A stretch of DNA of 64,000 bases, taken from the NCBI RefSeq assembly GCF_024138145.1, contig NZ_CP099997.1, positions 1,798,001 to 1,862,000 of the forward strand. Direction: 5' to 3'. Position 1 is the first letter of the stretch, and every line of letters starts with the position of its first letter. This DNA is from Natronosalvus halobius. GTDB taxonomy: Archaea; Halobacteriota; Halobacteria; Halobacteriales; Natrialbaceae. The notes under the pieces were generated by a model. It did not search any database and was not told where the DNA came from. It saw only the letters and a list, made by a program, of their open reading frames with translations. Positions 1 through 64,000 of this stretch are shown here, piece after piece. The position numbers were made by a program, and so were the translations under genes.

Positions 1-704
1 TAGCCACCGAAGCCGTGCGGGAACGCGCTGACGTGGTAGGCGTCCATCGGCCAGGTGAAGCCGTAGGTGTTGTCCTCGGGTGCGTGGTACTCTTCGGCGA
101 CCTCGAGCACTTCCTCGAACGTCTCGGGCGCCTCGTCGACGTACTCCTTGTTGTAGACGAGAGCGACGGTTTCGGCTGCGAATGGCAGGCCGAGGGTCGC
201 GCCGTCGTAGCGCGCCGAGTTCGCGTTCTCCCCGAAGTACTCCTCGGGATCGATGTTGAGGTTGTCGCTCTGGTCGCTCAGGAAGCCGTTTTCGTAGTAC
301 TTGCCGACCCAGTCGTGAGCCCAGACGAACAGTTCGGGACCGTCGCCGGCGGGAATCGACGCCGTCGTCTGGTCCTCGAGTTCCGACACCGCTTCCGGGC
401 TGATCGTGATGTCGTAGCTGTCGTTGAACTCCTCGATGTACGAGTCGAAGGAGTCCTGCTCACCTTCGCTGAGGTCGTGCCAGAGTTCGGCCTCGCCGGA
501 GACGCCTTCGGGTTCGACGGTCGGCCAGTCCTCGTCGTCCTCGTACTCGCCGTTGCCGTTGCCGTTTCCATTGCCGTCCCCGTCCCCGTTCCCGTTCCCA
601 TCACCGTTGCCGCTGGGGTCTTCGGTACTGATACATCCTGCGAGAGCGCCTGCCGCCGAGGCACCCGCGAGATACTTCACCAGCGTTCTCCTGTCCATTG
701 TCAT
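1..704 (-). CDS. Sugar ABC transporter substrate-binding lipoprotein (partial)
   Basis: The gene is read leftward and its C-terminus lies beyond the window edge. The N-terminus has a twin-arginine motif (MDRRTLVKYLAG) followed by a lipobox-like GALAGC, so the protein is probably Tat-exported and lipid-anchored. A Gly/Asn/Asp-rich linker (about residues 35-55) precedes a family 1 extracellular solute-binding fold. Text such as AELWHDLSEGEQDSF, GPELFVWAHDWVG and GLPFAAETVALVYNKEYV is typical of MalE-type maltose/maltodextrin binding proteins. Permease genes would be expected further left, in the same direction. The neighbouring glucosidases and MalK-like ATPase support a maltodextrin ligand, but this is inferred. 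ATG at 704 was chosen; a second ATG at 698 is equally possible. Confidence 0.85.
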   Translation of the reverse strand, partial: MTMDRRTLVKYLAGASAAGALAGCISTEDPSGNGDGNGNGDGDGNGNGNGNGEYEDDEDWPTVEPEGVSGEAELWHDLSEGEQDSFDSYIEEFNDSYDITISPEAVSELEDQTTASIPAGDGPELFVWAHDWVGKYYENGFLSDQSDNLNIDPEEYFGENANSARYDGATLGLPFAAETVALVYNKEYVDEAPETFEEVLEVAEEYHAPEDNTYGFTWPMDAYHVSAFPHGFGG

Positions 705-730
705 GGTGAATACGTGATGAATTATGACTT

Positions 731-742
731 CACCTATTTAGT
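731..742 (-). promoter_or_regulatory. Probable TATA element of the sugar-binding protein gene
   Basis: On the minus strand an AT-rich TAAATAGG element lies about 30 nt before the ATG at 704, in an otherwise GC-rich region. That spacing would start the transcript only a few nucleotides from the ATG, as in the near-leaderless mRNAs common in haloarchaea. Position and composition are seen; promoter function is inferred. Confidence 0.4.
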
Positions 743-774
743 CCTTTGGATGCGGATGCCAATCACACACGTGG

Positions 775-3258
775 TTACGGAGCGCCTCGTTCCGGGCGAA
801 GGACCTCAGTCGCCGTCTCGAGGGCCCAGACGTCCTCCCCGACGCTGACGGCGACGACACGCATCGGTGACAGTGCATTGTCCTTCTCGAGCGAGAACCG
901 TCCATTCGTGACCGCTCTCGTCTCAATTCCTGCGTCCGTCTGCACGACGAGGTAGTCGCCATCGGTGGTGCCCGAGACTGTCTTGCCATCGATCTCGACC
1001 TCGAGCGTCGGGGTTATCGAATCGCTCGATGTGCGGCTCTGACGACCTCGCTCGCGAAAAAAGTCCGCGACGATTTCGGGCGTTTCGACCGGACGTCCGG
1101 CGTCCATCGAGTGAGCGAGCCGAACGTACTGGGCGCAACTCCACGCCAGGGGCGTCGCAGCCGCCGTTCCGCTACCGAACGTCCAGCTGAACTCGGTCGT
1201 CTCCTCGCCGTCCCAGACCTGTTCTGGAAGCATCCGGCCGCTGTTGGCGAAGCCGGTCATCGTCTCCAGGAGGGCCTCCGGCTCGAGGTCGGCGTCGGTC
1301 TCGTCGGCGAGCAGTTCGTACTCGCCGCGCTCGCCTGTGAAGATCGGCCACAGTCGTCCCTTGCCCTCGTGCGTGAGGGACCAGGGTGCACCCGATCCGT
1401 CCGGCCCGTCGGCGGTCTGTTCGCCGTAGCCGTCGCCGTTGTAGCGGTACCAGGCGGGGCCGTGAGGGGTGTCGACGCGAATCGTTCCGTCGACGACGGC
1501 GAGCGAGTTGCGGACGACCTCGTCGTCCCAGGGAACGATTCCCAGCCGAACGAGCTCGAGAAAGCCTGCGTCGACGATTTCGCGTTCGTCGAGCGTTGGG
1601 CCGCCGTTGGCGAGGGTCCGCTCGCTCGCCTCGTCCGGTCGCCCGTCCGCGCTCACGCGAACGTAGTAGGGCGCGTCGTGCTCCTCGGTTCCCGAGTCCG
1701 TGGCGCACCACTCCTCGACGCCGCGCGACCAGTCGTCGGCGACCGCGAGGTAACGGATGGCATCCTCGTCGGCGCCCTCGCGGTCGGCGAACCAGGCCGC
1801 ACAGACGAGCGCGGCGACCTCGGCGGCGATCGTACTCGGGGAGTAACCCGCCTCCTCCTCCCATCGCTCCTGTTCGCTGTCGGGCCCGCTTCGCAAGATG
1901 TACTCCGCGATGGATCGCACGTCCTCGTAGTCGTAGCTGGCTCGATCGAGCCCGTAGCCGTGGCGATTCGCGAGCTGGTAGGCCATGACGGCCGGGAACG
2001 AGACGTTGTCCAGTTGCTCGCCGCCCCACCGCGTGGTCCCCTCGAGGTAGGTGTTCTGCGGGAGGAAGCCGTCGTCCTCGATCTGGTAGCGAAAGAGGTA
2101 CTCCGTGGCGTCGATCGCGCTCTCGACGTCGCCCATCGCCTCGAAGGCGGTCGAGACCTGGTAGAGGTCCCGCGACCAGACGAAGTTGTAGCCGTAGTCC
2201 GCCGCTTCGGTGGCCTCGACGCCGGTTCCCCAGGGAACTGAGGGAGATGCGAGGCCCGCCCCGACGAACGTCTTGTCCTCGACGGCCTTGAGAGTCATCG
2301 CCGCGAAGTCGTACTGGACGCGCCGGTCCGGATCGTCGGCGACGCTCGCGGGGACGTCCAGGTCAGCGAGATACGACTGCCAGGAGTCGACGTAGTCCTC
2401 GCGGATCGTCTCGAAGCCGCGCTCGAGTGCTCGCGTTGCTTCCACTCGGGCCGCGTCCACGTCCGCGTCGGTCGCGAATCCGAGCGCGACCTCGGTCTCG
2501 AGGGCAGCAACGCTACGCCCGACGCGAGCGCCGAATGAGACGATTTCCTCGCCCGAAGCCGCGGCGCCGGCGTCCCCCTCGAGCGGCTCCATTCCGTTCT
2601 CGCCACCCTCGCGGACCGCCGCCCAGTCGAACCCGTCCGCGGCCTCGAGTGCCAGCGCCACGCGGTATGGCTCACCGTCCTGGTCGTGGATGACAGTCGA
2701 TCCGCCGCCGGTGTCGGAGACGGCGAGGCCGTAGTCGTCAGTATCACCCACGCGTTCGGCGCGGGTGTGAACGCCTCGTGCGGATGGCGTCGGCTGGCCG
2801 ACGACGTAGACGTCGTACTCGGTGGGTGCGTTGGCCGCGTCGAAGACGAGCGAACAGCACAGCGCTTCGCTCTCGGTATCGACGGCGGTTTCGACGGTCA
2901 GCGTCCAGTCGTGGCCCGCCGCCGTCTCGCGAAACCGGTGTTCGTAGACGAGTGCGTCGTCGGCCGTCGGCGTCACGGTGCGCTCGAGCGTATCGGTCGC
3001 GCGCTGGGTCGGTCGACTCGTTCGTGCCACGTAGCCGTCACCGTCGGTGACGACGAACGACAGCGTTCGCAGGTTCATCACGTCCACGCGCGGGAACCGC
3101 GGTTCGGTGATCGCTCCGTCGGTCAGGGTACACCAGACGCGCGTTGGGTCCTCGGTGTCGTAGTCGTGGGGCGTCTCGAGTCCGTACGTTTCGCCGCTCG
3201 CCCAGCTTACGGTGGGAAATCGATTCGAGTCGTCGTGGGTCGAATTCGGTGTCGTCAT
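775..3258 (-). CDS. Glycoside hydrolase family 15 (glucoamylase-like)
   Basis: This 827-residue enzyme likely removes glucose from the ends of alpha-glucans. An N-terminal beta-rich domain (about 1-270) resembles the N domain of prokaryotic glucoamylases and glucodextranases. The (alpha/alpha)6 catalytic domain (about 290-720) shows GH15 landmarks: YNFVWSRDLYQ, GFLPQNTYLEG, RLWPIFTGERGEYEL and MLPEQVWDG, the last carrying the expected catalytic base Glu, followed by TPLAWSCAQYVRL. A short beta-rich tail (about 745-827) follows. No signal peptide is visible, so it probably acts in the cytoplasm on imported maltodextrins. It is divergent from the MalK-like gene across a 216 bp gap. The exact linkage specificity cannot be read from sequence. 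Confidence 0.88.
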   Translation of the reverse strand: MTTPNSTHDDSNRFPTVSWASGETYGLETPHDYDTEDPTRVWCTLTDGAITEPRFPRVDVMNLRTLSFVVTDGDGYVARTSRPTQRATDTLERTVTPTADDALVYEHRFRETAAGHDWTLTVETAVDTESEALCCSLVFDAANAPTEYDVYVVGQPTPSARGVHTRAERVGDTDDYGLAVSDTGGGSTVIHDQDGEPYRVALALEAADGFDWAAVREGGENGMEPLEGDAGAAASGEEIVSFGARVGRSVAALETEVALGFATDADVDAARVEATRALERGFETIREDYVDSWQSYLADLDVPASVADDPDRRVQYDFAAMTLKAVEDKTFVGAGLASPSVPWGTGVEATEAADYGYNFVWSRDLYQVSTAFEAMGDVESAIDATEYLFRYQIEDDGFLPQNTYLEGTTRWGGEQLDNVSFPAVMAYQLANRHGYGLDRASYDYEDVRSIAEYILRSGPDSEQERWEEEAGYSPSTIAAEVAALVCAAWFADREGADEDAIRYLAVADDWSRGVEEWCATDSGTEEHDAPYYVRVSADGRPDEASERTLANGGPTLDEREIVDAGFLELVRLGIVPWDDEVVRNSLAVVDGTIRVDTPHGPAWYRYNGDGYGEQTADGPDGSGAPWSLTHEGKGRLWPIFTGERGEYELLADETDADLEPEALLETMTGFANSGRMLPEQVWDGEETTEFSWTFGSGTAAATPLAWSCAQYVRLAHSMDAGRPVETPEIVADFFRERGRQSRTSSDSITPTLEVEIDGKTVSGTTDGDYLVVQTDAGIETRAVTNGRFSLEKDNALSPMRVVAVSVGEDVWALETATEVLRPERGAP

Positions 3259-3401
3259 GAGTGTCGGTCGTGGCTGCTCGCGCTGTCAGGACGGCCACGC
3301 GACTCTTTGGACGTTCCCGAGGGTCGAGACGGCGCGTTGACCGTGAGCGCCAGCAACCGCTGACGTTCGATACTGTGTCTCACACCGCCGCTGGTAAAAG
3401 T

Positions 3402-3414
3402 ACTACGAAATAGT
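3402..3414. promoter_or_regulatory. Small palindrome between divergent sugar genes (candidate operator)
   Basis: ACTA-CGAAA-TAGT, a 4+5+4 inverted repeat, lies in the AT-richer part of the gap between the GH15 gene at 3258 and the MalK-like gene at 3475. It is a plausible site for the TrmB-type regulator encoded at 9238. It does not match the TACT-N7/8-GAGTA motif I recall for Halobacterium TrmB, so the assignment is speculative. Confidence 0.25.
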
Positions 3415-3442
3415 GCATCATTCGTTCGAAATCGAGGAAAAG

Positions 3443-3450
3443 AATTATAT
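3443..3450 (+). promoter_or_regulatory. TATA box of the MalK-like gene
   Basis: AATTATAT ends 25 nt before the ATG at 3475. This is the spacing expected for a leaderless haloarchaeal transcript whose first base is at or near the A of the start codon. It is the only strong AT stretch in the gap facing this gene. Confidence 0.5.
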
Positions 3451-3474
3451 GTGCGATTCACTCACACCTAGGAA

Positions 3475-4605
3475 ATGGCGAGTCTGAGAGTCGAGAACCT
3501 CCGAAAGGAGTACGACCGCGGAGCAATCGTCGCCGTCGACGATCTGAACCTCGAGGTCGAGGACGGCGAGTTCGTCACCGTCGTCGGGCCGTCGGGGTGT
3601 GGGAAAACGACGACGCTGCGCATGATCGCCGGCCTCGAGAAGCCGACGAGCGGGTCGATCTCCCTCGGCGACGAGGACGTTACGAACCAGAGCGCCCGGA
3701 ACCGGGACATCGCGATGGTGTTCCAGAACTACGCGCTCTACCCGCACAAGACGGTCTTCCAGAACATGGCTTTCGGCCTGCGAATGAGTACGGACCTGTC
3801 GAAAGCCGAGCGAGCGGAGAAGGTCCAGTGGGCAGCCGAGATGATGGACATCGAGGAACTCCTCGATCAGAAACCCGACGAACTCTCCGGCGGCCAGAAA
3901 CAGCGCGTCGCCCTCGGGCGAGCCATCGTCCGTGAGCCCAAACTGTTCCTGTTCGACGAACCGCTCTCGAACCTCGACGCGAAGCTCCGGACCACGATGC
4001 GCGCCGAGATCCAGCGCCTCCAGGACGAACTCGGCATCACCTCCGTCTACGTTACCCACGACCAGGAGGAGGCGATGACCATGGGTGACAAAATCGTCAT
4101 CCTCAACGACGGCGAACTCCAGCAAGTCGGCGCGCCGACTCACGTGTACGACGAACCCGCGAACGCGTTCGTCGGCGGCTTCGTCGGTTCGCCCTCGATG
4201 AACTTCATCGACGTCGTCGCCCGCACGTCCGGCAACTCGCTCGTCCTCACCGACGGCGCAGACTTCCGCTTCTCGCTGTCACCCGAGTACGCCGCCGATA
4301 TCGACGTCCAGGACGGACAGCCGGTCACCCTCGGCATCCGCCCCGAGGACGTCTACACGGCCGATCCCGGTTCGGACGGCATCCAGACGACGGTCGACGT
4401 CCTCGAGCCGATCGGGAGCGACAACTACCTCTACCTCGACGTCCAGGAGGACTTCATCGCTCGCGTCAACGCCGACGTCAAGCCAACCGTGGGCGAGAGC
4501 ATCGAGATCACGTTCGACGAATCGAAGATCCGACTCTTCGACCGGGACACCGGCGAATCCTTGCTCCACCCCCAGCGACGTGAGCCGGCGACCCCGGAAG
4601 CCTGA
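3475..4605 (+). CDS. MalK/UgpC-type sugar ABC transporter ATPase
   Basis: This 376-residue ATPase energises import of a sugar or polyol. All ABC motifs are intact: Walker A GPSGCGKT (38-45, K44), Q-loop Q84, signature LSGGQ (137-141), Walker B LFLFDE (157-162, E162), D-loop SNLD and switch H195. The C-terminal half (about 240-376) is the MOBE/TOBE-like domain of the MalK/UgpC/MsmX family. Members of this family can serve several permeases, which fits its position away from the binding-protein gene on the opposite strand. It is probably leaderless and followed by a T-rich terminator-like run at 4611. Maltodextrin as substrate is inferred from context. Confidence 0.9.
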   Translation: MASLRVENLRKEYDRGAIVAVDDLNLEVEDGEFVTVVGPSGCGKTTTLRMIAGLEKPTSGSISLGDEDVTNQSARNRDIAMVFQNYALYPHKTVFQNMAFGLRMSTDLSKAERAEKVQWAAEMMDIEELLDQKPDELSGGQKQRVALGRAIVREPKLFLFDEPLSNLDAKLRTTMRAEIQRLQDELGITSVYVTHDQEEAMTMGDKIVILNDGELQQVGAPTHVYDEPANAFVGGFVGSPSMNFIDVVARTSGNSLVLTDGADFRFSLSPEYAADIDVQDGQPVTLGIRPEDVYTADPGSDGIQTTVDVLEPIGSDNYLYLDVQEDFIARVNADVKPTVGESIEITFDESKIRLFDRDTGESLLHPQRREPATPEA

Positions 4606-4610
4606 TCGCG

Positions 4611-4618
4611 TTTTTCTT
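4611..4618 (+). terminator. T-run after the MalK-like gene
   Basis: TTTTTCTT begins six bases after the stop codon. Short poly-T tracts are the usual archaeal terminator signal and there is no obvious hairpin. Confidence 0.35.
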
Positions 4619-4803
4619 CGCGTCCGCGAGTCGATACTCGAGTTCCGTCGTGCACAATCGCGGCGACCCGGAGTTGCTTCCCGGGTCGACTCACGTTCGA
4701 TCGGCCAGCGGAGACTCCGCTCGACGGAGGAGGGTAGAATTCGTGATCGGTATCCACGGGGTTCGACCCGACACGAGCGTCGACGTCGGGACGGAACAGC
4801 CGA

Positions 4804-6900
4804 TCAGTTCGAGACTGGCGTCGAATGCTCCGGCCGAACCGGTTCGCCGATCTCGCACAGCTGCGCGATCGTCGCCAGCCGGAGCGCGTGAGGCCACCCG
4901 AGCGGCGTCGCGCTGTCGGGGGTGCCGTCGTCGAAGACCTGCTCTGGCAGGTAGCCCGACTCGAGGCAGAGACTCCCTCCAGGGAACAGTTCCGCGAGGA
5001 GGTTGCGGGCGCGCTCGAGGTACGTGTCGTCCCCGAGCAAGCGAGCGAGCGAGACGGCGGCGTTGGCTCCCCAGGCCGTCGAGACGGTCCAGATCTTCTC
5101 GTCTGCCTGCGTTCGGGTGCGCCAGTCGTCGCCCTCGAAGCGGATCAACCCGGTGACGGCGTCGGTCTTCCGGGCGAGTCCGTCCAGCGTCGCGTCGACG
5201 TGCTGGCGGAGTCGTTCACGGCGTTCGTCGTCGACCGACTCGAGCACGTCGTAGGCCGCGTGGGCGTCGACGAGTGCGAACGTGCTCGAGTCCAGCCGCG
5301 CGTCGAGGTCGCCGTCGCGTTCCCGGAGCGCGTAGATGCCGCGGTCGTCGTCCCAGAGCCGATCGAGGCCGCGGTAGACGGTCCGCGCCTGCTCGCGGGC
5401 GTGTGCTCGCAGTTCCTCGTCGATGGGGGCCGCCGCGACGGCGGCATACGCGTGGAGAAACGTCGCGGCAGTGTGGGTGAAGCGCCCGGCCATGTTCTCC
5501 CAGGCGTTCTGGCAGGCGACCGGCAGCCCGTCTTCGGCGAGGGTGTCGTCGAGCCCAGCGAGCCCTCGGTCGATGATGGGTTCGGCCTCGCGAGCCCGTT
5601 CGTCGCTCGTCCCCGCGTACGTCGCGAGGTACGAGAGGACGCTGGCGGTCTGGTCGGCCTGGTAGTCCACGCCGTCGCCACCGATATGGTCGTTCGCCCA
5701 GCCGGGCGCGAGCGAGCCGTCGTTCGGCCAGACCCGGTGGGGCCAGGTGCCGTCCTCGAGCTGGACATCGGCGTAGAAGGACGCGCTGTGTTCATGGACG
5801 GTCTCGAGGTTCAGGTCGAGGGCGTCCGCGCTCTCGAGGAGGAAGCGGGCGATTTCGGCGTCGTCGCGGAACCAGGTGTAGCCGTAGCCCCCGGAGTACT
5901 CGTAGTGAGGGTCGAAGTCGGGGCCGGCCATGCGACTGCCGCGCTCGCTCGAGAGGACGCCGAGGACGCGGAGGTCATCGACGACGGCTCCGTGCTCGAG
6001 GTCCGCTGTCTCGGTCTCGGTCTCGGTTTCGGTCTCGGTCTCGGTCCCGGTCTCGGTCCCGGTCCCGGCATCGGCGCTTCCCTCCCGACCCGCGGAAATC
6101 GAGGGCGCCGCCGCCCGGATCGATTCGACGTCAGCGAGTGCGGTCGTTCGTTCGACGAGGTCCTCTACGACGGCCGACGACTCGGGCGCGTCGGTGAGAC
6201 GGCTGACGACCGTCGCGCTCCCGTCCTGGAACGGCACGAAGCCGAGCACGTACCCGCCGAGTCGGCCGTCCTCGTACTGGCCCGTCTCCTCGCCTCGGGG
6301 GAAGTCCACGGGTTCGTCGTCGAGAACGTCCGCCAGTCGTTCGGGAAGCTGACCGCCGACCGTCTCGAAGCGGGGTTCGCTCGTCAGGAAGTCGTGTTCC
6401 GCTCGATGGTACACCTCGACGACGCCCGGGTCGTCGTAGACGAGTTGCCCGATCCGGTCGTCGCGTCCCCCTGGCGCGAACGAGACGAACGCCGCGAGCG
6501 CGTCGGCGCTCCCCTCGGCGACGGTGACGTGGGTCACGTGCAAATCATCGAGCGTGAGGTCAAGGCGCTCCAGTTCGAGTCTAATGTCGAGGTCGCGGTC
6601 CTCACCGGCGAAGGTCGTCTCGACCAGCGCTGTGTCGTCGACGTAGGTCTGGGACGTCGTCTCGAGTCCGTCGAGCCACTGTATCTCGCCGTCGACCCGG
6701 ACGCCGAACCGGGAGCGGTCGATGCCGTAGCAGCCAGTGAGCGGATAGGAGAAGTCTCGAAGCGTTCCATCTCGGCCGACGTGGACGGTTCGGCCGGCCA
6801 GTCCAGAGAAACGGCCGCTCGTGGTCCGGCGCTCGCCGGGGAACACGGTCGGGGACCCCTGGTGTCGTTTGTAGTCGTCGAGCGCGGCGCGTAGCGTCAT
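4804..6900 (-). CDS. Glycoside hydrolase family 15-like glucosidase
   Basis: This is a second GH15-type protein (698 residues), distinct from the one at 775. The N-terminal half (1-270) is beta-rich. The helical catalytic half (about 310-680) contains SGGYGYTWFRDDAEI, DGTWPHRVWPNDGS, the acceptor region around GVDYQADQTASVLSYL, and ESGYLPEQVFDDGTPDSATPLGW with the expected catalytic Glu in LPEQ. There is no signal peptide, so a cytoplasmic role on maltodextrin or glycogen-like glucans is likely. A Thr-Glu/Gly-Thr repeat from a 6 bp DNA repeat (about residues 278-298) sits between the two domains, where length variation should be tolerated. It is divergent from the GH13 gene across 127 bp. The preferred linkage is unknown. 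Confidence 0.85.
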   Translation of the reverse strand: MTLRAALDDYKRHQGSPTVFPGERRTTSGRFSGLAGRTVHVGRDGTLRDFSYPLTGCYGIDRSRFGVRVDGEIQWLDGLETTSQTYVDDTALVETTFAGEDRDLDIRLELERLDLTLDDLHVTHVTVAEGSADALAAFVSFAPGGRDDRIGQLVYDDPGVVEVYHRAEHDFLTSEPRFETVGGQLPERLADVLDDEPVDFPRGEETGQYEDGRLGGYVLGFVPFQDGSATVVSRLTDAPESSAVVEDLVERTTALADVESIRAAAPSISAGREGSADAGTGTETGTETETETETETETADLEHGAVVDDLRVLGVLSSERGSRMAGPDFDPHYEYSGGYGYTWFRDDAEIARFLLESADALDLNLETVHEHSASFYADVQLEDGTWPHRVWPNDGSLAPGWANDHIGGDGVDYQADQTASVLSYLATYAGTSDERAREAEPIIDRGLAGLDDTLAEDGLPVACQNAWENMAGRFTHTAATFLHAYAAVAAAPIDEELRAHAREQARTVYRGLDRLWDDDRGIYALRERDGDLDARLDSSTFALVDAHAAYDVLESVDDERRERLRQHVDATLDGLARKTDAVTGLIRFEGDDWRTRTQADEKIWTVSTAWGANAAVSLARLLGDDTYLERARNLLAELFPGGSLCLESGYLPEQVFDDGTPDSATPLGWPHALRLATIAQLCEIGEPVRPEHSTPVSN
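6009..6068. repeat. In-frame hexanucleotide repeat inside the GH15-like gene
   Basis: About ten near-perfect TCTCGG/TCCCGG hexamers encode alternating Thr-Glu and Gly-Thr in the interdomain linker. Because the unit is 6 bp, slippage keeps the reading frame. Confidence 0.9.
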
Positions 6901-6923
6901 TGACTCTGACCACGAACGGCGGG

Positions 6924-6945
6924 TACAAAAGTATGTTGTAAAATT
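6924..6945 (-). promoter_or_regulatory. AT-rich promoter region of the GH15-like gene
   Basis: On the minus strand, a run containing CATACTTTTGTAC and CTAATTTTAC lies 24-45 nt upstream of the ATG at 6900. It includes the inverted repeat TAC-AAAA-GTA. It is placed to act as a TATA box and possibly a regulator site for a near-leaderless transcript. Confidence 0.35.
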
Positions 6946-7027
6946 AGTTCACAGTTGATCATGGCGTAGCGGGTCGGAGACGGCCGGAGACCAAAGGCGT
7001 AAGAGGAACGCCTGAAATGGCGTAGGT

Positions 7028-9142
7028 ATGCGACACCCCGGACCACCCCGTTTCGTCGCCGTCGGCGAGTCCGTCGAACTCGCCCCCCGTGATCCCGATC
7101 CGACAGCCGCCTATCGGTGGCGCGTCCTCGCAAAGCCGGACGTGAGCGACCTCGAAGCGCCCGAGACCGCGGTCTGGCACGCCGAACCCGACGTGCCCGG
7201 AACCTACAAATTCGAGTGCGCGGGACCCGACGGTACCGCCGTCCAGCGCGTCAGGGCGTTCCCCGACGTTCGCCGCGAGACGACCTTCGAACTCGACCGC
7301 GACGAACTCCCTAAACACGACGCGGGGGACGTGTCGGTCATCGGGCCGTTCAACGAGCACCTCGCCGGCCGCGACCGACCCAGGCTCCAGGACGGCACCT
7401 ACGTGTTCGACGTCGAACTGCCGCCGGGCGACCATCGACACGGGTTCGTCCTCGGCGAAGGGAGCGAACACGACGTCTGGACCGAGACGACGGTTCCGGG
7501 CCCCGCCCGCCCGCAAATTCGCCTCGACGGCCAGGTCGAAGACGAGACGGTGGTGATCGGCGCCGACGCGACGGCCGGCGCCGGCAGCGAGTTCGCGGAC
7601 GACGAACTGACCGTCGAGTTCCTGATCGACGACCGGGACGGCCTGGACGACGGCGTGCTCGAGGCCGACGGCCACGAGGCCCGCCTCCCGCTTCGGGCCC
7701 TCAAGTCCGTGGCCGTTGACGACCCGGTTCGCGTCCACGCCGTCGCCGTCGGCGAACGTCACAGCGTCGCGGACTGCGTCGCCGTCTCGCCGGACGGGTC
7801 GGTCGACCGCGTGAACGACCCGCCGGCGTGGATTCGCGACGCCGTCGTCTACGAAGTGTTCGTTCGATCGTTCACCGACGAGGGGACGTTCGAGTCGTTC
7901 GAACGTCGCGTCCCCTACCTCGAGTCGCTGGGCGTCGACTGCATCTGGCTCACGCCTGTCCTGGAGAGCCCGACGAAACACGGCTACCACACGACGGACT
8001 ACTTCGACACGGCTTCGGACCTGGGCTCTCGAGACGCGTTCGAGTCGTTCGTCGACCGCTGCCACGAGGCGGGCATTCGTGTCGTCTTCGACCTCGTGAT
8101 CAACCATACTGCTCGCGAGCACGCGAACTTCGACCTGAGCGCCGCCGGGGTCGACGACTACGCCGACTGGTACGTCTGGGAGCCGTTCGAGGGGAGCCAC
8201 CTGACCGAGAGCGACCTCGAGAAGGGACGAGACGAGTACGGCCCCCCGCGACGGTACCTCCCTGATCGAGGCACCGAGCTCGCCCAGTATTACTTCAACT
8301 GGCGGAACATCCCGAACGTCAACTTCGACTCGCTCGCGGTTCGACGGTACATGCTCGACGTCGTCGACGAGTGGGCGGACGTGGTCGACGGCTACCGGTG
8401 TGACGTCGCCTGGGGCGTCCCTCACGGTTTCTGGAAGGAGGTCCACGACCAGCTCGAGGGCCGGGATCCCGAGTTCCTCCTGCTCGACGAGACGATTCCC
8501 CGCGATCCGGCGTACGCCGAGGCCGAGTTCGACGTTCACTACGACACCACCCTCTACTGGACGCTGGTCGACGTCGGAAAGGGCGAGGCGCCCGCCGAAT
8601 CGATCCTCGAGGCCGCCCGGGCACCGGATCGAGAGGGGTTCCCCGACTGGTCGCTCCACATGCGCTACGTCGAGAACCACGACGAGGATCGCTACCTCGA
8701 GACCTGCGGCCCACACGCCCAGCGCGCGGCCGTCGCGGCAGTCCTCACGCTCCCCGGTGTCCCCATGATCTACTACGGCCAGGAGCGGGGTGCGACCGGC
8801 TACCGACAACCGATGCCCTGGGAGGGCGACGGCGAGTCCACTGCGTTCCACCGGCGGCTCGTAGCCGCCCGTCGATCCGAACCCGCCCTCTCCCAAGGGA
8901 CGCTCCAGGATCTCACGTACGACGCCGATACTGACGCGGCCGTCGCGTTCGTTCGGGACCAGGAGAATCAGCGCGTCGTCGTGGCGCTGAACTTCGGCGA
9001 GGAACTCGCGACGATCACGTTCGACGCGACGGTCCCGGTCGACCCGACGGACCTCGTCACCGGGACCCCGGTCGACTGCGAGACAGATGGGAGCGAGACG
9101 ACGATCACCGTGGACGACGTGGTCGTCCTCGAGACGAGGTAG
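7028..9142 (+). CDS. GH13 alpha-amylase family enzyme (cyclomaltodextrinase/neopullulanase type)
   Basis: A 704-residue alpha-glucan hydrolase. An N-terminal beta-sandwich extension (about 1-260) with an FNEH-containing segment precedes the TIM barrel and resembles the N domain of maltogenic amylases. All GH13 regions are visible: region I DLVINHT, region II GYRCDVAWG with nucleophile D459, region III FLLLDET with acid/base E488, and region IV YVENHDED with D552. A short C-terminal beta domain follows. No signal peptide is present, so it should act on imported maltodextrins together with the GH15 enzymes. It is divergent from the gene at 6900 and followed 95 bp later by the TrmB gene. Transglycosylation activity cannot be excluded. 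Confidence 0.9.
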   Translation: MRHPGPPRFVAVGESVELAPRDPDPTAAYRWRVLAKPDVSDLEAPETAVWHAEPDVPGTYKFECAGPDGTAVQRVRAFPDVRRETTFELDRDELPKHDAGDVSVIGPFNEHLAGRDRPRLQDGTYVFDVELPPGDHRHGFVLGEGSEHDVWTETTVPGPARPQIRLDGQVEDETVVIGADATAGAGSEFADDELTVEFLIDDRDGLDDGVLEADGHEARLPLRALKSVAVDDPVRVHAVAVGERHSVADCVAVSPDGSVDRVNDPPAWIRDAVVYEVFVRSFTDEGTFESFERRVPYLESLGVDCIWLTPVLESPTKHGYHTTDYFDTASDLGSRDAFESFVDRCHEAGIRVVFDLVINHTAREHANFDLSAAGVDDYADWYVWEPFEGSHLTESDLEKGRDEYGPPRRYLPDRGTELAQYYFNWRNIPNVNFDSLAVRRYMLDVVDEWADVVDGYRCDVAWGVPHGFWKEVHDQLEGRDPEFLLLDETIPRDPAYAEAEFDVHYDTTLYWTLVDVGKGEAPAESILEAARAPDREGFPDWSLHMRYVENHDEDRYLETCGPHAQRAAVAAVLTLPGVPMIYYGQERGATGYRQPMPWEGDGESTAFHRRLVAARRSEPALSQGTLQDLTYDADTDAAVAFVRDQENQRVVVALNFGEELATITFDATVPVDPTDLVTGTPVDCETDGSETTITVDDVVVLETR

Positions 9143-9237
9143 GATACGGGCCGATCCTCAGTCCCTCACCCTTCCCACCCTCGTTCACTCTACCGCCGAG
9201 CAGAACACTCATTGTACCCGACTATCCAACAGTCCGT

Positions 9238-10341
9238 ATGGACGACGAGACGGTCGCGGACAACCTCCGACAGCTGGGTCTGTCGGAGAAGGAAATCGAC
9301 ACGTATCTCACTATTCTCGAGCACGGAGAGGCGAAAGCGAGCACGGTAGCCGAGGACGCGGGCGTCTCGAAGCGCTACGTATACAGCGTCAGCGAGAAGC
9401 TCGACGAACGGGGCTTCGTCGACGTCATCGATCACGTCGTGCCGACGACGATCCGGGCGAACCCGCCGGAGGAAGTCGTTGCGGCGCTCACGAGCGACCT
9501 CGAGTCGCTCGAACCCGAACTCACCACCCGGTACGGCAACGTCTCCGAACAGGAACGGGAATTCGAGGTCATCAAGACCCGGACGACCATCATGAAGCGG
9601 ATCAAGGGACTGCTCGAGCGCGCCACCGAGGAGGTGACCCTCTCGATCCCCGCCTCGCTGCTCGAGGAAATCGAAGACGAACTGCGGGAGACGGTCGACC
9701 GCGGCGTCCTGGTCATCCTGCTCGTGACCGGCGACGATACTCTCCCAGCCGAGCGCTTCGAGGGCATCGCGAGCGTCGTCAGGCTCTGGGGAGAGCACGC
9801 GCCGCTCATCGTGACCGCCGAGCGCCGCCTCGGCCTGTTCGCCCCGAACGAGATGCTCGTTCGCTCGAACGCGGGCACGCAGGGAATCGCCATCTCGCAG
9901 GCCCAGCTCGTGCCGATCATCGTCGGCTCCTTCTTCGGCAACTACTGGCCGATGGCCGAGCAGGTGTACGTCACGGACCCGGATGACCTCCCGCGGACGT
10001 ACACCGACTTCCGCCACGCCGTCTTGCAGTCGACGCTCCACCTCGAGGACGGCCGCGAAATCGCCGTCAGCGCCGAGGCTCGTCCCGTTCGGACGGACGA
10101 CTATGCCACCGTCGAGGGGCGACTCGTTGGGGTCAGACAGAGCCTCCTCGAGCCGACCAGAGACACGTTCGCGGTCGAGAACGCGCTGATCGTCGAAATC
10201 GAAGCCGCCAATGGTGCGGGAGACGACGGGGACGAGGGCGACGGCGAGGACGGCGACAACCGCACCGTCACCCTCGGCGGCGAGGGCGCGTTCGTCGAGG
10301 ACTACGAGACGAAGTCCGTGACCCTCGAGCCAGCGGCGTAA
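9238..10341 (+). CDS. trmB: TrmB family transcriptional regulator
   Basis: This 367-residue regulator has an N-terminal winged helix (about 1-75: LRQLGLSEKEIDTYLTILEH, then SKRYVYSVSEKLDERGFVDV). A coiled segment and a C-terminal TrmB sugar-sensing domain (about 110-367) follow, including RAT-EEVTLSIP and GNYWPMAEQVYV. TrmB proteins sense maltose, glucose or related sugars and repress or activate sugar transport and central metabolism. Its position next to the glucosidase and transporter genes makes it the likely local regulator. An Asp/Glu/Gly-rich loop near residues 328-342 is a typical haloarchaeal acidic insertion. The specific effector is unknown. Confidence 0.88.
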   Translation: MDDETVADNLRQLGLSEKEIDTYLTILEHGEAKASTVAEDAGVSKRYVYSVSEKLDERGFVDVIDHVVPTTIRANPPEEVVAALTSDLESLEPELTTRYGNVSEQEREFEVIKTRTTIMKRIKGLLERATEEVTLSIPASLLEEIEDELRETVDRGVLVILLVTGDDTLPAERFEGIASVVRLWGEHAPLIVTAERRLGLFAPNEMLVRSNAGTQGIAISQAQLVPIIVGSFFGNYWPMAEQVYVTDPDDLPRTYTDFRHAVLQSTLHLEDGREIAVSAEARPVRTDDYATVEGRLVGVRQSLLEPTRDTFAVENALIVEIEAANGAGDDGDEGDGEDGDNRTVTLGGEGAFVEDYETKSVTLEPAA

Positions 10342-10351
10342 GCGGTCGAGG

Positions 10352-10903
10352 TCACTCCCCGAGCACGTCTTGCGACGTGCGTTTGGTCACGTCGACCAGC
10401 AACGCGAAAACGGCGCCGAGGACCGTCCCGAACAGGAGGTGCCCGACGAGGCCGTTGGTCGCGAGCGCGGAGAACTGCGTGGTTTCGCCGGCACCGACGG
10501 CGCTCAGCCAGACGGGGAGGATGAGCATCGGGAGGATGGCCCACACGGCGAATCCGAAGACGAGTCCCGCAGCGACGAAGCGACCCGTCAGGCCGGTTCG
10601 AGCGATTGCATCCGTCTCGACGTCCGTCCGGAGCAGTCCGAGAACGGCCTGGCGAGTCACGACGAACGCGAAAATCAGGCCGAGGATGACTCCGTGCGCG
10701 AGCTGGATCGCCCAGCCGATTGTGCCCGCCGCCTCGAGGCCGTATGCCGTCGGTATCGTCGCCTCGATGACGTCGGGGCTGAAGAACCAGACGAGCAGGC
10801 CGAACGCGGCGGCGCCGATGACACCGCCGACCGCACCACCGATGGGCCAGCCGATGCGTCCGCCGACGCCGAACCCGCTGGTCGTGTCTGTGTTTGCACT
10901 CAT
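10352..10903 (-). CDS. Hypothetical integral membrane protein
   Basis: A 183-residue protein with about four to five hydrophobic helices: around residues 14-38 (Gly-rich), 50-72, 98-125 and 145-170. It starts MSANTDTTSGFG. I do not recognise the family beyond similarity to haloarchaeal multi-helix proteins rich in Gly and Ala. It is convergent with trmB, with only 10 bp between stop codons. ATG at 10903 was chosen over a longer GTG-type extension because the extension is unlike membrane-protein sequence and overlaps a likely promoter. Confidence 0.7.
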   Translation of the reverse strand: MSANTDTTSGFGVGGRIGWPIGGAVGGVIGAAAFGLLVWFFSPDVIEATIPTAYGLEAAGTIGWAIQLAHGVILGLIFAFVVTRQAVLGLLRTDVETDAIARTGLTGRFVAAGLVFGFAVWAILPMLILPVWLSAVGAGETTQFSALATNGLVGHLLFGTVLGAVFALLVDVTKRTSQDVLGE

Positions 10904-11099
10904 GCCGTGTGCTAGCACGGACGGCGGCAAAAGCCAACGGCTGGCGAGCACCCGGTCGTTGAAGTCGGGCCCGACTCACCGCTTACAGACCGTTCGCGAC
11001 CTCGCGTCGATCCCCGGTCTGGAACGAGACGACACTCGAGGGAAGCGTTCAATTCACCGAAAGCGCGGACTTTTCCGCGGGGCGCGCGAACTGCGGTCG

Positions 11100-11735
11100 A
11101 TGCCCGACACGCCGCCGGTCACCTTCGAGCTGCTCGGCTGGCCACCCGACGGCCCCACGGTCAGGCTTCACCACGAGCGGTTCAGCTACGCGGGCAAGTT
11201 CGTGATGTCGTCGACCGGGAAAGCGGTCGCGCGCGCTCGAACGGACGACGACGAGTACGAGTCCGGGGACGCCGACGCAGGAATCGTGTCGGCCGACCTC
11301 GACTCGAGCAAACGCGCCGACCTCCCCTACGCGACCGACGTCCTCGCCGCCGTCGCGTTCAACGAGGATCGGACCGACGCCTCGACGCTCTGGCTCCGGT
11401 ACGTCACCGTCGACCGCGCCCACCGCGGCCGGGGTCTCGGCCCGAAACTCGTCGGTTTCGTCCGCGACGCAGCCCTCGAACGCGGCTACGACCGACTGCA
11501 GATCGCCGTCAACAACCCCTACGCCTACGACGCCCTCTGGAAGGGCGGCTTCGGGTTCACCGGCGAGACCACCGGCATCGCGGAACTCGTTCTCGAGTAC
11601 CCGACGCAGGCGACCACGGAGACGTATCGCCGGGGCCTCGAACGCTTCCTGGAGCGCGACCTCACCGACGGCGAACGCGCGTTCGTAGCGCGCCGACTCG
11701 AGGTGGGGCCGCCTTCGCGGATCGATTCGACGTAG
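11100..11735 (+). CDS. GNAT family N-acetyltransferase
   Basis: A 211-residue protein with a GNAT acetyl-CoA binding core. The beta strand [20 protein letters not shown] holds the RGRGLG pyrophosphate-binding loop (motif A), followed by [20 protein letters not shown] (motif B, where the cofactor tail normally passes). The substrate is not evident. The reading frame is open far upstream, but [13 protein letters not shown] at 11100 is the first natural start and the upstream sequence is antisense to the membrane-protein gene. It ends about 100 bp before fen1 on the same strand. Confidence 0.8.
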
Positions 11736-11835
11736 CGTAGGTGCGCCGAGATGGGGCCCGCTCATGTCGGAGACAGACGATGAAAACGAAATTGGGAGGG
11801 AACGTTTCAAATCCCTCTCCTTCCAAGAACACCCA

Positions 11836-12813
11836 ATGGGAAACGCAGCACTCCGGGACATCGCCGTTATCGAGTCGATTCCGTTCTCGGACGTCGAGGG
11901 CGTCGTTGCCGTCGACGCCCACAACTGGCTCTACCGGTACCTGACGACGACCGTCAAGTGGACCGCGAGCGGGAAGTACACGACCAGCGACGGCACCGAA
12001 GTCGCGAACCTGATCGGTATCGTCCAGGGCCTGCCGAAGTTCTTCGAACACGACATCATCCCCGTGATGGTCTTCGACGGCGGCCCCTCGGAACTGAAAG
12101 CCGACGAGATCGAATCCCGACGCGACCAGCGCGAGACCTACGAGGCCCAACTCGAGCGCGCCCGCGAGGAGGGCGACACGGTCGCCATCGCCCAGCTCGA
12201 GTCCCGAACCCAGCGGCTGACGCCGACGATCCAGGAGACCAGTCGTGAACTGCTCCGACTGCTCGACGTGCCTATCGTCGAGGCGCCCGCGGAGGGCGAG
12301 GCGCAAGCCGCGCACATGGCCCGTCGCGGGGACGCCGACTACGTCGGCTCGGAGGACTACGATGCGCTCCTCTTCGGCGCCCCCTACACGCTTCGACAAC
12401 TGACGAGCAAGGGAGACCCCGAACTGATGGACCTCGAGGCGACCCTCGCGAAACACGACCTCACGCAGGAACAGCTCATCGACGCGGCCATCCTGATCGG
12501 GACGGACTTCAACGAGGGCGTGAACGGAATCGGCCCGAAGACGGCCCTGAAAGAAATCGCCGAACACGGCGACCTCTGGAGCGTGCTCGAGGCCCGCGGC
12601 GACCACGTCGAGTACGGCGACCGGGTTCGACAGCTCTTCCGGGACCCGGACGTCACCGACGATTACGAGTTCGAGACGACCCTGGATCCGGACCTCGAGG
12701 CGGCGCGCACCTACGTAGTCGACGAGTGGGGCGTCGACGCTGGCGAGGTCGAACGCGGATTCGAACGGATCGAGGAGAGCGTCACCCAGACCGGACTGGA
12801 CAAGTGGACGTGA
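11836..12813 (+). CDS. fen1: Flap endonuclease 1
   Basis: A 325-residue FEN1/XPG nuclease that cuts 5' flaps during Okazaki fragment maturation and base-excision repair. The N domain has [20 protein letters not shown] and VMVFDGG. The I domain has [14 protein letters not shown] and [14 protein letters not shown], giving the acidic metal ligands. The helix-hairpin-helix reads [18 protein letters not shown]. The C-terminus lacks an obvious canonical PCNA-binding QxxLxx[12 protein letters not shown] is the closest PIP-like tail (Q-x-x-L-D-x-W) and may bind [17 protein letters not shown] at 11836 matches the usual FEN1 N-terminus, so an in-frame ATG 72 nt upstream was rejected. A T-run at 12832 may terminate it. 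Confidence 0.95.
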
Positions 12814-12829
12814 GATTCAGGGGTAATCA

Positions 12830-12838
12830 CCTTTTTCC
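12830..12838 (+). terminator. T-run after fen1
   Basis: CCTTTTTCC lies about 17 bp after the fen1 stop and may be an archaeal poly-T terminator. Confidence 0.3.
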
Positions 12839-12958
12839 ACCGGTAATTCCGGATTGGTACCTCGGCGATTTCTGTCCGCCAGATAAAGTACGCCATGCAC
12901 CTGCCGGGTGAGCGTTGACGTGTAGCCGTCTTGTGACCTCAGATGGGGTACTAGACCG

Positions 12959-13267
12959 ATGACTCGAGACCGCACTGCCGATCGATCCGAGACACGTGCT
13001 CGTGACGAGCGACCACCCGCGGAGCGCCGCGACGAGAGCGCTGCGGGGGCCTGGGCCGCCTCGACGGCACTGCAGACGGCGGTCGCCGTCGTCGGCCTGA
13101 CGATCGTGCTGTTCGCGCTCGGGCAAGCATTCGGTGTCGATCTCCTCGGTGTTATCGCTGGCGCGCTCGGAACGCAGGTCGGCATGTGGCTGGCCATCGC
13201 GTTCGTCGTTCTCCTGTTCACGGGAGCGGCGCTCCGAGCAGTGTCGTTCAGCGCTATCCGAGCGTGA
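12959..13267 (+). CDS. Small hypothetical membrane protein
   Basis: A 102-residue protein with a charged, Arg/Glu-rich N-terminal third (1-30) and two predicted transmembrane helices (about 36-60 and 68-95), ending FSAIRA. The AT element AGATAAAGTAC upstream could be its promoter. No family is recognised. Codon use is typical of its neighbours, and the hydrophobic pattern supports a real gene. Confidence 0.6.
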   Translation: MTRDRTADRSETRARDERPPAERRDESAAGAWAASTALQTAVAVVGLTIVLFALGQAFGVDLLGVIAGALGTQVGMWLAIAFVVLLFTGAALRAVSFSAIRA

Positions 13268-13442
13268 TCGATCAGACGACCCCATTTTGTTGAGATGCCG
13301 CGATAGCGGCGCATACCCGTAACGGGTCGTCGCTCGATTCGAGGAGACGAGTGGCAACACCGGTATTTTCGAACAATCTCGAGCAATTGTGAGTTCCAGA
13401 CACACACGTGATTTCGTTACAATAACGAACGGCCGGGAGCGC

Positions 13443-13465
13443 GAAGTCGCCGTAGCGGCGACTTC
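13443..13465. repeat. Perfect hairpin 1 (10 bp stem, TAG loop)
   Basis: GAAGTCGCCG (13443-13452), loop TAG, then the exact reverse complement (13456-13465). This is the first of four similar structures in 250 bp. Confidence 0.9.
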
Positions 13466-13593
13466 TCGCGACTCGGGGAAGGGCAGGCGGTCCACCGATG
13501 CTCACCGCGAGCGAGCGCAGTGAGCGAGCGGACCGACGACTGACCCGTAGGGGAAGGAGGAGTGTTTTTGGTCCAGCTTTTGCCGAGGGACGA

Positions 13594-13627
13594 CGCGCTG
13601 TGCGCCAGCTACGCTGGCGTCAGCGCG
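13594..13627. repeat. Two-part hairpin 2 (7 + 7 bp stem, TAC loop)
   Basis: The inner stem CGCCAGC/GCTGGCG (13603-13609 with 13613-13619) has a TAC loop. The outer stem CGCGCTG/CAGCGCG (13594-13600 with 13621-13627) is separated from it by a small bulge (TG against T). Confidence 0.9.
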
Positions 13628-13640
13628 TTAGACTGTGGTT

Positions 13641-13661
13641 CGAAACGCCTGCGGCGTTTCG
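13641..13661. repeat. Perfect hairpin 3 (9 bp stem, TGC loop)
   Basis: CGAAACGCC, loop TGC, GGCGTTTCG. Confidence 0.9.
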
Positions 13662-13667
13662 TCATCA

Positions 13668-13688
13668 CGAAAGAGCTACGCTCTTTCG
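13668..13688. repeat. Perfect hairpin 4 (9 bp stem, TAC loop)
   Basis: CGAAAGAGC, loop TAC, GCTCTTTCG. Only six bases separate it from hairpin 3. It lies 36 bp beyond the mvaD stop codon on the minus strand, so it may fold at the 3' end of that transcript. Confidence 0.9.
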
Positions 13689-13723
13689 AACGACAACGCA
13701 AAAGGTGGGTAAAAGGTGGTTGG

Positions 13724-14710
13724 TTAGAACAAGTGGTCGTCTTCTTCCTCGAGCAGCCGCGCGGGGCCGCCGACGCCCCACGTGGTGGTCGAGACGCCGG
13801 TCTCGGCGATGGCCTCCTCGACGGTTTCGGCGTGTTCCTCGGTGGTGTTGACGTAGACGCTCGCTCCGGTGTCAGTCGAGAAGTACGCCGGGATGCCTTC
13901 CTCCTCCCGGAGTTCGCGTACTTTGTTGAAGATCGCGAGGGTGGCCGGCTGCCAGTAGACCCAGCCCTCGGGGCCGGTCATCGTCGTCGCCGCCAGCGAC
14001 AGCGAGTCGTGTTCGGCCAGTTCGAACGCCCGGTCGAAGTCGTCGTTGCGGAGCGCGTCGCGCATCTTCGCGATCTGGCCGTGGATGTGCGCGTTTCGTG
14101 CCTGGAACATGTGGCTGTCGGCGGCTTCGTCGTGGGCGTCCTCGGTCTCCTTGTGGTAGGGGACGAGCCCGACGACGATCTTCAACTCCTCGTGGAGATT
14201 GCTCGGGACCCGCCGGGAGCGACAGTCCTCGTCGTTCATCCCGGTGTAGAGCTGAGAAAACGCCCCCGTTACCGACCGGGCGGCCGAGGCCGAACCCACG
14301 CGGGCGATCGTCGAGATGTCCTGGAGGGAGGCGTCGAGGTCAGCAGCCTCCGCGAGGGCGCGGGCCGCGGCCGCGAAGCCCGACGACGACGAGCCCAGCC
14401 CTACATTGGAGGGGAAACTGTTCTCGCTCTCGATGCGAACCGGGTAGACGGTGTGGGCCGCGTCCGACATGTCGCGGGCCTTGTCGACGACGGCCTCGAG
14501 GCGCTCGAAGCCCCGTCCCTCGAGTTCCTCGCCGTCGACGACGTAGACGTCCTCGTCGTGGTCCATCGAGAACTCGACGGTGGTGCGGGTGTGACTCGGG
14601 GCGGTGCAGACGCTGATGCTGTCGTGATACGGGAGTCGCTCGATGTCGTCGCGCATCCCGTGGTACTTGATCAGGCCCTGGATTGGGTGGGCCATCGCCG
14701 TCGCTTTCAT
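13724..14710 (-). CDS. mvaD: Phosphomevalonate decarboxylase (MvaD family)
   Basis: A 328-residue GHMP-kinase-fold enzyme of isoprenoid (archaeal lipid) synthesis. Haloarchaeal members related to diphosphomevalonate decarboxylase have been shown in Haloferax to decarboxylate phosphomevalonate to isopentenyl phosphate, so that activity is assigned by family. Visible features are the N-terminal MAHPIQGLIKYHGM segment, the ATP-binding loop FPSNVGLGSSSSGFAAAA, SASAARSVTGAF, and the C-terminal region YFSTDTGASVYVNTT. MKATAMAHPIQG at 14710 was taken as the start because upstream codons are not conserved-looking. The gene stands alone between a coiled-coil gene and the hairpin cluster. Confidence 0.9.
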   Translation of the reverse strand: MKATAMAHPIQGLIKYHGMRDDIERLPYHDSISVCTAPSHTRTTVEFSMDHDEDVYVVDGEELEGRGFERLEAVVDKARDMSDAAHTVYPVRIESENSFPSNVGLGSSSSGFAAAARALAEAADLDASLQDISTIARVGSASAARSVTGAFSQLYTGMNDEDCRSRRVPSNLHEELKIVVGLVPYHKETEDAHDEAADSHMFQARNAHIHGQIAKMRDALRNDDFDRAFELAEHDSLSLAATTMTGPEGWVYWQPATLAIFNKVRELREEEGIPAYFSTDTGASVYVNTTEEHAETVEEAIAETGVSTTTWGVGGPARLLEEEDDHLF

Positions 14711-14806
14711 ACCCCCACAGGGGTGTGACGACCGCTTAAAGGTCACGGCATCGGAGTGACCGCCGGGTGCACCCGGTCGTAGCCGTCCCGACCGCCGACA
14801 CCTCGC

Positions 14807-15916
14807 TCACTGAAACGCGTGCTGTAACGACTGGCGCCACTCCTCGGCCTCGGCCGCCGTTGTCTCGAGTTCGTCGACGCGTCCTTCGAGTTCGTCCACG
14901 TCGGTCTCCAGGATGTCCTGGAGGTCGTCGATCCGCTCGTCGGTCGCCGCCTCGAGCGTTCCGAGGTCGGACTCGAGGGAGGCAACGTCGTCCGCGAATG
15001 CCGTTCGCACGTCGGCGATCGAGTCGTCGACGGATTCCTCGAGGTCGCTCACGTCCGTTTCGAGTTCCTCGACGTCCTCGGTCAGCGAGGCGTCTACCGA
15101 CTCGAGTTCCGCGAAGAGGTTCTCGCGTAACGACGCCAGACGGTCGTCGACGTGGCGTTCGACGGCGTCGATTCGCTCCTCGAGTTCGACCGCTCGGTCG
15201 TCGATTCGGTCCTCCAGGGCCCCGGCTCGGTCGTCAATCTGAGTCTCGAGTTCGTCCGCCCGCTCGTCGATCCGCGCCTCGAGCGCCGTGCGGTTGGCCT
15301 CCTGCTGGTCGGCGATCGAGTCGAGTCGGTCCGTCAGGTCCTCCTGACGCGCGTCGAGGTTCTGGACGGTCTCGAACTGGGCCTCGAGGTCGTCGGCGAG
15401 GGTGTCGGTGGTCGCACCGATCTCGGCGACCGAATCCTCGAGTGAGTCCCGCGTGGCCTCGAAGTCTCCCCGAAGCTCCGTCGTCTCCGTCCCGAGGTAT
15501 TCGAGGCGGGAGTCGAGGCGCTCGAACGTCTCCTCGAGTCCATCGACGCGTTCCTCGAATACCTCGTCCGTCGCCTCGAGGTTGCCGATCTCGGACTCGA
15601 GGGACTCGAGGTCCGTACGGGCCGACTCGAGGCCGTCCTGGACAGAGTCGAGGACGTCCTCGGCGGTCCCGTTCTCGTCGAAGAACTCACCCATGGCGTC
15701 GGTGTAGGCCTCGAGTTCGGTCAGTGACGACTCGACGTGCTCGAGGCGGACCTCGTTGCTCGTGCTGGTGTCGATGTTCAGGGCTCGCCGGAGCGCGTCA
15801 CGCCTGGCCCCGCCCTCGTCCGTGCTGAGTTGGGCGAGCAGGGCGTCGAGCAAATCGTCGTCGAATCGGTCGTACGGTTCGTCCGGAATCGTGAGTGGTT
15901 CGTTTGCTTCGGTCAT
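14807..15916 (-). CDS. Long coiled-coil protein, function unknown
   Basis: A 369-residue, very acidic protein. A short N-terminal region (1-60: LTIPDEPYDRFDDDLLDALL, then ALNIDTS) precedes about 300 residues of continuous heptad-like sequence (LESLESEIGNLEA, RLDSIADQQEANRTAL, DDRAGALEDRIDDRAVELE) predicted to form coiled coil. There are no Walker motifs and no transmembrane segment, so it is not an SMC ATPase. It could be a structural or chemotaxis-like scaffold. MTEANEPLTIPDE at 15916 was chosen as start. The neighbouring mvaD gene gives no functional hint. Confidence 0.75.
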   Translation of the reverse strand: MTEANEPLTIPDEPYDRFDDDLLDALLAQLSTDEGGARRDALRRALNIDTSTSNEVRLEHVESSLTELEAYTDAMGEFFDENGTAEDVLDSVQDGLESARTDLESLESEIGNLEATDEVFEERVDGLEETFERLDSRLEYLGTETTELRGDFEATRDSLEDSVAEIGATTDTLADDLEAQFETVQNLDARQEDLTDRLDSIADQQEANRTALEARIDERADELETQIDDRAGALEDRIDDRAVELEERIDAVERHVDDRLASLRENLFAELESVDASLTEDVEELETDVSDLEESVDDSIADVRTAFADDVASLESDLGTLEAATDERIDDLQDILETDVDELEGRVDELETTAAEAEEWRQSLQHAFQ

Positions 15917-16093
15917 AACCTGAGTTCCCCGTCTGTCGCTTCCAGGTGGCCCGCCCACCTGGTGGACTCCCCCCGGAGCCTTTTCGAGAGACTCGAAGTG
16001 GAGGATGATAAGAGTGTCCCTCAGTTTTCATTTCTGCAACTCGTCATAGCGGAACCGAACGCCTGAAATGGTCGCTCTCGAAACCCACAGCCG

Positions 16094-16777
16094 ATGGGAA
16101 CCCCTCTCGAGACTCGCCAGGAGCAAGCCACCGAGGTGGTCGACCGCCTCGAACGCGAGTACCCCGACTCGACCATCTCGCTTCGATACTCGAACCGCCT
16201 CGAGTTGTTGATCGCGGTGATCCTCTCGGCACAGTGTACCGACGAGCGCGTCAACCAGGAGACGAAGGAGCTCTTCGCGACCTACGAGACGCCCGAAGAC
16301 TACGCGAACGCTCCCCAGGAGGAACTCGCCGACGCCCTCAGTTCGATCACCTACTACAACAACAAGGCGAAGTACATTCGCACCGCCTGTGAGAAAATCG
16401 TCGACGAACACGACGGCCAGGTCCCCGACACCATGGCCGAACTCACGGATCTCCCTGGCGTCGGTCGCAAGACGGCGAACGTCGTCCTCCAGCACGGCCA
16501 CGACGTGGTCGAGGGCATCGTCGTCGACACGCACGTCCAGCGGCTCTCGCGACGACTCGGCCTGACCGAGGAGGAGTATCCCGAGCGAATCGAGCAGGAT
16601 CTGATGGCGATCGTTCCCGACGGAAACTGGCAGCAGTTCACCCACCTCTGCATCGATCACGGGCGCGCGGTGTGTTCGGCTCGGTCGCCCGACTGCGAGG
16701 CGTGCGTCCTCGCCGATATCTGTCCGTCGGAGAGGGGGGACAGCGAGATCGACCTGGCGTCTGGCGAACCGTGGTAA
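16094..16777 (+). CDS. nth: Endonuclease III (DNA glycosylase/AP lyase)
   Basis: A 227-residue base-excision repair enzyme that removes oxidised pyrimidines and nicks AP sites. The helix-hairpin-helix LPGVGRKTANVVL holds the catalytic Lys (K126), and VVDTHVQRLSRRL holds the catalytic Asp (D145). The C-terminal Cys-X6-Cys-X2-Cys-X5-Cys motif (CSARSPDCEACVLADIC) binds a [4Fe-4S] cluster. Length and motif spacing are normal. Start ATG at 16094 gives MGTPLETRQEQATEV, as in haloarchaeal orthologues. Confidence 0.96.
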   Translation: MGTPLETRQEQATEVVDRLEREYPDSTISLRYSNRLELLIAVILSAQCTDERVNQETKELFATYETPEDYANAPQEELADALSSITYYNNKAKYIRTACEKIVDEHDGQVPDTMAELTDLPGVGRKTANVVLQHGHDVVEGIVVDTHVQRLSRRLGLTEEEYPERIEQDLMAIVPDGNWQQFTHLCIDHGRAVCSARSPDCEACVLADICPSERGDSEIDLASGEPW

Positions 16778-16820
16778 CTCGTGGTAAGTCGCCGGCAGTC
16801 CTGAACCGAGAGCTTCGGGT

Positions 16821-17030
16821 TTAGCGCGTAATCCAGGAGACGTACCACAGCAGTGCACCACCCGCCAGCCCACCGATGAGGGTGGCGAGGGCGACGATCG
16901 GAAGCGACGCACCACCCTGAAATGCCATCGTGGCTCCCGACAGGGCGACGAGCACTATAAATCCGAGCTTGAGTCGACGACCGCCCGACACGTCGCCGGT
17001 TCGGCGGGGTCGTTTGCGCGGGCCGCTCAT
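16821..17030 (-). CDS. Small two-helix membrane protein, unknown
   Basis: A 69-residue protein with a basic N-terminus (MSGPRKRPRRTGDVSGG) and two hydrophobic helices (about 21-38 and 43-65), which predicts the N-terminus on the cytoplasmic side. It is convergent with nth, 43 bp away. No family is recognised. Confidence 0.6.
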   Translation of the reverse strand: MSGPRKRPRRTGDVSGGRRLKLGFIVLVALSGATMAFQGGASLPIVALATLIGGLAGGALLWYVSWITR

Positions 17031-17089
17031 GGTCGCACCCGGTTAGCTGATCCGCGGGTTCTGCACTCGTGCTCCCACTCGATGCGATT

Positions 17090-17206
17090 TTCGTCCTCGT
17101 CCTCGTCCTCGTCCTGGTCTTGGTCCTCGCCTTCGTACTCCCGCTCGACCTTATACTCGCACTCGCCTCCGTACTTGCGCTCGCCTTCGTACTCCTGCTC
17201 GACCTC
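17090..17206. repeat. Low-complexity TCGTCC hexamers and a 54 bp-period duplication
   Basis: About six TCGTCC/TGGTCC hexamers (17090-17130) are followed by two copies of a CGCCTTCGTACTC-containing segment 54 bp apart (17128 and 17182). Open frames on both strands here (poly Val-Leu or Asp-Glu) are products of the repeat and not called as genes. It fills most of the gap between two membrane-protein genes. Confidence 0.75.
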
Positions 17207-17307
17207 GAGTCCACAACCGCGCTCGACGAAACGGACACCAATCATACGCTATCGCTGGCGCTCGAGGGGGAAAATCGCGTCGGGATCGGCGTCGATCACC
17301 TTTCGAA

Positions 17308-17784
17308 TCACTCAGGTGGGACATACGTCACGCCCGACGGTTCGTCTTCCTCGGGAGCCTCGACGACGATCGTCGAGGACAGCCTGTTGAACAGTCGCAC
17401 GTACTCGCCCTCCATGGCGATCCAGCCGATCAGCGCGTCGAGCGGGAGCAAGAACGCCTTCCCAAAGCTCTCGAGCGCCGCTGTGGGGTAGTCGATCGGG
17501 TCGCCGCGTTCGTCAGTGACCGCGATGTTCATCACGAGCTTGCCAGCTGACTGACCGTTGTACCCCTCGAGGGCCGTCCAGTAAAGCCAGATCCCGAGGC
17601 CGTTGACGCCGAGAAACGAGGGCGAAAACGACAGGTCGCCGGTGACGAGCGAGAGCGTCCCGACCGCTTCGCCAAGACCGGAGAGGGCCGCGCCCACGAG
17701 GAGTACGTCGATCAGCCACGCCCAGAACCGATCCTCCCAGGACGCGAGGTGGAGCGTCTTCTCTGTCGACGTATCGGATTCCAT
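17308..17784 (-). CDS. RDD family membrane protein
   Basis: A 158-residue protein with the RDD fold. The first helix carries DRFWAWLIDVLLVGAALSGL (the R..D pair that names the family), the second GIWLYWTALEGYNGQSAGKLVMNI, and the third region KAFLLPLDALIGWIA. RDD proteins are small integral membrane proteins; some have been linked to sodium/proton transport but most have no assigned role. A second RDD gene lies at 31098. Its 3' end abuts a low-complexity gap. Confidence 0.85.
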   Translation of the reverse strand: MESDTSTEKTLHLASWEDRFWAWLIDVLLVGAALSGLGEAVGTLSLVTGDLSFSPSFLGVNGLGIWLYWTALEGYNGQSAGKLVMNIAVTDERGDPIDYPTAALESFGKAFLLPLDALIGWIAMEGEYVRLFNRLSSTIVVEAPEEDEPSGVTYVPPE

Positions 17785-17902
17785 GACTCGAGTGTCGAAT
17801 CGACGGGAGTTAGCAGTTCCGCTGTATTCGACCGTCGTTGACGGGTTCGGCGACGCCTGACAGAACGGATTCGATAAAACGAGGATTGCAAACGCCGTGC
17901 GA

Positions 17903-19759
17903 TCAGTAACTGCGAACCTTCGGCTCGTAGGTCTCGTCCTCGCCCTCGAGGATCGTGGGCCGGTACCAGATCGACGGCTTGCCGCCGTTCCAGGAGATCA
18001 GCGTGTGCTTGAGCCAGTTCTCGTCGTCGCGGACCTGGTTCTCGAGGCGCCAGTGGGCGCCGCGGAACTCGTTGCGCACGAGCGCGCCCAGGGTGATCGT
18101 CTCGGCGACGTCGATCAGGTTGCGCGTCTCGTAGGTCATCTGTAGGTCCGTGTTGAACGTCCGCGAGGGATCTTCCACGTAGACGTCCTGATACATCTCC
18201 CGGCACTCCTGGATCGCCTTCAGAGCGCGTTTGAGTCCCTCCTCTTCGCGGAAGACGTTCACGTCTCGGGTCATCGCTTTCTGCAGTTTTGCGCGGATGT
18301 CGGCGTGTTTGACGCCGTCGTCGCGTCCCATCAGGTGCGCGACTCGCTCGCGCTCGGTCTCGACGGCGCGCTCGAGGAGGCCGTCGGCGTCAGTGATCTG
18401 GCCGGAGCCATCGGCGGCGACGTCCTCGCTCTCGCTGGCACCGACGGGTTCGAGCCCCGCCTCGCCGGGCGTCACGGGGAGGTCGGCGTCGGTCTCGTCC
18501 TCGACGTCGTCGCCGTAACCCGTCTGGATCTCGGCTTCGCCGAGGTCCGCGCCGGCGGCGTGGGCGCCCGCGCGCTTGCCGAAGACGATGAGCTCGGGCA
18601 GCGCGTTCCCGCCCAGGCGGTTCGCCCCGTGGACGGAGACGCAGGCGCACTCGCCCGCCGCATACAGTCCCGAGATACACGTCTGGCCGTTCTCGTCCGT
18701 CTCGATGCCGCCCATCTCGTAGTGTTGGCCGGGCTTGACCGGCATCGGTTCGACGAGGCCGTCGACGCCCTCGAAGTCCTCAGCCAGGTGCAAAATGTTC
18801 TCGAGGCGGTCGAGGATGCGCTCCTCGCCGAGGTGTCGCATGTCGAGGTGGACGTACTCGTCGTTGACGCCGCGTCCTTCGTTGACCTCGGTCAACTCGG
18901 CGCGGGAAACGACGTCCCGGCTCGCGAGTTCGCCGTCGTTGTTCGCGTAGCCGTGTTCGAACATGAACCGCTCGCCGTCCTCGTTGTACAGGATACCGCC
19001 CTCACCACGGACCCCCTCGGAGATGAGGACCCCCGTGCTCGGGAGCGTCGTCGGGTGGAACTGGACGAACTCCATGTCCTCGAGCGGGACGCCCGCACGG
19101 TAGGCGATCGCCTGGCCGTCGCCGGTACAGGAGACGGCGTTGGTGGTGTGATCGAACGCCTGGCCGGGGCCGCCAGTCGCGAGGACGACGCCCTGGCGGG
19201 CCTTGAAGCCCTGGATTTCGCCCGACTGGACGTCGTAGGCGACGACGCCGTGACAGGTCCGGTCGTTCGGGTCGGGTTCGTCGCTGACGGCGAGGTTCAT
19301 CACGAACCACTCGTCGTAGACCTGGATGCCGCGCTTGACGACCTGCTCGTACATGGTGTGGAGCAGGTGGTGGCCGGTCTCGGCGCCCGCGTAGGTCGTT
19401 CGCGGGAACGAGAGGCCACCGAACGGCCGCTGAGAGACCGTGCCGTCGTCCTCGCGGGAGAAGGGCATCCCCCAGTGTTCGAGTTTGATCGTGTCCTCGG
19501 GGGCGTCTTTGGCGAGCGTTTCGATGGCGGGGGCGTCGCCCAGGTAGTCGGACCCCTTCATGGTGTCGTAGGCGTGGAGTTCCCAGTCGTCGCCCTCCCG
19601 GAGAGCGGCGTTGATGCCGCCCTCGGCGGCTCCGGTGTGACTGCGAACCGGGTGGAGTTTCGTGACCATGGCCACGTCCGCTCCCGCCTCGTGCGCTGCG
19701 ACCGCCGCTCGGAGGCCGGCACCGCCGGCGCCGACTACGATGACGTCGTGTTCGTACAT
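17903..19759 (-). CDS. sdhA: Succinate dehydrogenase flavoprotein subunit
   Basis: A 618-residue catalytic subunit of respiratory complex II, oxidising succinate to fumarate with covalent FAD. The dinucleotide-binding motif is GAGGAG (10-15). The FAD-attachment region is RSHTGAAEGG, with H41 as the expected flavinylated His. The active-site region HPTTLPSTGVLISEGVRGEGG and the CACVSVHGANRLGGNALPEL segment are intact. An acidic insertion (about 425-460) is halophile-like. It is the last gene of sdhCDBA, one base after sdhB. Membrane association is through SdhC/SdhD. Confidence 0.97.
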   Translation of the reverse strand: MYEHDVIVVGAGGAGLRAAVAAHEAGADVAMVTKLHPVRSHTGAAEGGINAALREGDDWELHAYDTMKGSDYLGDAPAIETLAKDAPEDTIKLEHWGMPFSREDDGTVSQRPFGGLSFPRTTYAGAETGHHLLHTMYEQVVKRGIQVYDEWFVMNLAVSDEPDPNDRTCHGVVAYDVQSGEIQGFKARQGVVLATGGPGQAFDHTTNAVSCTGDGQAIAYRAGVPLEDMEFVQFHPTTLPSTGVLISEGVRGEGGILYNEDGERFMFEHGYANNDGELASRDVVSRAELTEVNEGRGVNDEYVHLDMRHLGEERILDRLENILHLAEDFEGVDGLVEPMPVKPGQHYEMGGIETDENGQTCISGLYAAGECACVSVHGANRLGGNALPELIVFGKRAGAHAAGADLGEAEIQTGYGDDVEDETDADLPVTPGEAGLEPVGASESEDVAADGSGQITDADGLLERAVETERERVAHLMGRDDGVKHADIRAKLQKAMTRDVNVFREEEGLKRALKAIQECREMYQDVYVEDPSRTFNTDLQMTYETRNLIDVAETITLGALVRNEFRGAHWRLENQVRDDENWLKHTLISWNGGKPSIWYRPTILEGEDETYEPKVRSY

Positions 19760-19760
19760 A

Positions 19761-20651
19761 TTACCAGAACTTCAGGTTCTTCTTGACCGCTTCACGCTTG
19801 AGCTCCTGAATGTGCTCGGTGAGCGGGATGTCCTTCGGACACACCTCGGTGCAGGAGAACTGGGTCTGACAGCGCCAGACGCCGTGTTCCTGCTCGAGGA
19901 TGCGCAGTCTGTGCTCCTTGATCTCCTCGTCCTCGCGGTCGTCCATCGCGAACTTGTAGGCCTTGTTGATGGCCGCGGGTCCGAGGTACTGGTTGTCGCC
20001 GGCGGCGATGTTACACGAGGACATACACGCGCCACACCAGATGCACCGGCTGGACATCTTGATCTTCTCGCGGTTCTCGCGAGTCTGGCGCTGTTCCTCG
20101 AGTTCTCCATCGGGCAGGTCTTCCTGCTGAAAGTACGGCTCGACGGCGTGCATCTGCTCGTAGAAGTGTTCCATCTCGACGACCAGGTCCTTGACGACCT
20201 CCTGGTGGGGCAGGGGTTCGACGCGGACCGGTTGCTCGAGCGCGGAGATTTGTGTTTTGCACCCGAGGCGCTGGCGTCCGTTGACGAAGAAGGCGTCCGA
20301 GCCACAGACCGCCTGACGACAGGAGTGACGGAACGTAAGCGAGGAGTCGAACTCGTCGCGCGCATAGATGAGCGCGTCCAGGACGGTCATCCCCTTCGTG
20401 AAGGGGACGTGAAAGTCGTCGAAGCGCGGTTCCTGCTTGGCTTCGACTTCGGGGTCGTATCGGAACACCTTGAGGTGGACGGAATCCTCCTCGAAGTCTT
20501 CGGTCTCGGCGGCCCGCTCGCGGTCAACTCGCCCGGACTCCTTGCGCTGGAGTCGCTGTTGTTGCGGCGAGGTCAGGCCGCTCATCTCCTGGTCGGCCGG
20601 TACCTCCTGCGTCTCCGGTTCGTCCGGTTGCTCCTGTTGTTGTGTACTCAT
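19761..20651 (-). CDS. sdhB: Succinate dehydrogenase iron-sulfur subunit
   Basis: A 296-residue electron-transfer subunit. After a Gln/Glu-rich N-terminal extension (1-50), the ferredoxin-like domain has the [2Fe-2S] ligands in SCRQAVCGSDAF with RLGC. The C-terminal domain has CIWCGACMSSC and CQTQFSCTEVCP for the [4Fe-4S] and [3Fe-4S] clusters. It passes electrons from FAD to the quinone site at the anchor subunits. It sits one base from both neighbours, so translational coupling is likely. Confidence 0.96.
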   Translation of the reverse strand: MSTQQQEQPDEPETQEVPADQEMSGLTSPQQQRLQRKESGRVDRERAAETEDFEEDSVHLKVFRYDPEVEAKQEPRFDDFHVPFTKGMTVLDALIYARDEFDSSLTFRHSCRQAVCGSDAFFVNGRQRLGCKTQISALEQPVRVEPLPHQEVVKDLVVEMEHFYEQMHAVEPYFQQEDLPDGELEEQRQTRENREKIKMSSRCIWCGACMSSCNIAAGDNQYLGPAAINKAYKFAMDDREDEEIKEHRLRILEQEHGVWRCQTQFSCTEVCPKDIPLTEHIQELKREAVKKNLKFW

Positions 20652-20652
20652 G

Positions 20653-21018
20653 TTAGATGAAATCCCCCATGACGAGTGCGACCCAGATTCCCTGGCCGAT
20701 CAGCGCGCCCCCGGCGATCACGAGAATCGTGAGGACGACCTTCTTCGACGTGCCGGTCAGTCCCTGGTTGATCAGCGCGTTGTAGACGCCGTTGACGCCG
20801 TGGAACGTGGCCGTGATCAGGAACAGGACCATCGTGAGGAAGTAGCCGATGTCCTGCATACGCGTCTGGGTCCCGGCGAAATCGATCTCCCACGCGTGGT
20901 TGACGAAGTGCAAGAGGAAGAAGTGAAAGGCTAACACGACGATCAGGAACGCCGCCGTGACGCGCTGGAGGAACCACGCGGTCCCGCCCGGCGCGAACGA
21001 GGAGTAACGTTCCGCCAT
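20653..21018 (-). CDS. sdhD: Succinate dehydrogenase membrane anchor subunit D
   Basis: A 121-residue anchor with three hydrophobic helices (about 20-45, 60-82, 95-118). FHFFLLHFVNH in helix 1 offers His residues for heme or quinone binding. Its start codon overlaps the sdhC stop by one base (TAATG). The protein is short and poorly conserved, so the D assignment rests mainly on the operon order C-D-B-A. Confidence 0.9.
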   Translation of the reverse strand: MAERYSSFAPGGTAWFLQRVTAAFLIVVLAFHFFLLHFVNHAWEIDFAGTQTRMQDIGYFLTMVLFLITATFHGVNGVYNALINQGLTGTSKKVVLTILVIAGGALIGQGIWVALVMGDFI

Positions 21019-21413
21019 TAGAAGCCCACCTCCGTCATGAACGTCGGGACGCTTGCGACCGTGATCGCGCCCGTGAGGAGCAAGGAGAGGTAGAACGTCT
21101 TGTCCTGGGCCTCGAGTCCGACGCCAAGGTCGACCATCAGCAGGCGGATCCCGTTGAGGATGTGGAAGACGGCGACCGCCAGCAGGCCGACCTCGAGCAG
21201 TCGGACGAGGAACAGTGCTTCGAGTCCCTGGAGGGTATTCGTGTAGGCCTCCGGGCCCGAGATGGCGCTACTCAGCACCGCGATGTGGGTGAACAGGTAG
21301 CCGATGAGGACCCACCCGGTGAACTTGTGGAAGATCCACGCCCACATCCCGGCCGAGAACTCCTTCCAGCGACCGAAGTCCTCGATGAGGCCGCGATTGT
21401 AAGACTGACTCAT
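21018..21413 (-). CDS. sdhC: Succinate dehydrogenase cytochrome b subunit C
   Basis: A 131-residue cytochrome b556-type anchor and first gene of the operon. Helix 1 ([21 protein letters not shown]) carries the S/H-K-x-T-G quinone-site signature and candidate heme His residues; helix 2 contains [17 protein letters not shown], the usual heme-ligand region. A third helix ends the protein. Upstream, GATAAAAGTAAC near 21460 on the minus strand is a likely TATA element for the operon. Confidence 0.93.
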
Positions 21414-21558
21414 GCGCTCATCTCGAGGGTTGGACCCTGGGGCTATAGAAGTTACTTTTATCCTGCCGTGTCGGCCACCGCGAACGGCGGGTCGCCTGGC
21501 ACCGTTCGCCCCGGTTCGACCGAGAAGCCGAATACGTTCGGGTGCGCCCGAGCAGCGG

Positions 21559-22638
21559 CTACTCGAGGGTCTCCAGGAATGGGTCCTGATATTCGATCTC
21601 GCGCTCGATAGCGTTCAGGATGGTCCGATCCAGTCTGACGAGGTGACAGAGCGGATTGCCGGGGTAGACGACCGGATTTTCGAGGACGCCCACGAGCAGC
21701 CCCGTGAACGGCGCCTCGACCGTGACGATGTCATCTTCTTCCTTAAACGGGTTGGTGATCGCACAGATCGTCTCTCCCTCCCTGACGAGGTCGCCGCTCG
21801 AGTGTTTCATGTCGACGATGCCGCCGGCGTCGGCCCGGAGCCAGGTCTTCTCGCCCGCGTCGTCGATGATCACGCGCCATCCAGGCCAGTGGACCGAGGA
21901 GTCGGGGTGGAGGCCGAACTCTGCGAGCACGCTCGCAACACCTGTCAGCGATCGGTCGATGAGGCGTCGCTGGAAGCGGTGGGCCTCCCCCATCTCGACG
22001 GTGATCGTCGGTACCCCGGCATCGGTGGCCTCCCGGCGAAGCGTACCTGACGGCCCTTCGCCGGCGATGATCACGTTCGAACTGAACGCCTTCGCGAGCC
22101 GTTCGATGTCGTCGTCGTCCGTATTCGCCCGCACGTGAAGCATGTTCGTTCGCCCGCGGGTCGAGGTGTGAAAGTCTATGCCGAGGTCACAGGGCTCGAT
22201 GAAGTTCGTGAAGATGCGGTAGGCCATCCGCCGCGCGCTGGTGCTGTCCTCCCGGCCGGGAAACGACCGGTTCAGGTCCCGGTCGTAGATCGGCAGGTAC
22301 CGCTCCTGGGCGAGGAAGCCGGGGACGTTCATCACGGGGAGACAGATCAGCGTGCCGTGGAGGTTGGCGTGATCCCAGTCGTGAGCGACCTCGCGAACGA
22401 CCTCGATACCGTTCAGTTCGTCGCCGTGGGCCGCCGCCGACAGGAAGACCGTCGGCCCCGGGTGGGTGCCGTTGATGACCGTCACGGGGATACGAACCGG
22501 GTCGCCGAGATAGGTTTCGCTGATTCCGTACCGAATGTTCGCCGACTCGCCCGGGTCGACCCGCCCACCGTTGTAGGTGAATACGTCCTCGCCGGGCCCG
22601 CCATCGGCCGAACTCGAGTCGGCGCGATCCTCGCTCAT
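21559..22638 (-). CDS. Succinylglutamate desuccinylase/aspartoacylase family protein
   Basis: A 359-residue zinc-dependent acylase-fold protein. Zinc ligands appear as [16 protein letters not shown] (H..E) and [13 protein letters not shown] (second His), with [11 protein letters not shown] further on as the expected catalytic Glu. The C-terminal beta domain (about 240-350) is usual for the AstE/AspA group. The substrate of the many haloarchaeal members is not established. The acidic N-terminus (1-35) is probably disordered. ATG at 22638 was preferred over one 9 nt upstream. Confidence 0.85.
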
Positions 22639-22751
22639 GGTCGGCAAGAAGAGGGGGATCGGTATAACTGGTGTGACCTACTTCCGCCTGCGACGGTCAC
22701 GCCTGGTAAACGAACCGCTTTCCAGACTCCTGGTGTCGAATCGCTCCCCAC

Positions 22752-22813
22752 ACTCCCGGTTTCGAACCACACTCCCGGTTTCGAACCACACTCCCGGTTT
22801 CGAACCACACTCC
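22752..22813. repeat. 19 bp tandem repeat, three copies
   Basis: The unit ACTCCCGGTTTCGAACCAC occurs three times without change (22752-22770, 22771-22789, 22790-22808), then ACTCC. A decayed fourth copy precedes it around 22726. It lies in the 237 bp gap between two divergent genes. Confidence 0.95.
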
Positions 22814-22875
22814 AACACCTTCGCGCGCCGTCACTCGAGCAAGAAGTTTTCTAGGAGGCCGTGGTAGCGGCCGGT

Positions 22876-23625
22876 ATGGACATACGCGAAGCCACGTCCG
22901 CAGACAGCGAGAGGATCCGGTCGGTCGCACAGCGCTCGCTCGCCGAGTCCTACACCCACTTCCTGGACGACGAAACCATCGACGAGGCCGCCGGGAACTG
23001 GTACGGCGACGACCTCCAGGACGCGGTCGAACGCGAACACACGGTGTACCTCGTCGCGGAGAACGACGGCGAAACCGTGGGATTCTCCCAGAGCGAACTC
23101 GTCGGCGAGAACCACGGGATTGGGCGCATCGAGTGGATCCACGTCGATCCGGACCACCGCGGGAGCGGAATCGGCCCGCGGCTCCTGGCTCGCACGCGCG
23201 AGTCCCTCCTCGATGCCGGGGCGGAACAGATTCAGGGCGTCGTCCTGGAGGCGAACGAGGTCGGCAACGAGTTCTACGCCACCCACGGGTTCGATCGAGT
23301 CGGTTCCCGCGAACTCGACGTCGGGGACCAGACCCACACCGAGAACGTCTACGTCGAGAGCGACCACGACGACGACGCGTGGCGCGCGCTCGAGGCGCTC
23401 GAGGACGACGGGCAGACGCGATACGTGAGCTACGGGGAGCCTGCGCGCGGGTCGAAGGCACCCTTTTACACGGTGTACGCGAACGAGGCGGCGAGCGATC
23501 GCTACGGCTGGTTCTGTGGCAACTGCGACTCGCTGGACAATGCGATGGATTCGATGGGACGGATCGTCTGTAACAGCTGTGATAACCGGCGGAAGGCGAC
23601 GCGCTGGGACGCGTCGTACCTCTGA
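22876..23625 (+). CDS. GNAT acetyltransferase fused to a zinc ribbon
   Basis: A 249-residue two-domain protein. The N-terminal GNAT domain (1-150) has IEWIHVDPDHRGSGIGPRLL with the acetyl-CoA loop RGSGIG, and VVLEANEVGNEFYATHGF. A linker is followed by a C-terminal zinc ribbon (about 200-249) with two pairs, CGNC and CNSC, about 18 residues apart. The same combination exists in other haloarchaea, where I recall the tail being labelled a domain of unknown function. The ribbon could recognise a protein or nucleic-acid substrate. MDIREATSADSERI at 22876 is the natural GNAT start. Confidence 0.85.
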   Translation: MDIREATSADSERIRSVAQRSLAESYTHFLDDETIDEAAGNWYGDDLQDAVEREHTVYLVAENDGETVGFSQSELVGENHGIGRIEWIHVDPDHRGSGIGPRLLARTRESLLDAGAEQIQGVVLEANEVGNEFYATHGFDRVGSRELDVGDQTHTENVYVESDHDDDAWRALEALEDDGQTRYVSYGEPARGSKAPFYTVYANEAASDRYGWFCGNCDSLDNAMDSMGRIVCNSCDNRRKATRWDASYL

Positions 23626-23690
23626 TCGAGTCCGCGTTCTCGTTCTCGCTCTGGCTCTGGCTCTGGATCGAGTGCAGTCGTCGTCGCGTC

Positions 23691-23773
23691 TTCCGACGAC
23701 CGGCAGTCGTATATTCTAGCGACCAGCGGTCGTGTATTCCGGCGACCGGCCATCGTGTGTTCCGATGACGACC
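23691..23773. repeat. Degenerate 23 bp tandem repeat
   Basis: Three 23 bp units (23691-23713, 23714-23736, 23737-23759) and part of a fourth share a TTC...GCGACC...TCGT pattern. It lies between two convergent genes, next to a run of CTCTGG hexamers at 23648-23666. Confidence 0.8.
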
Positions 23774-23830
23774 ACCCTTTCACCCGAACACGGCGGCCCG
23801 CTCGCGACCTCACACCGCTCTCGATGGCTG

Positions 23831-26800
23831 TTAGTCTTCGGTCCGCCCCTCGTCCGAGAACAGCGAATCGAGCACTTTCCGTTCTGCCTTTCGAAGATGT
23901 TGATGGAAGGTCGGGGGCGCCACGTCCAGCGACGCCGCGACGTCTTCGCCCGACGATTCGCGCGGCCACTCGAAGTAGCCCGCGTGGTAGGCGGCGTCCA
24001 GGGCGGCGCGCTGTCGGTCGGTGAGGTCCGCGACGAGACGGCGCTGAATACGCTGCGGGTCGTCGTGAGGTCGGGTAATTTGCCGCCGTCTGACCATTTC
24101 GACGTTCGGGTAGGACGCCTCGACGGCGTCGATCACCCGACGCACGTCGACGGTCGGGGCGAGGTGGATCGTCATCCGATAGTCGGCGTCTTCGATGACG
24201 ACCCGCTCGACGACGCCGCCGAGGGAGGCGACGACCGAGAGCACCGGTGGGCTGGACAGGCGGAGCACGAATCCCGTCGGAGAGCCCGCCGAGCGGAAGG
24301 TTACGTCGTTCCAGTGGGGGATAGCTTCGGTGAGGCCGGTCACGGCGTCGACCGCGTCCGGCGTCGCGGTACCGTAGACGAGATACTCGTCGTCTTCGAT
24401 CTGAACCGCCTGGTCGAGCGTGATCGTTCCCGCCGTCTCGACAGGTGCGTCGACCGTCGCGAAGATGTCCTGGATCCGGAACTCGAGTTCGACCAGTTCG
24501 TCGCTCATGAGGGCCTGTTTCCGATCGGCAGCGGCTATCGCGTGACCGACGATTTCGCCGAGTTGGCCGATCAGTCCGCACTCCTGGCCCTCGAACGCGT
24601 TCGCCCGCTCCGCGTAGACGTTCAGGACGCCGTAAACTGTTCCCTCGTGAACGATCGGGACGGCCGCTGACGATTGGAAGCCGTAGGACTCGACGCAGCC
24701 ACGCCAGGGATCGTAGCGAGCGTCGGCATCGATGTCGTGCATCGTCTGAATCTCGCCCGTTCGCAGGGCCCGTCCGGTGGGCCCCTCGCTCCGATCGTCG
24801 TCGGCGTCGACCGTGATCGTGACGCCGTCGAGGTACCCGTCGACGCCGGCTTCGGTCCGCAGATTCACCGTCTGGGTGGTGTCGACGTCGCCAATCCAGG
24901 CGAACAGGTACGAGTCGGATTCGGCGAGGCGCTCACAGACCGTCGCCTCGATCTCTTCGCGTGTGGACTGATCGATGACGGCGTCGGTAATCTCCCTGAC
25001 GACCTCGTTGAGACTGTTCAGGGCCGCGAGTTGCTCGTGCTGGCGCTTGAGCGTGTATTCGTTGTTCACCCGCTCGTAGGCCGCCTCGGCGTTCATCGCC
25101 AGCAACGCCACCAGCCGGCGGGTGCTCGCGTCGAGCCCGTCGACTTCCCGTGAGCCCACGATGAGGATTCCCTCCGATCCCAGCGGGACGAAGAGACCGG
25201 CACGCATCTCGGTTGCCTCGGGAGAAACCTGCAGGTGCGACGACTCGTGGACGTTCTCGTAGTACCGGTTCTCGCCGCAATCGAACACGTGACCCGTGAG
25301 GCTCCGCTCGTCGAGCGAAACGACCGGGAAGTCATCACGCATGAACCCGGACTCGGCGGAGGAAGCACCAGGAACGAGTCGGTCGCGGTCGTCGTCGTAG
25401 TCGTAGACCACGATACCGGGGAGATCGAGGACCTCCTGGGCCGTTTCGGTCAGAATTTCGCCAATGGCCGACACCGTGTCGGCCGTCAGGAACCCGCGCG
25501 AAGACTCGTAGAGCGCCCGGAGTCGCTCCTCGTACCGTTTTCGTTCGGTGATGTCCTGAGACATCGCCGTCGCAGCGAAGACGTCGCCGTCGTCGTCTCG
25601 AACCGGGACGAAGTGGAACTGGTAGACCCTGCCGTCTACCGTCTCCTCGAACGTCGAGGGCTCGCCGTCGAGAGCCGCCTCGTAACGAGGGACGACGACG
25701 TCGGCGAGGTTCCGCGGGAGTACCTCCTCGACCGGGCTACCCTCGAGATCGGTCCTCGTCACGCCCGACTCCCCCTCCGGCGTGCCGCCGAAGGTGATGT
25801 AGCGAAGATTCTCGTCGACGAGGGCGACGGCCCCGCTGGGAAAGTGCTCGACGATCGTTCGATAGCGACGCCTCACCTCCTCGAGTTCCCGCTCGCGCTC
25901 GACGCGCTCGCTAACGTCGCGGACGATGCCGACGCGCCCCGTCTCGCCGTCGTCGAATTCGAAGCGATCGAACCGGCTCTCGACGACGAACGACGTTCCA
26001 TCGGCCCGACGCAGCTCCTCCTCCAGGACGGCGGCGTCCAAGTTCCCGGAGTCGAGTTCGGCCTGTTTCTCGTTTGCTACGTCGACGGACGCCGCTTCGA
26101 ACACCGTCTCTGCGCGAGCGTCGATAAGTTCTTCCCGATCGTATCCCGTCAGGGACGCGAATCCGTCGTTCACCATCGTGAACCGGCGGTCGCTGTCGAG
26201 GACGTAGATGCCGTCGTCGGCCGCTTCGACGATTCGTTCGTACTGCTCGAGTTCCCGTTCGCGACCCCAGTATTTGCTGTCTGACACGTCCTTGCTGGCG
26301 ACGACGACCCGCTCGACGCTCCCGTTCTCGCCGAATACTGGCGCCGCCGTGAGAGAAACCCATCGACGGCTCTCGCCCGATTCGTCGTACCGGACGAGTC
26401 GATCGGTGACCGTTTCGCCGGTTTCGATCACGCGTGAAATCGGGTGATCCGCTGCCGAGAGTGGGTCCCCGTCGGGCTCGTAGACTGCCAAATCTTCGAC
26501 GGATAAACCCGAGACGTCCCCTTCGTCTATTCCCAGACGGTCTCTCACCCGGAAGTTGATTCGCTCGACGGATCCGTCGGCTCCCGCGACCACAAGTCCG
26601 ACCGGCGCGGTCTCGAGAAGTCGTTCGGTGAGGTCGCGCTCGTCACGAAGCTGGCGTATCCGATCGCGACGTTCGCGCTCCGATCGCTTCCGGTCGGTGA
26701 CGTCGTAGTAGAGTTCGACCCGCCCGCCGGCGTACTCGCCGGACTCGATCGGTTGGCTTCGATGCTCGAGCCAGCGTTCCTCGCGCCCGTCGGCCGCCTC

Positions 26801-27334
26801 CACGAGGCACTCGAAGCGTTCGGTGGACGTGTTGTCGTCGTACGTCGCCAGGACCGTCTCCGCGAACCTCTCCGAATCCGCGACGGTCGACGCGATACGT
26901 TCGTCGACGAGATGTCGGTTGTCACTACCGACGACCCGCTCCCGGTCGAGCCCGAAGTAGCGTTCCGTCGCGGCGTTGACCCAGGCGATGTCGAAGGACT
27001 CGTCGAGTACGAAGATGCCGACCTCGATTTCGTCGAGTGCGTCGGTTACCAGCGACTCCGCGGCGGCCGGCCAGTCTGGAGCCGTCCCGTCGACGTGTTC
27101 GGACGGTCGGGACGGTCGGGACGGTCGGGACGGTCGCCACCACACGCGTGCGTTGGCGCCGACTTTCTTCGTCTCGAGTCTGCCCCGTTCGGCGAGTCGC
27201 TCCAGTCGGGCGTAGGTGCTGCGCCGACCCAGTTCGATCGCCGTGGCGACCTCGGGTGTCGTCCGAGGTTCGCCTGCACCGTCGAAGACGGCGAGGGTTT
27301 CTCGGAGGGCGGGCGTCAGTCGTTCCGAGGGCAT
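23831..27334 (-). CDS. Multi-PAS/GAF bacterio-opsin activator (Bat)-like regulator
   Basis: A 1167-residue sensor-regulator. Approximate order: N-terminal winged helix (1-65, GRRSTYARLERLAERGRLETKKVG); a Pro-Ser-Arg repeat (66-80); four PAS domains (85-210, 230-350, 365-480, 495-600); two GAF domains (605-760, 770-940); a Bat-type domain (945-1090); and a C-terminal HTH of the HTH_10 class (1100-1155, LTDRQRAALDAAYHAGYF, then SLDVAPPTFHQHLRKAERK). No histidine kinase or ATPase domain is present, so it probably reads a ligand, redox or light signal and binds DNA itself. ATG at 27334 was chosen over a GTG 18 nt upstream. The target genes are unknown. Confidence 0.85.
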   Translation of the reverse strand: MPSERLTPALRETLAVFDGAGEPRTTPEVATAIELGRRSTYARLERLAERGRLETKKVGANARVWWRPSRPSRPSRPSEHVDGTAPDWPAAAESLVTDALDEIEVGIFVLDESFDIAWVNAATERYFGLDRERVVGSDNRHLVDERIASTVADSERFAETVLATYDDNTSTERFECLVEAADGREERWLEHRSQPIESGEYAGGRVELYYDVTDRKRSERERRDRIRQLRDERDLTERLLETAPVGLVVAGADGSVERINFRVRDRLGIDEGDVSGLSVEDLAVYEPDGDPLSAADHPISRVIETGETVTDRLVRYDESGESRRWVSLTAAPVFGENGSVERVVVASKDVSDSKYWGRERELEQYERIVEAADDGIYVLDSDRRFTMVNDGFASLTGYDREELIDARAETVFEAASVDVANEKQAELDSGNLDAAVLEEELRRADGTSFVVESRFDRFEFDDGETGRVGIVRDVSERVERERELEEVRRRYRTIVEHFPSGAVALVDENLRYITFGGTPEGESGVTRTDLEGSPVEEVLPRNLADVVVPRYEAALDGEPSTFEETVDGRVYQFHFVPVRDDDGDVFAATAMSQDITERKRYEERLRALYESSRGFLTADTVSAIGEILTETAQEVLDLPGIVVYDYDDDRDRLVPGASSAESGFMRDDFPVVSLDERSLTGHVFDCGENRYYENVHESSHLQVSPEATEMRAGLFVPLGSEGILIVGSREVDGLDASTRRLVALLAMNAEAAYERVNNEYTLKRQHEQLAALNSLNEVVREITDAVIDQSTREEIEATVCERLAESDSYLFAWIGDVDTTQTVNLRTEAGVDGYLDGVTITVDADDDRSEGPTGRALRTGEIQTMHDIDADARYDPWRGCVESYGFQSSAAVPIVHEGTVYGVLNVYAERANAFEGQECGLIGQLGEIVGHAIAAADRKQALMSDELVELEFRIQDIFATVDAPVETAGTITLDQAVQIEDDEYLVYGTATPDAVDAVTGLTEAIPHWNDVTFRSAGSPTGFVLRLSSPPVLSVVASLGGVVERVVIEDADYRMTIHLAPTVDVRRVIDAVEASYPNVEMVRRRQITRPHDDPQRIQRRLVADLTDRQRAALDAAYHAGYFEWPRESSGEDVAASLDVAPPTFHQHLRKAERKVLDSLFSDEGRTED
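27101..27136. repeat. In-frame 9 bp repeat in the Bat-like gene
   Basis: Four near-perfect GGTCGGGAC-type 9-mers encode Pro-Ser-Arg triplets between the N-terminal HTH and the first PAS domain. Confidence 0.9.
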
Positions 27335-27576
27335 AGCCTGTATACCAGACACTCGGGCTTCAACGTTCCGTCGATGGAGTCTCCCGTCTCGTTCAAGTAC
27401 CTACTATTTTATCCGCTGACTCCGGCACGATTTCTTATAGCCGGACGGGAGCGAACGCACCCAATCGGTCACTTCACGATTTCGAAAGATACCTAATCAC
27501 TTCTAGTACGACCTTACAGGAGTCGGCGCGCTCTACCCGTACGTGTTGGCAATCACCAGCCGACCGGTGTAAATCA

Positions 27577-27939
27577 ATGTTTTCCCCATCGAACACCGCA
27601 ACGGACGAACGCTCGGACGCAATCGAACTAAGCACCAGTGATCGTCATCGATTGCTCGCCGCCGACCGTCGTCGACTGGCGCTGGAGGTTCTCACCGGGA
27701 CTTCTGGGACTGTCTCACTCGAGGAACTGACCCGCGAGGTCGCTGCCCGCGAAGACGACCGCGGTGTCCAGGACGAGGCGAGCGTCGACCGTAGCGAGAT
27801 CGAAATCTCCCTCCATCACCACCACCTCCCCAAGATGGCCGAGATGCACGTGCTCGAGTACGATCCGGAGACGAACGTGATTCGGCCATCGTGGGTTTCG
27901 CTCGACGACGTCCGTCCTGGCGACGCCGACCTCGAGTAA
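27577..27939 (+). CDS. Small haloarchaeal winged-helix protein
   Basis: A 120-residue protein with features of the abundant haloarchaeal HTH family (I believe DUF7344): a disordered N-terminus (1-25), then DRHRLLAADRRRLALEVLTG, VSLEELTREVAARED, and the characteristic EISLHHHHLPKMAEMHVLEYDPETN (split here as ISLHHHHLPKMAEM and VLEYD). These proteins probably bind DNA as small winged helices. It is divergent from the Bat-like gene across 242 bp, so the two may share regulation. Confidence 0.8.
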   Translation: MFSPSNTATDERSDAIELSTSDRHRLLAADRRRLALEVLTGTSGTVSLEELTREVAAREDDRGVQDEASVDRSEIEISLHHHHLPKMAEMHVLEYDPETNVIRPSWVSLDDVRPGDADLE

Positions 27940-28373
27940 TCGACCCTCGTTCTCGGTTTCTCACGACGGACAGTCGCGGACGGTCGTCGCACTCGTCGAC
28001 CTCGCCACGTAGGGTCCGCTTACTAGCCGCCGGTCGGATTCGAACATCGGTTTCGAGCCCATCACTGACGGCTAAAGGCGTTGCTCGAATCCCCCGGCGG
28101 TAGCCCGCTCGTTCGAGGGCGAACGGACCGCATTACAAACCACCGTCCAGGCATTGGACTCGAGCGACAGGTGGGCTCGACGCCGACGCCGACTGTCGAC
28201 CGCTGGGTCGCCTCGTGGTGACCGTCGACCGCCGTATCCAGAATCGACCAGTCACACGGACGACGGCCGCCTCACGACGCCGTCACCCACCCGATGCCAC
28301 GACCCACACATCGTCTCCCACCCGCTGCCACGACCCACACATCGTCTCCATCCACTATCACGACTCTCATACA
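27940..28373. other. 434 bp gene-free region upstream of the flippase
   Basis: No gene recognised. A two-copy 31 bp tandem repeat lies at its 3' end (28295-28350). A tRNA T-arm-like word at 28028-28045 has no matching tRNA fold. Confidence 0.6.
28295..28373. repeat. 31 bp-period tandem repeat, two copies plus a decayed third
   Basis: TGCCACGACCCACACATCGT and flanking bases occur at 28295 and again at 28326. A weaker third copy (ATCACGACTCTCATACA) runs up to the ATG at 28374, so the repeat forms the leader of the flippase gene. Confidence 0.9.
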
Positions 28374-29864
28374 ATGAGTTCACGCACGCTGAATCACATC
28401 GTCCGCGGCTTCAAGGCTATGCTCGTCGCTCGAGCGATTTACATGGGCTCGAGCGCGCTGTTGATGGTCGTTCTGGCGCGATTCCTCCTCGATCCCGACG
28501 GCTACGGAACGCTGTTCTGGGCGATCGGCGTGCTGAGCGTCGTCCAGTTGATCGCCGGCGGGGGCCTCGGGAAGTCTGCGGCACGTTACCTCGCCGAGTA
28601 TCGAGAGAAGGATCCCGGCCAGATCCCTCGCGTCCTGGAGTTGACCGTCGCCGTGCAGGTGCTCTGTATTGCGGTCGTCTCGATCATCCTGCTCTTTGGT
28701 CACGATCAGATCGCCGCGGTACTCGGTGATGGGGCCGTCGCGCCGTTTCTCGCCGCCGGAGCCGTCTACGTCCTGGCCATGTCGTTTCACGGCCTCGCCA
28801 TCATTACCTTCCAGGGGTTCAACATGCTCAGGTACAGCGCCGCCGTCCAGGCGATCGGCGGCGTCTCGCGGCTCCTGTTCGCCGTGGCGTTCGTCGTCGC
28901 CGGCTTCGGCGCACTCGGGGCCTTCTTCGGCTACGTCGTCGGCTACGCCATCGCCGCCGTCTTCGGGATTACCGTCCTCTACCTCCAGTGTTATCGCCCC
29001 TTCGAGCGAGCGTCGTCGTTCGAACCGGGGCTCCCCCGCCGGGTGCTCGAGTACAGCGTCCCCCTCACCGCGACCCGAGGGGCGAACGTCATCGACAAAC
29101 AGATCGACATCGTCCTCGTTGGATTCTTCCTCAACCCGGTGGCCGTCGCCTTTTACACCCTCGCGAAGCAGGTCGTCGACTTCGTCCTCGCGCCCGCGGA
29201 TTCACTCGGGTTCACCATCTCGCCCAACTTCGGCGAACAGAAGGCGTCGGGAGACCTCGAGTACGCCCGAACGCTCTACGAGACGGCGCTGACGAATACG
29301 CTGTTGCTCTACGTGCCCGCGGCCGTCGGCCTGGCCATCGTCGCCGAGCCGTTCGTGACCCTCGTCTTCGGCGGTGATTACGCCGGGGCCGTCCCCGTGT
29401 TGCAGGTGCTCTGCGTCTTCGTCGTCCTGCAGGCGATCACGAACCTCACGAGCGATAGCCTCGATTACCTCGGACGCGCCCGCGCTCGAGCGATGGCCAA
29501 AGGCGGGACCGCCCTGGCCAACTTCGGGCTCAACGTCGTTCTGATCCCGACCATCGGCGTCGTCGGTGCGGCCATCGCGACGATCACTACCCACTCGATC
29601 TACGTCGGTGTAAACCTCTACGTCGTCCACACCGAACTCTCCCTGCGCCTCGAGGAACTCGCGGCGACGGTCGGGAAAATCGTCGCCATCACCGGCGTGA
29701 TGGGGCTGCTGGTCGTCGTCCTCGCGCCCTTCATCTCGAGCCTGGGCATGCTCTTCGCGAGCATCTCCGTCGGCGTGGTCGTCTGGGCCGGGCTCGCCTT
29801 CGCCAGCGGGTTGATCGATCCGCAGGACGTGCGGACGGTGCTGGGCTCGGGGAGCGACGTCTAA
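28374..29864 (+). CDS. Oligosaccharide flippase (Wzx/MATE-like)
   Basis: A 496-residue polytopic protein with about 14 hydrophobic helices, starting MSSRTLNHIVRGFKAMLVAR. Text such as LARFLLDPDGYGTLFWAIG, PLTATRGANVIDKQIDIVLVG and LAKQVVDFVLAPADSLGF is typical of the polysaccharide-synthesis flippase family. It probably moves a lipid-linked glycan across the membrane for N-glycosylation or exopolysaccharide. It converges with the epimerase gene; the two stop codons overlap by 4 bp. The ATG lies directly after an upstream tandem repeat. Confidence 0.88.
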   Translation: MSSRTLNHIVRGFKAMLVARAIYMGSSALLMVVLARFLLDPDGYGTLFWAIGVLSVVQLIAGGGLGKSAARYLAEYREKDPGQIPRVLELTVAVQVLCIAVVSIILLFGHDQIAAVLGDGAVAPFLAAGAVYVLAMSFHGLAIITFQGFNMLRYSAAVQAIGGVSRLLFAVAFVVAGFGALGAFFGYVVGYAIAAVFGITVLYLQCYRPFERASSFEPGLPRRVLEYSVPLTATRGANVIDKQIDIVLVGFFLNPVAVAFYTLAKQVVDFVLAPADSLGFTISPNFGEQKASGDLEYARTLYETALTNTLLLYVPAAVGLAIVAEPFVTLVFGGDYAGAVPVLQVLCVFVVLQAITNLTSDSLDYLGRARARAMAKGGTALANFGLNVVLIPTIGVVGAAIATITTHSIYVGVNLYVVHTELSLRLEELAATVGKIVAITGVMGLLVVVLAPFISSLGMLFASISVGVVVWAGLAFASGLIDPQDVRTVLGSGSDV

Positions 29865-31051
29865 CTAGGCGACTCGGCCTCGAGCGCCCGCATCGCGAGC
29901 CAGCAGTTCGTCAACGGGTGGTAGCCCGGCTCGACCGCCGGCCCACGGTCCGAATCGTCGCGTTCGTGGACGCGCGTGAGTCGTCCATACCAGTTGCCGT
30001 ACTTCGGATTGATCAGGTGCTCACGCGAGTACGTCCAGAGGCGATCGTACCACTCGGCATACTCGGCGTCGAACCGGCTCAACAGCGCGCTCGCGCCGAT
30101 CGCCTCGGTGTGCACCCAGCCGTACTTGTCCGCGACGATCGGCTCGCCGTCGTCCTGGACCGTGTAGTAGAGTCCGCCGTGCTCGTCGTCCCAGCCGAGG
30201 TCGACCGCGGCGTCGAAGCAGTCGCGGGCGCGCTCGAGGAGCCACCCCTCCGACCGATGTTCCGCGAGCAACGCGAGCAACTTCGCCCACTCGGCATGGT
30301 GTCCCGGCTGGTAACCGGGGGGCCGGAACTGGTGGGTCGGCTGATCCTCGTTGTACGCGAGATCCGGTTTCCACTCTTCCGTGTAGTGCTCCCAGAGCAG
30401 GCCGTCGGTCGAACTCGTCACTTCCCTGATAAACCGATCGGCGACGGTGTACGCCCGCTCGAGGAACCGCTCCTCGTCGGTAGCCTCGTAGGCCGCGAGA
30501 AGCGCCTCGCAGGCGTGCATGTTCGCGTTCTGGCCGCGGTAGGGCGACAGCGAATCCCAGTCGGGCGTTGCTCGGTCAGTGTACAACCCGTGCTCGGGCT
30601 CGTAGAACCGCTCCTCGAGCACGTCGAACGCGCGCTCGAGTTCCGCACGGCCGCCGGCGATGCCGGCCTGGTGAGCCCGCGCCCCGGCGAGCAGGACGAA
30701 CGCATGTCCGTAACAGTAGCGGGTGCGGTCGGTCAGCTCGCGGCCGTCGAGCACCCAGTCGTATCCCTGGCGCTCGTCGTCCCAGTGGACCGTTGAGAGG
30801 AACCGGAGGCCGTGTTCGGCGGCGTAGCGACACCAGTCGGGCCCGTCCTCGAGAACGCCGAGGCTAAAGTTGTGGACGCCGCGAGCCGTGGCGACGAGGT
30901 GTCTCGTCCTCGCGTCGTAGACGTAGCCGTCCCGCTCGTCGACCTGGGCAGCGTACCCGCCAATTTTGGTGTCGATCATCACTGGGTAGTAGAACTGCAA
31001 GATGTCCCGGAACTGATGGCGAAGCCCGGCCCGAGTCCGGTAGACGTTCAT
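29861..31051 (-). CDS. AGE family epimerase/isomerase
   Basis: A 396-residue (alpha/alpha)6-barrel protein related to N-acylglucosamine 2-epimerase. Conserved stretches include DTKIGGYAAQVDERDGYVYD, RYCYGHAFVLLAGA, QNANMHACEALLAAYEAT, QPGHHAEWAKLLALL and DKYGWVHTEAIGA, covering the expected active-site His residues. Family members isomerise or epimerise hexoses (glucosamine, cellobiose, mannose) so the substrate is open. MNVYRTRAGLRHQF at 31051 was taken as the start. It overlaps the flippase stop codon by 4 bp on the opposite strand. Confidence 0.87.
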   Translation of the reverse strand: MNVYRTRAGLRHQFRDILQFYYPVMIDTKIGGYAAQVDERDGYVYDARTRHLVATARGVHNFSLGVLEDGPDWCRYAAEHGLRFLSTVHWDDERQGYDWVLDGRELTDRTRYCYGHAFVLLAGARAHQAGIAGGRAELERAFDVLEERFYEPEHGLYTDRATPDWDSLSPYRGQNANMHACEALLAAYEATDEERFLERAYTVADRFIREVTSSTDGLLWEHYTEEWKPDLAYNEDQPTHQFRPPGYQPGHHAEWAKLLALLAEHRSEGWLLERARDCFDAAVDLGWDDEHGGLYYTVQDDGEPIVADKYGWVHTEAIGASALLSRFDAEYAEWYDRLWTYSREHLINPKYGNWYGRLTRVHERDDSDRGPAVEPGYHPLTNCWLAMRALEAESPS

Positions 31052-31097
31052 GGCGATGCCTACCGGACACGGCAACATAGTGATTCGGTCCAACAAC

Positions 31098-31526
31098 TTA
31101 TTCTCGAACGACCACCGTCTCGGCCATCATATCCCCGAGGCGCTGGTTGTCTTCTGACGAGATAATGAGGAGGATAGCAACGATGACCGCCAATAGCGTA
31201 CCTGCGCCGATGATCTTCGTAATATTCCGTATGACGGCATCCCCAGTTGAACACTGCTCGCCGTGTCGGTTGACCACTCGCAGACCAATAGCCATCTTTC
31301 CGCCCGTTGCACCCCACCTGGCTTCAGTCCCGACATAGTACACGGCACTTCCAACGAGCCCAACGAAACCTCCCAGAGCCTCCGTCGATTCCGGGGATGC
31401 TGGTTGGAGGAGGAATATCAGTGGTAGTAAGACTGCAAGTAGAAGCACGAATATAATGATACCATCGAGAAGCAACGCAAGGCCGCGCTCGAGAACCCCA
31501 GCATAATTATGGCGTTTTCGATTCAT
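31098..31526 (-). CDS. RDD family membrane protein, AT-richer
   Basis: A 142-residue protein starting MNRKRHNYAGVLERGLALLLDG with three hydrophobic helices (about 18-42, 53-75, 110-130). LERGLALLLDGIIIF gives the R..D pair, and GATGGKMAIGLRVVNRHGE is the conserved RDD loop. Base composition is clearly less GC-rich than in its neighbours (codons such as ATA, AGT), which suggests more recent acquisition. It lies 46 bp upstream-side of the epimerase gene in the same direction. Confidence 0.8.
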   Translation of the reverse strand: MNRKRHNYAGVLERGLALLLDGIIIFVLLLAVLLPLIFLLQPASPESTEALGGFVGLVGSAVYYVGTEARWGATGGKMAIGLRVVNRHGEQCSTGDAVIRNITKIIGAGTLLAVIVAILLIISSEDNQRLGDMMAETVVVRE

Positions 31527-31846
31527 GAGCGAATGTCAAAATAGTTCTGTAAATAACTGTTGAATTTCCTGGGCGATGTTTAGATGAACACCGAAAGGAG
31601 AGGCAGAGCGTTTTCTGCATGCCTGAGTCGGAAAACGCTAGTCCCACCGGATCGATAGCCATCTCGAAGTGGATTTTGTGGAACGAGAAGCGACACCAGA
31701 GTTACTGATGGAACTCGGTATTCAACTCCATCTCGCGAGATTCTCGCATTCGAATACGATCTCTCTATATCCGAACAGTATCCGAACCCCCTCCCTCTCG
31801 TCGCCTCATCCGCTGGGTTTTTGCGCCTCCTCGTCGGCGTTCGCGT
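31527..31846. other. 320 bp AT-richer gene-free region
   Basis: No gene recognised. It holds a 9 bp inverted repeat (31607-31639), the palindrome TCTCGCGAGA (31732) and AT-rich words that could be promoters for the RDD gene or for the dehydrogenase remnant. Confidence 0.6.
31607..31639. repeat. 9 bp inverted repeat with 15 bp loop
   Basis: AGCGTTTTC (31607-31615) pairs exactly with GAAAACGCT (31631-31639). It lies about 80 bp upstream of the RDD gene. Confidence 0.85.
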
Positions 31847-32140
31847 ATGGAATTTGGCGTGTTATCGACGGCCGGAATCGCCTAAAAGGCGCTGCTGCCG
31901 GCGATCGACTCGAACGAACACCGCGTCGGCGCCATCGCCTCCCGCGACGCCGGCCGAGCCGAATCGGTCGCCGAGGAGTACGGCATCCCGCGGTCGTACG
32001 GCTCGTACGACGACCTGCTCGCCGATTCGGACCTGGACGCGGTGTACGTCCCCCTGCCCAACGCGCTGTACGAGAGTGCCGCACTCGAGGCGCCAGTGGC
32101 CGTGGAGGAAGTCCGAGGGCTGGGAAACGAAAAACGATAA
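31847..32140 (+). pseudogene. Broken Gfo/Idh/MocA dehydrogenase
   Basis: Read in one frame from ATG 31847, the sequence gives MEFGVLSTAGIA, a TAA stop at codon 13, then KALLPAIDSNEHRVGAIASR, GIPRSYGSYDDLLAD, LDAVYVPLPNALY and a short tail ending at TAA 32140. This is the N-terminal NAD(P)-binding half of a sugar dehydrogenase of the Gfo/Idh/MocA family. Intact members have about 330-360 residues. Here about 250 residues are missing after the PLPN motif. The last 20 codons (ESAALEAPVAVEEVRG) look like the usual C-terminus, so an internal deletion joined the two ends. Both the stop and the deletion are directly visible; the joining is inferred. Confidence 0.8.
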
Positions 32141-32195
32141 CAGGCCTGACTCGAAACACCGTTGAAAGGAACGCCGGATCGAAGCAAAACGTCAG

Positions 32196-32801
32196 TCAGA
32201 CCGCGTACCCTTCGTTTCGCAGCGCGAGCTCGACCGCTTCGTTGAACTCCTTTCGCAGCTCGTCTGCGAACCCCTCGATCCGTTTGTCGGATTTGGCCAG
32301 CTCGAGGCGGCGTTCGTCGCCGCCCTCATCGACGTCGACGAGGCGGTACGATTGGGTGAATTTTCGGCTATCGTTCCCATACGCGGTCACGGTCACGAGT
32401 TGCTCGTCCGACCGTCCGCCGTCCCGATCCGCCGTGCGGGGTTCCCCAACGTTTACTCGTTCGAAATCGGTGAGGTTCGTAGAGAGACTGCCGATCGCGA
32501 GTTTCTGTTCGAGCGACTCCCGATCCCATTCGCGCCGCTCGTCCGTCTCTCGATCCGTCCCGATGACCGTCTCCGGTCCGATCGTATCTACCGTCCACTT
32601 TCTGAGCGAGTCGGATGCGAGTTCTTCTTCCGTTCGCGAGCGGGTGTCTCCTTCCTGAATTACGTCGCCCTCCTCGACGCGGATGTAGCGCGGGTTCGCG
32701 GCTGGTACGTCGATAAAAACCTCGCCGGATTCCGTGCTAACCAGCGCTTCCACTCCCTCGATGGTACGGGATGCCAGATTTCGTTCGCTGACGTTAGACA
32801 T
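32196..32801 (-). CDS. Hypothetical protein
   Basis: A 201-residue acidic protein, starting MSNVSERNLASRTIEGVEAL. It has no signal peptide or membrane segment. The middle (about 65-160) is beta-rich with conserved-looking IGPETVIGTDRETDERREW, and the C-terminus is helical (FADELRKEFNEAVELALRN). I do not recognise a family. It faces AT-rich DNA upstream, which supports a promoter there. Confidence 0.55.
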   Translation of the reverse strand: MSNVSERNLASRTIEGVEALVSTESGEVFIDVPAANPRYIRVEEGDVIQEGDTRSRTEEELASDSLRKWTVDTIGPETVIGTDRETDERREWDRESLEQKLAIGSLSTNLTDFERVNVGEPRTADRDGGRSDEQLVTVTAYGNDSRKFTQSYRLVDVDEGGDERRLELAKSDKRIEGFADELRKEFNEAVELALRNEGYAV

Positions 32802-33146
32802 GGTTTACGGTCACACACGTAATTGGCTTCAGATCTATCTAAGACTGCCGCCAAATTCATAATAAAATCGGAATAAAGACCGCTAATTGCGCATTTATTT
32901 CGGATTATACCGCATATTTACCGGCTGCGTACGGACTTCGAAGCGATTGACGGTGGACGAGCGAAGCCCGGTGGGGGATCGGTTTCAGGCCACGTGCGGA
33001 AACCGCAGTCCCAAGCGCCACTGACGGAGAGGGACGATCTGCTCGAGTCAGCAATCAGGCCTTACTACAGAAAGTATAGTTTGGGGTGGACGTTCGTCAT
33101 TGCCGTACGGCCACTGCGTCGAACGCCACAGTAGCGGCCTCTCGGG
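32802..33146. other. 345 bp gene-free, partly AT-rich region
   Basis: The part from 32840 to 32930 is unusually AT-rich (for example CATAATAAAATCGGAATAAA) and may include the promoter of the gene at 32801. A small hairpin TGCGG-AAA-CCGCA is at about 32997. No gene, tRNA or mobile element was recognised. Confidence 0.6.
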
Positions 33147-33812
33147 CTACTGGTCGGCTGCATCGTCCACGATGGTGCGAACGACCTCGAGTTCGTCCTC
33201 GATGATCGTGTGGCCCATTCCCTCGTAAATTCGTTCGGTGACGTCTGCTCCGAGTCCCTCGTAGACCTCGACGGACTCGTGCACCCGCTCGAGCGGGATG
33301 TGGGGATCCTGGTCGCTACACCCGAAGAACGCGGGCGTGCCCTCGAGCGAGCCATCGTACTCCCGCGGGGTTCCCTCGGGTCCGATCAGCCCGCCAGAGA
33401 AGGCGACGACGCCGCCGTACTCGCGGGCGTTCCGGGCGGCGAACTCGCTGGCGAGACAGCCCCCCTGTGAGAAGCCAGCCAGGATCGTCCGCTCGACCGG
33501 GATCGACTCGTTTACGGTCTCGAGCGTCGACTCGAGCAGGGCGAGCGCCGAGGTCAGGTACGGCTCGTTGGATTCGATCGGGGCGAGAAACGACTGCGGG
33601 TACCAGGTTCCGCGGGCGGCCTGGGGTGCGAGGTAGGCCACATCGTCGCGGTCGAACTGGGCGGCCATCTCGAGCATGCCCGAGGCGCGGGCGCCGCGAC
33701 CGTGGACGAGGATCATCGCGGCACTGGCGTCCTCGAGGTCGGCACCGGCGCGCTCGACGGGTTGGTCGCCGTGCGGGTCGTCGCCGGCGTTCGGGGTCGA
33801 CGTTCCACTCAT
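33147..33812 (-). CDS. Phospholipase/carboxylesterase-type alpha/beta hydrolase
   Basis: A 221-residue serine hydrolase. AMILVHGRGARASGM forms the oxyanion loop. The nucleophile elbow is AGFSQGGCLA, the acid is in FFGCSDQDPHIPL and the catalytic His is in YEGMGHTI. This is the pattern of the YpfH/Sll-type carboxylesterase group (PF02230). Substrates are probably short-chain esters; nothing in the context is more specific. ATG at 33812 (MSGTSTPNAGDD) was preferred over longer frames. Confidence 0.87.
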   Translation of the reverse strand: MSGTSTPNAGDDPHGDQPVERAGADLEDASAAMILVHGRGARASGMLEMAAQFDRDDVAYLAPQAARGTWYPQSFLAPIESNEPYLTSALALLESTLETVNESIPVERTILAGFSQGGCLASEFAARNAREYGGVVAFSGGLIGPEGTPREYDGSLEGTPAFFGCSDQDPHIPLERVHESVEVYEGLGADVTERIYEGMGHTIIEDELEVVRTIVDDAADQ

Positions 33813-33929
33813 AGGTTCACGAAGGGCCTCGAGCGTGAAAGGCGTTCTCGAGGCGGCGAACTGGGGCGCACTCGAGCGCACCATCGGACGGGCGTCCTCG
33901 AAGTCGCATCGCGAGACGGACCCCGTCGA

Positions 33930-34268
33930 TCAGAACAGCGACAGCTCGCCCGTCACCCGGTCGACCAGGTCCTCGTCACCAGGGCCGACGGCCAGCGTCG
34001 TCACCGTTCCGGGCTCGAGCTGGGTGTGGCCTGCGTCCCGAACGACCGCGTTCGGCAGTCCCTCCTGGTCGGCGATCGCCGCGAGTTCGTGGAGTTCGCG
34101 CTCGCTCGAGCCCTTCAGCACGATCTTCTTCTGGCCGCCGTTCTTCCAGCGCCGGCGCGATCGATCGTCGGCCTTCTCGTAGGCCGACAACGAGGCGTGT
34201 GCCACCTGTGCGGCGAGTTTTCCCGTTCCCATACCGATGTCCGTTCGGGCGACGATCGCCTGTTTCAT
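33930..34268 (-). CDS. pth2: Peptidyl-tRNA hydrolase, archaeal type
   Basis: A 112-residue Pth2 enzyme that releases tRNA from prematurely ended peptidyl-tRNA. The N-terminus [20 protein letters not shown], then QVAHASL with H24, is diagnostic, as is the C-terminal [19 protein letters not shown] region. Length is normal for Pth2. It is divergent from the DsbA-like gene, separated by 103 bp. Confidence 0.95.
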
Positions 34269-34371
34269 GCAGACGACGAGGTGGACGACCGGTAAAATGT
34301 CCGCGGTTACGCTCGAGTTACAGACTGGCGACTGCGACACCTATTTGCGCACGGACTCGATACGATGGACC

Positions 34372-35070
34372 ATGAACGTGACGCGACGACGCTTCGCCGC
34401 GCTCGCCGCCGGATCGGCGCTCGCCGGTGCTGGCTGTCTCGGTGGCGGTGATGCGGAGAGCGACGGGAACGGAAACGGCGAGGAAAACGGCAATGGCGGC
34501 GGTAACGGTGGCGGCAACGGCAACGGATCCGACGTCAACGAGGACGACCTGCTCGAGATACCCGTCATCGGCGACCCGGACGCGGACGTCACGGTCACCG
34601 TCTTCGAGGACTTCGGCTGCGGGCACTGCGCCCTCTATCACACGGAGATATTCCCGGACATCAAGGAAGCGTACGTCGACGCAGAGCAGATTCGCTACGA
34701 ACACCGGGACTTTCCCATCCCCGTCCAGGAGGAGTGGTCCTACGCCGTCGCGAGCGCGGCCCGCTCGGTCCAGGACCAGGAGGGTGACGAGGCATTCTTC
34801 GAGTTCACCGGCGAAATCTTCACCCACTGGGATGACGGGTACTCCTACGACCTCATCGAACAGGTCGCGAGCGACTTGGGCTTCGACGCCGAGCAGGTTC
34901 GAGCGGACGCCGAGGACGTGACCTACCGGGACGGCCTCGAAGCCGAGCGCGCCCACGGGATGGAGCTAGGCATCGAGGGAACACCCTGGATCGTCGTCGA
35001 CGGCGAGCGAGTGGAGCCCGACACGGCGGCGATCGTCGGGGCAATCGACGAAGCGCTCGCGAACGACTGA
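34372..35070 (+). CDS. DsbA-like thioredoxin-fold lipoprotein
   Basis: A 232-residue exported protein. RRRFAALAAGSALAGAGC combines a twin-arginine-like start and lipobox, followed by a Gly/Asn/Glu linker (about 25-50). The thioredoxin-fold domain has FEDFGCGHCALYHTEIFP with the redox pair C83-G-H-C86 and the cis-Pro region GIEGTPWIVVDGE. It probably forms or isomerises disulfides in cell-surface proteins. Four codon-sized asides upstream were rejected because the twin-arginine start at 34372 is clear. Confidence 0.9.
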   Translation: MNVTRRRFAALAAGSALAGAGCLGGGDAESDGNGNGEENGNGGGNGGGNGNGSDVNEDDLLEIPVIGDPDADVTVTVFEDFGCGHCALYHTEIFPDIKEAYVDAEQIRYEHRDFPIPVQEEWSYAVASAARSVQDQEGDEAFFEFTGEIFTHWDDGYSYDLIEQVASDLGFDAEQVRADAEDVTYRDGLEAERAHGMELGIEGTPWIVVDGERVEPDTAAIVGAIDEALAND

Positions 35071-35211
35071 GGCTCGACCGCGACAGAGACGTGGCTCCGG
35101 CAATCATCGCCACCGCGCCACCACCAGCACGGCCACGAAAGCGCCCGTGGATCCGAACCAGACCGCCAGCGGATCCGAACCATTTACCACGCCGCACGCG
35201 AGTTCCCGCAC

Positions 35212-35817
35212 ATGATCCTCTCGGACGCGGACATCCTCGACCGACTCGAGGCGGGCGACCTCGTAGTCGAGCCGATAGACGACTACGACCTGCAGATCCA
35301 GCCGGCGAGCGTCGACCTCCGGCTAGGGAGTCGATTCCTCGAATTCCAGCGCACGAACATCCCCTGCATTCACCCGAACGAAGAACGCGAGGTCGACGAC
35401 TACGTCACCGAGACCGTCGTCGAGGACGGTGAGGACTTCATCCTCCACCCCGGCGACTTCGTGCTAGGGACGACCCACGAGCGCGTCGAGATTCCGGCGG
35501 ACCTGATCGCCCACGTCGAGGGGCGTTCGTCCCTTGGACGCCTCGCCGTGGTGGTACACGCCACGGCCGGCCTGTGCGACCCGGGGTATCGAGGCCAGAT
35601 CACCCTCGAGCTTTCGAACCTCGGGAGTGCCCCGGTCGCCCTCTCGCCGGGGATGCGGATCTCACAGCTCACCTTCACGGAGCTGAAGACGCCAGCGGAT
35701 CGACCCTACGGAAGCGAACGCGGTTCGAAGTACCAGGACCAGGACGGCCCGCAGGCCTCCCGAATCCAGCGCGACGACGAGTTCGGCGGCGATCAGCTCG
35801 ACCGTCGCGAGGAGTGA
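35212..35817 (+). CDS. dcd: dCTP deaminase
   Basis: A 201-residue trimeric nucleotide hydrolase of the dUTPase fold that makes dUTP (or dUMP, if bifunctional) from d[23 protein letters not shown], the [17 protein letters not shown] motif, [20 protein letters not shown] and [14 protein letters not shown] are all characteristic, the catalytic Glu being in the [10 protein letters not shown]-to-QITLEL region. Whether it also has diphosphatase activity cannot be decided by reading. Upstream there is a duplicated GGATCCGAACCA word (35150 and 35171). Confidence 0.93.
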
Positions 35818-35954
35818 ACCGCCTCGAGGTCAAGCGCCGAGGCTTCTTCCCGTAAACCAGTCGCGCGCCTCGAGCGACGGGAGTCCCGAGCCGCGAGAAG
35901 TACGTCCAGGACGATCCCCACAGTTATTGTACGCGGTCCCCTACGTCCGGGCAG

Positions 35955-36854
35955 ATGAAATTCGTCGAAGAGATCGTCGTCGAGGAGTTCCTGCCGACGA
36001 TCCGCTCACAGCTCGCGGGAGAGCTTCGCGAGCGAGGATTGACCCAGAGCGAGGTCGCCGAGGTCCTCGGGATCAGCCAGAGCGCCGTCTCGAAGTACGC
36101 CCACGGCGACGTCGCCACGAACGACCGCATCGCCGACGACGACCGCGTCCAGGAACTCGTGACGCGACTCGGCGAGGGACTCTCGAGCGGTGATATGTCG
36201 CCGGTCCAGGCGCTCGTCGAGATCGAAGTGCTCGTGCGCGACCTCGAGAGTCCCGGCGACCTGCTGGCGACGCTCCACGAGACGTCCGTCCCGCAACTGG
36301 CCGAACACGACGCGAGCTTTCGCGTTCACGACCCCGAGAGTGCCGTCCGTTCGAGCGAGCGGGTTCGGTCCTCGCTCCGACGCGGGCTGCGTATCCTCGA
36401 GAACGCGAGCGGCTTCGCCGGCCTGATTCCGGCGGTGGGGTCGAACCTCGTCGCTTGCGTCCCCGACGCCGAGGACGTCGACGACGTGGCGGGCGTCCCC
36501 GGGCGGATCTTCGACGTAAAGGGGCGGGCGACGGTCCCTGGAGAGCCCGAGTTCGGCGTCTCCGAGCACGTGGCCACAGTGCTCCTTGCCGCGCGACGTC
36601 ACGGCAGCGACGCGGCGGCCGCGGTGAACGTCCGGTACGATCCCGCGCTCCTGGACGCGCTGGCCGAGCGCGGCCACGACCTCGCGGAGTTCGACGAATC
36701 GGGCGATGTCGCCTCGAGCGTCGGGGCGGCCATCGAGGAGACGCCGGAGGCGACCGTCCTCTACCAGACCGGCGGCGAGGGCATCGAACCCCTCACCTAC
36801 GTGCTGGGTCCGGACGCGGAGGCGGTTGCGAGGACGATCCGAGAGCTGGTCTGA
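35955..36854 (+). CDS. thiR: HTH-ThiN regulator of thiamine synthesis
   Basis: A 299-residue protein with an N-terminal XRE-like helix-turn-helix (about 15-60: RERGLTQSEVAEVLGISQSA, VSKYAHGD) and a C-terminal ThiN domain (about 125-299: FAGLIPAVGSNLVACVP, GRIFDVKGRATVPGEPEFG, VLYQTGGEGIEPLTYVLG). HTH-ThiN proteins (ThiR) repress thiamine synthesis and transport genes in archaea in response to thiamine phosphate. No thi gene is visible here, so its targets lie elsewhere. The next gene starts directly after its stop codon, suggesting co-transcription. Confidence 0.88.
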   Translation: MKFVEEIVVEEFLPTIRSQLAGELRERGLTQSEVAEVLGISQSAVSKYAHGDVATNDRIADDDRVQELVTRLGEGLSSGDMSPVQALVEIEVLVRDLESPGDLLATLHETSVPQLAEHDASFRVHDPESAVRSSERVRSSLRRGLRILENASGFAGLIPAVGSNLVACVPDAEDVDDVAGVPGRIFDVKGRATVPGEPEFGVSEHVATVLLAARRHGSDAAAAVNVRYDPALLDALAERGHDLAEFDESGDVASSVGAAIEETPEATVLYQTGGEGIEPLTYVLGPDAEAVARTIRELV

Positions 36855-37526
36855 ATGGCAGACGAGGATGCACAGGCGTTCTACAGCCGCTGGGCGCGTC
36901 TGTACGACCTGCTGGCCACGCGAACGCCCGGCATCGTCACCCTCAGGCGTCAGGCCGCCCTCGCCTGTCGGCTCGAACCGGGCGACACCGTGGTCGAGAT
37001 GGGGTGTGGAACGGGTGCCAACCTGACCTACCTTCGCGAGCAGGTCGGCCCCAGGGGGACCGTCATCGGGCTCGACTTCACCCGGGGTGTACTCGAGCGA
37101 GCGCGCGTAGCGACGGCCGAGTACGACAACGTCCACGTCGTCCGGGCGGACGCGACCCAGCCGCCGATTCCCGACGAGGACGGGGTCGACGCGATCCTCG
37201 CCACCTTCGTCGTCGGCATGCTCGACGAGCCGGCTCGAGCGGTCGACCAGTGGTGTGACGCGCTCGCGCCAGGAGGCCACCTCGTCCTCGTCAACGCCGG
37301 TCGGAGCAGGCGCTGGTACGCTCCGCCCGTCAACGCGCTCTTCGGGATCGTCGTCGCCCTGTCGACCCCGCCGACGACGCGGCTTCGCTACGATCGCGAC
37401 CTCTCGGGACAGCTCGACCGAAAGGTTCGAGACGCCCACGATCGGCTCCGCGCGCAGTCGGGTGCGGTCGCCCACGAGACGTACACCGGCGGCGTCGTGC
37501 GGTTGACTGGCGGGCGAATCGACTGA
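36855..37526 (+). CDS. SAM-dependent class I methyltransferase
   Basis: A 223-residue methyltransferase. Motif I is VVEMGCGTGANLTYLREQV, followed by TVIGLDFTRGVLERA (acidic loop) and VVRADATQPPIPDEDGVDAI, LATFVVGMLDEP. The C-terminal third (LRYDRDLSGQLDRKVRDAHD) is less typical. The substrate is unknown. The UbiE/COQ5-like motif order allows a quinone or small-molecule role. It starts at the base after the thiR stop codon and is convergent with the thioesterase. Confidence 0.85.
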   Translation: MADEDAQAFYSRWARLYDLLATRTPGIVTLRRQAALACRLEPGDTVVEMGCGTGANLTYLREQVGPRGTVIGLDFTRGVLERARVATAEYDNVHVVRADATQPPIPDEDGVDAILATFVVGMLDEPARAVDQWCDALAPGGHLVLVNAGRSRRWYAPPVNALFGIVVALSTPPTTRLRYDRDLSGQLDRKVRDAHDRLRAQSGAVAHETYTGGVVRLTGGRID

Positions 37527-37575
37527 TCTGGCTCTCGTCGGGTACTGTCGAGTCGAGCGTCTCTCGAGCGAGCTT

Positions 37576-37995
37576 TCAGCCCTCGAACCCCTCGTACTCG
37601 ACGATTCGCTGGCGCATCGAATCCGGTATCGGGATCGACGATCGGGTTTCGGCGTCGACGCACACGAGGGTCGTCTCCGCGATCGCCGCACGAGTCCCGT
37701 CGGCGTAGATCTCGTAGCCCATCGTCCAGCTCGAGGTGCCCAGATTCGTCGTTCCCGTCGCGACGACGACGTCCTGGCCCATCGTGATCGATCGCTCGTA
37801 GTCAATCTCGAGGTTGGCAACGACGAATCCGTAGTCCTCGGCCGCGAGGTCGGCGACGGCCTCGAGGTACGCGGCCCGGGCCGACTCGAGGTAGGTGACG
37901 TAGACGGCGTTGTTGACGTGGTTGAAGGGGTCGAGATCACGGTAACGGATCGGGACGTCGACGATGAACGGGAGGTCGGTCGCGAGATCGGTCAT
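37576..37995 (-). CDS. Hot-dog fold acyl-CoA thioesterase
   Basis: A 139-residue single hot-dog domain. IRYRDLDPFNHVNNAVYVTYL carries the YbgC/4-hydroxybenzoyl-CoA thioesterase motif with the expected Asp in RDLDPFNHV. The acyl-CoA substrate is not clear. It is divergent from the methylmalonyl-CoA mutase cobalamin subunit gene (101 bp apart), so a link to propionyl/methylmalonyl-CoA metabolism is possible. ATG at 37995 was chosen over longer frames. Confidence 0.87.
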   Translation of the reverse strand: MTDLATDLPFIVDVPIRYRDLDPFNHVNNAVYVTYLESARAAYLEAVADLAAEDYGFVVANLEIDYERSITMGQDVVVATGTTNLGTSSWTMGYEIYADGTRAAIAETTLVCVDAETRSSIPIPDSMRQRIVEYEGFEG

Positions 37996-38096
37996 TGGCG
38001 GTGACTCGTGCGCCGGCGATTTGTGCGCGTCGATTGGCGCGTGAACCCCCACGAACTTCCGTTAGAGTCAAACCGACCGGCGGAAAAGTACCGGAC

Positions 38097-38510
38097 ATGA
38101 GCGAACAGGAAACGCGATCGATCCGGTGTCTCGTGGCGAAGGTCGGCCTGGACGGCCACGACCGCGGGGCCCACGTCATCGCTCGAGCGTTCCGCGACGC
38201 CGGCTTCGAGGTCATTTACTCCGGACTGCACAAGGCGCCCGCCGAAATCGTCCAGGCGGCCGTCCAGGAGGACGTCGACGTCCTCGGCATCTCGATCCTC
38301 TCGGGAGCCCACAAGACGCTGGTCCCGAAGATCATGGACGGCCTCGAGGAGTACGACGCCGCCGAGGACACCCTCGTCCTGGTCGGTGGCGTGATCCCCG
38401 AGGAGGACAAGGCAGCGCTGCAAGCGGAGGGCGTCGCCGCCGTCTTCGGACCCGGCACCTCGATCGAGGAGACCGTCGAGTTCGTCCGCGAGAACGCCCC
38501 CGAGCGATGA
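38097..38510 (+). CDS. Methylmalonyl-CoA mutase cobalamin-binding subunit
   Basis: A 137-residue free-standing B12-binding domain. The D-x-H-x-x-G motif is D19-G-H21-D-R-G24, with H21 as the cobalt ligand. The downstream SILSGAH and LVGGVIPEED segments complete the binding fold. In archaea the mutase is split, so this subunit pairs with a large catalytic subunit encoded elsewhere. Together they convert methylmalonyl-CoA and succinyl-CoA. Its stop codon overlaps the next gene's start (ATGA), so translation with the MeaB GTPase is coupled. Confidence 0.94.
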   Translation: MSEQETRSIRCLVAKVGLDGHDRGAHVIARAFRDAGFEVIYSGLHKAPAEIVQAAVQEDVDVLGISILSGAHKTLVPKIMDGLEEYDAAEDTLVLVGGVIPEEDKAALQAEGVAAVFGPGTSIEETVEFVRENAPER

Positions 38511-39622
38511 GCGGCGACGACGACCTGTTAGAGGACCTCCTGGCCGGAAAGCATCGGGCGCTCGCGCGCGTCATCTCGAAGATCGAAAACCGGGCGCCGG
38601 GCTACCGCGAACTGGTTTCCGACCTGTACGCCCACACCGGCAACGCCGAAATCGTCGGCATCACGGGCAGTCCGGGCGCGGGCAAGTCCACGCTCGTGGA
38701 CAAACTGGCCGAGACCTACCGCAATCGGGGCGAGACCGTCGGCGTAATCGCCATCGACCCCTCCTCGCCCTTTACCGGCGGAGCCGTGCTGGGTGACCGC
38801 ATCCGCATGGCCTCGACGGTCGGCGACATGGACGTCTTCGTGCGCTCGATGAGCGCCCGGGGAACCCTCGGCGGGCTCTCGACGGCGACCGCCGACGCCG
38901 TCAAGGCGATGGACGCCTTCGGCAAGGACAAGATCATCATCGAGACCGTCGGTGCCGGACAGAACGAGATCGACATCGTTCGAACCGCGGATACAGTCGC
39001 CGTGCTCGTTCCACCGGGCTCCGGCGACTCCGTCCAGACGCTCAAGGCCGGCATCCTCGAGATCGCCGACGTCTTCGTCGTGAACAAGGCCGACCGGCCG
39101 GGCGCCGACCGGACGGTCCAGGAACTCCTCGAGATGATCGAACTGGGCGACGGGAGCAGCGGCTTCTCGAGTTCGGGAGGCGGGCACCACGGTGTGGACG
39201 CGATGGGTGAGGGTGACTCGAGCCCTCACTCGAGCGAGGGCAGCGGTAAGGGGGAACCAGACGAAGCAGACGAACCCGACACGTGGATCCCACCCGTCGT
39301 CGAAACCGTCGCCACCGACGGAACCGGCGTCGACGACCTGATCGAGGATCTGGAACACCACCGCCACTACCTCGAGCGCTCCGGGACCCTCGCCGAGCGC
39401 ACCCGTCGACGCTACGGCGAGGAGATCCGAACCCTGCTCCGGGAGGACGTCCACGACCTGCTCCAGGACGAACTCGAGCGCGCCGGCGGCGTCGACGCGC
39501 TCGCGGAGGCGGTCCGGACAGGCGAGACCGACCCGTACACGATCGCCGACGAGGCGCTCGCTCCGCTCGAGCGGTGTCTCGAGGAGCTGGAGGGCGAGCG
39601 CCTCGAGTCGGTCTCGCGGTAG
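38507..39622 (+). CDS. meaB: MeaB/ArgK-type mutase chaperone GTPase
   Basis: A 371-residue G3E GTPase that protects and reloads B12-dependent methylmalonyl-CoA mutase. The P-loop is GSPGAGKST (K60), followed by VIAIDPSSPFTGGAVLGDR, the MeaB signature MASTVGDMDVFVRSMSARG, ETVGAGQNEID and the specificity motif NKAD. An unusual hydrophilic insertion rich in Gly, Ser, His and acidic residues (about 214-260) sits between NKAD and the C-terminal dimerisation helices. Gene overlap with the mutase subunit confirms its role. Confidence 0.93.
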   Translation: MSGDDDLLEDLLAGKHRALARVISKIENRAPGYRELVSDLYAHTGNAEIVGITGSPGAGKSTLVDKLAETYRNRGETVGVIAIDPSSPFTGGAVLGDRIRMASTVGDMDVFVRSMSARGTLGGLSTATADAVKAMDAFGKDKIIIETVGAGQNEIDIVRTADTVAVLVPPGSGDSVQTLKAGILEIADVFVVNKADRPGADRTVQELLEMIELGDGSSGFSSSGGGHHGVDAMGEGDSSPHSSEGSGKGEPDEADEPDTWIPPVVETVATDGTGVDDLIEDLEHHRHYLERSGTLAERTRRRYGEEIRTLLREDVHDLLQDELERAGGVDALAEAVRTGETDPYTIADEALAPLERCLEELEGERLESVSR

Positions 39623-39692
39623 GTCGCCCACCCACTGTTGATTGTGAGCGCGCGTGGAAGGATTCTAGTAGATGGCTCTCCGAGCGGAGCAT

Positions 39693-40376
39693 ATGACCGC
39701 GGACGACGGTGACGCCGACGGTGAACTGTCGACTGAGGCCGAGCGAAACGCCGACGCCGAGCAAAACGCCGACACCGAACAGATGGACGGCCTCGAGGTG
39801 ACGGGCTGTACGCGCTGTAGCGACCTGGTCGAGTCGCGCAGTCAGATCGTCAACGGAGCGGGGCCCGAGGACGCCGACCTCCTGTTCATCGGGGAGGGAC
39901 CCGGTGCGACCGAGGACCGCGAAGGGGAACCGTTCGTCGGGAGGAGCGGGTCGGTTCTCGACGACCACCTCCGGGACGTGGGCCTCCACCGGGAGGACGT
40001 CCGCATCACGAACTGCGTGCGCTGTCGGCCACCCGAGAACCGGGACCCGACGAAGGCGGAACTCGCGAACTGTCGGGGCTACCTCGAGATTGAAATCGCC
40101 CGACTCGACCCAGAGGTGATCGTCACGCTCGGCAAGGTGCCGAGCGAACACCTGCTCGAGCGGTCGGTCGCGGTGACGAAAGAAGCCGGAACCGTCGAGG
40201 ACGCCCGCATCGGCGACACCGCGAGACGCGTCCTGATCTGTCTCCACCCGGCCGCGACGCTGTACGACCGGAGCCAGACCGATACGTTCGCAGAAACGCT
40301 CGAGACGGCGGCGGAGTTGGCGGGGCTCGACGACGGTGGCGAGGGTGGCCAGTCGCGCCTCGACGGGTTCGACTAG
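39693..40376 (+). CDS. Family 4 uracil-DNA glycosylase
   Basis: A 227-residue base-excision repair enzyme with an iron-sulfur cluster. After an acidic N-terminal tail (1-30), GCTRCSDLVESR supplies two cluster Cys, and ITNCVRCRPPENRDPTKAEL, NCRGYL supply the rest. GEGPGATEDREGEPFVGRSG is motif A, and CLHPAATLYD is the uracil-specificity HP region. ATG 39693 was chosen; one at 39672 and another at 39783 (MDGLEVTGC) are also possible. It is followed by a repeat-filled gap. Confidence 0.9.
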   Translation: MTADDGDADGELSTEAERNADAEQNADTEQMDGLEVTGCTRCSDLVESRSQIVNGAGPEDADLLFIGEGPGATEDREGEPFVGRSGSVLDDHLRDVGLHREDVRITNCVRCRPPENRDPTKAELANCRGYLEIEIARLDPEVIVTLGKVPSEHLLERSVAVTKEAGTVEDARIGDTARRVLICLHPAATLYDRSQTDTFAETLETAAELAGLDDGGEGGQSRLDGFD

Positions 40377-40416
40377 CCGTATCGACCAGTGGACGCTGAC
40401 GGTTACGTTCACTCCC

Positions 40417-40484
40417 ACTCTCGCTCCCACTCCCACTTCCACTCTCGCTCCCACTCCCACTTCCACTCTCGCTCCCACTCCCAC
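40417..40484. repeat. 24 bp tandem repeat, 2.8 copies
   Basis: Units start ACTCTCGCTCCCACTCCCAC at 40417, 40441 and 40465; the first two are full and identical. It begins about 40 bp after the uracil-DNA glycosylase stop codon. Confidence 0.95.
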
Positions 40485-40537
40485 TCTCGCTCGAGGCCTG
40501 GGCGGTGATTCACGTATGCGTGAAAACTACTCGTATT

Positions 40538-40569
40538 TCGTTCGGACGGGTCACATTTTGTCCGAACGA
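40538..40569. promoter_or_regulatory. 10 bp inverted repeat upstream of phnD
   Basis: TCGTTCGGAC (40538-40547) and GTCCGAACGA (40560-40569) are exact reverse complements with a 12 bp spacer. It lies about 180 bp before the phnD start. It could be an operator for the phosphonate/phosphate transporter or a terminator-like hairpin of the upstream gene. Confidence 0.45.
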
Positions 40570-40749
40570 GCAATACCGAAAACCGACGGAATTTTTCGAT
40601 AATCGTTTGTTTAATAATAGCAGTCAAGAGCCAAAATGTCGGATAAACTCGGCCGGTTTGTGTACAAAGCGCGTCTCAATTGGAATCCCGATGGATGAGT
40701 ATGTAGACGACATAGAAACTCCTAAATGGTGGCGTTCATAGTGTCATCC

Positions 40750-41733
40750 ATGTCCGATAAGACACGGTGGACAAACAAGCGGCGAACGTTCCTCAAAGGT
40801 GCAGGTGTGACGGCGACGGCGGGGCTGGCGGGTTGTCTGGGAGATCTCACGGGTGACGGTGGAGACGACGGCGAGGTTCGGATGGTGCTGAACCCCGCTG
40901 AAGGCGACGTCGACATGATGAAACAGTACCAGCCGCTGTTCGACTACCTCGAGGACGAGACCGGGGCCACGATCGACGCGACCGAAACGAGCAGTTACAC
41001 GGCGACGGTCGACGCGATTCGGAACGACCAGGCGGAAATCGCAGACATCTCGCCAACGGGCGTGATCGCGGCACCCGACTCCATGGACGTCCTGGGTATC
41101 CGCATTGCCTACGGTGCAGAACAGTACTTCTCGCTGATCGCGACGACGCCGGACAGCGAAATCGAAGAACTGGCTGACCTCCAGGGCACCGACGTGTCGC
41201 TCAGTGACCCGCTCTCGGTCTCCGGGAGCCTCTTCCCACTGTACATGCTCTCGGAAGCCGGACTCGACGTCGGGAACGCGCCCGACGGCAGTCCCGAGGA
41301 CTTCAGCACGCGTCACTCGGACCACTCGACCGCTCGAGACGAACTCCTCCAGCAGGACGAGGTCATGGCCGCCGGCGCAGGCGCGTTCGTGCTCGCGCCG
41401 CACATCCCCGAGGACCAGTTCTCGGATCAATTCCTGGAGACCTCGGCCGAGGCCGACGGTGTGGGTAGTGCAGACGAGGAACTGCGACTCCTCTCCGAAT
41501 CCGACCCCATCCCACGAGCGCCGATCGTCGCCCGTTCGAACTGGGACTCCTCGCTGAAGGGCGACATCGAGGAGGCGTTGCTGAACGCGACCGAGGAGGA
41601 TCTCATCGACGAGGACTCCGACGAGCAACTTTGGTTCACCGGCGTGAAGGAAGGATCGGTCGAGGACTACGACCCAATCAAGAACGTCATGGACGCACTC
41701 GGTCTCGAGTTCGCCGATCTCGCCGACGCGTAA
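40750..41733 (+). CDS. phnD: Phosphonate/phosphite-type ABC substrate-binding lipoprotein
   Basis: A 327-residue exported binding protein. NKRRTFLKGAGVTATAGLAGC is a Tat signal with lipobox (split: NKRRTFLKG, AGLAGC). The PhnD fold is seen in MVLNPAEGDVDMMKQYQPLF, TSSYTATVDAIRNDQAEIAD, ISPTGVIAAPDSMDVLG and DVSLSDPLSVSGSLFPLYML. The ligand may be phosphonate, phosphite or phosphate. It heads a phnD-phnC-phnE operon; the ATPase starts 51 bp later. Confidence 0.9.
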   Translation: MSDKTRWTNKRRTFLKGAGVTATAGLAGCLGDLTGDGGDDGEVRMVLNPAEGDVDMMKQYQPLFDYLEDETGATIDATETSSYTATVDAIRNDQAEIADISPTGVIAAPDSMDVLGIRIAYGAEQYFSLIATTPDSEIEELADLQGTDVSLSDPLSVSGSLFPLYMLSEAGLDVGNAPDGSPEDFSTRHSDHSTARDELLQQDEVMAAGAGAFVLAPHIPEDQFSDQFLETSAEADGVGSADEELRLLSESDPIPRAPIVARSNWDSSLKGDIEEALLNATEEDLIDEDSDEQLWFTGVKEGSVEDYDPIKNVMDALGLEFADLADA

Positions 41734-41784
41734 CGCTCGGATCAATCCAAACGATTCTTACAGTATACTCCACAACACCATTCA

Positions 41785-42561
41785 ATGTCATATATCAGTG
41801 TCGAGGGGGTGAGCAAACGATTTGGCGATACGCAGGCGTTGAAAGACGTCTCGTTCGAGGTCCCACAGGGCGAGTTCGTCGTGGTACTCGGAGCGTCAGG
41901 ATCGGGAAAATCTACCCTTCTGCGGTGTATGAACGGGCTGACGAAGCCCACATCCGGGACGATCACGATAAACGATACCGACATCACGGAACCGCACCCG
42001 GAGATCGCGATGATCTTCCAGCAGCACAACATCATCGGGCAGATGAGCGCCTACTCGAACGCACTCACCGGAACGTTACAGCGAAGCGGCGTGCTCGAGA
42101 GTGTGCTCCAGTCTCACGACCGGGAGGATAAACTCGAGGCGCTACAGGCCCTCGAGACCGTCGGATTGCTCGACGAGGCGGGCCAGCGAGCGAACCAGAT
42201 GAGCGGGGGGCAGCAACAGCGCGTCGGGATCGCTCGAGCGCTGGTGCAAAAGCCGATGACGCTACTCGCGGACGAACCCGTCGCCAGCCTCGACCCCGGG
42301 AGCGCACAGAAAGTGATGACCTACCTCCTACGAGCGGCGGAGAATCGCCAGTTGACGACCGTCGTAAGCTTACATCAGGTGAACCTCGCCCGCCAGTTCG
42401 GCGAGCGATTCATCGGCCTGAAACACGGTGAAGTCGTCTTCGACGGCTACGCAGAAGACTTCGACCTCGACGTGATCGACCGAATCTACGATTCACCCTC
42501 GGTCGACGGAACCGATCTGGGTGATCTCATCGACGACGAAACGGAGGCGACCGCACAGTGA
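41785..42561 (+). CDS. phnC: Phosphonate ABC transporter ATPase
   Basis: A 258-residue ATPase. Walker A is GASGSGKS (36-43, K42), with IFQQHNIIGQMSAYSN (Q-loop), MSGGQQQRVGIARAL (signature), LLADEPVASLDPGSAQ (Walker B) and SLHQVNLARQF (switch His). The Y-S-N-x-L-T-G after the Q-loop is typical of PhnC. Its stop codon overlaps the phnE GTG start (GTGA). Confidence 0.93.
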   Translation: MSYISVEGVSKRFGDTQALKDVSFEVPQGEFVVVLGASGSGKSTLLRCMNGLTKPTSGTITINDTDITEPHPEIAMIFQQHNIIGQMSAYSNALTGTLQRSGVLESVLQSHDREDKLEALQALETVGLLDEAGQRANQMSGGQQQRVGIARALVQKPMTLLADEPVASLDPGSAQKVMTYLLRAAENRQLTTVVSLHQVNLARQFGERFIGLKHGEVVFDGYAEDFDLDVIDRIYDSPSVDGTDLGDLIDDETEATAQ

Positions 42562-43496
42562 GCCAACAGACGTTCTCGCCGGAGGTAAAGCAGCGCTACA
42601 AGGAAATTCGACGTGCACGTCGAATCCGGGCCGTAATCGGCGGACTCCTCTTTCTGGCCGTCATGGCGCTCTTCTATCGCGCGCTAATCGCCGTCGAGAT
42701 GACCGTCGCCCAGTACATACGCTACGGGCCGCAGTTCCTCGGGGCGCTCGAGCAGTACTTCCCGGTCACGACCGTCAACGGCGTCCCGGTTCTCGACGTG
42801 GGCCAGTACTGGGAGTTCATCATCGATCGGAATCTCTTCGGGCAGGCGGGAATTACCCTCGCGATGGGCTTTGCAGGGACGATCATGGGCTTCCCGCTCG
42901 CGCTGCTGTTCAGCGTCCTTGGATCCGGACGGGTCACGCCGTTCCCGTTCAACTTCCTCTTCCGGGGGGTCATGTCCTCGATTCGAGCCATCCCAGCACT
43001 CGTCTGGGCGCTGATCTACGTTCCGCTCGGCGGCGTGACGCCGTTCACCGCGACACTCGCGATCGCTACCGACACGATCGGGAATCTGGGTCGCCTGTTC
43101 ACGGACGAACTGGAGGAGATCGAATCGGGGCCGATCGAGGCGATCCAGACGACCGGTGCAGGGCGCATTCAGGTGATCGTCTTTGGGATGCTCTCGCAGG
43201 TGACCACGCCGTTCATCGCGTGGACGCTCTACATCCTCGAGATCAACATTCGAATCGCGGTTAGTCTGGGAATCATCGGCGGTGGCGGGATCGGCTACAC
43301 CCTGGCCGTCCAGCAGCGCCTGTTCGAGTACACGAACATGATGGCGACGATCCTCGTAATCCTGGTGCTGATCATCTCCGTAGAGATGTTCAGCCAGCGC
43401 GTTCGGTCCTACATCCGCGCCGAAGAGGAGCCGATGGGACTGTGGGAACTGCTAAAGGGCTTCCCCAGGCGGATGGCCGAGTCACTCGCGAAGTAA
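42558..43496 (+). CDS. phnE: Phosphonate ABC transporter permease
   Basis: A 312-residue permease with about six helices; the first is at 30-55. The EAA-type loop is EIESGPIEAIQTTGAGRIQ, contacting PhnC. The start is GTG at 42558, overlapping the phnC stop by 4 bp, so translation is coupled. Only one permease gene is present, implying a homodimeric channel. PhnE families often occur as a single permease or in pairs. Confidence 0.92.
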   Translation: MSQQTFSPEVKQRYKEIRRARRIRAVIGGLLFLAVMALFYRALIAVEMTVAQYIRYGPQFLGALEQYFPVTTVNGVPVLDVGQYWEFIIDRNLFGQAGITLAMGFAGTIMGFPLALLFSVLGSGRVTPFPFNFLFRGVMSSIRAIPALVWALIYVPLGGVTPFTATLAIATDTIGNLGRLFTDELEEIESGPIEAIQTTGAGRIQVIVFGMLSQVTTPFIAWTLYILEINIRIAVSLGIIGGGGIGYTLAVQQRLFEYTNMMATILVILVLIISVEMFSQRVRSYIRAEEEPMGLWELLKGFPRRMAESLAK

Positions 43497-43572
43497 GCGG
43501 CTTCACTCCCCCTCCGCGGCCGTTCTTTCTCGAAGGGCAACGCACTTGCTCGCTCGTCGCCGACACGTACGT

Positions 43573-44250
43573 ATGACCAAGAGCACGCTATCGTCCCCAG
43601 CGGAGAGCGAGGAGACCCTCGCCGACGTCGCCATCGTCGACTACGGCCTGGGCAACCTCCGGAGCGTCACTCGCGGCCTCGAGCGCGCGGGCGCCGCCGT
43701 CGAAATCACCGACGACCCGGCCGACTTCGAGGACGCCGATGGCGTCGTTCTTCCCGGTGTCGGCGCGTTCCGCGAAGGCGTCGAGAACGCCGATCCGCTC
43801 CGGGATGACCTCCTGGCGGTCGCCGAGCGCGGCCAGCCGCTCTTCGGGATCTGTCTCGGTATGCAGATGCTCCTGACATCGAGCGAAGAGGGCGAGACCG
43901 ACGGCGAGTCGGCCGTCACCGGCCTGGACCTGATCTCCGGAACCAACGTCCGCTTCGCCGAGGGCCAGAAGATCCCCCACATGGGCTGGAACGAACTCGC
44001 GGTCGAACGAGAGCATCCGCTCGTCGAGGGCGTCGACGGGCGCTACGCCTACTTCGTTCACTCCTACTACGCCGTCCCCGACGACGAATCGGCGACGGTG
44101 GCGACCACCGACTACGAGCGACGGTTCCCCTCGATCGTCGCGAACGAGGCGGGCAACGTCTTCGGGACCCAGTTCCACCCGGAGAAGAGCGGCGAGACGG
44201 GGCTCCAGATCCTGCGGAACTTCGTCGGGATTTGTACGAATCACAGGTGA
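43573..44250 (+). CDS. hisH: Imidazole glycerol phosphate synthase glutaminase subunit
   Basis: A 225-residue class I glutamine amidotransferase that feeds ammonia to HisF in histidine synthesis. VAIVDYGLGNLRSVTRGLE, VVLPGVGAFREG, FGICLGMQML (nucleophile C94), KIPHMGWNEL and GTQFHPEKSGETGLQILRNF (catalytic His and Glu) are intact. The last three codons (Asn-His-Arg) and the stop lie inside the first copy of a 25 bp tandem repeat. HisF is not in this window. Confidence 0.95.
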   Translation: MTKSTLSSPAESEETLADVAIVDYGLGNLRSVTRGLERAGAAVEITDDPADFEDADGVVLPGVGAFREGVENADPLRDDLLAVAERGQPLFGICLGMQMLLTSSEEGETDGESAVTGLDLISGTNVRFAEGQKIPHMGWNELAVEREHPLVEGVDGRYAYFVHSYYAVPDDESATVATTDYERRFPSIVANEAGNVFGTQFHPEKSGETGLQILRNFVGICTNHR

Positions 44251-44310
44251 GGACGTCCATGAGAATCGCAGGTGAGGACGTCCATGAGAATCACGGGTGA
44301 GGACGTCCAG
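44239..44310. repeat. 25 bp tandem repeat across the hisH stop codon
   Basis: Three units start at 44239, 44264 and 44289, sharing GGTGAGGACGTCCATGAG. The first begins inside hisH and contains its TGA. A weaker continuation (CCAGGACGAGGTC words) runs to about 44345. Confidence 0.95.
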
Positions 44311-44583
44311 GACGAGGTCATCCAGGTCCAGGACGAGGTCGTCGAGGCCACGAGGTCGGGAGCGACGACCGATTCCACGCGTGCTCCATCTCGTCGTCTT
44401 GGCAGGTGACTTCTGGTAGTCGACGCAGTGCTCGCGGCCGCGCTCGAGATGTGTCGTTTCGGCGGTCACGTCTCCGGTATCAGGCGCTTTTCCACAAACG
44501 TCGGCCGGCGAACGACGGCATCGAGCGTGGATTGGTATGCCGGGCTAAGATTCACTTGCGTCGACGGTGTAGCTCCCGTTCCA
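44311..44583. other. Remainder of the 333 bp gap after hisH
   Basis: Degenerate CCAGGACGAGGTC words follow the tandem repeat to about 44345. No gene or clear promoter was recognised in the rest. Confidence 0.55.
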
Positions 44584-45360
44584 ATGGTCGACACAGGAGA
44601 CGGCGGGAATCAGACGGGCGATCTGACCGAACGAGCGCTCGAGTCGAACGCGCCGCTCGACGGCGGGTCGACGGTCGAACGAGCGCTATCGCTGGCCAGA
44701 CGCGGCGCGAGCGACGGATCGCTCACGATGGCGACCGGCGCCGTGGTCCTCTGGCGAGGGCTCCGATCGATTCGACGGGGTCGAGTGCGCGGCGTCATCC
44801 CGACCGCCATCGGCATCGCGGCCGTCGGCGCCGGCGTCAAGCGACGCCGTGCGAGCACCGGGGAATCAGACAAATCCACGTCAGACGAGGCCCACGCAGC
44901 AGCACAACGGGGAGATCAGGGTCGCGAAACCGGGCTCGATGCCTCGAGCGACGCGTTCGACTGGCAAGACGACGAGACGTCGTCACTCGAGCCGGCCGTC
45001 GACGACGAATCGGCCGCAGAAACCCCGGCAGCGGGCGATCCACGGCTAGACGATGACGATACCGAGGAAGCAGACCTCTCGGATACCGCAGTCGCGGACG
45101 AAGTGAGCGAGGCGACCGGTCCATCGGCCGAACAGGCACAACCGACGATGTCGATCGATAGCGAGGTCGACCCCGAAGCCGGCGGGCCGAGACCCGGTGT
45201 CCTGGACGGCGACGATTCGAACGAGGAAGCCGACACGGATGAATACAGCGGGGGCGACGCGAAACGCCAGGACGAGAGCGACCGGGACGAGTCGCAGGCG
45301 GACGACGAGGGCGATGTCGATGGCAGCGATGCGGGTGACGGCGTCGGGCAGGAGGAGTGA
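44584..45360 (+). CDS. Hypothetical protein with a membrane-like segment and long acidic tail
   Basis: A 258-residue protein. About 1-45 is hydrophilic; 47-90 contains moderately hydrophobic segments (TMATGAVVLWRGL, GVIPTAIGIAAVGAGVKRRR) that may cross or lie on the membrane; and 90-258 is an Asp/Glu/Ser-rich, probably disordered tail. The N-terminal part resembles short haloarchaeal proteins of unknown role. The acidic tail may simply keep it soluble in high salt. No function is assigned. Confidence 0.6.
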   Translation: MVDTGDGGNQTGDLTERALESNAPLDGGSTVERALSLARRGASDGSLTMATGAVVLWRGLRSIRRGRVRGVIPTAIGIAAVGAGVKRRRASTGESDKSTSDEAHAAAQRGDQGRETGLDASSDAFDWQDDETSSLEPAVDDESAAETPAAGDPRLDDDDTEEADLSDTAVADEVSEATGPSAEQAQPTMSIDSEVDPEAGGPRPGVLDGDDSNEEADTDEYSGGDAKRQDESDRDESQADDEGDVDGSDAGDGVGQEE

Positions 45361-45481
45361 CGTCTCGGTTCCTCGGTCCCCGCTCTCGAGCACAGCGCCA
45401 GGTCGACTCGGGCGACGGCGAACGAACGGCGAGTCGCTTCGCTCGAGACGCCCTCTCGAGCCTCGCTGGCAGCACCCGTGG

Positions 45482-45883
45482 TTACTCCCCCAGGCGGGGA
45501 TCGAGACGGTCGGGCAGCGGCCAGGCTGCGGCGAGGTTCCCGTCCCGAACGAGCACGACGAGTCGGTCGCGCTCCTGGACGGTCGGGAGGCGATCACGAG
45601 GCACGACGAGTTGATCGACGGTTCGCCCGCCCTCCTCGAGCAGGATGACTACGTGTTCGCCGTCGACGATTCGGTCGACGGTCGCAACGAACGTTTCGAA
45701 CGGGAGCCCCGAATTCGAGGTGGGAGCCGTTGGCTGGGTGCGCGATGCCGGAGCGTCGGCGGGCCCGTCCTGTGAGGGGGCTCCGTCGCCGCTCCCGCTA
45801 ACGATTCCCGCAGTAGTGCCCATGGCGAGGCCGGCAATCGTTCCGAGTACGGTACGGCGAGTTCGAGTGGGCTGTCGAGCCAT
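45482..45883 (-). CDS. Tat-exported DUF3006-like small protein
   Basis: A 133-residue protein with a twin-arginine signal (RTRRTVLGTIAGLAMG, about 6-30) followed by a low-complexity linker. The C-terminal 75 residues, VATVDRIVDGEHVVILLEEG, GRTVDQLVVPRDRLP, RLVVLVRDG, resemble the DUF3006 beta-barrel that usually accompanies ComEC-like metallo-hydrolases. A cytoplasmic-looking relative is at 54244. Here the domain is predicted to be outside the membrane and has no hydrolase partner next to it. Confidence 0.65.
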   Translation of the reverse strand: MARQPTRTRRTVLGTIAGLAMGTTAGIVSGSGDGAPSQDGPADAPASRTQPTAPTSNSGLPFETFVATVDRIVDGEHVVILLEEGGRTVDQLVVPRDRLPTVQERDRLVVLVRDGNLAAAWPLPDRLDPRLGE

Positions 45884-46011
45884 GGACGGTCTGGCCGCCC
45901 GATCGTATATAAACTCGAGGCGCACGACGGAGGCGCGAAACCGACTCGAGGGACGGCCGACCACTTGCCGCTTCCCCGACACTCGAGTACTCGGCGCTCG
46001 TCCGGTTCCGT

Positions 46012-46812
46012 ATGAGCGAGACACCCGTCCCACAACCCGGCTTCGGAACGTCTGGTCACGAAGGAGAGACCTGCACCGAGAGCGTCGTACGAGCGCTCGA
46101 GGCCGGCTACCGCCACGTCGACACCGCCCAGATGTACGACAACGAGGCTGCAGTCGGGGCCGCGCTCGAGCGAAGCGACGTCGACCGCGAGGACGTGTTC
46201 CTGGCGACGAAGGTCCACCCCTCGAACCTCGCACACGACGACGTCCTCGAGACCACCGAGGAGAGCCTCGATCGACTCGGAGTCGATTCGATCGACCTGC
46301 TGTACGTCCACTGGCCGACCGACGCCTACGACCCCGCAGAGACGTTGCCCGCGATGGACGAGGTTCGCGAGCGCGGGCTGACGCGCAATGTCGGCGTGAG
46401 TAACTTCACCGTCGAGTTGCTCGAAGAGGCTCGAGAGATCCTCGACTCACCCATCGTGGCCAACCAGGTCGAACTGCACCCGTTCCTCCAGCAGGACGAC
46501 CTGGTCGAGTACGGACGCGAGCACGACCTAACGACGGTGGCCTACTGTCCGATCGCGAAGGGCAACGTCGCCGGGAACGACGCGCTCGAGGCGATCGCCG
46601 ACGCTCACGACGCCACGCCCGTCCAGGTGACGCTCGCGTGGCACTACGCCCGTGAGGGCGTGGTCCCCATCCCGAAGGCGACCGGCGACCACGTCGAGGA
46701 GAACTACGCGGCGCTCGACGTGGCGTTGAGCGACGACGAACTGGATCGCATCGCCGAACTCGACCGTGGCGAGCGACTGGTCGATCCGGACGCGGCCGCG
46801 TGGAATCGCTGA
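46012..46812 (+). CDS. Aldo/keto reductase
   Basis: A 266-residue NADPH-dependent reductase of the TIM-barrel family. The catalytic tetrad is visible: D37 (HVDTAQMYDNE), Y42, K67 (LATKVHPSN) and H100 (LLYVHWPTD). GVSNFTVELLEEA, NQVELHPFLQQDDLVEY and VVPIPKATGDHVEENYAAL complete the cofactor-binding set. The physiological aldehyde or ketone is unknown. Related enzymes reduce 2,5-diketo-D-gluconate or detoxify aldehydes. Confidence 0.93.
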   Translation: MSETPVPQPGFGTSGHEGETCTESVVRALEAGYRHVDTAQMYDNEAAVGAALERSDVDREDVFLATKVHPSNLAHDDVLETTEESLDRLGVDSIDLLYVHWPTDAYDPAETLPAMDEVRERGLTRNVGVSNFTVELLEEAREILDSPIVANQVELHPFLQQDDLVEYGREHDLTTVAYCPIAKGNVAGNDALEAIADAHDATPVQVTLAWHYAREGVVPIPKATGDHVEENYAALDVALSDDELDRIAELDRGERLVDPDAAAWNR

Positions 46813-46835
46813 TCGAGGACTGTTCGGAGAACCGA

Positions 46836-46887
46836 CGTCAGTGATCGCTCCAGGGATTCGGCGTCGGTGACTGCTCGAAGGATTCGC
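46836..46887. repeat. Degenerate 26 bp tandem duplication
   Basis: Two adjacent 26 bp units (46836-46861 and 46862-46887) share CGTC-GTGA-GCTC-AGGATTCG with several mismatches. It fills the 94 bp gap between two convergent genes. Confidence 0.75.
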
Positions 46888-46906
46888 TACACGACTCGAG
46901 ACACCG

Positions 46907-47755
46907 CTATCGTTCTCCATCCAGGACCCGGTAGAACCCAGCGAGTGCGAGGAGCACCACGAGCAGGGAGACGGGCGTGAATCCGGGCACCGAATCGACA
47001 TCGTCTGCCCCGCGTGGCTCGTCGCTGCCTGACTCGGCCGCCGATCCGGAGGCGTTCTCGTCCACATCGTCGGTGGAGTCGCTCGAGTCCAGTTCGTCCC
47101 CAGTACCGGCGGTATCGGGTTCGTCGGCCGAATCGTTTGCATCCGCCTCGAGCACGTCGCGATTCTGCGGATCGGGGTGATCGAACGGCTCGTGCGGTTC
47201 CTCCCCGCCGTCGATCGAGATCGTCACCTCCCGGTCGTGCACTGCGAGCGGGAACTCGCGCTCGAGGTAGACCTCCGAGTTTCCGAAGGAGAGTGTCGTC
47301 TGTGCCGCCGGTGCGTCCGTCACGACCTGGACCGTGATCGTGGCGACGCGAGTCTGCCCCGTCGCTCCGCCGGCCACTGGATCGCGCCGCTGCTCGAGGA
47401 TCGCCGTTCCGGCCTCGTTGGCGATCACCCGTTCCTCGCGGATTTCCGTTTCCTCGCCCTGTTCGAGCCAGTCGCCCGCCTCGATGTCCGTGACCTCGAG
47501 GTAATTGGGGTGGTACTGGGCGATCAACTCGTAGGAGGCGACGCCCTCGCCGTGGGCGCCCTGGCTGCCCATGACGACGTCGATTTCGATTTCCTCGCCG
47601 GGTTGGGCCTCGACCTCGTAGGGCGTCGGCGAGATTGTGGCGACGGCGTCGCCGGCGGTGACGGTCCCGACCCCGAACCCGGCCAGTGCGACGGCGGACG
47701 TCACCAGTGCCAGCGCGAGCGACGCGACGAGGAGTCGGCGGCCGATGCCGATCAT
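46907..47755 (-). CDS. Cohesin-like surface protein with PGF-CTERM
   Basis: A 282-residue secreted protein. The N-terminal signal peptide is about 1-34 (GRRLLVASLALALVTSAVAL). A beta-rich cohesin-like domain (about 36-165: YEVEAQPGEEIEIDVVMG, SYELIAQYHPNYLEVTDIEA, ATITVQVVTDAPA) is followed by an Asp/Glu/Ser/Thr-rich stalk (180-250). The end is the tripartite PGF-CTERM signal: VPGFTP, a hydrophobic helix (SLLVVLLALAGFY), and basic RVLDGER. Archaeosortase A (62722 here) should process it and attach it to a lipid. Its start overlaps the upstream Tp34-like gene by 4 bp, so the two proteins are probably made together. Confidence 0.85.
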   Translation of the reverse strand: MIGIGRRLLVASLALALVTSAVALAGFGVGTVTAGDAVATISPTPYEVEAQPGEEIEIDVVMGSQGAHGEGVASYELIAQYHPNYLEVTDIEAGDWLEQGEETEIREERVIANEAGTAILEQRRDPVAGGATGQTRVATITVQVVTDAPAAQTTLSFGNSEVYLEREFPLAVHDREVTISIDGGEEPHEPFDHPDPQNRDVLEADANDSADEPDTAGTGDELDSSDSTDDVDENASGSAAESGSDEPRGADDVDSVPGFTPVSLLVVLLALAGFYRVLDGER

Positions 47756-48963
47756 AGCGAGATCACCGTCGACGCAGACGGCATCTCGAGGAAGGCCGTC
47801 TCGTAGCCCCGGTGTCTCGAGACCTGCGGCGGTGTTCGAACCTCGAGTTCGAGGGTAGCCTCGTCCGGATCGGTCGCCAGCGCCGTCCCGTAGTGAAGGC
47901 CGAGTTCGTGGTCGAGGGTTTCGGTCAGCCGCCGGGAGTCGCCGTCGACGGTCACCTCGAGCGCCATCAGCGGGAGTACGCAGTGGTTGTAAGGCGTTCG
48001 TGGGGAGACGGCGAGGTACCGACCGTCGGTGCCGGTATCGGTACCGGCGTCTGCCTCGCCATCGACGAATCTGGAACCTGGCTCGAGAATCGTGACCTCG
48101 AAGACGGCGTCGCCACTCTCGAGCGGTTCCTGGAGAGAGCCCGGGAGGCCTCCCGTCGGCGGTGTGCTCGAGTACGGGATAGCGTGGCCATCGTGATCGG
48201 ACACGTCGTTGTCGCTCTCGCCATCTCCGTTCGCCATCGGTTCGAGCGCGCCGCGCTCGCCCCACTCGTCTTCGGGGAAGTACTCGACCTCGGTTGCGAG
48301 TCGGCGAAGGTCGTCGTCGAAGTCGAACGCGAATTCGAACGAGACGGGGTCATCGAGTCGATCCTCGAATGCGCCAGTTTTACGGATCGAGACCGGGCTC
48401 AATCGGCCCTCGACGCGATAGGTACCGTCGCCATCGAGGGAGAGATTGTCCCCGAAGTGAAAGCCCATCTGCTGGGAGAGCATGAGCCACGGGCGAACCT
48501 CGCGGACGAACTCGCCGTCCTGGGAGAGTTCGAGGACGGGACTCGAGTCGACGGGAACCACCTGTCCGGTCTCGCGATCCCAGGCGGTGACCATCAGGTG
48601 GACATCGTCACGGTCGGGTTCGACCGTCTCGACGCCGCTCCCGTCGACGAGCCAGAACGGGTGCGGGTAGGTGACCATCCCGGCGACGTGGTAGTCGCCG
48701 GCGTCGACGGGCTCGAGCATCCGCACGCGCTCGCGGTGGGTCGGTCGGTACACCGCGTCCGGCGGGTTCTCGATTTCGGGGAACGCGAGCAGGTCGTCGG
48801 GTCCATCGGTGCCGTCGTCCGATCCGTTCGGTTCGTCGTCCCCGGTCGATTCCGGGGTGTCGTCCTCACCGCGCTCGAGACAGCCGGCGATGGCGAGTGT
48901 GCCGGCCCCGGCGGTCGCTCGCTGGAGGAGGCGGCGTCGCGAAAGCGGGGGGGATCCGTACAT
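47752..48963 (-). CDS. Tp34/P19-like metal-binding lipoprotein
   Basis: A 403-residue exported protein. SRRRLLQRATAGAGTLAIAG plus Cys is a Tat lipoprotein signal. An acidic linker precedes a beta-rich domain (about 60-220) with DAGDYHVAGMVTYPHPFW, HLMVTAWDRETGQVVPVDSS, REVRPWLMLSQQMGFHFGDN and LSLDGDGTYRVEGRLSPVS. The MGFHFGDN element is typical of periplasmic iron-uptake proteins P19/Tp34 (iron or copper bound by His/Met/Glu). A second domain (about 265-403) has FEVTILEPGSRFVD and LPLMALEVTVDG. No FTR1 permease is adjacent. Assignment to the family is from fold-like motifs and is moderate. Confidence 0.7.
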   Translation of the reverse strand: MYGSPPLSRRRLLQRATAGAGTLAIAGCLERGEDDTPESTGDDEPNGSDDGTDGPDDLLAFPEIENPPDAVYRPTHRERVRMLEPVDAGDYHVAGMVTYPHPFWLVDGSGVETVEPDRDDVHLMVTAWDRETGQVVPVDSSPVLELSQDGEFVREVRPWLMLSQQMGFHFGDNLSLDGDGTYRVEGRLSPVSIRKTGAFEDRLDDPVSFEFAFDFDDDLRRLATEVEYFPEDEWGERGALEPMANGDGESDNDVSDHDGHAIPYSSTPPTGGLPGSLQEPLESGDAVFEVTILEPGSRFVDGEADAGTDTGTDGRYLAVSPRTPYNHCVLPLMALEVTVDGDSRRLTETLDHELGLHYGTALATDPDEATLELEVRTPPQVSRHRGYETAFLEMPSASTVISL

Positions 48964-49305
48964 CTGCGTACGTGTTCGGCGGTGAGCGATTTACCGGTTT
49001 CTGTTACCGAGAATCGGATTCGTCGACCCAGTCGTTACCATCGCGAATTATCGGGTAGGGAGACGATACGGAGTGTCGTCTTCGAACGAACAGGTCCACA
49101 GACACCACGGTCCAAACAGTGGTGACGTCGAACACACTCCGCGAGCGTGAACGAATCGCCCGCTGGCCTGGAGTCAGGTACGCGAGAAATTCCGGGGAGT
49201 CGTGAATCGCTGAATCTATCGACAGACAGAATGTCTGTCGAGACGGCCGCTCGTGGCCATCTTGCAACCATCCGGTTTTTCCGTTTCGATACCCTACTCA
49301 CTCGT
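48964..49305. other. 342 bp gene-free region with a strong hairpin
   Basis: No gene recognised. A perfect 10 bp hairpin is at 49219-49241 (listed separately). The TTTTTC run at 49276-49281 and nearby ACCCTACTC may belong to the promoter of the gene at 49306. Confidence 0.6.
49219..49241. promoter_or_regulatory. Perfect 10 bp hairpin upstream of the gene at 49306
   Basis: TCGACAGACA, loop GAA, TGTCTGTCGA. It lies about 65 bp before the ATG, where a regulator could bind, or may fold in RNA. Confidence 0.55.
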
Positions 49306-49671
49306 ATGCTCCTCATACGCGGCCGTGCCGGCGGGACCGAACTCACCGGGACGCTGTACGAGCGCGGTGAGCAGTCGCCCACGTTCCGCGGCGCGCCGGA
49401 CGAAGGCGCCCCGTACGTCTGGATCTGCGACGAGTTCTACGAGGTCGATAGCGGCGGCACCGCACAGCTCATCGACGGCCGCGAGGTTCACATTGCCTTC
49501 GAATCGCCGATGCCACGGGGCTTCGACACCCGTGAACAGGCACTCGAGGCCGCAACCGAGCACATTCAGACCCAGTTCGCCCGCATCGGCGTCGACCGCG
49601 AGGCCGTCGACCTCGAGATCGAGAAGGACGAACTCGACGCCGCCGACGTGCTCGAACGGGACGCGACCTAA
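49306..49671 (+). CDS. Conserved hypothetical haloarchaeal protein
   Basis: A 121-residue protein with no signal peptide or membrane helix: MLLIRGRAGGTELTGTLYER, YVWICDEFYEVDSGG, REVHIAFESPMPRGFDTREQ and a helical C-terminus. It has the look of a compact alpha/beta domain conserved in haloarchaea, but I cannot name a function. ATG at 49306 was chosen over a frame open for a further 53 codons upstream, which would include the hairpin region. It is convergent with nurA, 2 bp between stop codons. Confidence 0.75.
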   Translation: MLLIRGRAGGTELTGTLYERGEQSPTFRGAPDEGAPYVWICDEFYEVDSGGTAQLIDGREVHIAFESPMPRGFDTREQALEAATEHIQTQFARIGVDREAVDLEIEKDELDAADVLERDAT

Positions 49672-49673
49672 CC

Positions 49674-50948
49674 TCAGACGAACTCCTCGCCCCACCGCTT
49701 GTCGTCGTACGTTCGCCGTTCGACCGTCTCGAACTGTGTCTCGAGGGCCTCACGGAGCGAGCGTTTCTCGGACGCGCTGATTCTGGCGAGTTCGTCCGCC
49801 TTCTCGATGACCTGTGGCGGCCCGCCCGTGACGGCCACGTCCTGGAGCACCTGCCGGGTGAGTCGGTCCCGGCGCCCCTCGTCGCGAACGACCCCGTACG
49901 GCGATTCCACCCGGTAGATCAAGTCGTCGCGTGGGTCGTAGATCACGAAGAACGTCACTTCGTAGGCCTCCAGGTCGAGTTTTCGATCGACGCCGAGTGC
50001 GTCACCTTCCGGCGAGAGGGGTCTGTCGACGCCGCCTCGCGAACGGAACCATCCGGTGTAGGTCAGGCTCTCGGTGTCGCGTTCCCAGCGCTCCCCGTCG
50101 ATGTCCGAGACGTACTCGCCGCGCTCGAGAATGCGGGTAAAGAACGTCCCGTCGTCGCCCCACGGCGCCTCGATGTCCTTCGACTGCACCGCCCGGGTGA
50201 TCGCCCGTGTCGCCGGGTTCTTGACGAAACCGACGAGTGGGACGTCGCGCTCGAGGAACGTCTCGACCAGTCGAACGTAGTTCTGGACGACCTGTTTCGG
50301 CCGGGCATTCTCCTCGAGAAACGTCGCGAGGTCCGGGTGCTGGTCCGACCACCGGAGGAGCCCTCGCGGGTAGAGCGGCCCGTCCAGGATCAGCAGGTCC
50401 GAGACGTCCTCGGCGTGATCGCGGGCGTGTTCGCTCTCGGCGAGGTAGAGCGCCAGCGCGTGGACGATGCCCTCGGCGAACCGCGGCAGTCGTTGCTGGA
50501 CCTTGATCGCCCGCGAGCGACTGTACCCGTCGTCGAACTCGTCCCACGTCTCGTCGACGTGGGCCGTCTGATCGTTCGAGTGGACCGTCGCGATCATCGT
50601 CCGCGAGCGGTGGAGGTCGAGCGACGAGGGCGTCGTGCTCATCGCCGCCTGGGCGATGTCGATCACGAGGCCGTTCTTGAACACCGTCGGGTTGATCGTC
50701 CCGGCGTCCAGTCCATGTTCGGTTTCGAACGGCCGGTCACAGAGGGCGATGGCCTCCCGGTCGACGAGGTGCTTCGAGACGGTGTCGAGCGGCTCGAGGA
50801 CGAATCGGCCGTCACCGTCGATCAGCGGGTCGAGAAAGTCAGCCCAGACCGTCTCGGCGAGCGCCCGGTGGTCGCGCTCGTCGGCCCCGTGATCGATCCG
50901 TCGCGCGAGCCGCGCGATGCCGTCAAAGTGAACCGGATCGAGTGTCAT
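49674..50948 (-). CDS. nurA: NurA domain nuclease-like protein
   Basis: A 424-residue NurA-family protein. The nuclease-core motif appears as DLLILDGPLYPRGLLRW (hydrophobic-Asp-Gly) and LPLVGFVKNPATRAITRA style VGFVKNPATR further on. FVIYDPRDDLIYRVESPY lies in the C-terminal half, which also includes FETVERRTYDDKRW. NurA nucleases act with the HerA motor in archaeal end resection. Here no herA is adjacent; an SMC-related gene lies upstream on the same strand, 378 bp away. Length is typical of haloarchaeal members. Nuclease activity is inferred. Confidence 0.82.
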   Translation of the reverse strand: MTLDPVHFDGIARLARRIDHGADERDHRALAETVWADFLDPLIDGDGRFVLEPLDTVSKHLVDREAIALCDRPFETEHGLDAGTINPTVFKNGLVIDIAQAAMSTTPSSLDLHRSRTMIATVHSNDQTAHVDETWDEFDDGYSRSRAIKVQQRLPRFAEGIVHALALYLAESEHARDHAEDVSDLLILDGPLYPRGLLRWSDQHPDLATFLEENARPKQVVQNYVRLVETFLERDVPLVGFVKNPATRAITRAVQSKDIEAPWGDDGTFFTRILERGEYVSDIDGERWERDTESLTYTGWFRSRGGVDRPLSPEGDALGVDRKLDLEAYEVTFFVIYDPRDDLIYRVESPYGVVRDEGRRDRLTRQVLQDVAVTGGPPQVIEKADELARISASEKRSLREALETQFETVERRTYDDKRWGEEFV

Positions 50949-51326
50949 GCTCGACTCCACCGAGTCAATCAGCAAAAAAGCCAGTGGTCGCTTTGCCCAA
51001 ACCGCCGGTCGGGGCCATCGACAGCGATTCAATACGTATCAGTATTATAGCTATGAACAGTAATTGAGAGGTCGATTACGTCGTCTCGAGGAAGGCGGTA
51101 CCGGTAGACCATGCGTTACCTACCAGTCCAAACGTACCCTCGAGTCCGTATCCAAACGTACCCTCGAGTCCGTACCCAAACGTACCCTCCAGTCTGTACG
51201 TTACACACCTATCCGTGTAACGCTCGAATCACGACTGAACACCGTATACGACACCAGTCCGGATACCAATCGGACACGACATCCGTTGGAGCGTGCCTTC
51301 AGACTTAGGACTTTACCCCGAAAAAG
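50949..51326. other. 378 bp gene-free region between nurA and sph
   Basis: No gene recognised. It includes the three-copy 24 bp repeat at 51127-51198 and an AT-rich stretch at 51030-51060 (CAGTATTATAGC) that could be a nurA promoter. Confidence 0.6.
51127..51198. repeat. 24 bp tandem repeat, three copies
   Basis: Units start at 51127, 51151 and 51175 with core CCAAACGTACCCTCGAGTCC. The first two are identical; the third has four changes. Confidence 0.95.
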
Positions 51327-53273
51327 CTAGATCGACGTAATTCGCGTATACTCCTCATCCAGGGCGGCCGCGTCCTCGGGAAGCAATGCCGTCACGAGCG
51401 TCTCCGCGTACTCGCTGAAGTACTCCACGAGTCGGGCGATCCGATTCGAGTCGATGGCTTCGAGCGAGTCCAACAGCATGAACGGCACCTCGTCGTACAC
51501 CTCGTGGACGAGATAACCAGCCAGCGCGAACACGAGTCCCGTCACCTCTCGCTCGCTCTCGCTCAGGTGATCGACCGTGTCCTCGTAGGTCCGCCCGTCG
51601 TCGGCCTGTCGAACGATGTGTAACTCGAAAACCGGTCGGTCGACGCGCCGTCGTCCCTCCTTGACCGTCCGCTCGGTTCGCTCGATCCAGATGCGCTCGA
51701 GGTTCTCGTACTCCAGGACGTCGAGCACCGAGGACATGTGGTCGTTGAACGCCTCGACCGACTCCCGTTCGATGCGGTCGATCCGAGTCCGGAGGTCGGT
51801 GAGTCGTTCGGACGCGCGCTCTCGCTGTGATCGCAGGTCGTCGATGCGGCCGATCTCGGTCTCGGCTTCCTCGATTTCCGCCTCGACGTCCGCGAGGTCG
51901 TCCTCCAGGCGGCCGACCTGGAATTCGAGTTCGGTCACCTCCTTCTGGTGATCGAGCGTTTCGCTCTCGCTCTCCTCCTCGAGTTCGTCGACCGTCGTCT
52001 CCAGGTCGTCAATTCCCTCCTGGAGTTCGGTTTCGCGCTCGTTGAGCGTCTCGAGCCGGTCGCGCCGTTGCTCGAGTTCGTCCTCCGTACTCTCGATTCG
52101 CTGTGTCAGCGTCTGTCGACGCTGGCTCGTCTCCCGTGCCTCCCGCAACGTCTCCTTCCGGTCGTCGATCTGGCGCCGGAGTTCGTTGCGTTCCTGGACG
52201 TGCTCCTGGCGGAGGGAGCGAAGGCGGTCGATCGTCGACTCGATCTGGTCGGTTTCGACCGTGGACCCGCACGTCCAGCACATGGCTGTGTCGTCTTCGA
52301 GCAATTGTTCGGTTACCGCGCCACCATCGGTTTCGGACGTTTCGCCCTGCAACGCCTGCGTGATTCGCTGGTTCGTCCCCTCGAGCATCTCCTCGTTGAA
52401 CTGGATGATGCTCTGGAGCTGGTTCGTACTCGAATCGAGCGTCGATCGCTGGTCGCGAAGTGTCTCGAGTTCCCGTTCGAGTGCGTCGGGATCCGTTTCG
52501 AAGCCGTCGGGAAGCTCCTCGAGTTCGTCCTGCATCTCCTCGAGTTCCGACTCGAGGGTTTCGATGCTCTGTTGTTCGGTCTCGTGCTGGAACTGGATGT
52601 CCTCTAAGTTGTTTCGCGCCGACTGCAGATCGTCGAGTTTAGCCTCGAGTTCGTCGTCGTCGGTCTCGGATTCGTCCGCGCGCGAGGCCTCGAGGTCTGC
52701 GCGTCGTTCCTCGAGTTCGGCCTCCGTTTCCTCGATCTCCTTCCGGAGCGACTGTCGACGTTCCTCGAGCGAGGGAAGCGACGATTTGAGGGACGTGAGA
52801 CGGTCGATCTCTTCGTCGAGGCGGCGTTTGTCGGATTCGGCCTGGGAGATTTCGGCCTCGATCTCCTCGATGTCGACCGGCCGCATGATGACCTCGCGAA
52901 GGTCATCTTGCTGGCTAACGGCCTGCCGTGCGGTGTTCGACTCGAGCAAGAATGCGAAGAGGTTCGCCAGCGTTGGATCCTCGAGATAGGGATCACCTGA
53001 ACTGACGATCCGCCCCTCCCGACGTTCGAAGTGGCGCTCGTACGTTTCACCTTCGAGCTCTAACGTTACCGAGCCGTGGTCGGCGTCCGCCTTGAGGGAA
53101 ACGTGGTCGCTTCCGAGTGCGCCCATGATAGATCGAAGGAAGGAGGTTCGGTTCGTCGCGTTTCGGCCCGTGAGGACGTTCACGCCCGTCGTCAGTTCTA
53201 CCGTCGTCGAGTCGATTCCGCCGATGTTTTCGACGGACACTCGTGGCTGTCCAGTCGTCTCGCCTGCGCTCAT
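51327..53273 (-). CDS. sph: Archaea-specific SMC-related (Sph-type) protein
   Basis: A 648-residue Rad50/SMC-like protein: N-terminal ATPase lobe (1-130), long coiled coils (about 130-300 and 350-520) around a zinc-hook-like C332-W-T-C335, and a C-terminal lobe. The nucleotide motifs are unusual. Walker A reads GRNATNRTS (36-44) with R42 where Lys is expected. The signature is LSESEREVTG instead of LSGGQ. Walker B reads FMLLDSLEAID with D602 followed by Ser, not Glu. These features agree with the archaeal SMC-related family that sits next to RdfA in Haloferax. It probably bridges DNA or chromosomal structures, but its biochemistry is unclear. It starts 171 bp after rdfA. Confidence 0.85.
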   Translation of the reverse strand: MSAGETTGQPRVSVENIGGIDSTTVELTTGVNVLTGRNATNRTSFLRSIMGALGSDHVSLKADADHGSVTLELEGETYERHFERREGRIVSSGDPYLEDPTLANLFAFLLESNTARQAVSQQDDLREVIMRPVDIEEIEAEISQAESDKRRLDEEIDRLTSLKSSLPSLEERRQSLRKEIEETEAELEERRADLEASRADESETDDDELEAKLDDLQSARNNLEDIQFQHETEQQSIETLESELEEMQDELEELPDGFETDPDALERELETLRDQRSTLDSSTNQLQSIIQFNEEMLEGTNQRITQALQGETSETDGGAVTEQLLEDDTAMCWTCGSTVETDQIESTIDRLRSLRQEHVQERNELRRQIDDRKETLREARETSQRRQTLTQRIESTEDELEQRRDRLETLNERETELQEGIDDLETTVDELEEESESETLDHQKEVTELEFQVGRLEDDLADVEAEIEEAETEIGRIDDLRSQRERASERLTDLRTRIDRIERESVEAFNDHMSSVLDVLEYENLERIWIERTERTVKEGRRRVDRPVFELHIVRQADDGRTYEDTVDHLSESEREVTGLVFALAGYLVHEVYDEVPFMLLDSLEAIDSNRIARLVEYFSEYAETLVTALLPEDAAALDEEYTRITSI

Positions 53274-53369
53274 TGGCCCCACTTGGGGCACCACCTATTT
53301 ATATGCCATCGTCTATCGTCCGTTTCGAACGACAAGTGGTCGTTGGCGTTCCGTTTACTCGAACGGGTC

Positions 53370-53461
53370 GATCGATCACTCACGTCAGATTCGATCGATC
53401 ACTCACGACAGATCCGATCCATCACTCACGACAGATCCGATCCATCACTCGCGACAGCGAC
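53370..53461. repeat. 23 bp tandem repeat running into the 3' end of rdfA
   Basis: Four units start at 53370, 53393, 53416 and 53439, each GATC(G/C)ATCACTC-CG followed by CAGAT-like bases. The last overlaps the rdfA stop codon and encodes its final residues (RCRE). Confidence 0.95.
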
Positions 53462-54041
53462 AACCGCCACGCTCGAGGAACGTCGCGACGTCGTACTGCT
53501 CTCCACACTCCTCACAGAGGACGTTCACGTCGACGAGCACCGATACGGAACCGCTCTCGAGGAGGTCCGTCTCCCGATATCGCTTCACTGTGTCCTCCGT
53601 GACCGCGGTCAGCCGACTCGAGAGTCGCTGGATGGACGCTGCATCCCGCTCGAGGCGGTCCTCCGGACTCGTCTGGCTCGAGGGCCCCTCGAGTTCCCGG
53701 TCGCTCGTCAGGTAGGTGTGAACCGCCTGGTGGGAGACGAACTCCCGTCGGAGCGCGTCGACGTCGATGCCGGCCCGTTCGAGTTCGCGTTCGGCCTGGG
53801 TTCGCATCCCGGCGCTTACGCCGTCATCGGTGAGGAGTCGATACGTGTTCTCGACCTCGCCGTCGAGTGGCGACAGGCCGGCGCGAGCCATCCGTTCACC
53901 GAGGAGACGCTCGTTGAATCGCGTGGCCAACTTGCGGAGGCTCTCCCGTTCGTACCCCTTCCCGAGCCAGCGCTGTTCGAGTTCGAGTCCGAGGCTCTCG
54001 AGGTCGTAGGTCTCGAGCAGACGAGCGACCTTAGTCGGCAT
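53445..54041 (-). CDS. rdfA: Rod-determining factor RdfA family protein
   Basis: A 198-residue protein matching RdfA, which in Haloferax volcanii is needed for the rod-shaped cell form. Typical text: MPTKVARLLETYDLESLGLE, GYERESLRKLATRFNERLLG, SPLDGEVENTYRLLTDDGVS, FVSHQAVHTYLTSDRELEGP. The last 35 residues form a zinc-ribbon-like end with CEECGEQ and GGCRC. No enzymatic motifs are visible. The gene precedes sph in the same direction, the arrangement expected from Haloferax, so shared function in cell shape is likely. Confidence 0.85.
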   Translation of the reverse strand: MPTKVARLLETYDLESLGLELEQRWLGKGYERESLRKLATRFNERLLGERMARAGLSPLDGEVENTYRLLTDDGVSAGMRTQAERELERAGIDVDALRREFVSHQAVHTYLTSDRELEGPSSQTSPEDRLERDAASIQRLSSRLTAVTEDTVKRYRETDLLESGSVSVLVDVNVLCEECGEQYDVATFLERGGCRCRE

Positions 54042-54112
54042 ACGTTCTCCGCCTCCTGACGGGTCGGTCGATCATTACCGGGTATGGGTGTGTCCGGTAC
54101 GTGAAAGTATCG

Positions 54113-54168
54113 GCTGGGACGTGGACAGTGAGGTCGCGTAGCTGAGACGTGGTCAGCGAAGCCGCGTA
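54113..54168. repeat. Degenerate 28 bp tandem duplication
   Basis: Two units (54113-54140 and 54141-54168) share GCTGRGACGTGG-CAGYGA-G-CGCGTA with about five differences. It lies between rdfA and the DUF3006-like gene. Confidence 0.75.
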
Positions 54169-54243
54169 TCGAAATCGTAGGCGTTCGAGACGGAGACGTA
54201 TGAGAAAGTAGAGAGGAGCGTCGAACGAGGCGATTGTTGACAG

Positions 54244-54651
54244 TTAGTCTCGGTCCGGAAGTCGGTCGGAGAGTCGGTCGAAACGATCCTGCAGTCGATC
54301 GCGGCGATCAGTCTCCTCGTCGGGTCGATACCGCATCTCGCGTACTGCTCCATCCTCGAGAACGACTTCGAAGACGGCCCCCTCGTGGCGGCCGTTCTCG
54401 GGGAGTGACTCGAGGTCGAGGTCGAGTTGCCGGCGTTTCGTAGCGTCTTCACCGTCATCGGCTTCGGTGGCTCCGCCGCTGTCGGCTTCGGTGTCTTCGC
54501 CATCGAGTGTTTCGTCTTCGATACCATCGACGTCGTTGCCGTGGTCGTCGTTGTCTTCGCCTTCGTCGCCGGCCTCGGTCTCGAGCAGCAACACCGCGAC
54601 CGAATCGTCGGCGATGCGGTCGAGGACGGCAGTGACAGTCGCACTGGTCAT
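54244..54651 (-). CDS. DUF3006-like protein paired with the MBL lipoprotein
   Basis: A 135-residue protein: VTAVLDRIADDSVAVLLLE at the start and LESLPENGRHEGAVFEVVLE, REMRYRPDEETDRRDRL at the end match the DUF3006 pattern (small beta-barrel, often next to ComEC-like hydrolases). A 45-residue acidic insertion (about 30-70) splits the domain. ATG overlaps the stop of the upstream MBL gene (ATGA), so co-translation is expected. Confidence 0.72.
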   Translation of the reverse strand: MTSATVTAVLDRIADDSVAVLLLETEAGDEGEDNDDHGNDVDGIEDETLDGEDTEADSGGATEADDGEDATKRRQLDLDLESLPENGRHEGAVFEVVLEDGAVREMRYRPDEETDRRDRLQDRFDRLSDRLPDRD

Positions 54652-55751
54652 GGGAGTGAGAGTACCTCCGTCGGGAATCCGGTTACGCGTTGGGCCAATT
54701 GCTCGGACGTCTCCGTCTCATCGGTCGAGAACTCCTCCAGGAGGACGTATCCATCCGTTGGACCAGACCGCTCCGTCTGAACCGCGACAGACTCGCCGTC
54801 CGTGGTGACGACCACGTGACCGTGAACGCCCGTCCAGTAGGTCTCGATTCCGCGTTCGCTGAACGCCGCGAGCACCTCGTCGTGCGGATGTCCGTACTGA
54901 CTCTCGAGGGGAGCCGAGACGACCGTCACCTCGGGATCGACGACGTCGAGAAACGCCGACGACGAGCTGGTCGATGACCCGTGGTGTCCTGCCTGGTAGA
55001 CCTCCGCCCGGAGGTCGTCGCCGTGGCGCTCGACCAGGCGCGATTCGACCGTGCGCCCGGCGTCACCGGTCGTCAGGTAGGAGACGTCGCCGTAGGCTAC
55101 GGATAAAACGATGCTGTTGTCGTTGAGGCCGTCCTCGTCGTTCGGACCCTCGGCCGGCGGATTGTAGAACTCGATTTCCGCCTCGCCGAAGTCGACGGCG
55201 TCCCCCTCTCGAACCGGAAAGAGGTCGACATCGTGTTTCTCCACGGCGTCCAGGTAGCGTTCGTAGGTCTGGCTCGTCGAGACGACACCGGAGTCGTAGA
55301 TGGCGCCGACGCCGTCGCCGTTCGTCTCGACGTGCTCGATCACCGCGGCGTGGCCGCCGATGTGATCGGCGTGGGCGTGGGTCGCGACGAGGTGGTCGAC
55401 GCGGTCGATTCCCCGCTCCTCGAGGTAGGCGATGACCTGCTCACCGTCGTCTCGCCAGTCGCCGCTGTCGACGAGCATCGTCTCCCCCGATGGCTCGATC
55501 AGCAGGGTCGCGTCGGCCTGTCCCACGTCGATGTGGTGGATTTCGAGTGTGCCCGTCTTCCGATCCGTTTCGCCGTCGTTGGAGTGATCGTCGCTGTCGT
55601 CAGTGTCGTCACCGTCTTCGAGTTCGTCGCCGTCGTCACCGTCTCCACCATCGACGTCTCGAGGACCCGTTGACGTCCCGAAGTCGAGACAGCCGCCGGT
55701 AACCAGTACGACGACGACGAGCGTCAGGAGCAGCAGACGAACGGGTCGCAC
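54648..55751 (-). CDS. ComEC-like metallo-beta-lactamase fold lipoprotein
   Basis: A 367-residue exported hydrolase. A signal peptide ends in a lipobox (LVTGGC, Cys at about 21), followed by a 45-residue acidic linker. The MBL domain has the zinc motif HLVATHAHADHIGGHAAV, DSGDWRDDGEQV, NSIVLSVAYGDVSYLTTGDA and VYQAGHHGSSTSSSS. This matches the soluble hydrolase domain of ComEC/Rec2 DNA-uptake proteins, but no membrane channel domain is present. It probably acts on nucleic acid outside the cell membrane. The start is GTG. DUF3006 partner follows with a 4 bp overlap. Confidence 0.85.
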   Translation of the reverse strand: MRPVRLLLLTLVVVVLVTGGCLDFGTSTGPRDVDGGDGDDGDELEDGDDTDDSDDHSNDGETDRKTGTLEIHHIDVGQADATLLIEPSGETMLVDSGDWRDDGEQVIAYLEERGIDRVDHLVATHAHADHIGGHAAVIEHVETNGDGVGAIYDSGVVSTSQTYERYLDAVEKHDVDLFPVREGDAVDFGEAEIEFYNPPAEGPNDEDGLNDNSIVLSVAYGDVSYLTTGDAGRTVESRLVERHGDDLRAEVYQAGHHGSSTSSSSAFLDVVDPEVTVVSAPLESQYGHPHDEVLAAFSERGIETYWTGVHGHVVVTTDGESVAVQTERSGPTDGYVLLEEFSTDETETSEQLAQRVTGFPTEVLSLP

Positions 55752-55814
55752 GCGTCATTCTTCGATTCGAATGCATATGGACCTTGCCGTCACCGCGGGC
55801 CGGTTCCGCGGCAA

Positions 55815-56186
55815 CTACCAGTCGACGCTCAGCGTGCCGTCGCCGTGTGGATCGGGCGCGATCTCCTCGTCCGTTCGGCGGTCGATCACGTGGATACAGC
55901 CCTGGTCTTTCTTCGCCGGACAGACCTCGGCCGCGCGGACGTTCTCCTGGAGATCGTCCTCGCTGATAAAGTACGAATTTGGCCGCGCGAGACTCGTCTG
56001 GAGGTCCATCTCCCAGTTGTCGCTCACCTCGGCGCACTTGCCCGCGCCGAAGCACTTGTTCGCCTCGAAGATGATCTTGTACGGCTTCTCGTCGACCGGC
56101 GGCCCGTCGCTCGAGCCGACGTCGCTGGGGCGTGGGCGTCCTTCGCCCCCGTCGGTTTCAGCGGTCTTCTCGCGTGCGTCGCTCAT
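55815..56186 (-). CDS. Ferredoxin-like iron-sulfur protein
   Basis: A 123-residue protein with a Gly/Pro-rich N-terminal 30 residues, then KIIFEANKCFGAGKCAEVS, AAEVCPAKKDQGCIHVID. Cys appear as C-X5-C and C-P...C, a spacing seen in single-cluster [3Fe-4S]/[4Fe-4S] ferredoxins of actinobacteria and archaea, some partnering P450s. Redox partner is unknown. It lies upstream-side of the MBL gene in the same direction. Confidence 0.75.
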   Translation of the reverse strand: MSDAREKTAETDGGEGRPRPSDVGSSDGPPVDEKPYKIIFEANKCFGAGKCAEVSDNWEMDLQTSLARPNSYFISEDDLQENVRAAEVCPAKKDQGCIHVIDRRTDEEIAPDPHGDGTLSVDW

Positions 56187-56256
56187 ATCGTCACCTCGGG
56201 AGGCGACGGTCTTTCGCGTTACGGTTTCGAGGGTGCGATCGATCCCGCGATCGATC

Positions 56257-56772
56257 CTACCGATCGACGGACACCGACTCGAGAACGATGTCGCGTTTTG
56301 GCTTGTCGTTCCCGTCCGTTTCTACGGAACCGATCTCGCGAACGACGTCCATCCCGTCGGTCACTTCGCCGAAGACCGAGTGGCGGCCGTCGAGGTGAGG
56401 CGTCGCGTCGAGGGTGATGAAGAACTGCGAGCCGTTCGTGTTCGGGCCGGCGTTGGCCATCGAGAGGGTGCCGGCGCTGTCGTGAGTGAGGTCGTCGTGG
56501 AACTCGTCGTCGAAGGTGTAGCCGGGGCCGCCGCGACCGGTGCCGGTCGGGTCGCCGCCCTGGATCATGAACCCCTCGATGATACGATGAAAGGGCACGT
56601 CGTCGTACAGCGGTTCGTCGGTGACACGCTCGTCGGTTTCGGGATCGGTCCACTCGCGCTCGCCAGTCGCCAGACCGACGAAGTTCCCGACCGTTCGGGG
56701 CGCTCGCTCTTCGAACAGTTCGACGGTGATGTCGCCTTCGCTCGTGTGAAGCGTCGCTGTCGGATTTGCCAT
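56257..56772 (-). CDS. Cyclophilin-type peptidyl-prolyl isomerase
   Basis: A 171-residue cyclophilin that speeds cis/trans isomerisation of prolyl bonds. [59 protein letters not shown] and [17 protein letters not shown] are canonical; the arginine in FHRII and the QGGD motif form the active site. There is no signal peptide, so it is cytoplasmic. Confidence 0.95.
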
Positions 56773-56868
56773 ACCACGGCCGACGAGGGGCGTGGTGAAA
56801 ACAGTGGTGGTCTCGAGGCAACGGTCGTCGCAGTATCCGCGCGCAACCCCGGTCGATTTGCGAGAGGA

Positions 56869-57933
56869 TCAGAACGCGCGCAGATCCTCGAGCACTGCCG
56901 CCGCGCTCCCGTCGTCGATAACCGCGCGAGCGCGCTCGAGGCCGTCCTCGAGATCGGCTACGTCGTCACGGGCGAACATCCGGAACGCGGCGTTGAGCGC
57001 GACGGCGTCGGCGAAGTGGTCGTCGCGCTCGCCGGCGAGAACAGCCTCGGTGATCGCTGCGGAGTCGGCGTCGACGTCGTCGACGGCGAGGTCGTCGTTC
57101 TCCATCTCCATACCGTACTCGGCGGTTTCGATCTCGAAGTCGTCGAACTCGCCAGCCCGCCAGTCGGCGACTTTCGTGTACCCGGGACGGATGTCGTCGT
57201 AGCCCTCCATTCCCTGGAACATGACGACGCGGGAGAACTCGAGTGCCTCGCTCTCGGCGACCAGGTCGCACGTCTTCTTCGCGAACGCCAGGTGGTAGAA
57301 CGAGCCGAGGTGGACGTTGGCATTAGCCGGATTGGCGACGGTCTCGATGGTGTTGACGAACGTTCGAACGCCCATCTGATCCCGACGGTCGTACAGCGCG
57401 TGGACGCCGGGGCTGAAGGTCGGCTGGTAGTAGAAGCCGAAGCCGGTCTCGTCGACCATCTCCGCTGATTCCCTGGGCTCGAGTTCCGTCCGAACGCCCA
57501 GTTCGTCCAGGACGTGCTTGTAGGCCGTCGCCTTCTGGGTGGGGACGCGGTCGCCGGAGTGGGTTACGATGGGCGTCCCGGCGGCAGCGGCGACGATACC
57601 GGCGGCCACGCCGAGGACGGCCGTGGTGTGCTTGCCGTCGTAGTTCGCGCCACAGTCGACGGGGTCGCAGTCGGGTTCAGCCGTCACGACGCTCTCCTCG
57701 CGCATGACGTCGGTGAACGCCGCCAGCTCCTCGGGCGTATTCTTCTTCCAGCGATTCGCCAGCCAGAACGCCCCCAGCGTGGTCGGGTCGGGTTCGTCGG
57801 CGAGAATCCGCCGGAACGCCTCTCGAGCCTGCTCGCGGGTCATGTCGTCGGCGGATTTGGGACCGGAGCCGACGATTTCGGTCATCAGGCGTTTCAGCGG
57901 CCACTCGCCGAAGTCCTGGGTAGCCTGGGCCAT
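56869..57933 (-). CDS. TrpD-like family 3 glycosyltransferase
   Basis: A 354-residue protein with the anthranilate phosphoribosyltransferase fold. The N-terminal helical domain (1-75: KRLMTEIVGSGPKSADD, LGAFWLANRWKKNTPEELA) precedes the alpha/beta domain. The PRPP-loop, canonical GTGGDG, is replaced by DCGANYDGKHTTAVLGVA. The second motif is THSGDRVPTQKATAYKHVLD. These changes suggest it is not the tryptophan enzyme but a TrpD2/YbiB-like paralogue of unknown substrate. ATG 57933 chosen. Confidence 0.78.
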   Translation of the reverse strand: MAQATQDFGEWPLKRLMTEIVGSGPKSADDMTREQAREAFRRILADEPDPTTLGAFWLANRWKKNTPEELAAFTDVMREESVVTAEPDCDPVDCGANYDGKHTTAVLGVAAGIVAAAAGTPIVTHSGDRVPTQKATAYKHVLDELGVRTELEPRESAEMVDETGFGFYYQPTFSPGVHALYDRRDQMGVRTFVNTIETVANPANANVHLGSFYHLAFAKKTCDLVAESEALEFSRVVMFQGMEGYDDIRPGYTKVADWRAGEFDDFEIETAEYGMEMENDDLAVDDVDADSAAITEAVLAGERDDHFADAVALNAAFRMFARDDVADLEDGLERARAVIDDGSAAAVLEDLRAF

Positions 57934-58033
57934 AGTTCGAGGTTGGGATGGGCGGGGGAAAAACCTCCCGTTTGGATCGATCGCAGCGGCGTGGTGGCCA
58001 ACTAAGTTAGAAACGAAAGCGATCCGAAGCCGC

Positions 58034-58480
58034 TCACGGCGCCGTGCTCGACTCCCGACGACCCGTGAACGCCGTCGGCTCGAGGCGACAGAACGCAAAG
58101 TCAATCTCTCGGGGATGAGTCTCGAAGATGTCGATTAGCGGAATCTCGACGCGCTCGAGGCCTTCGAGAGCGTCCGTGCCCACGTCGTCGCGTTCGATGT
58201 CCTGGAGACGGCCCTTGGCGACGACGCTCCACCACTCGTCGTTGGCGTCGTAGGTGACGAACGAGACGGCGTGGCCGTCGAGCGTCTCGGGTGGGTGCTC
58301 CGGTGAGGTCGCCAGCCGGAAGTAAAAGGTCGACTCGACGGAATCGTAGCCGTAGGAGACTGGGACGGTGCGTGGTGGTTCGTCGCCCTCGGTCGAAAAC
58401 GACAGCACGCCCGTACCGCCGGTTCCGAGTACCGACGTCCGTTCGGCCTCCTCGAGTTCGGCAACTTCGATGCGAGACAT
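58034..58480 (-). CDS. PNPOx-fold flavin-binding protein
   Basis: A 148-residue split-barrel protein of the pyridoxamine 5'-phosphate oxidase family: GTGGTGVLSFSTEGDEPPRT, VPVSYGYDSVESTFYFRLAT, HAVSFVTYDANDEWWSVVAK. It resembles short haloarchaeal members that probably bind FMN. There is no sign that it makes pyridoxal phosphate. Start ATG at 58480 (MSRIEVAELEEAER). Divergent from the AhbA-AhbB gene. Confidence 0.82.
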   Translation of the reverse strand: MSRIEVAELEEAERTSVLGTGGTGVLSFSTEGDEPPRTVPVSYGYDSVESTFYFRLATSPEHPPETLDGHAVSFVTYDANDEWWSVVAKGRLQDIERDDVGTDALEGLERVEIPLIDIFETHPREIDFAFCRLEPTAFTGRRESSTAP

Positions 58481-58634
58481 AGTCACAGTTCGTGCTCCGA
58501 GGGGATAATTCCCGCGTGGCTCGGGTGTCTCGCTCGACTGCGGGGCAGTTCCGGAGAAAACGCTCCTGATGACGTGCAACTCCGCGCTCGAGAAACCCGA
58601 AAGCGATAGGTGCGGGTCGTCCCTACTTCGACCA

Positions 58635-59699
58635 ATGAGTTCCACTCGATCGGCCGCGGACGACTGGCGCGAGACGATCGACGAGACGGACGCCGCCATC
58701 GTCGACGGCTACCAGAGCGGGTTCCCCATCGCGGAGCGTCCCTTCCGCGTCGTCGGCGACGCCCTCGGGATCGACGAAGATGAGGCTCTCGACCGCGTCC
58801 GACGCCTGCGCGAGGACGGCATCTTCCGTCGCTTCGGCGCCGTCCTCAACCCGCCCGTCATCGGCTCCTCGACGCTCGCAGCCGTCAAGGCACCCGAAGA
58901 CCGGTTCGACGAGATCGCCGAGGTGATCAACGGGTACCGACAGGTCAACCACAACTACGCCCGCGACCACGAGTGGAACATGTGGTTCGTCGTGACCGCC
59001 GGTTCCCAAGAGACGCGAGACCGCATCCTGGAGGAGATCGAGGAGCGAACCGGCTGCACTGTGTTAGTGCTCCCGATGCTGACGGATTACTACATCGACC
59101 TCGAGTTTCCCGTGGTGAACGCGGACAGTTTCGCACGCGAGAGCCTCGAGGACGGCACCGACGCCTCCGCAACTCGGATCAGCGAGGACGCCGCGGGCGG
59201 CCTCTCCCCGCTCGACGCCGCGCTCTTGCTCGCGATCCAGGACGGGTTCCCGCTGTCCAGGACGCCCTACGACGACATTGCGGCCGAACTCGCGACCGAC
59301 CTGGAGTGCGAGGTGTGCGTCGAAGAGGTGCTCGAGGGCGTTTCCCGCCTCCAAGACGAGGGCTGCATCAAGCGGGTCGGCTGCATCGTCAACCACGTCG
59401 TGACCGGCTTCGACGCCAACTGCATGGTCGTCTGGGACGTCCCTGACGACCGACTGGACGAGTGGGGCGAGCGCGCTGGTTCGCTGCCCTACGTGACTCT
59501 GTGTTACCACCGACCGCGACGACCAGACCTCGAGTGGCCTTACAACCTGTTCACGATGATCCACGGGCGAGATCAGTCAGCGGTCGACGCCAAAATCGAC
59601 GAACTCACCGAGGAGTACCTGCCGGTTACCCACGAGCGCCTGTACTCGACGGAGACGTTGAAGCAGACGGGGGCGCAGTACGAGGCGTTAGTGAGTTAG
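58635..59699 (+). CDS. ahbAB: Siroheme decarboxylase, AhbA-AhbB fusion
   Basis: A 354-residue protein of two similar halves, each an AsnC/Lrp-like winged helix plus a ferredoxin-like domain. The first half (about 15-175) has GIFRRFGAVLNPPVIG and QVNHNYARDHEWNMWFVV. The second (about 190-345) has GCIKRVGCIVNHVVTGFDAN and TLCYHRPRRPDLEWPYNLF. In the alternative heme pathway AhbA and AhbB together remove two carboxyl groups from siroheme to make didecarboxysiroheme. They are separate proteins in many organisms and fused here. ATG at 58635 selected. Confidence 0.9.
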   Translation: MSSTRSAADDWRETIDETDAAIVDGYQSGFPIAERPFRVVGDALGIDEDEALDRVRRLREDGIFRRFGAVLNPPVIGSSTLAAVKAPEDRFDEIAEVINGYRQVNHNYARDHEWNMWFVVTAGSQETRDRILEEIEERTGCTVLVLPMLTDYYIDLEFPVVNADSFARESLEDGTDASATRISEDAAGGLSPLDAALLLAIQDGFPLSRTPYDDIAAELATDLECEVCVEEVLEGVSRLQDEGCIKRVGCIVNHVVTGFDANCMVVWDVPDDRLDEWGERAGSLPYVTLCYHRPRRPDLEWPYNLFTMIHGRDQSAVDAKIDELTEEYLPVTHERLYSTETLKQTGAQYEALVS

Positions 59700-59820
59700 T
59701 CGAAACGTCCTGAGCGAGAAGTTCCGTTTGGAGATCGTGAGTTCGGAAATCGGGCTCTGTCGAAACTCCCACCGGTGATATGTTTCAGCGGTCGTGCCGA
59801 ATAGATAGCGCGAACCTTGC

Positions 59821-59833
59821 ACCGTTGAACGGT
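59821..59833. repeat. Small perfect palindrome downstream of ahbAB
   Basis: ACCGTT-G-AACGGT, followed 4 bp later by another AAACGGT. It is in the AT-richer gap between the ahbAB and 59897 genes; it may be a regulator site or a weak terminator hairpin. Confidence 0.35.
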
Positions 59834-59896
59834 TTGTAAACGGTAATAACGGGTACGCTATGTAACAGCCTTCGGGAGTACCAACAGTCTCGCTTT

Positions 59897-60391
59897 CTAC
59901 GCTCCAGTTCTCGTGTAGGTTACGTCGAAATCTACCTCCCAGTCAACCCCGTCGTCCGAGTATTCCCACGTACCCTCGATCACGTTGGCGTCATCGTCGA
60001 AGTTACTCGTGAAGCGTTGTGAGAACTCGGGTGCATCCCTCCGCAGTCCCCAGACCTCATCGCTCAAACTCATCTTGTACACCCGGAAGACGTCACGTGA
60101 ATCGGCGTAGAGCATCCAGAACTGCTCGCTCGTATCGTCCAAACCGATGATCGAGACGGTAGAGCGCGGCGCGTTCTCGACCCACCCAGGCGGCAATGTC
60201 GAAAGATCACTTACCTCCGAACGTTGAACGAGGAACGCTCCGTCTTCTAGCCATTCGAATGTTACGTGTCCACCCCTGTACGTTTGCCCATCTAGAGACA
60301 CCTCGAGTTCCCATTCCCCGATGAGGCGGTTGAGTCGTTCGAGGTCCGGATTTCGACCCGGCGTTCGACCGTTCGCTTCTTCGTTCGACAT
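59897..60391 (-). CDS. Hypothetical small beta-rich protein (DUF1579-like)
   Basis: A 164-residue protein. LNRLIGEWELEVSLDGQTY, GGHVTFEWLEDGAFLVQRSE, VSIIGLDDTSEQFWMLYADS and GTWEYSDDGVDWEVDFDVTY give a single beta-barrel-like domain as in DUF1579 or lipocalin-type proteins. No enzyme motif is seen. Its codons are AT-richer than in flanking genes (GTA, TCT, CGA-rich), which hints at transfer. Confidence 0.7.
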   Translation of the reverse strand: MSNEEANGRTPGRNPDLERLNRLIGEWELEVSLDGQTYRGGHVTFEWLEDGAFLVQRSEVSDLSTLPPGWVENAPRSTVSIIGLDDTSEQFWMLYADSRDVFRVYKMSLSDEVWGLRRDAPEFSQRFTSNFDDDANVIEGTWEYSDDGVDWEVDFDVTYTRTGA

Positions 60392-60580
60392 AGTACTCGT
60401 AGTTCGCGAGCGATTTACCTAACTATTGTCCGCGATGGACGATTGGGAAATCGATCTCAGTAGGGTATTCCGCAGTGCTCCACTCATCCGCTATATGCAG
60501 CAGACAACCCACACCATTTAAATGTATTTCGACAATGAAGGAAATTACGATTTCAGTTCCGTCGAGCACTCGATCGACGG

Positions 60581-61774
60581 TCAGACGCCCTGGCCCATCA
60601 GGTGACTGCGCAGCACGTCGGCGTCCTTGTTTCCGGCCCCCGTGTTGAGGATCACAACCGTCGCGTCGTCGTCGAACGCCCCGCGCTCGCCGAGCTCCCA
60701 GGCCCCGCTGGCCGCCGCCGCGCAGGTCGGCGCCATCTCGAGGCCCTCGCCCTTCGCAACGGCGACGGCCGCCTCCAGGATCTCGTCGTCGTCGGTCGCG
60801 ACCGCGCCGCCGTCGCTCTCGCGCAGAGCCTCGAGGATCCACGGGCTGGCGCCGGGGTCGGGAATCTCGATGCCGCCGCAGATGGTGTCAGGGTACTCGA
60901 CGGGGTCGTGGCGCTCTCGGCCGTTCTCGAAGGCCTCGACGATCGGCTGACAGCCCGTCGCCTGAGCGGCGTACAGCGCCGGCACGTCGTCGATGAGCCC
61001 CAGGTCGCGGAACTCCTCGGCCGCCTTGTACATTCCCACGAGGCCGACGCCGCCGCCGGTCGGGTAGACGATGGCGTCGGGGACTTCCCACTGGAGTTGC
61101 TCGACGATCTCGTACAGCATCGTCTTCTTGCCTTCGTGGCGGTAGGGCGTCACGAACGTCTTCACGGAGTACCAGTCGTCGTGCTCGGCCATCGCGTCCG
61201 CGTAAGCCGCGCCTGCGTCGCCGATTCGCCCGCCGACGACGGTCATGTCGCCGCCGTGGACGTTCACCATCGCCTTGGTCGTGAAGCCCGCTCGAGATGG
61301 GAGGAACACGTGCGAGTCGATGTCGGCACGGCCGGCGTACGCGGCGGCGGCCTGTCCGGCGTTGCCCGCCGACGCCAGCGCGACGTCGCTCGCACCGTGC
61401 TGGTTCGCGGCCGTCATCGCCAGGGTCTGGCCGCGGTCCTTGAACGTTCCTGTCGGATTCCGACCCTCGTCTTTGATCAGGACGCGCCCAACGCCGAGTT
61501 CGTCGGCGAGCTTTTCACACTCGACCAGCGGCGTCGCGCCCTCGTCCATCGTCACCGCCGACGCCCGGGTGAAGGGGAGCAGTTCCTCGTAGCGCCACAT
61601 CGAGTCGAACGGGCGAGCCTCGAGGGTCTCCCGGTCGAGGTCGACCGCGTCGTAGTCGTAGGTCGGATCGAGGATGCCGTCGCAGTCGGGACAGCGGTGA
61701 GTGCCGGTTTCGGCGTCGAACGACGCCCCGCAGTCGATGCACTCGAGACCGACGAACGCGTCCGTGGTGTCCAT
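60581..61774 (-). CDS. thrC: Threonine synthase
   Basis: A 397-residue PLP enzyme that makes threonine from O-phosphohomoserine. An N-terminal zinc ribbon (CIDCG...CPDCDG, residues 12-32) is followed by the PLP motif NPTGTFKDRG with K112, SAGNAGQAAAAYAGRADI, YPTGGGVGLVGMYKAAEEF and the C-terminal LNTGAGNKDAD. Archaeal-type class II length is normal. The intergenic segment 60392-60580 upstream of the neighbouring gene holds nothing recognisable. Confidence 0.94.
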   Translation of the reverse strand: MDTTDAFVGLECIDCGASFDAETGTHRCPDCDGILDPTYDYDAVDLDRETLEARPFDSMWRYEELLPFTRASAVTMDEGATPLVECEKLADELGVGRVLIKDEGRNPTGTFKDRGQTLAMTAANQHGASDVALASAGNAGQAAAAYAGRADIDSHVFLPSRAGFTTKAMVNVHGGDMTVVGGRIGDAGAAYADAMAEHDDWYSVKTFVTPYRHEGKKTMLYEIVEQLQWEVPDAIVYPTGGGVGLVGMYKAAEEFRDLGLIDDVPALYAAQATGCQPIVEAFENGRERHDPVEYPDTICGGIEIPDPGASPWILEALRESDGGAVATDDDEILEAAVAVAKGEGLEMAPTCAAAASGAWELGERGAFDDDATVVILNTGAGNKDADVLRSHLMGQGV

Positions 61775-61895
61775 ACCGGCTCTTGTGACGGCGAGACCAA
61801 ATCCCTGTCCATCGCGTCGACTCTCTGGGCCGTACTCACGCAGGTGCCGTTACCGCGGGGGGGGACGACGACTGAGTATCTCGCCCGTCGACTCG

Positions 61896-62717
61896 CTACA
61901 GCAGGTGCCGACACGCCTCGAGCGGCGGGAACCAACGCGTTTCGTCGGCGCCCTCGTCGCGAATCACCGGATGGAACGGCTCGAGCGACCGAATCACGGG
62001 CGACTGCAAGTCGGTTCCTCGGGCCCGGTTGATCGTCACGCCCGACGCGCTCCGGGTGAACGCCGGGAGCATCAGCACGTCCAGGCCCTCCCAGGCAGCC
62101 GGGCCGTAGAGAAAACAGGGGAGCTTTCGCCCGCCGACCGAGAGCGCTGGGTGGTCGTGGCCGACGACGACTCGCTCGAGGTTCGAGGCCTCGCGGTTCT
62201 CGCGATTCTTGCGGTTCTCGTGATTCTCGTGATTCTCGTGATTCTCGTGATTCTCGGATTCCGCATCGACTCGCTCCAGGACGGGCTGCTCGTGCCCGTG
62301 GCAAACCAGCGTCTCCCCGTCGGCCAGCACGTACGCGTCGGGAGCGCGTCCGTCGTAGACCGCCTCGAGCATCCCGTCGTGGTTTCCGGGGGTGACCACC
62401 AGTTCGCCACCGGTCTCAGCAACGACCCGCTCGAGGCGAGTGACAGTCCAGTCGGCCCCACGGGGTACGGTCGAAAACGAGTGCAAGAGGTCGCCGGCGA
62501 CGACGACCATTTCGGCGTCGACGCGACCGAGCAGGCGCTCGAGGCGATCGATCACGTCGCCGCCGTCGTCGATCGGTGCCTCGATCCGAGAAGCCGCTGC
62601 CTTCCCGACGTGGAGGTCCGAGAGGACGAGTGCGTTGGCTCCCGGGACGAAGACGGCACGCTCGAGGAACTCGACGGGGGCGTCCACTCGAACGGAGTCG
62701 GGAAAAGCGCCGGCCAT
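61896..62717 (-). CDS. Metallophosphoesterase (PdeM/SbcD-like)
   Basis: A 273-residue calcineurin-like phosphoesterase. All metal motifs are present: D-x-H (VLSDLHVGKAAAS), GD (VVVAGDLLH), GNHD (VTPGNHDG) and the H motifs CHGHEQP and VVVGHDHPAL. A Glu-Asn-His/Lys-Asn-Arg repeat (about 153-176) lies between the last two. It resembles the small phosphoesterases that in other archaea or bacteria neighbour an Lhr-type helicase or DNA ligase; neither is next to it here. It is 4 bp from artA, same strand. Confidence 0.85.
   Translation of the reverse strand: MAGAFPDSVRVDAPVEFLERAVFVPGANALVLSDLHVGKAAASRIEAPIDDGGDVIDRLERLLGRVDAEMVVVAGDLLHSFSTVPRGADWTVTRLERVVAETGGELVVTPGNHDGMLEAVYDGRAPDAYVLADGETLVCHGHEQPVLERVDAESENHENHENHENHENRKNRENREASNLERVVVGHDHPALSVGGRKLPCFLYGPAAWEGLDVLMLPAFTRSASGVTINRARGTDLQSPVIRSLEPFHPVIRDEGADETRWFPPLEACRHLL
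62191..62257. repeat. In-frame 9 bp repeat in the metallophosphoesterase gene
   Basis: About seven 9 bp units of the form GATTCTCGT encode Glu-Asn-His or Glu-Asn-Arg triplets. It is placed inside the catalytic domain between two metal-ligand motifs, unusual for a repeat of this kind. Confidence 0.9.
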
Positions 62718-62721
62718 CGCC

Positions 62722-63699
62722 TCAATCGTCGCTCGAGGGCGTGATCTGCTCGCCTGTGGGGTCGGGTTTTCCGAGGGCCTCGGCGAGGTCGTACTCGGTC
62801 CCGGTGAGTACGAACAGCGCCTCCTCGAGCGGTTCTACGACCTCCGGAAGGATGCGAATCACGAGGTACGTGATCCCGACGAGGGCGACGATCGATAGCG
62901 ACTGGGCGACGAAGTTGTGGGCGACGAGGAACGACGTCCGGTCGGCGGGCGATCCCATGTACGTCGTCGTAATGTAGATCAGCGGGTCGTACTGGAACCA
63001 GCCGAAGGGCGAGGCGAGACCGATGAAGACGTTTCGGATCAGGTTCAGGAACCAGATGACGCCGATGGCGAGCGCGAACGCGGTGGCCTTTCGCCGGAGT
63101 GGCGCCTTCACGGCGGCGATCAATCCGCCGAAGATCGCCATGCTCCCGATGCCGGTACACGCGAGGACGATGTAGGTCGTTCGCCCCGTTACCGTCTCGT
63201 CGGGGTCGAAGTCGAAGCGACTCTTGTAGCCGTTCGCACCCTCGTTGAGGCCCGGGCTGTGGCCGAGCAGTTCCATCCCGTAGTGGGTCTGGGCAGCCGT
63301 CGTCTCGATCAGCCAGGTCCTGGCGAACGGAATCGTCTCGACGGGGAGGTAGATAATTCCCATGAAGGCGACCGCCTTCGTGAGCAAGAGCAGGGACGTT
63401 CGGCCCTGGTACAGGAGATACCCCGTGTACGCACACAGCGGAAGTGCGGCGAGGCTCAACATCGTCTGGATCGGGCTCTGGGCCTCGCCGTAGTAGTACG
63501 GAACCATCGTCAACCAAAAGACGCCGAAGACGACCCAGGCGCCGGCGGCCAGGTAGCGGGCGGCGTTCTCACGGGCCTGCCACTGGAGGAGCAGTGCGAG
63601 AACGAAGGCGCCGATCGCGACCCACGCCAGCGCGTCGGTGGCGCCGAACGACCCTACGGCCGCTGGCAGGACCGTTACGGGCGAGGAGGACATTGTCAC
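62722..63699 (-). CDS. artA: Archaeosortase A
   Basis: A 325-residue polytopic membrane transpeptidase that cleaves PGF-CTERM signals and attaches proteins such as S-layer glycoprotein to lipid. About eight helices; catalytic Cys is in VLACTGIGSM (C181), the Arg in FLNLIRNVFI (R222). A third active-site residue, Arg or His, would be in GSPADRTSFLVAHN (R254 or H261). Start ATG 63699; ATG 63693 is also possible. The PGF-CTERM protein at 46907 is a likely substrate. Confidence 0.9.
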   Translation of the reverse strand: MTMSSSPVTVLPAAVGSFGATDALAWVAIGAFVLALLLQWQARENAARYLAAGAWVVFGVFWLTMVPYYYGEAQSPIQTMLSLAALPLCAYTGYLLYQGRTSLLLLTKAVAFMGIIYLPVETIPFARTWLIETTAAQTHYGMELLGHSPGLNEGANGYKSRFDFDPDETVTGRTTYIVLACTGIGSMAIFGGLIAAVKAPLRRKATAFALAIGVIWFLNLIRNVFIGLASPFGWFQYDPLIYITTTYMGSPADRTSFLVAHNFVAQSLSIVALVGITYLVIRILPEVVEPLEEALFVLTGTEYDLAEALGKPDPTGEQITPSSDD

Positions 63700-63843
63700 G
63701 CGAATTGACGGACTCGAGCGCTATCAACCTGACGCTGTATGCCGCTCGGACGTGGTTGCGGTACTCGAGGCCACAGTCCACCACTGAAACGAGCGGCCCG
63801 AGAGACCGCGCCATTTTTGGCCATGTCGTGAGAACGCGTGCAC

Positions 63844-64000
63844 ATGGTCGACGTTCTCGACAACAAACGCGCCGCGACGCGGTTTCGAATCCTCGTCGAG
63901 ATCGCTGAACGGCAACCGGCCGTCAGCCAGGGCGAAATCGCCGCGGAAGTCGGCGTCACCAGTCAGGCCGTCAGCGAGTACATCCGCGACCTCGTCGAGG
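63844..64000 (+). CDS. HTH transcriptional regulator (partial)
   Basis: The first 52 residues of a protein cut by the right edge. RFRILVEIAERQPAVSQGEI and GVTSQAVSEYIRDLVE form a MarR/winged-helix DNA-binding domain at the very N-terminus. Haloarchaeal proteins of this type have a longer C-terminal domain of unknown role. It is divergent from artA across 144 bp; a regulatory link is possible but unproven. Confidence 0.8.
   Translation, partial: MVDVLDNKRAATRFRILVEIAERQPAVSQGEIAAEVGVTSQAVSEYIRDLVE

Follow-up and report, generated by a model that had tools for sequence, protein, structure and literature searches.

Bacterial REP and BIME sequences are short, dispersed extragenic palindromes that lie mostly behind genes and whose stems vary while the pairing is kept. 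The attC sites of integrons are also palindromic and variable in sequence, sit directly behind a stop codon, and depend on pairing at the level of the DNA. The usual description of transcription termination in archaea is a T-run that needs no structure. In Haloferax, a T-stretch serves as the intergenic terminator motif, and in vivo termination reached 95% with T5C (PMC7237163). Within the literature on haloarchaeal palindromes, we found the repeats of Haloquadratum alone: the PATEs and SMRs of Haloquadratum walsbyi are transposase-free, palindrome-bearing repeats described as mobile insertions, a small element has been seen nested within the palindromic part of another, and PATEs share near-terminal palindromes with IS605-type transposons (PMC3119063).

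In this study, we analysed a window of 64 kb from Natronosalvus halobius, in which an initial annotation had pointed to four hairpins in gene-free DNA downstream of mvaD. The region at 13431-13708 is one copy of a modular, dispersed, non-coding palindromic element with at least 8 core copies in its own genome, which lies at the 3' ends of transcription units throughout the Natrialbaceae and, more sparsely, in other Halobacteriales. It combines traits of REP/BIME, PATE/SMR and T-stretch terminator and belongs fully to none of them. The family was previously uncatalogued in Rfam and in the publications found. In Rfam, 12900-14800 gave no family at gathering score (the best, chance-level match was Ms_IGR-8, 27.5 of 44 bits), and our literature search returned no publication describing the element or with four of its conserved motifs.

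Results

The intergenic gap at 13268-13723 does measure 456 bp, as annotated, and separates a convergent 102-aa ORF (12959-13267, + strand, without Pfam match) from the stop codon (13724-13726) of mvaD (13724-14746, − strand; phosphomevalonate/diphosphomevalonate decarboxylase, Pfam MVD-like_N), whose 3' end the element adjoins. The four hairpins reported there are real and far above chance. On the + strand, two have 9 bp stems (13641-13661, loop TGC; 13668-13688, loop TAC) and one a 10 bp stem (13443-13465, loop TAG), which reaches 14 bp with one mismatch as 13439-13469. Perfect or near-perfect stems of 9-14 bp thus describe three of the four; at 13593-13628 (loop TAC) the perfect inner stem is just 7 bp, and 15 bp are reached only across a TG/T internal loop. 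Perfect hairpins with a stem of at least 9 bp and a 3-nt loop number 3 in the gap, against 0.0055 expected under a first-order Markov model of the same region, and 6 in the whole window, so that half lie inside the gap. Folded as RNA, 13425-13735 outperforms every one of 100 shuffles on either strand (z -4.4 on +, -6.8 on −).

Two further views of these hairpins did not survive comparison with other copies. The loops are not of a fixed type, since other copies have GAA, TTC, TCC, AAA, ATA and more, and the region, which had been held not to be a duplicated element, is a dispersed repeat; its stems seem unrelated because they change pairwise while the surrounding frame stays. By blastn, the gap matches 12 places in its own genome and 49 of 61 relatives. 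A covariance model of the core found 8 copies in the own genome and matches in 97 of the 194 genomes of the class, the per-genome counts being limited by the candidates scored and therefore lower bounds on copy number. Searching 257 Gb of GTDB genomes for the exact 22-nt tail returned 84 stretches, all in named Natrialbaceae. No phage sequence searched with the element matched it; 19 plasmid records did, the annotated ones in intergenic positions, and gave no lead on mobility. One pair of near-identical inverted core copies lies ~1.5 kb apart (L055 / L126 in G001; C1:3094619 on −, 3096079 on +), which could allow the intervening segment to invert.

Read on the mvaD strand (−), to which all features below belong, the element starts with the 5' arm of a helix, P1, at 13708 and ends near 13431, a border that is approximate and drawn from matches in the own genome and in relatives. 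The P1 5' arm (CCACCTTTTGC, 13698-13708; sequence and covariation) and 3' arm (GGCAAAAGCTGG, 13573-13584; inverted repeat, fold and covariation) form a long-range helix beside the gene end with an invariant TTTT/AAAA, which the initial annotation did not contain. Inside P1 lie a conserved internal loop (CTGCGG / CCTCGG) and the hairpin P2 (13593-13628), whose sequence and length vary among copies with the pairing kept. Module A (13635-13694) is an optional double hairpin, made of 13668-13688 and 13641-13661 joined by TGATGA and flanked by GTCGTT and AACCAC. Behind P1 come a conserved tail, ACCAAAAACACTCCTC (13558-13572; family consensus ATCAAAAGCACTCCTCCYTCC), which provides a second T-run on the + strand, and two blocks recognised from matches among copies: the imperfect palindrome GTCGTCGGTCCGCTCGCTCACTGCGCTCGCTCGCGGTG (13503-13543), another addition to the initial annotation as the CCGCGAGCGAGCG...GAGCGAGCGG block, and GCCTGCCCTTCCCC (13475-13488). 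The distal hairpin (13439-13469, loop TAG) varies in sequence and keeps its pairing in the copies inspected. The family frame on the mvaD strand accordingly reads gene end, P1 5' arm (CRACC or CGAAA plus TTTTRC), CTGCGGTC, P2, GTCCCTCGG and P1 3' arm, followed by the tail consensus, an optional hairpin, GTCGTCGGCCCGCTCGCTCACTGCGTTCGCTCGCGG, GCCTGCCCTTCCCCGAGTCGCG, the distal hairpin and CTCCCGGCC. The T-runs on the + strand are CTTTTGAT / CTTTTGCC. The element has no coding ORF and is too short for a transposase. Between it and the mvaD stop lies a partial tandem copy, ACCACCTTTTA (13710-13720), of the P1 5' arm ACCACCTTTT.

Wherever module A is inside the core, it is inserted at one point, the internal loop of P1/P2 between CTG and (C)GGTC. 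It is missing from the orthologous mvaD site in three genomes (G002, G007, G008), and L004, L005 and L006 have it with no core around it. A perfectly symmetric frame, GTCGTT..TGATCA..AACGAC, is seen in some copies. The TGATGA of module A resembles a Box C/D motif, and several copies have TGATCA. Two of the core-less copies in the own genome (L004, C1:3159332; L005, C2:181538) lie in an IS-rich region upstream of opposite-strand genes that start with MYDLTGFQRDLLY, with an IS200-type tnpA ~0.9 kb away on C1.

In 48 of 62 copies with context, a coding stop precedes the P1 arm by 0-6 nt; in 59 of 75 copies gathered independently by the tail motif, the distance is 0-5 nt. The host genes are ordinary core genes (TFS, TbsP, EngB, GyrB, uL16, thermosome, a geranylgeranyl reductase family protein, acyl-CoA dehydrogenase). 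Four stop-less copies, in Natrinema and in the own genome, lie behind the SRP 7S RNA gene, and in several genomes some 7-13 nt separate the SRP RNA end from the start of the element. Since it follows TFS, GyrB, EngB, uL16, thermosome and SRP RNA genes alike, a 3' UTR peculiar to mvaD, one of the possibilities first raised, is excluded. The presence behind an SRP RNA gene also ties the element to gene 3' ends and not to translation, and we dropped a translation-linked function in which the ribosome at the stop codon would cover the P1 arm. Among 28 readable SRP loci, the element is directly behind the RNA in 6, five flagged by script and one (G228) recognised by eye from CCGACCTTTTACGCTGCGCTCA; at element-free loci, that spot is taken by CCGATTTTA in some genomes and otherwise mostly by weaker T-runs. 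At a tRNA-Leu locus of Halovivax asiaticus (L147, 4439-4641), the 22-bp tRNA 3' end is duplicated ~100 bp downstream, directly abutting the element, and a small palindromic insertion lies between both copies. Convergent versus other neighbours stood at 57:46 against a window baseline of 20:26 with a second gene caller (p=0.22) and at 43:16 with the first; as the enrichment is present with one caller and not robust with the second, it is not claimed.

The proposal that structure is under selection, to be checked in relatives, was borne out: compensatory changes maintain base pairing. In a sequence-only MAFFT alignment of 18 copies, covariation was 0.316, against 0.104 when shuffled and at most 0.064 when slid; 92% of cells pair, and 17 of 25 pairs show two-sided changes. 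Model-fitted sets, which are biased towards the structure by construction, gave 0.369 vs 0.105 shuffled (65 distinct copies) and 0.260 vs 0.084 (81 distinct copies). The same is seen at a single gene end. At the orthologous mvaD site, five genomes (G000, G002, G003, G007, G008) differ in the sequence of P1 and P2 and each is self-complementary; in G007, whose mvaD orthologue is 99% identical and has the core element in the same place, P1 is TTTTAT/ATAAAA where G000 has TTTTGC/GCAAAA, and the P2 stems differ too. The four T-A pairs of P1 are nearly unchanging, and adjacent pairs change freely. Core alignments also contain C-C mismatches that persist across copies and lineages at P1 positions 4 and 5 (ACC/GCT and AAC/CTT haplotypes); with all neighbouring pairs kept, this suggests that an internal mismatch is tolerated or wanted.

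Compensatory changes alone are no proof of RNA, and it is the count of G-U against A-C that separates pairing on an RNA strand from pairing at the DNA level or on two strands. Among 2905 stem cells of 140 distinct copies, 2727 are Watson-Crick, 37 G-U, 33 A-C and 108 other, so that G-U is not preferred over A-C (p=0.72). G-U makes up 1.3% of these cells compared with 8.8% in tRNA genes of the same loci (24 of 272 pairs; p=8e-11), a control that brackets true pairs only and in which A-C is thus not comparable; RNase P RNA loci were left out as too long and insertion-rich for reliable alignment. The stems of module A are more extreme, with 328 Watson-Crick, 1 G-U and 3 A-C. Split by neighbour orientation, G-U:A-C is 23:17 for codirectional and 12:15 for convergent neighbours, which is not significant. 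Selection on one RNA strand predicts G-U far above A-C; this is not seen, which argues against such selection and weakens the structured non-coding RNA that had been suggested. Watson-Crick-only stems would fit DNA-level pairing, two-strand transcription or a copying of one arm onto the other alike.

For the long form, we found neither a mobilising enzyme nor a consistent target duplication: of 72 core copies, only one is flanked by direct repeats. We therefore do not count long target duplications among the general features; they are mainly the trait of a shorter relative. In the long form, the inverted repeat P1 is confined to one end. The search for a parent transposon covered IS200/IS605, and no core or module B match was found near the 56 TnpB/TnpA loci of the genus (178,765 bases), which leaves an IS200/IS605 parentage unsupported. 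Module A lies near 4 of these 56 loci, and at the one inspected (L322) it is ~800 bp from tnpA, off the transposon end. Y1_Tnp genes are present in 8 of 8 genus genomes, and none flanks a core element.

The short relative of the core (GGTCCAG[AC]TTTTGC..hairpin..GCAAAAGGTGG, ~50-70 bp) sits between direct duplications of roughly 20 to >100 bp. What is duplicated is the 3' end of the host gene (purH-like, thiolase, aminopeptidase or cysteine desulfurase, named by eye) or a tRNA-Leu promoter and 5' half. Such loci occur on C1 of the own genome (L022, 296404; L027, 1190347; L031, 2265404; L032, 2379811; L007, 2446648) and elsewhere (L131, L134, L146); L007 is a full core copy flanked in the same way, and at L146 both gene-end copies differ almost solely at synonymous sites. 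An aminopeptidase-like gene end plus short element also forms tandem arrays, with 4 copies of a 124-bp unit in G005 (L137, 1304-1794) and 2 copies of a 109-bp unit in G001 (L130).

Discussion

The term "miniature palindromic elements", one of the options first proposed, comes close to the family found, and the comparison with described systems helps to place it. Like REP and BIME sequences, the element consists of dispersed extragenic palindromes with compensatory stem changes; unlike them, it has a larger modular frame, a long-range helix, T-runs and a start fixed 0-6 nt behind the gene, and we found no positive link to a REP-type transposase. It shares with PATEs and SMRs that it is haloarchaeal, transposase-free and palindromic, with module A inside the core recalling the nesting seen in Haloquadratum, and with PATEs that it is too short for a transposase and shows no consistent target duplication. 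However, the link of PATEs to palindromes of IS605-type transposons has no counterpart at the 56 TnpB/TnpA loci, and the published account of the Haloquadratum repeats does not present them as gene-end elements. MITEs have terminal inverted repeats from a known transposon and usually a target duplication; the inverted repeat P1 of the long form lies at one end only. Haloarchaeal T-stretch terminators (PMC7237163) resemble the element in their intergenic T-run ending at C behind genes, but here the T-run is locked in a covarying helix, accompanied by hairpins and a long conserved frame, and present on both strands. Finally, the element is palindromic, variable and right behind stop codons as attC sites are, but without attC core motifs, cassette arrays or an integron integrase, and its host genes are fixed core genes.

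The structure and position of the element are well supported, and we infer its function from the sequence. In the best reading, to which we give a probability of about 0.5, it would be a strand-symmetric 3'-end or terminator element that has probably spread as a REP/MITE-like repeat. The invariant T4 of the P1 5' arm would end the transcript of the upstream gene just behind that gene, the two T-runs of the other strand would stop transcription from the far side, and the hairpins may aid pausing or 3'-end protection. We propose that G-U, which is A-C on the other strand, is not tolerated because both strands would have to fold. Copies would spread or turn over by a REP/MITE-like or gene-conversion process, as suggested by gene ends that carry the element in some species and lack it in others. 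The near-invariant TTTT, placed 0-6 nt plus 5 nt behind the gene, is a T-run as archaeal terminators have it, and TTTT is found within 18 nt of the stop in just 4 of 46 window genes. Against this reading, T4 is shorter than the T5C tested in Haloferax, and a simple terminator needs neither ~280 bp with conserved non-T blocks nor rapid stem turnover. The lack of a robust enrichment between convergent genes, and of a mobilising enzyme or regular target duplication for the long form, also counts against it. A more specific version, about which we are rather doubtful, is a self-spreading gene-end punctuation, that is, a strand-symmetric palindromic terminator cassette that would attach behind protein and SRP RNA genes, perhaps also behind tRNA genes, and whose P1 arm would coincide with the native T-run, with the second arm matched to it at each site.

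The same data have to be weighed against a selfish, non-autonomous mobile repeat of REP, MITE or PATE-like kind, whose hairpins would be DNA-level substrates of an enzyme and for which gene 3' ends would be safe harbours. The dispersed copies, the modular build with module A present or absent at one point of the frame, the fact that the same gene ends, those of SRP and mvaD, are filled only patchily, the strand-symmetric Watson-Crick-only stems, and the short core relatives between long duplications of host-gene ends all speak for it. Nevertheless, a start within 0-6 nt is tighter than tolerance of a safe harbour requires, no core match lies near the 56 transposase loci of the genus, flanking direct repeats are confined to a single core copy, and the same core genes carry the element across many genera, which looks like retention; we regard this explanation as rather unlikely. 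A structured 3' UTR RNA, regulatory, stabilising or protein-binding, that acts on the mRNA strand appears improbable to us. Helices that covary around a conserved internal loop are what a structured RNA typically shows, and the sense orientation behind genes is fixed, but G-U is as rare as A-C and far below its level in tRNA genes, module A has a single G-U, no Rfam family matches at gathering score, and the element also follows a non-coding RNA gene.

It could also be that structure is not selected at all, and that the palindromes stay perfect because one arm is overwritten with the sequence of the other when DNA hairpins undergo template switching or gene conversion. Such a process would explain why both sides of a stem change without G-U intermediates and why stems turn over so fast at a single gene end; it leaves the conserved frame, the invariant TTTT/AAAA and the position directly behind genes unexplained, and the C-C mismatches of P1 persist unrepaired, so that we consider it very improbable. 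Chance hairpins in gene-free DNA are refuted by the excess of hairpins over the Markov expectation and by covariation well above that of shuffled alignments.

A widespread, covarying and strand-symmetric element at the ends of core genes offers many natural sites at which to test whether structure and T-runs on two strands insulate neighbouring genes. The same sites are useful for asking how such repeats reach gene ends.
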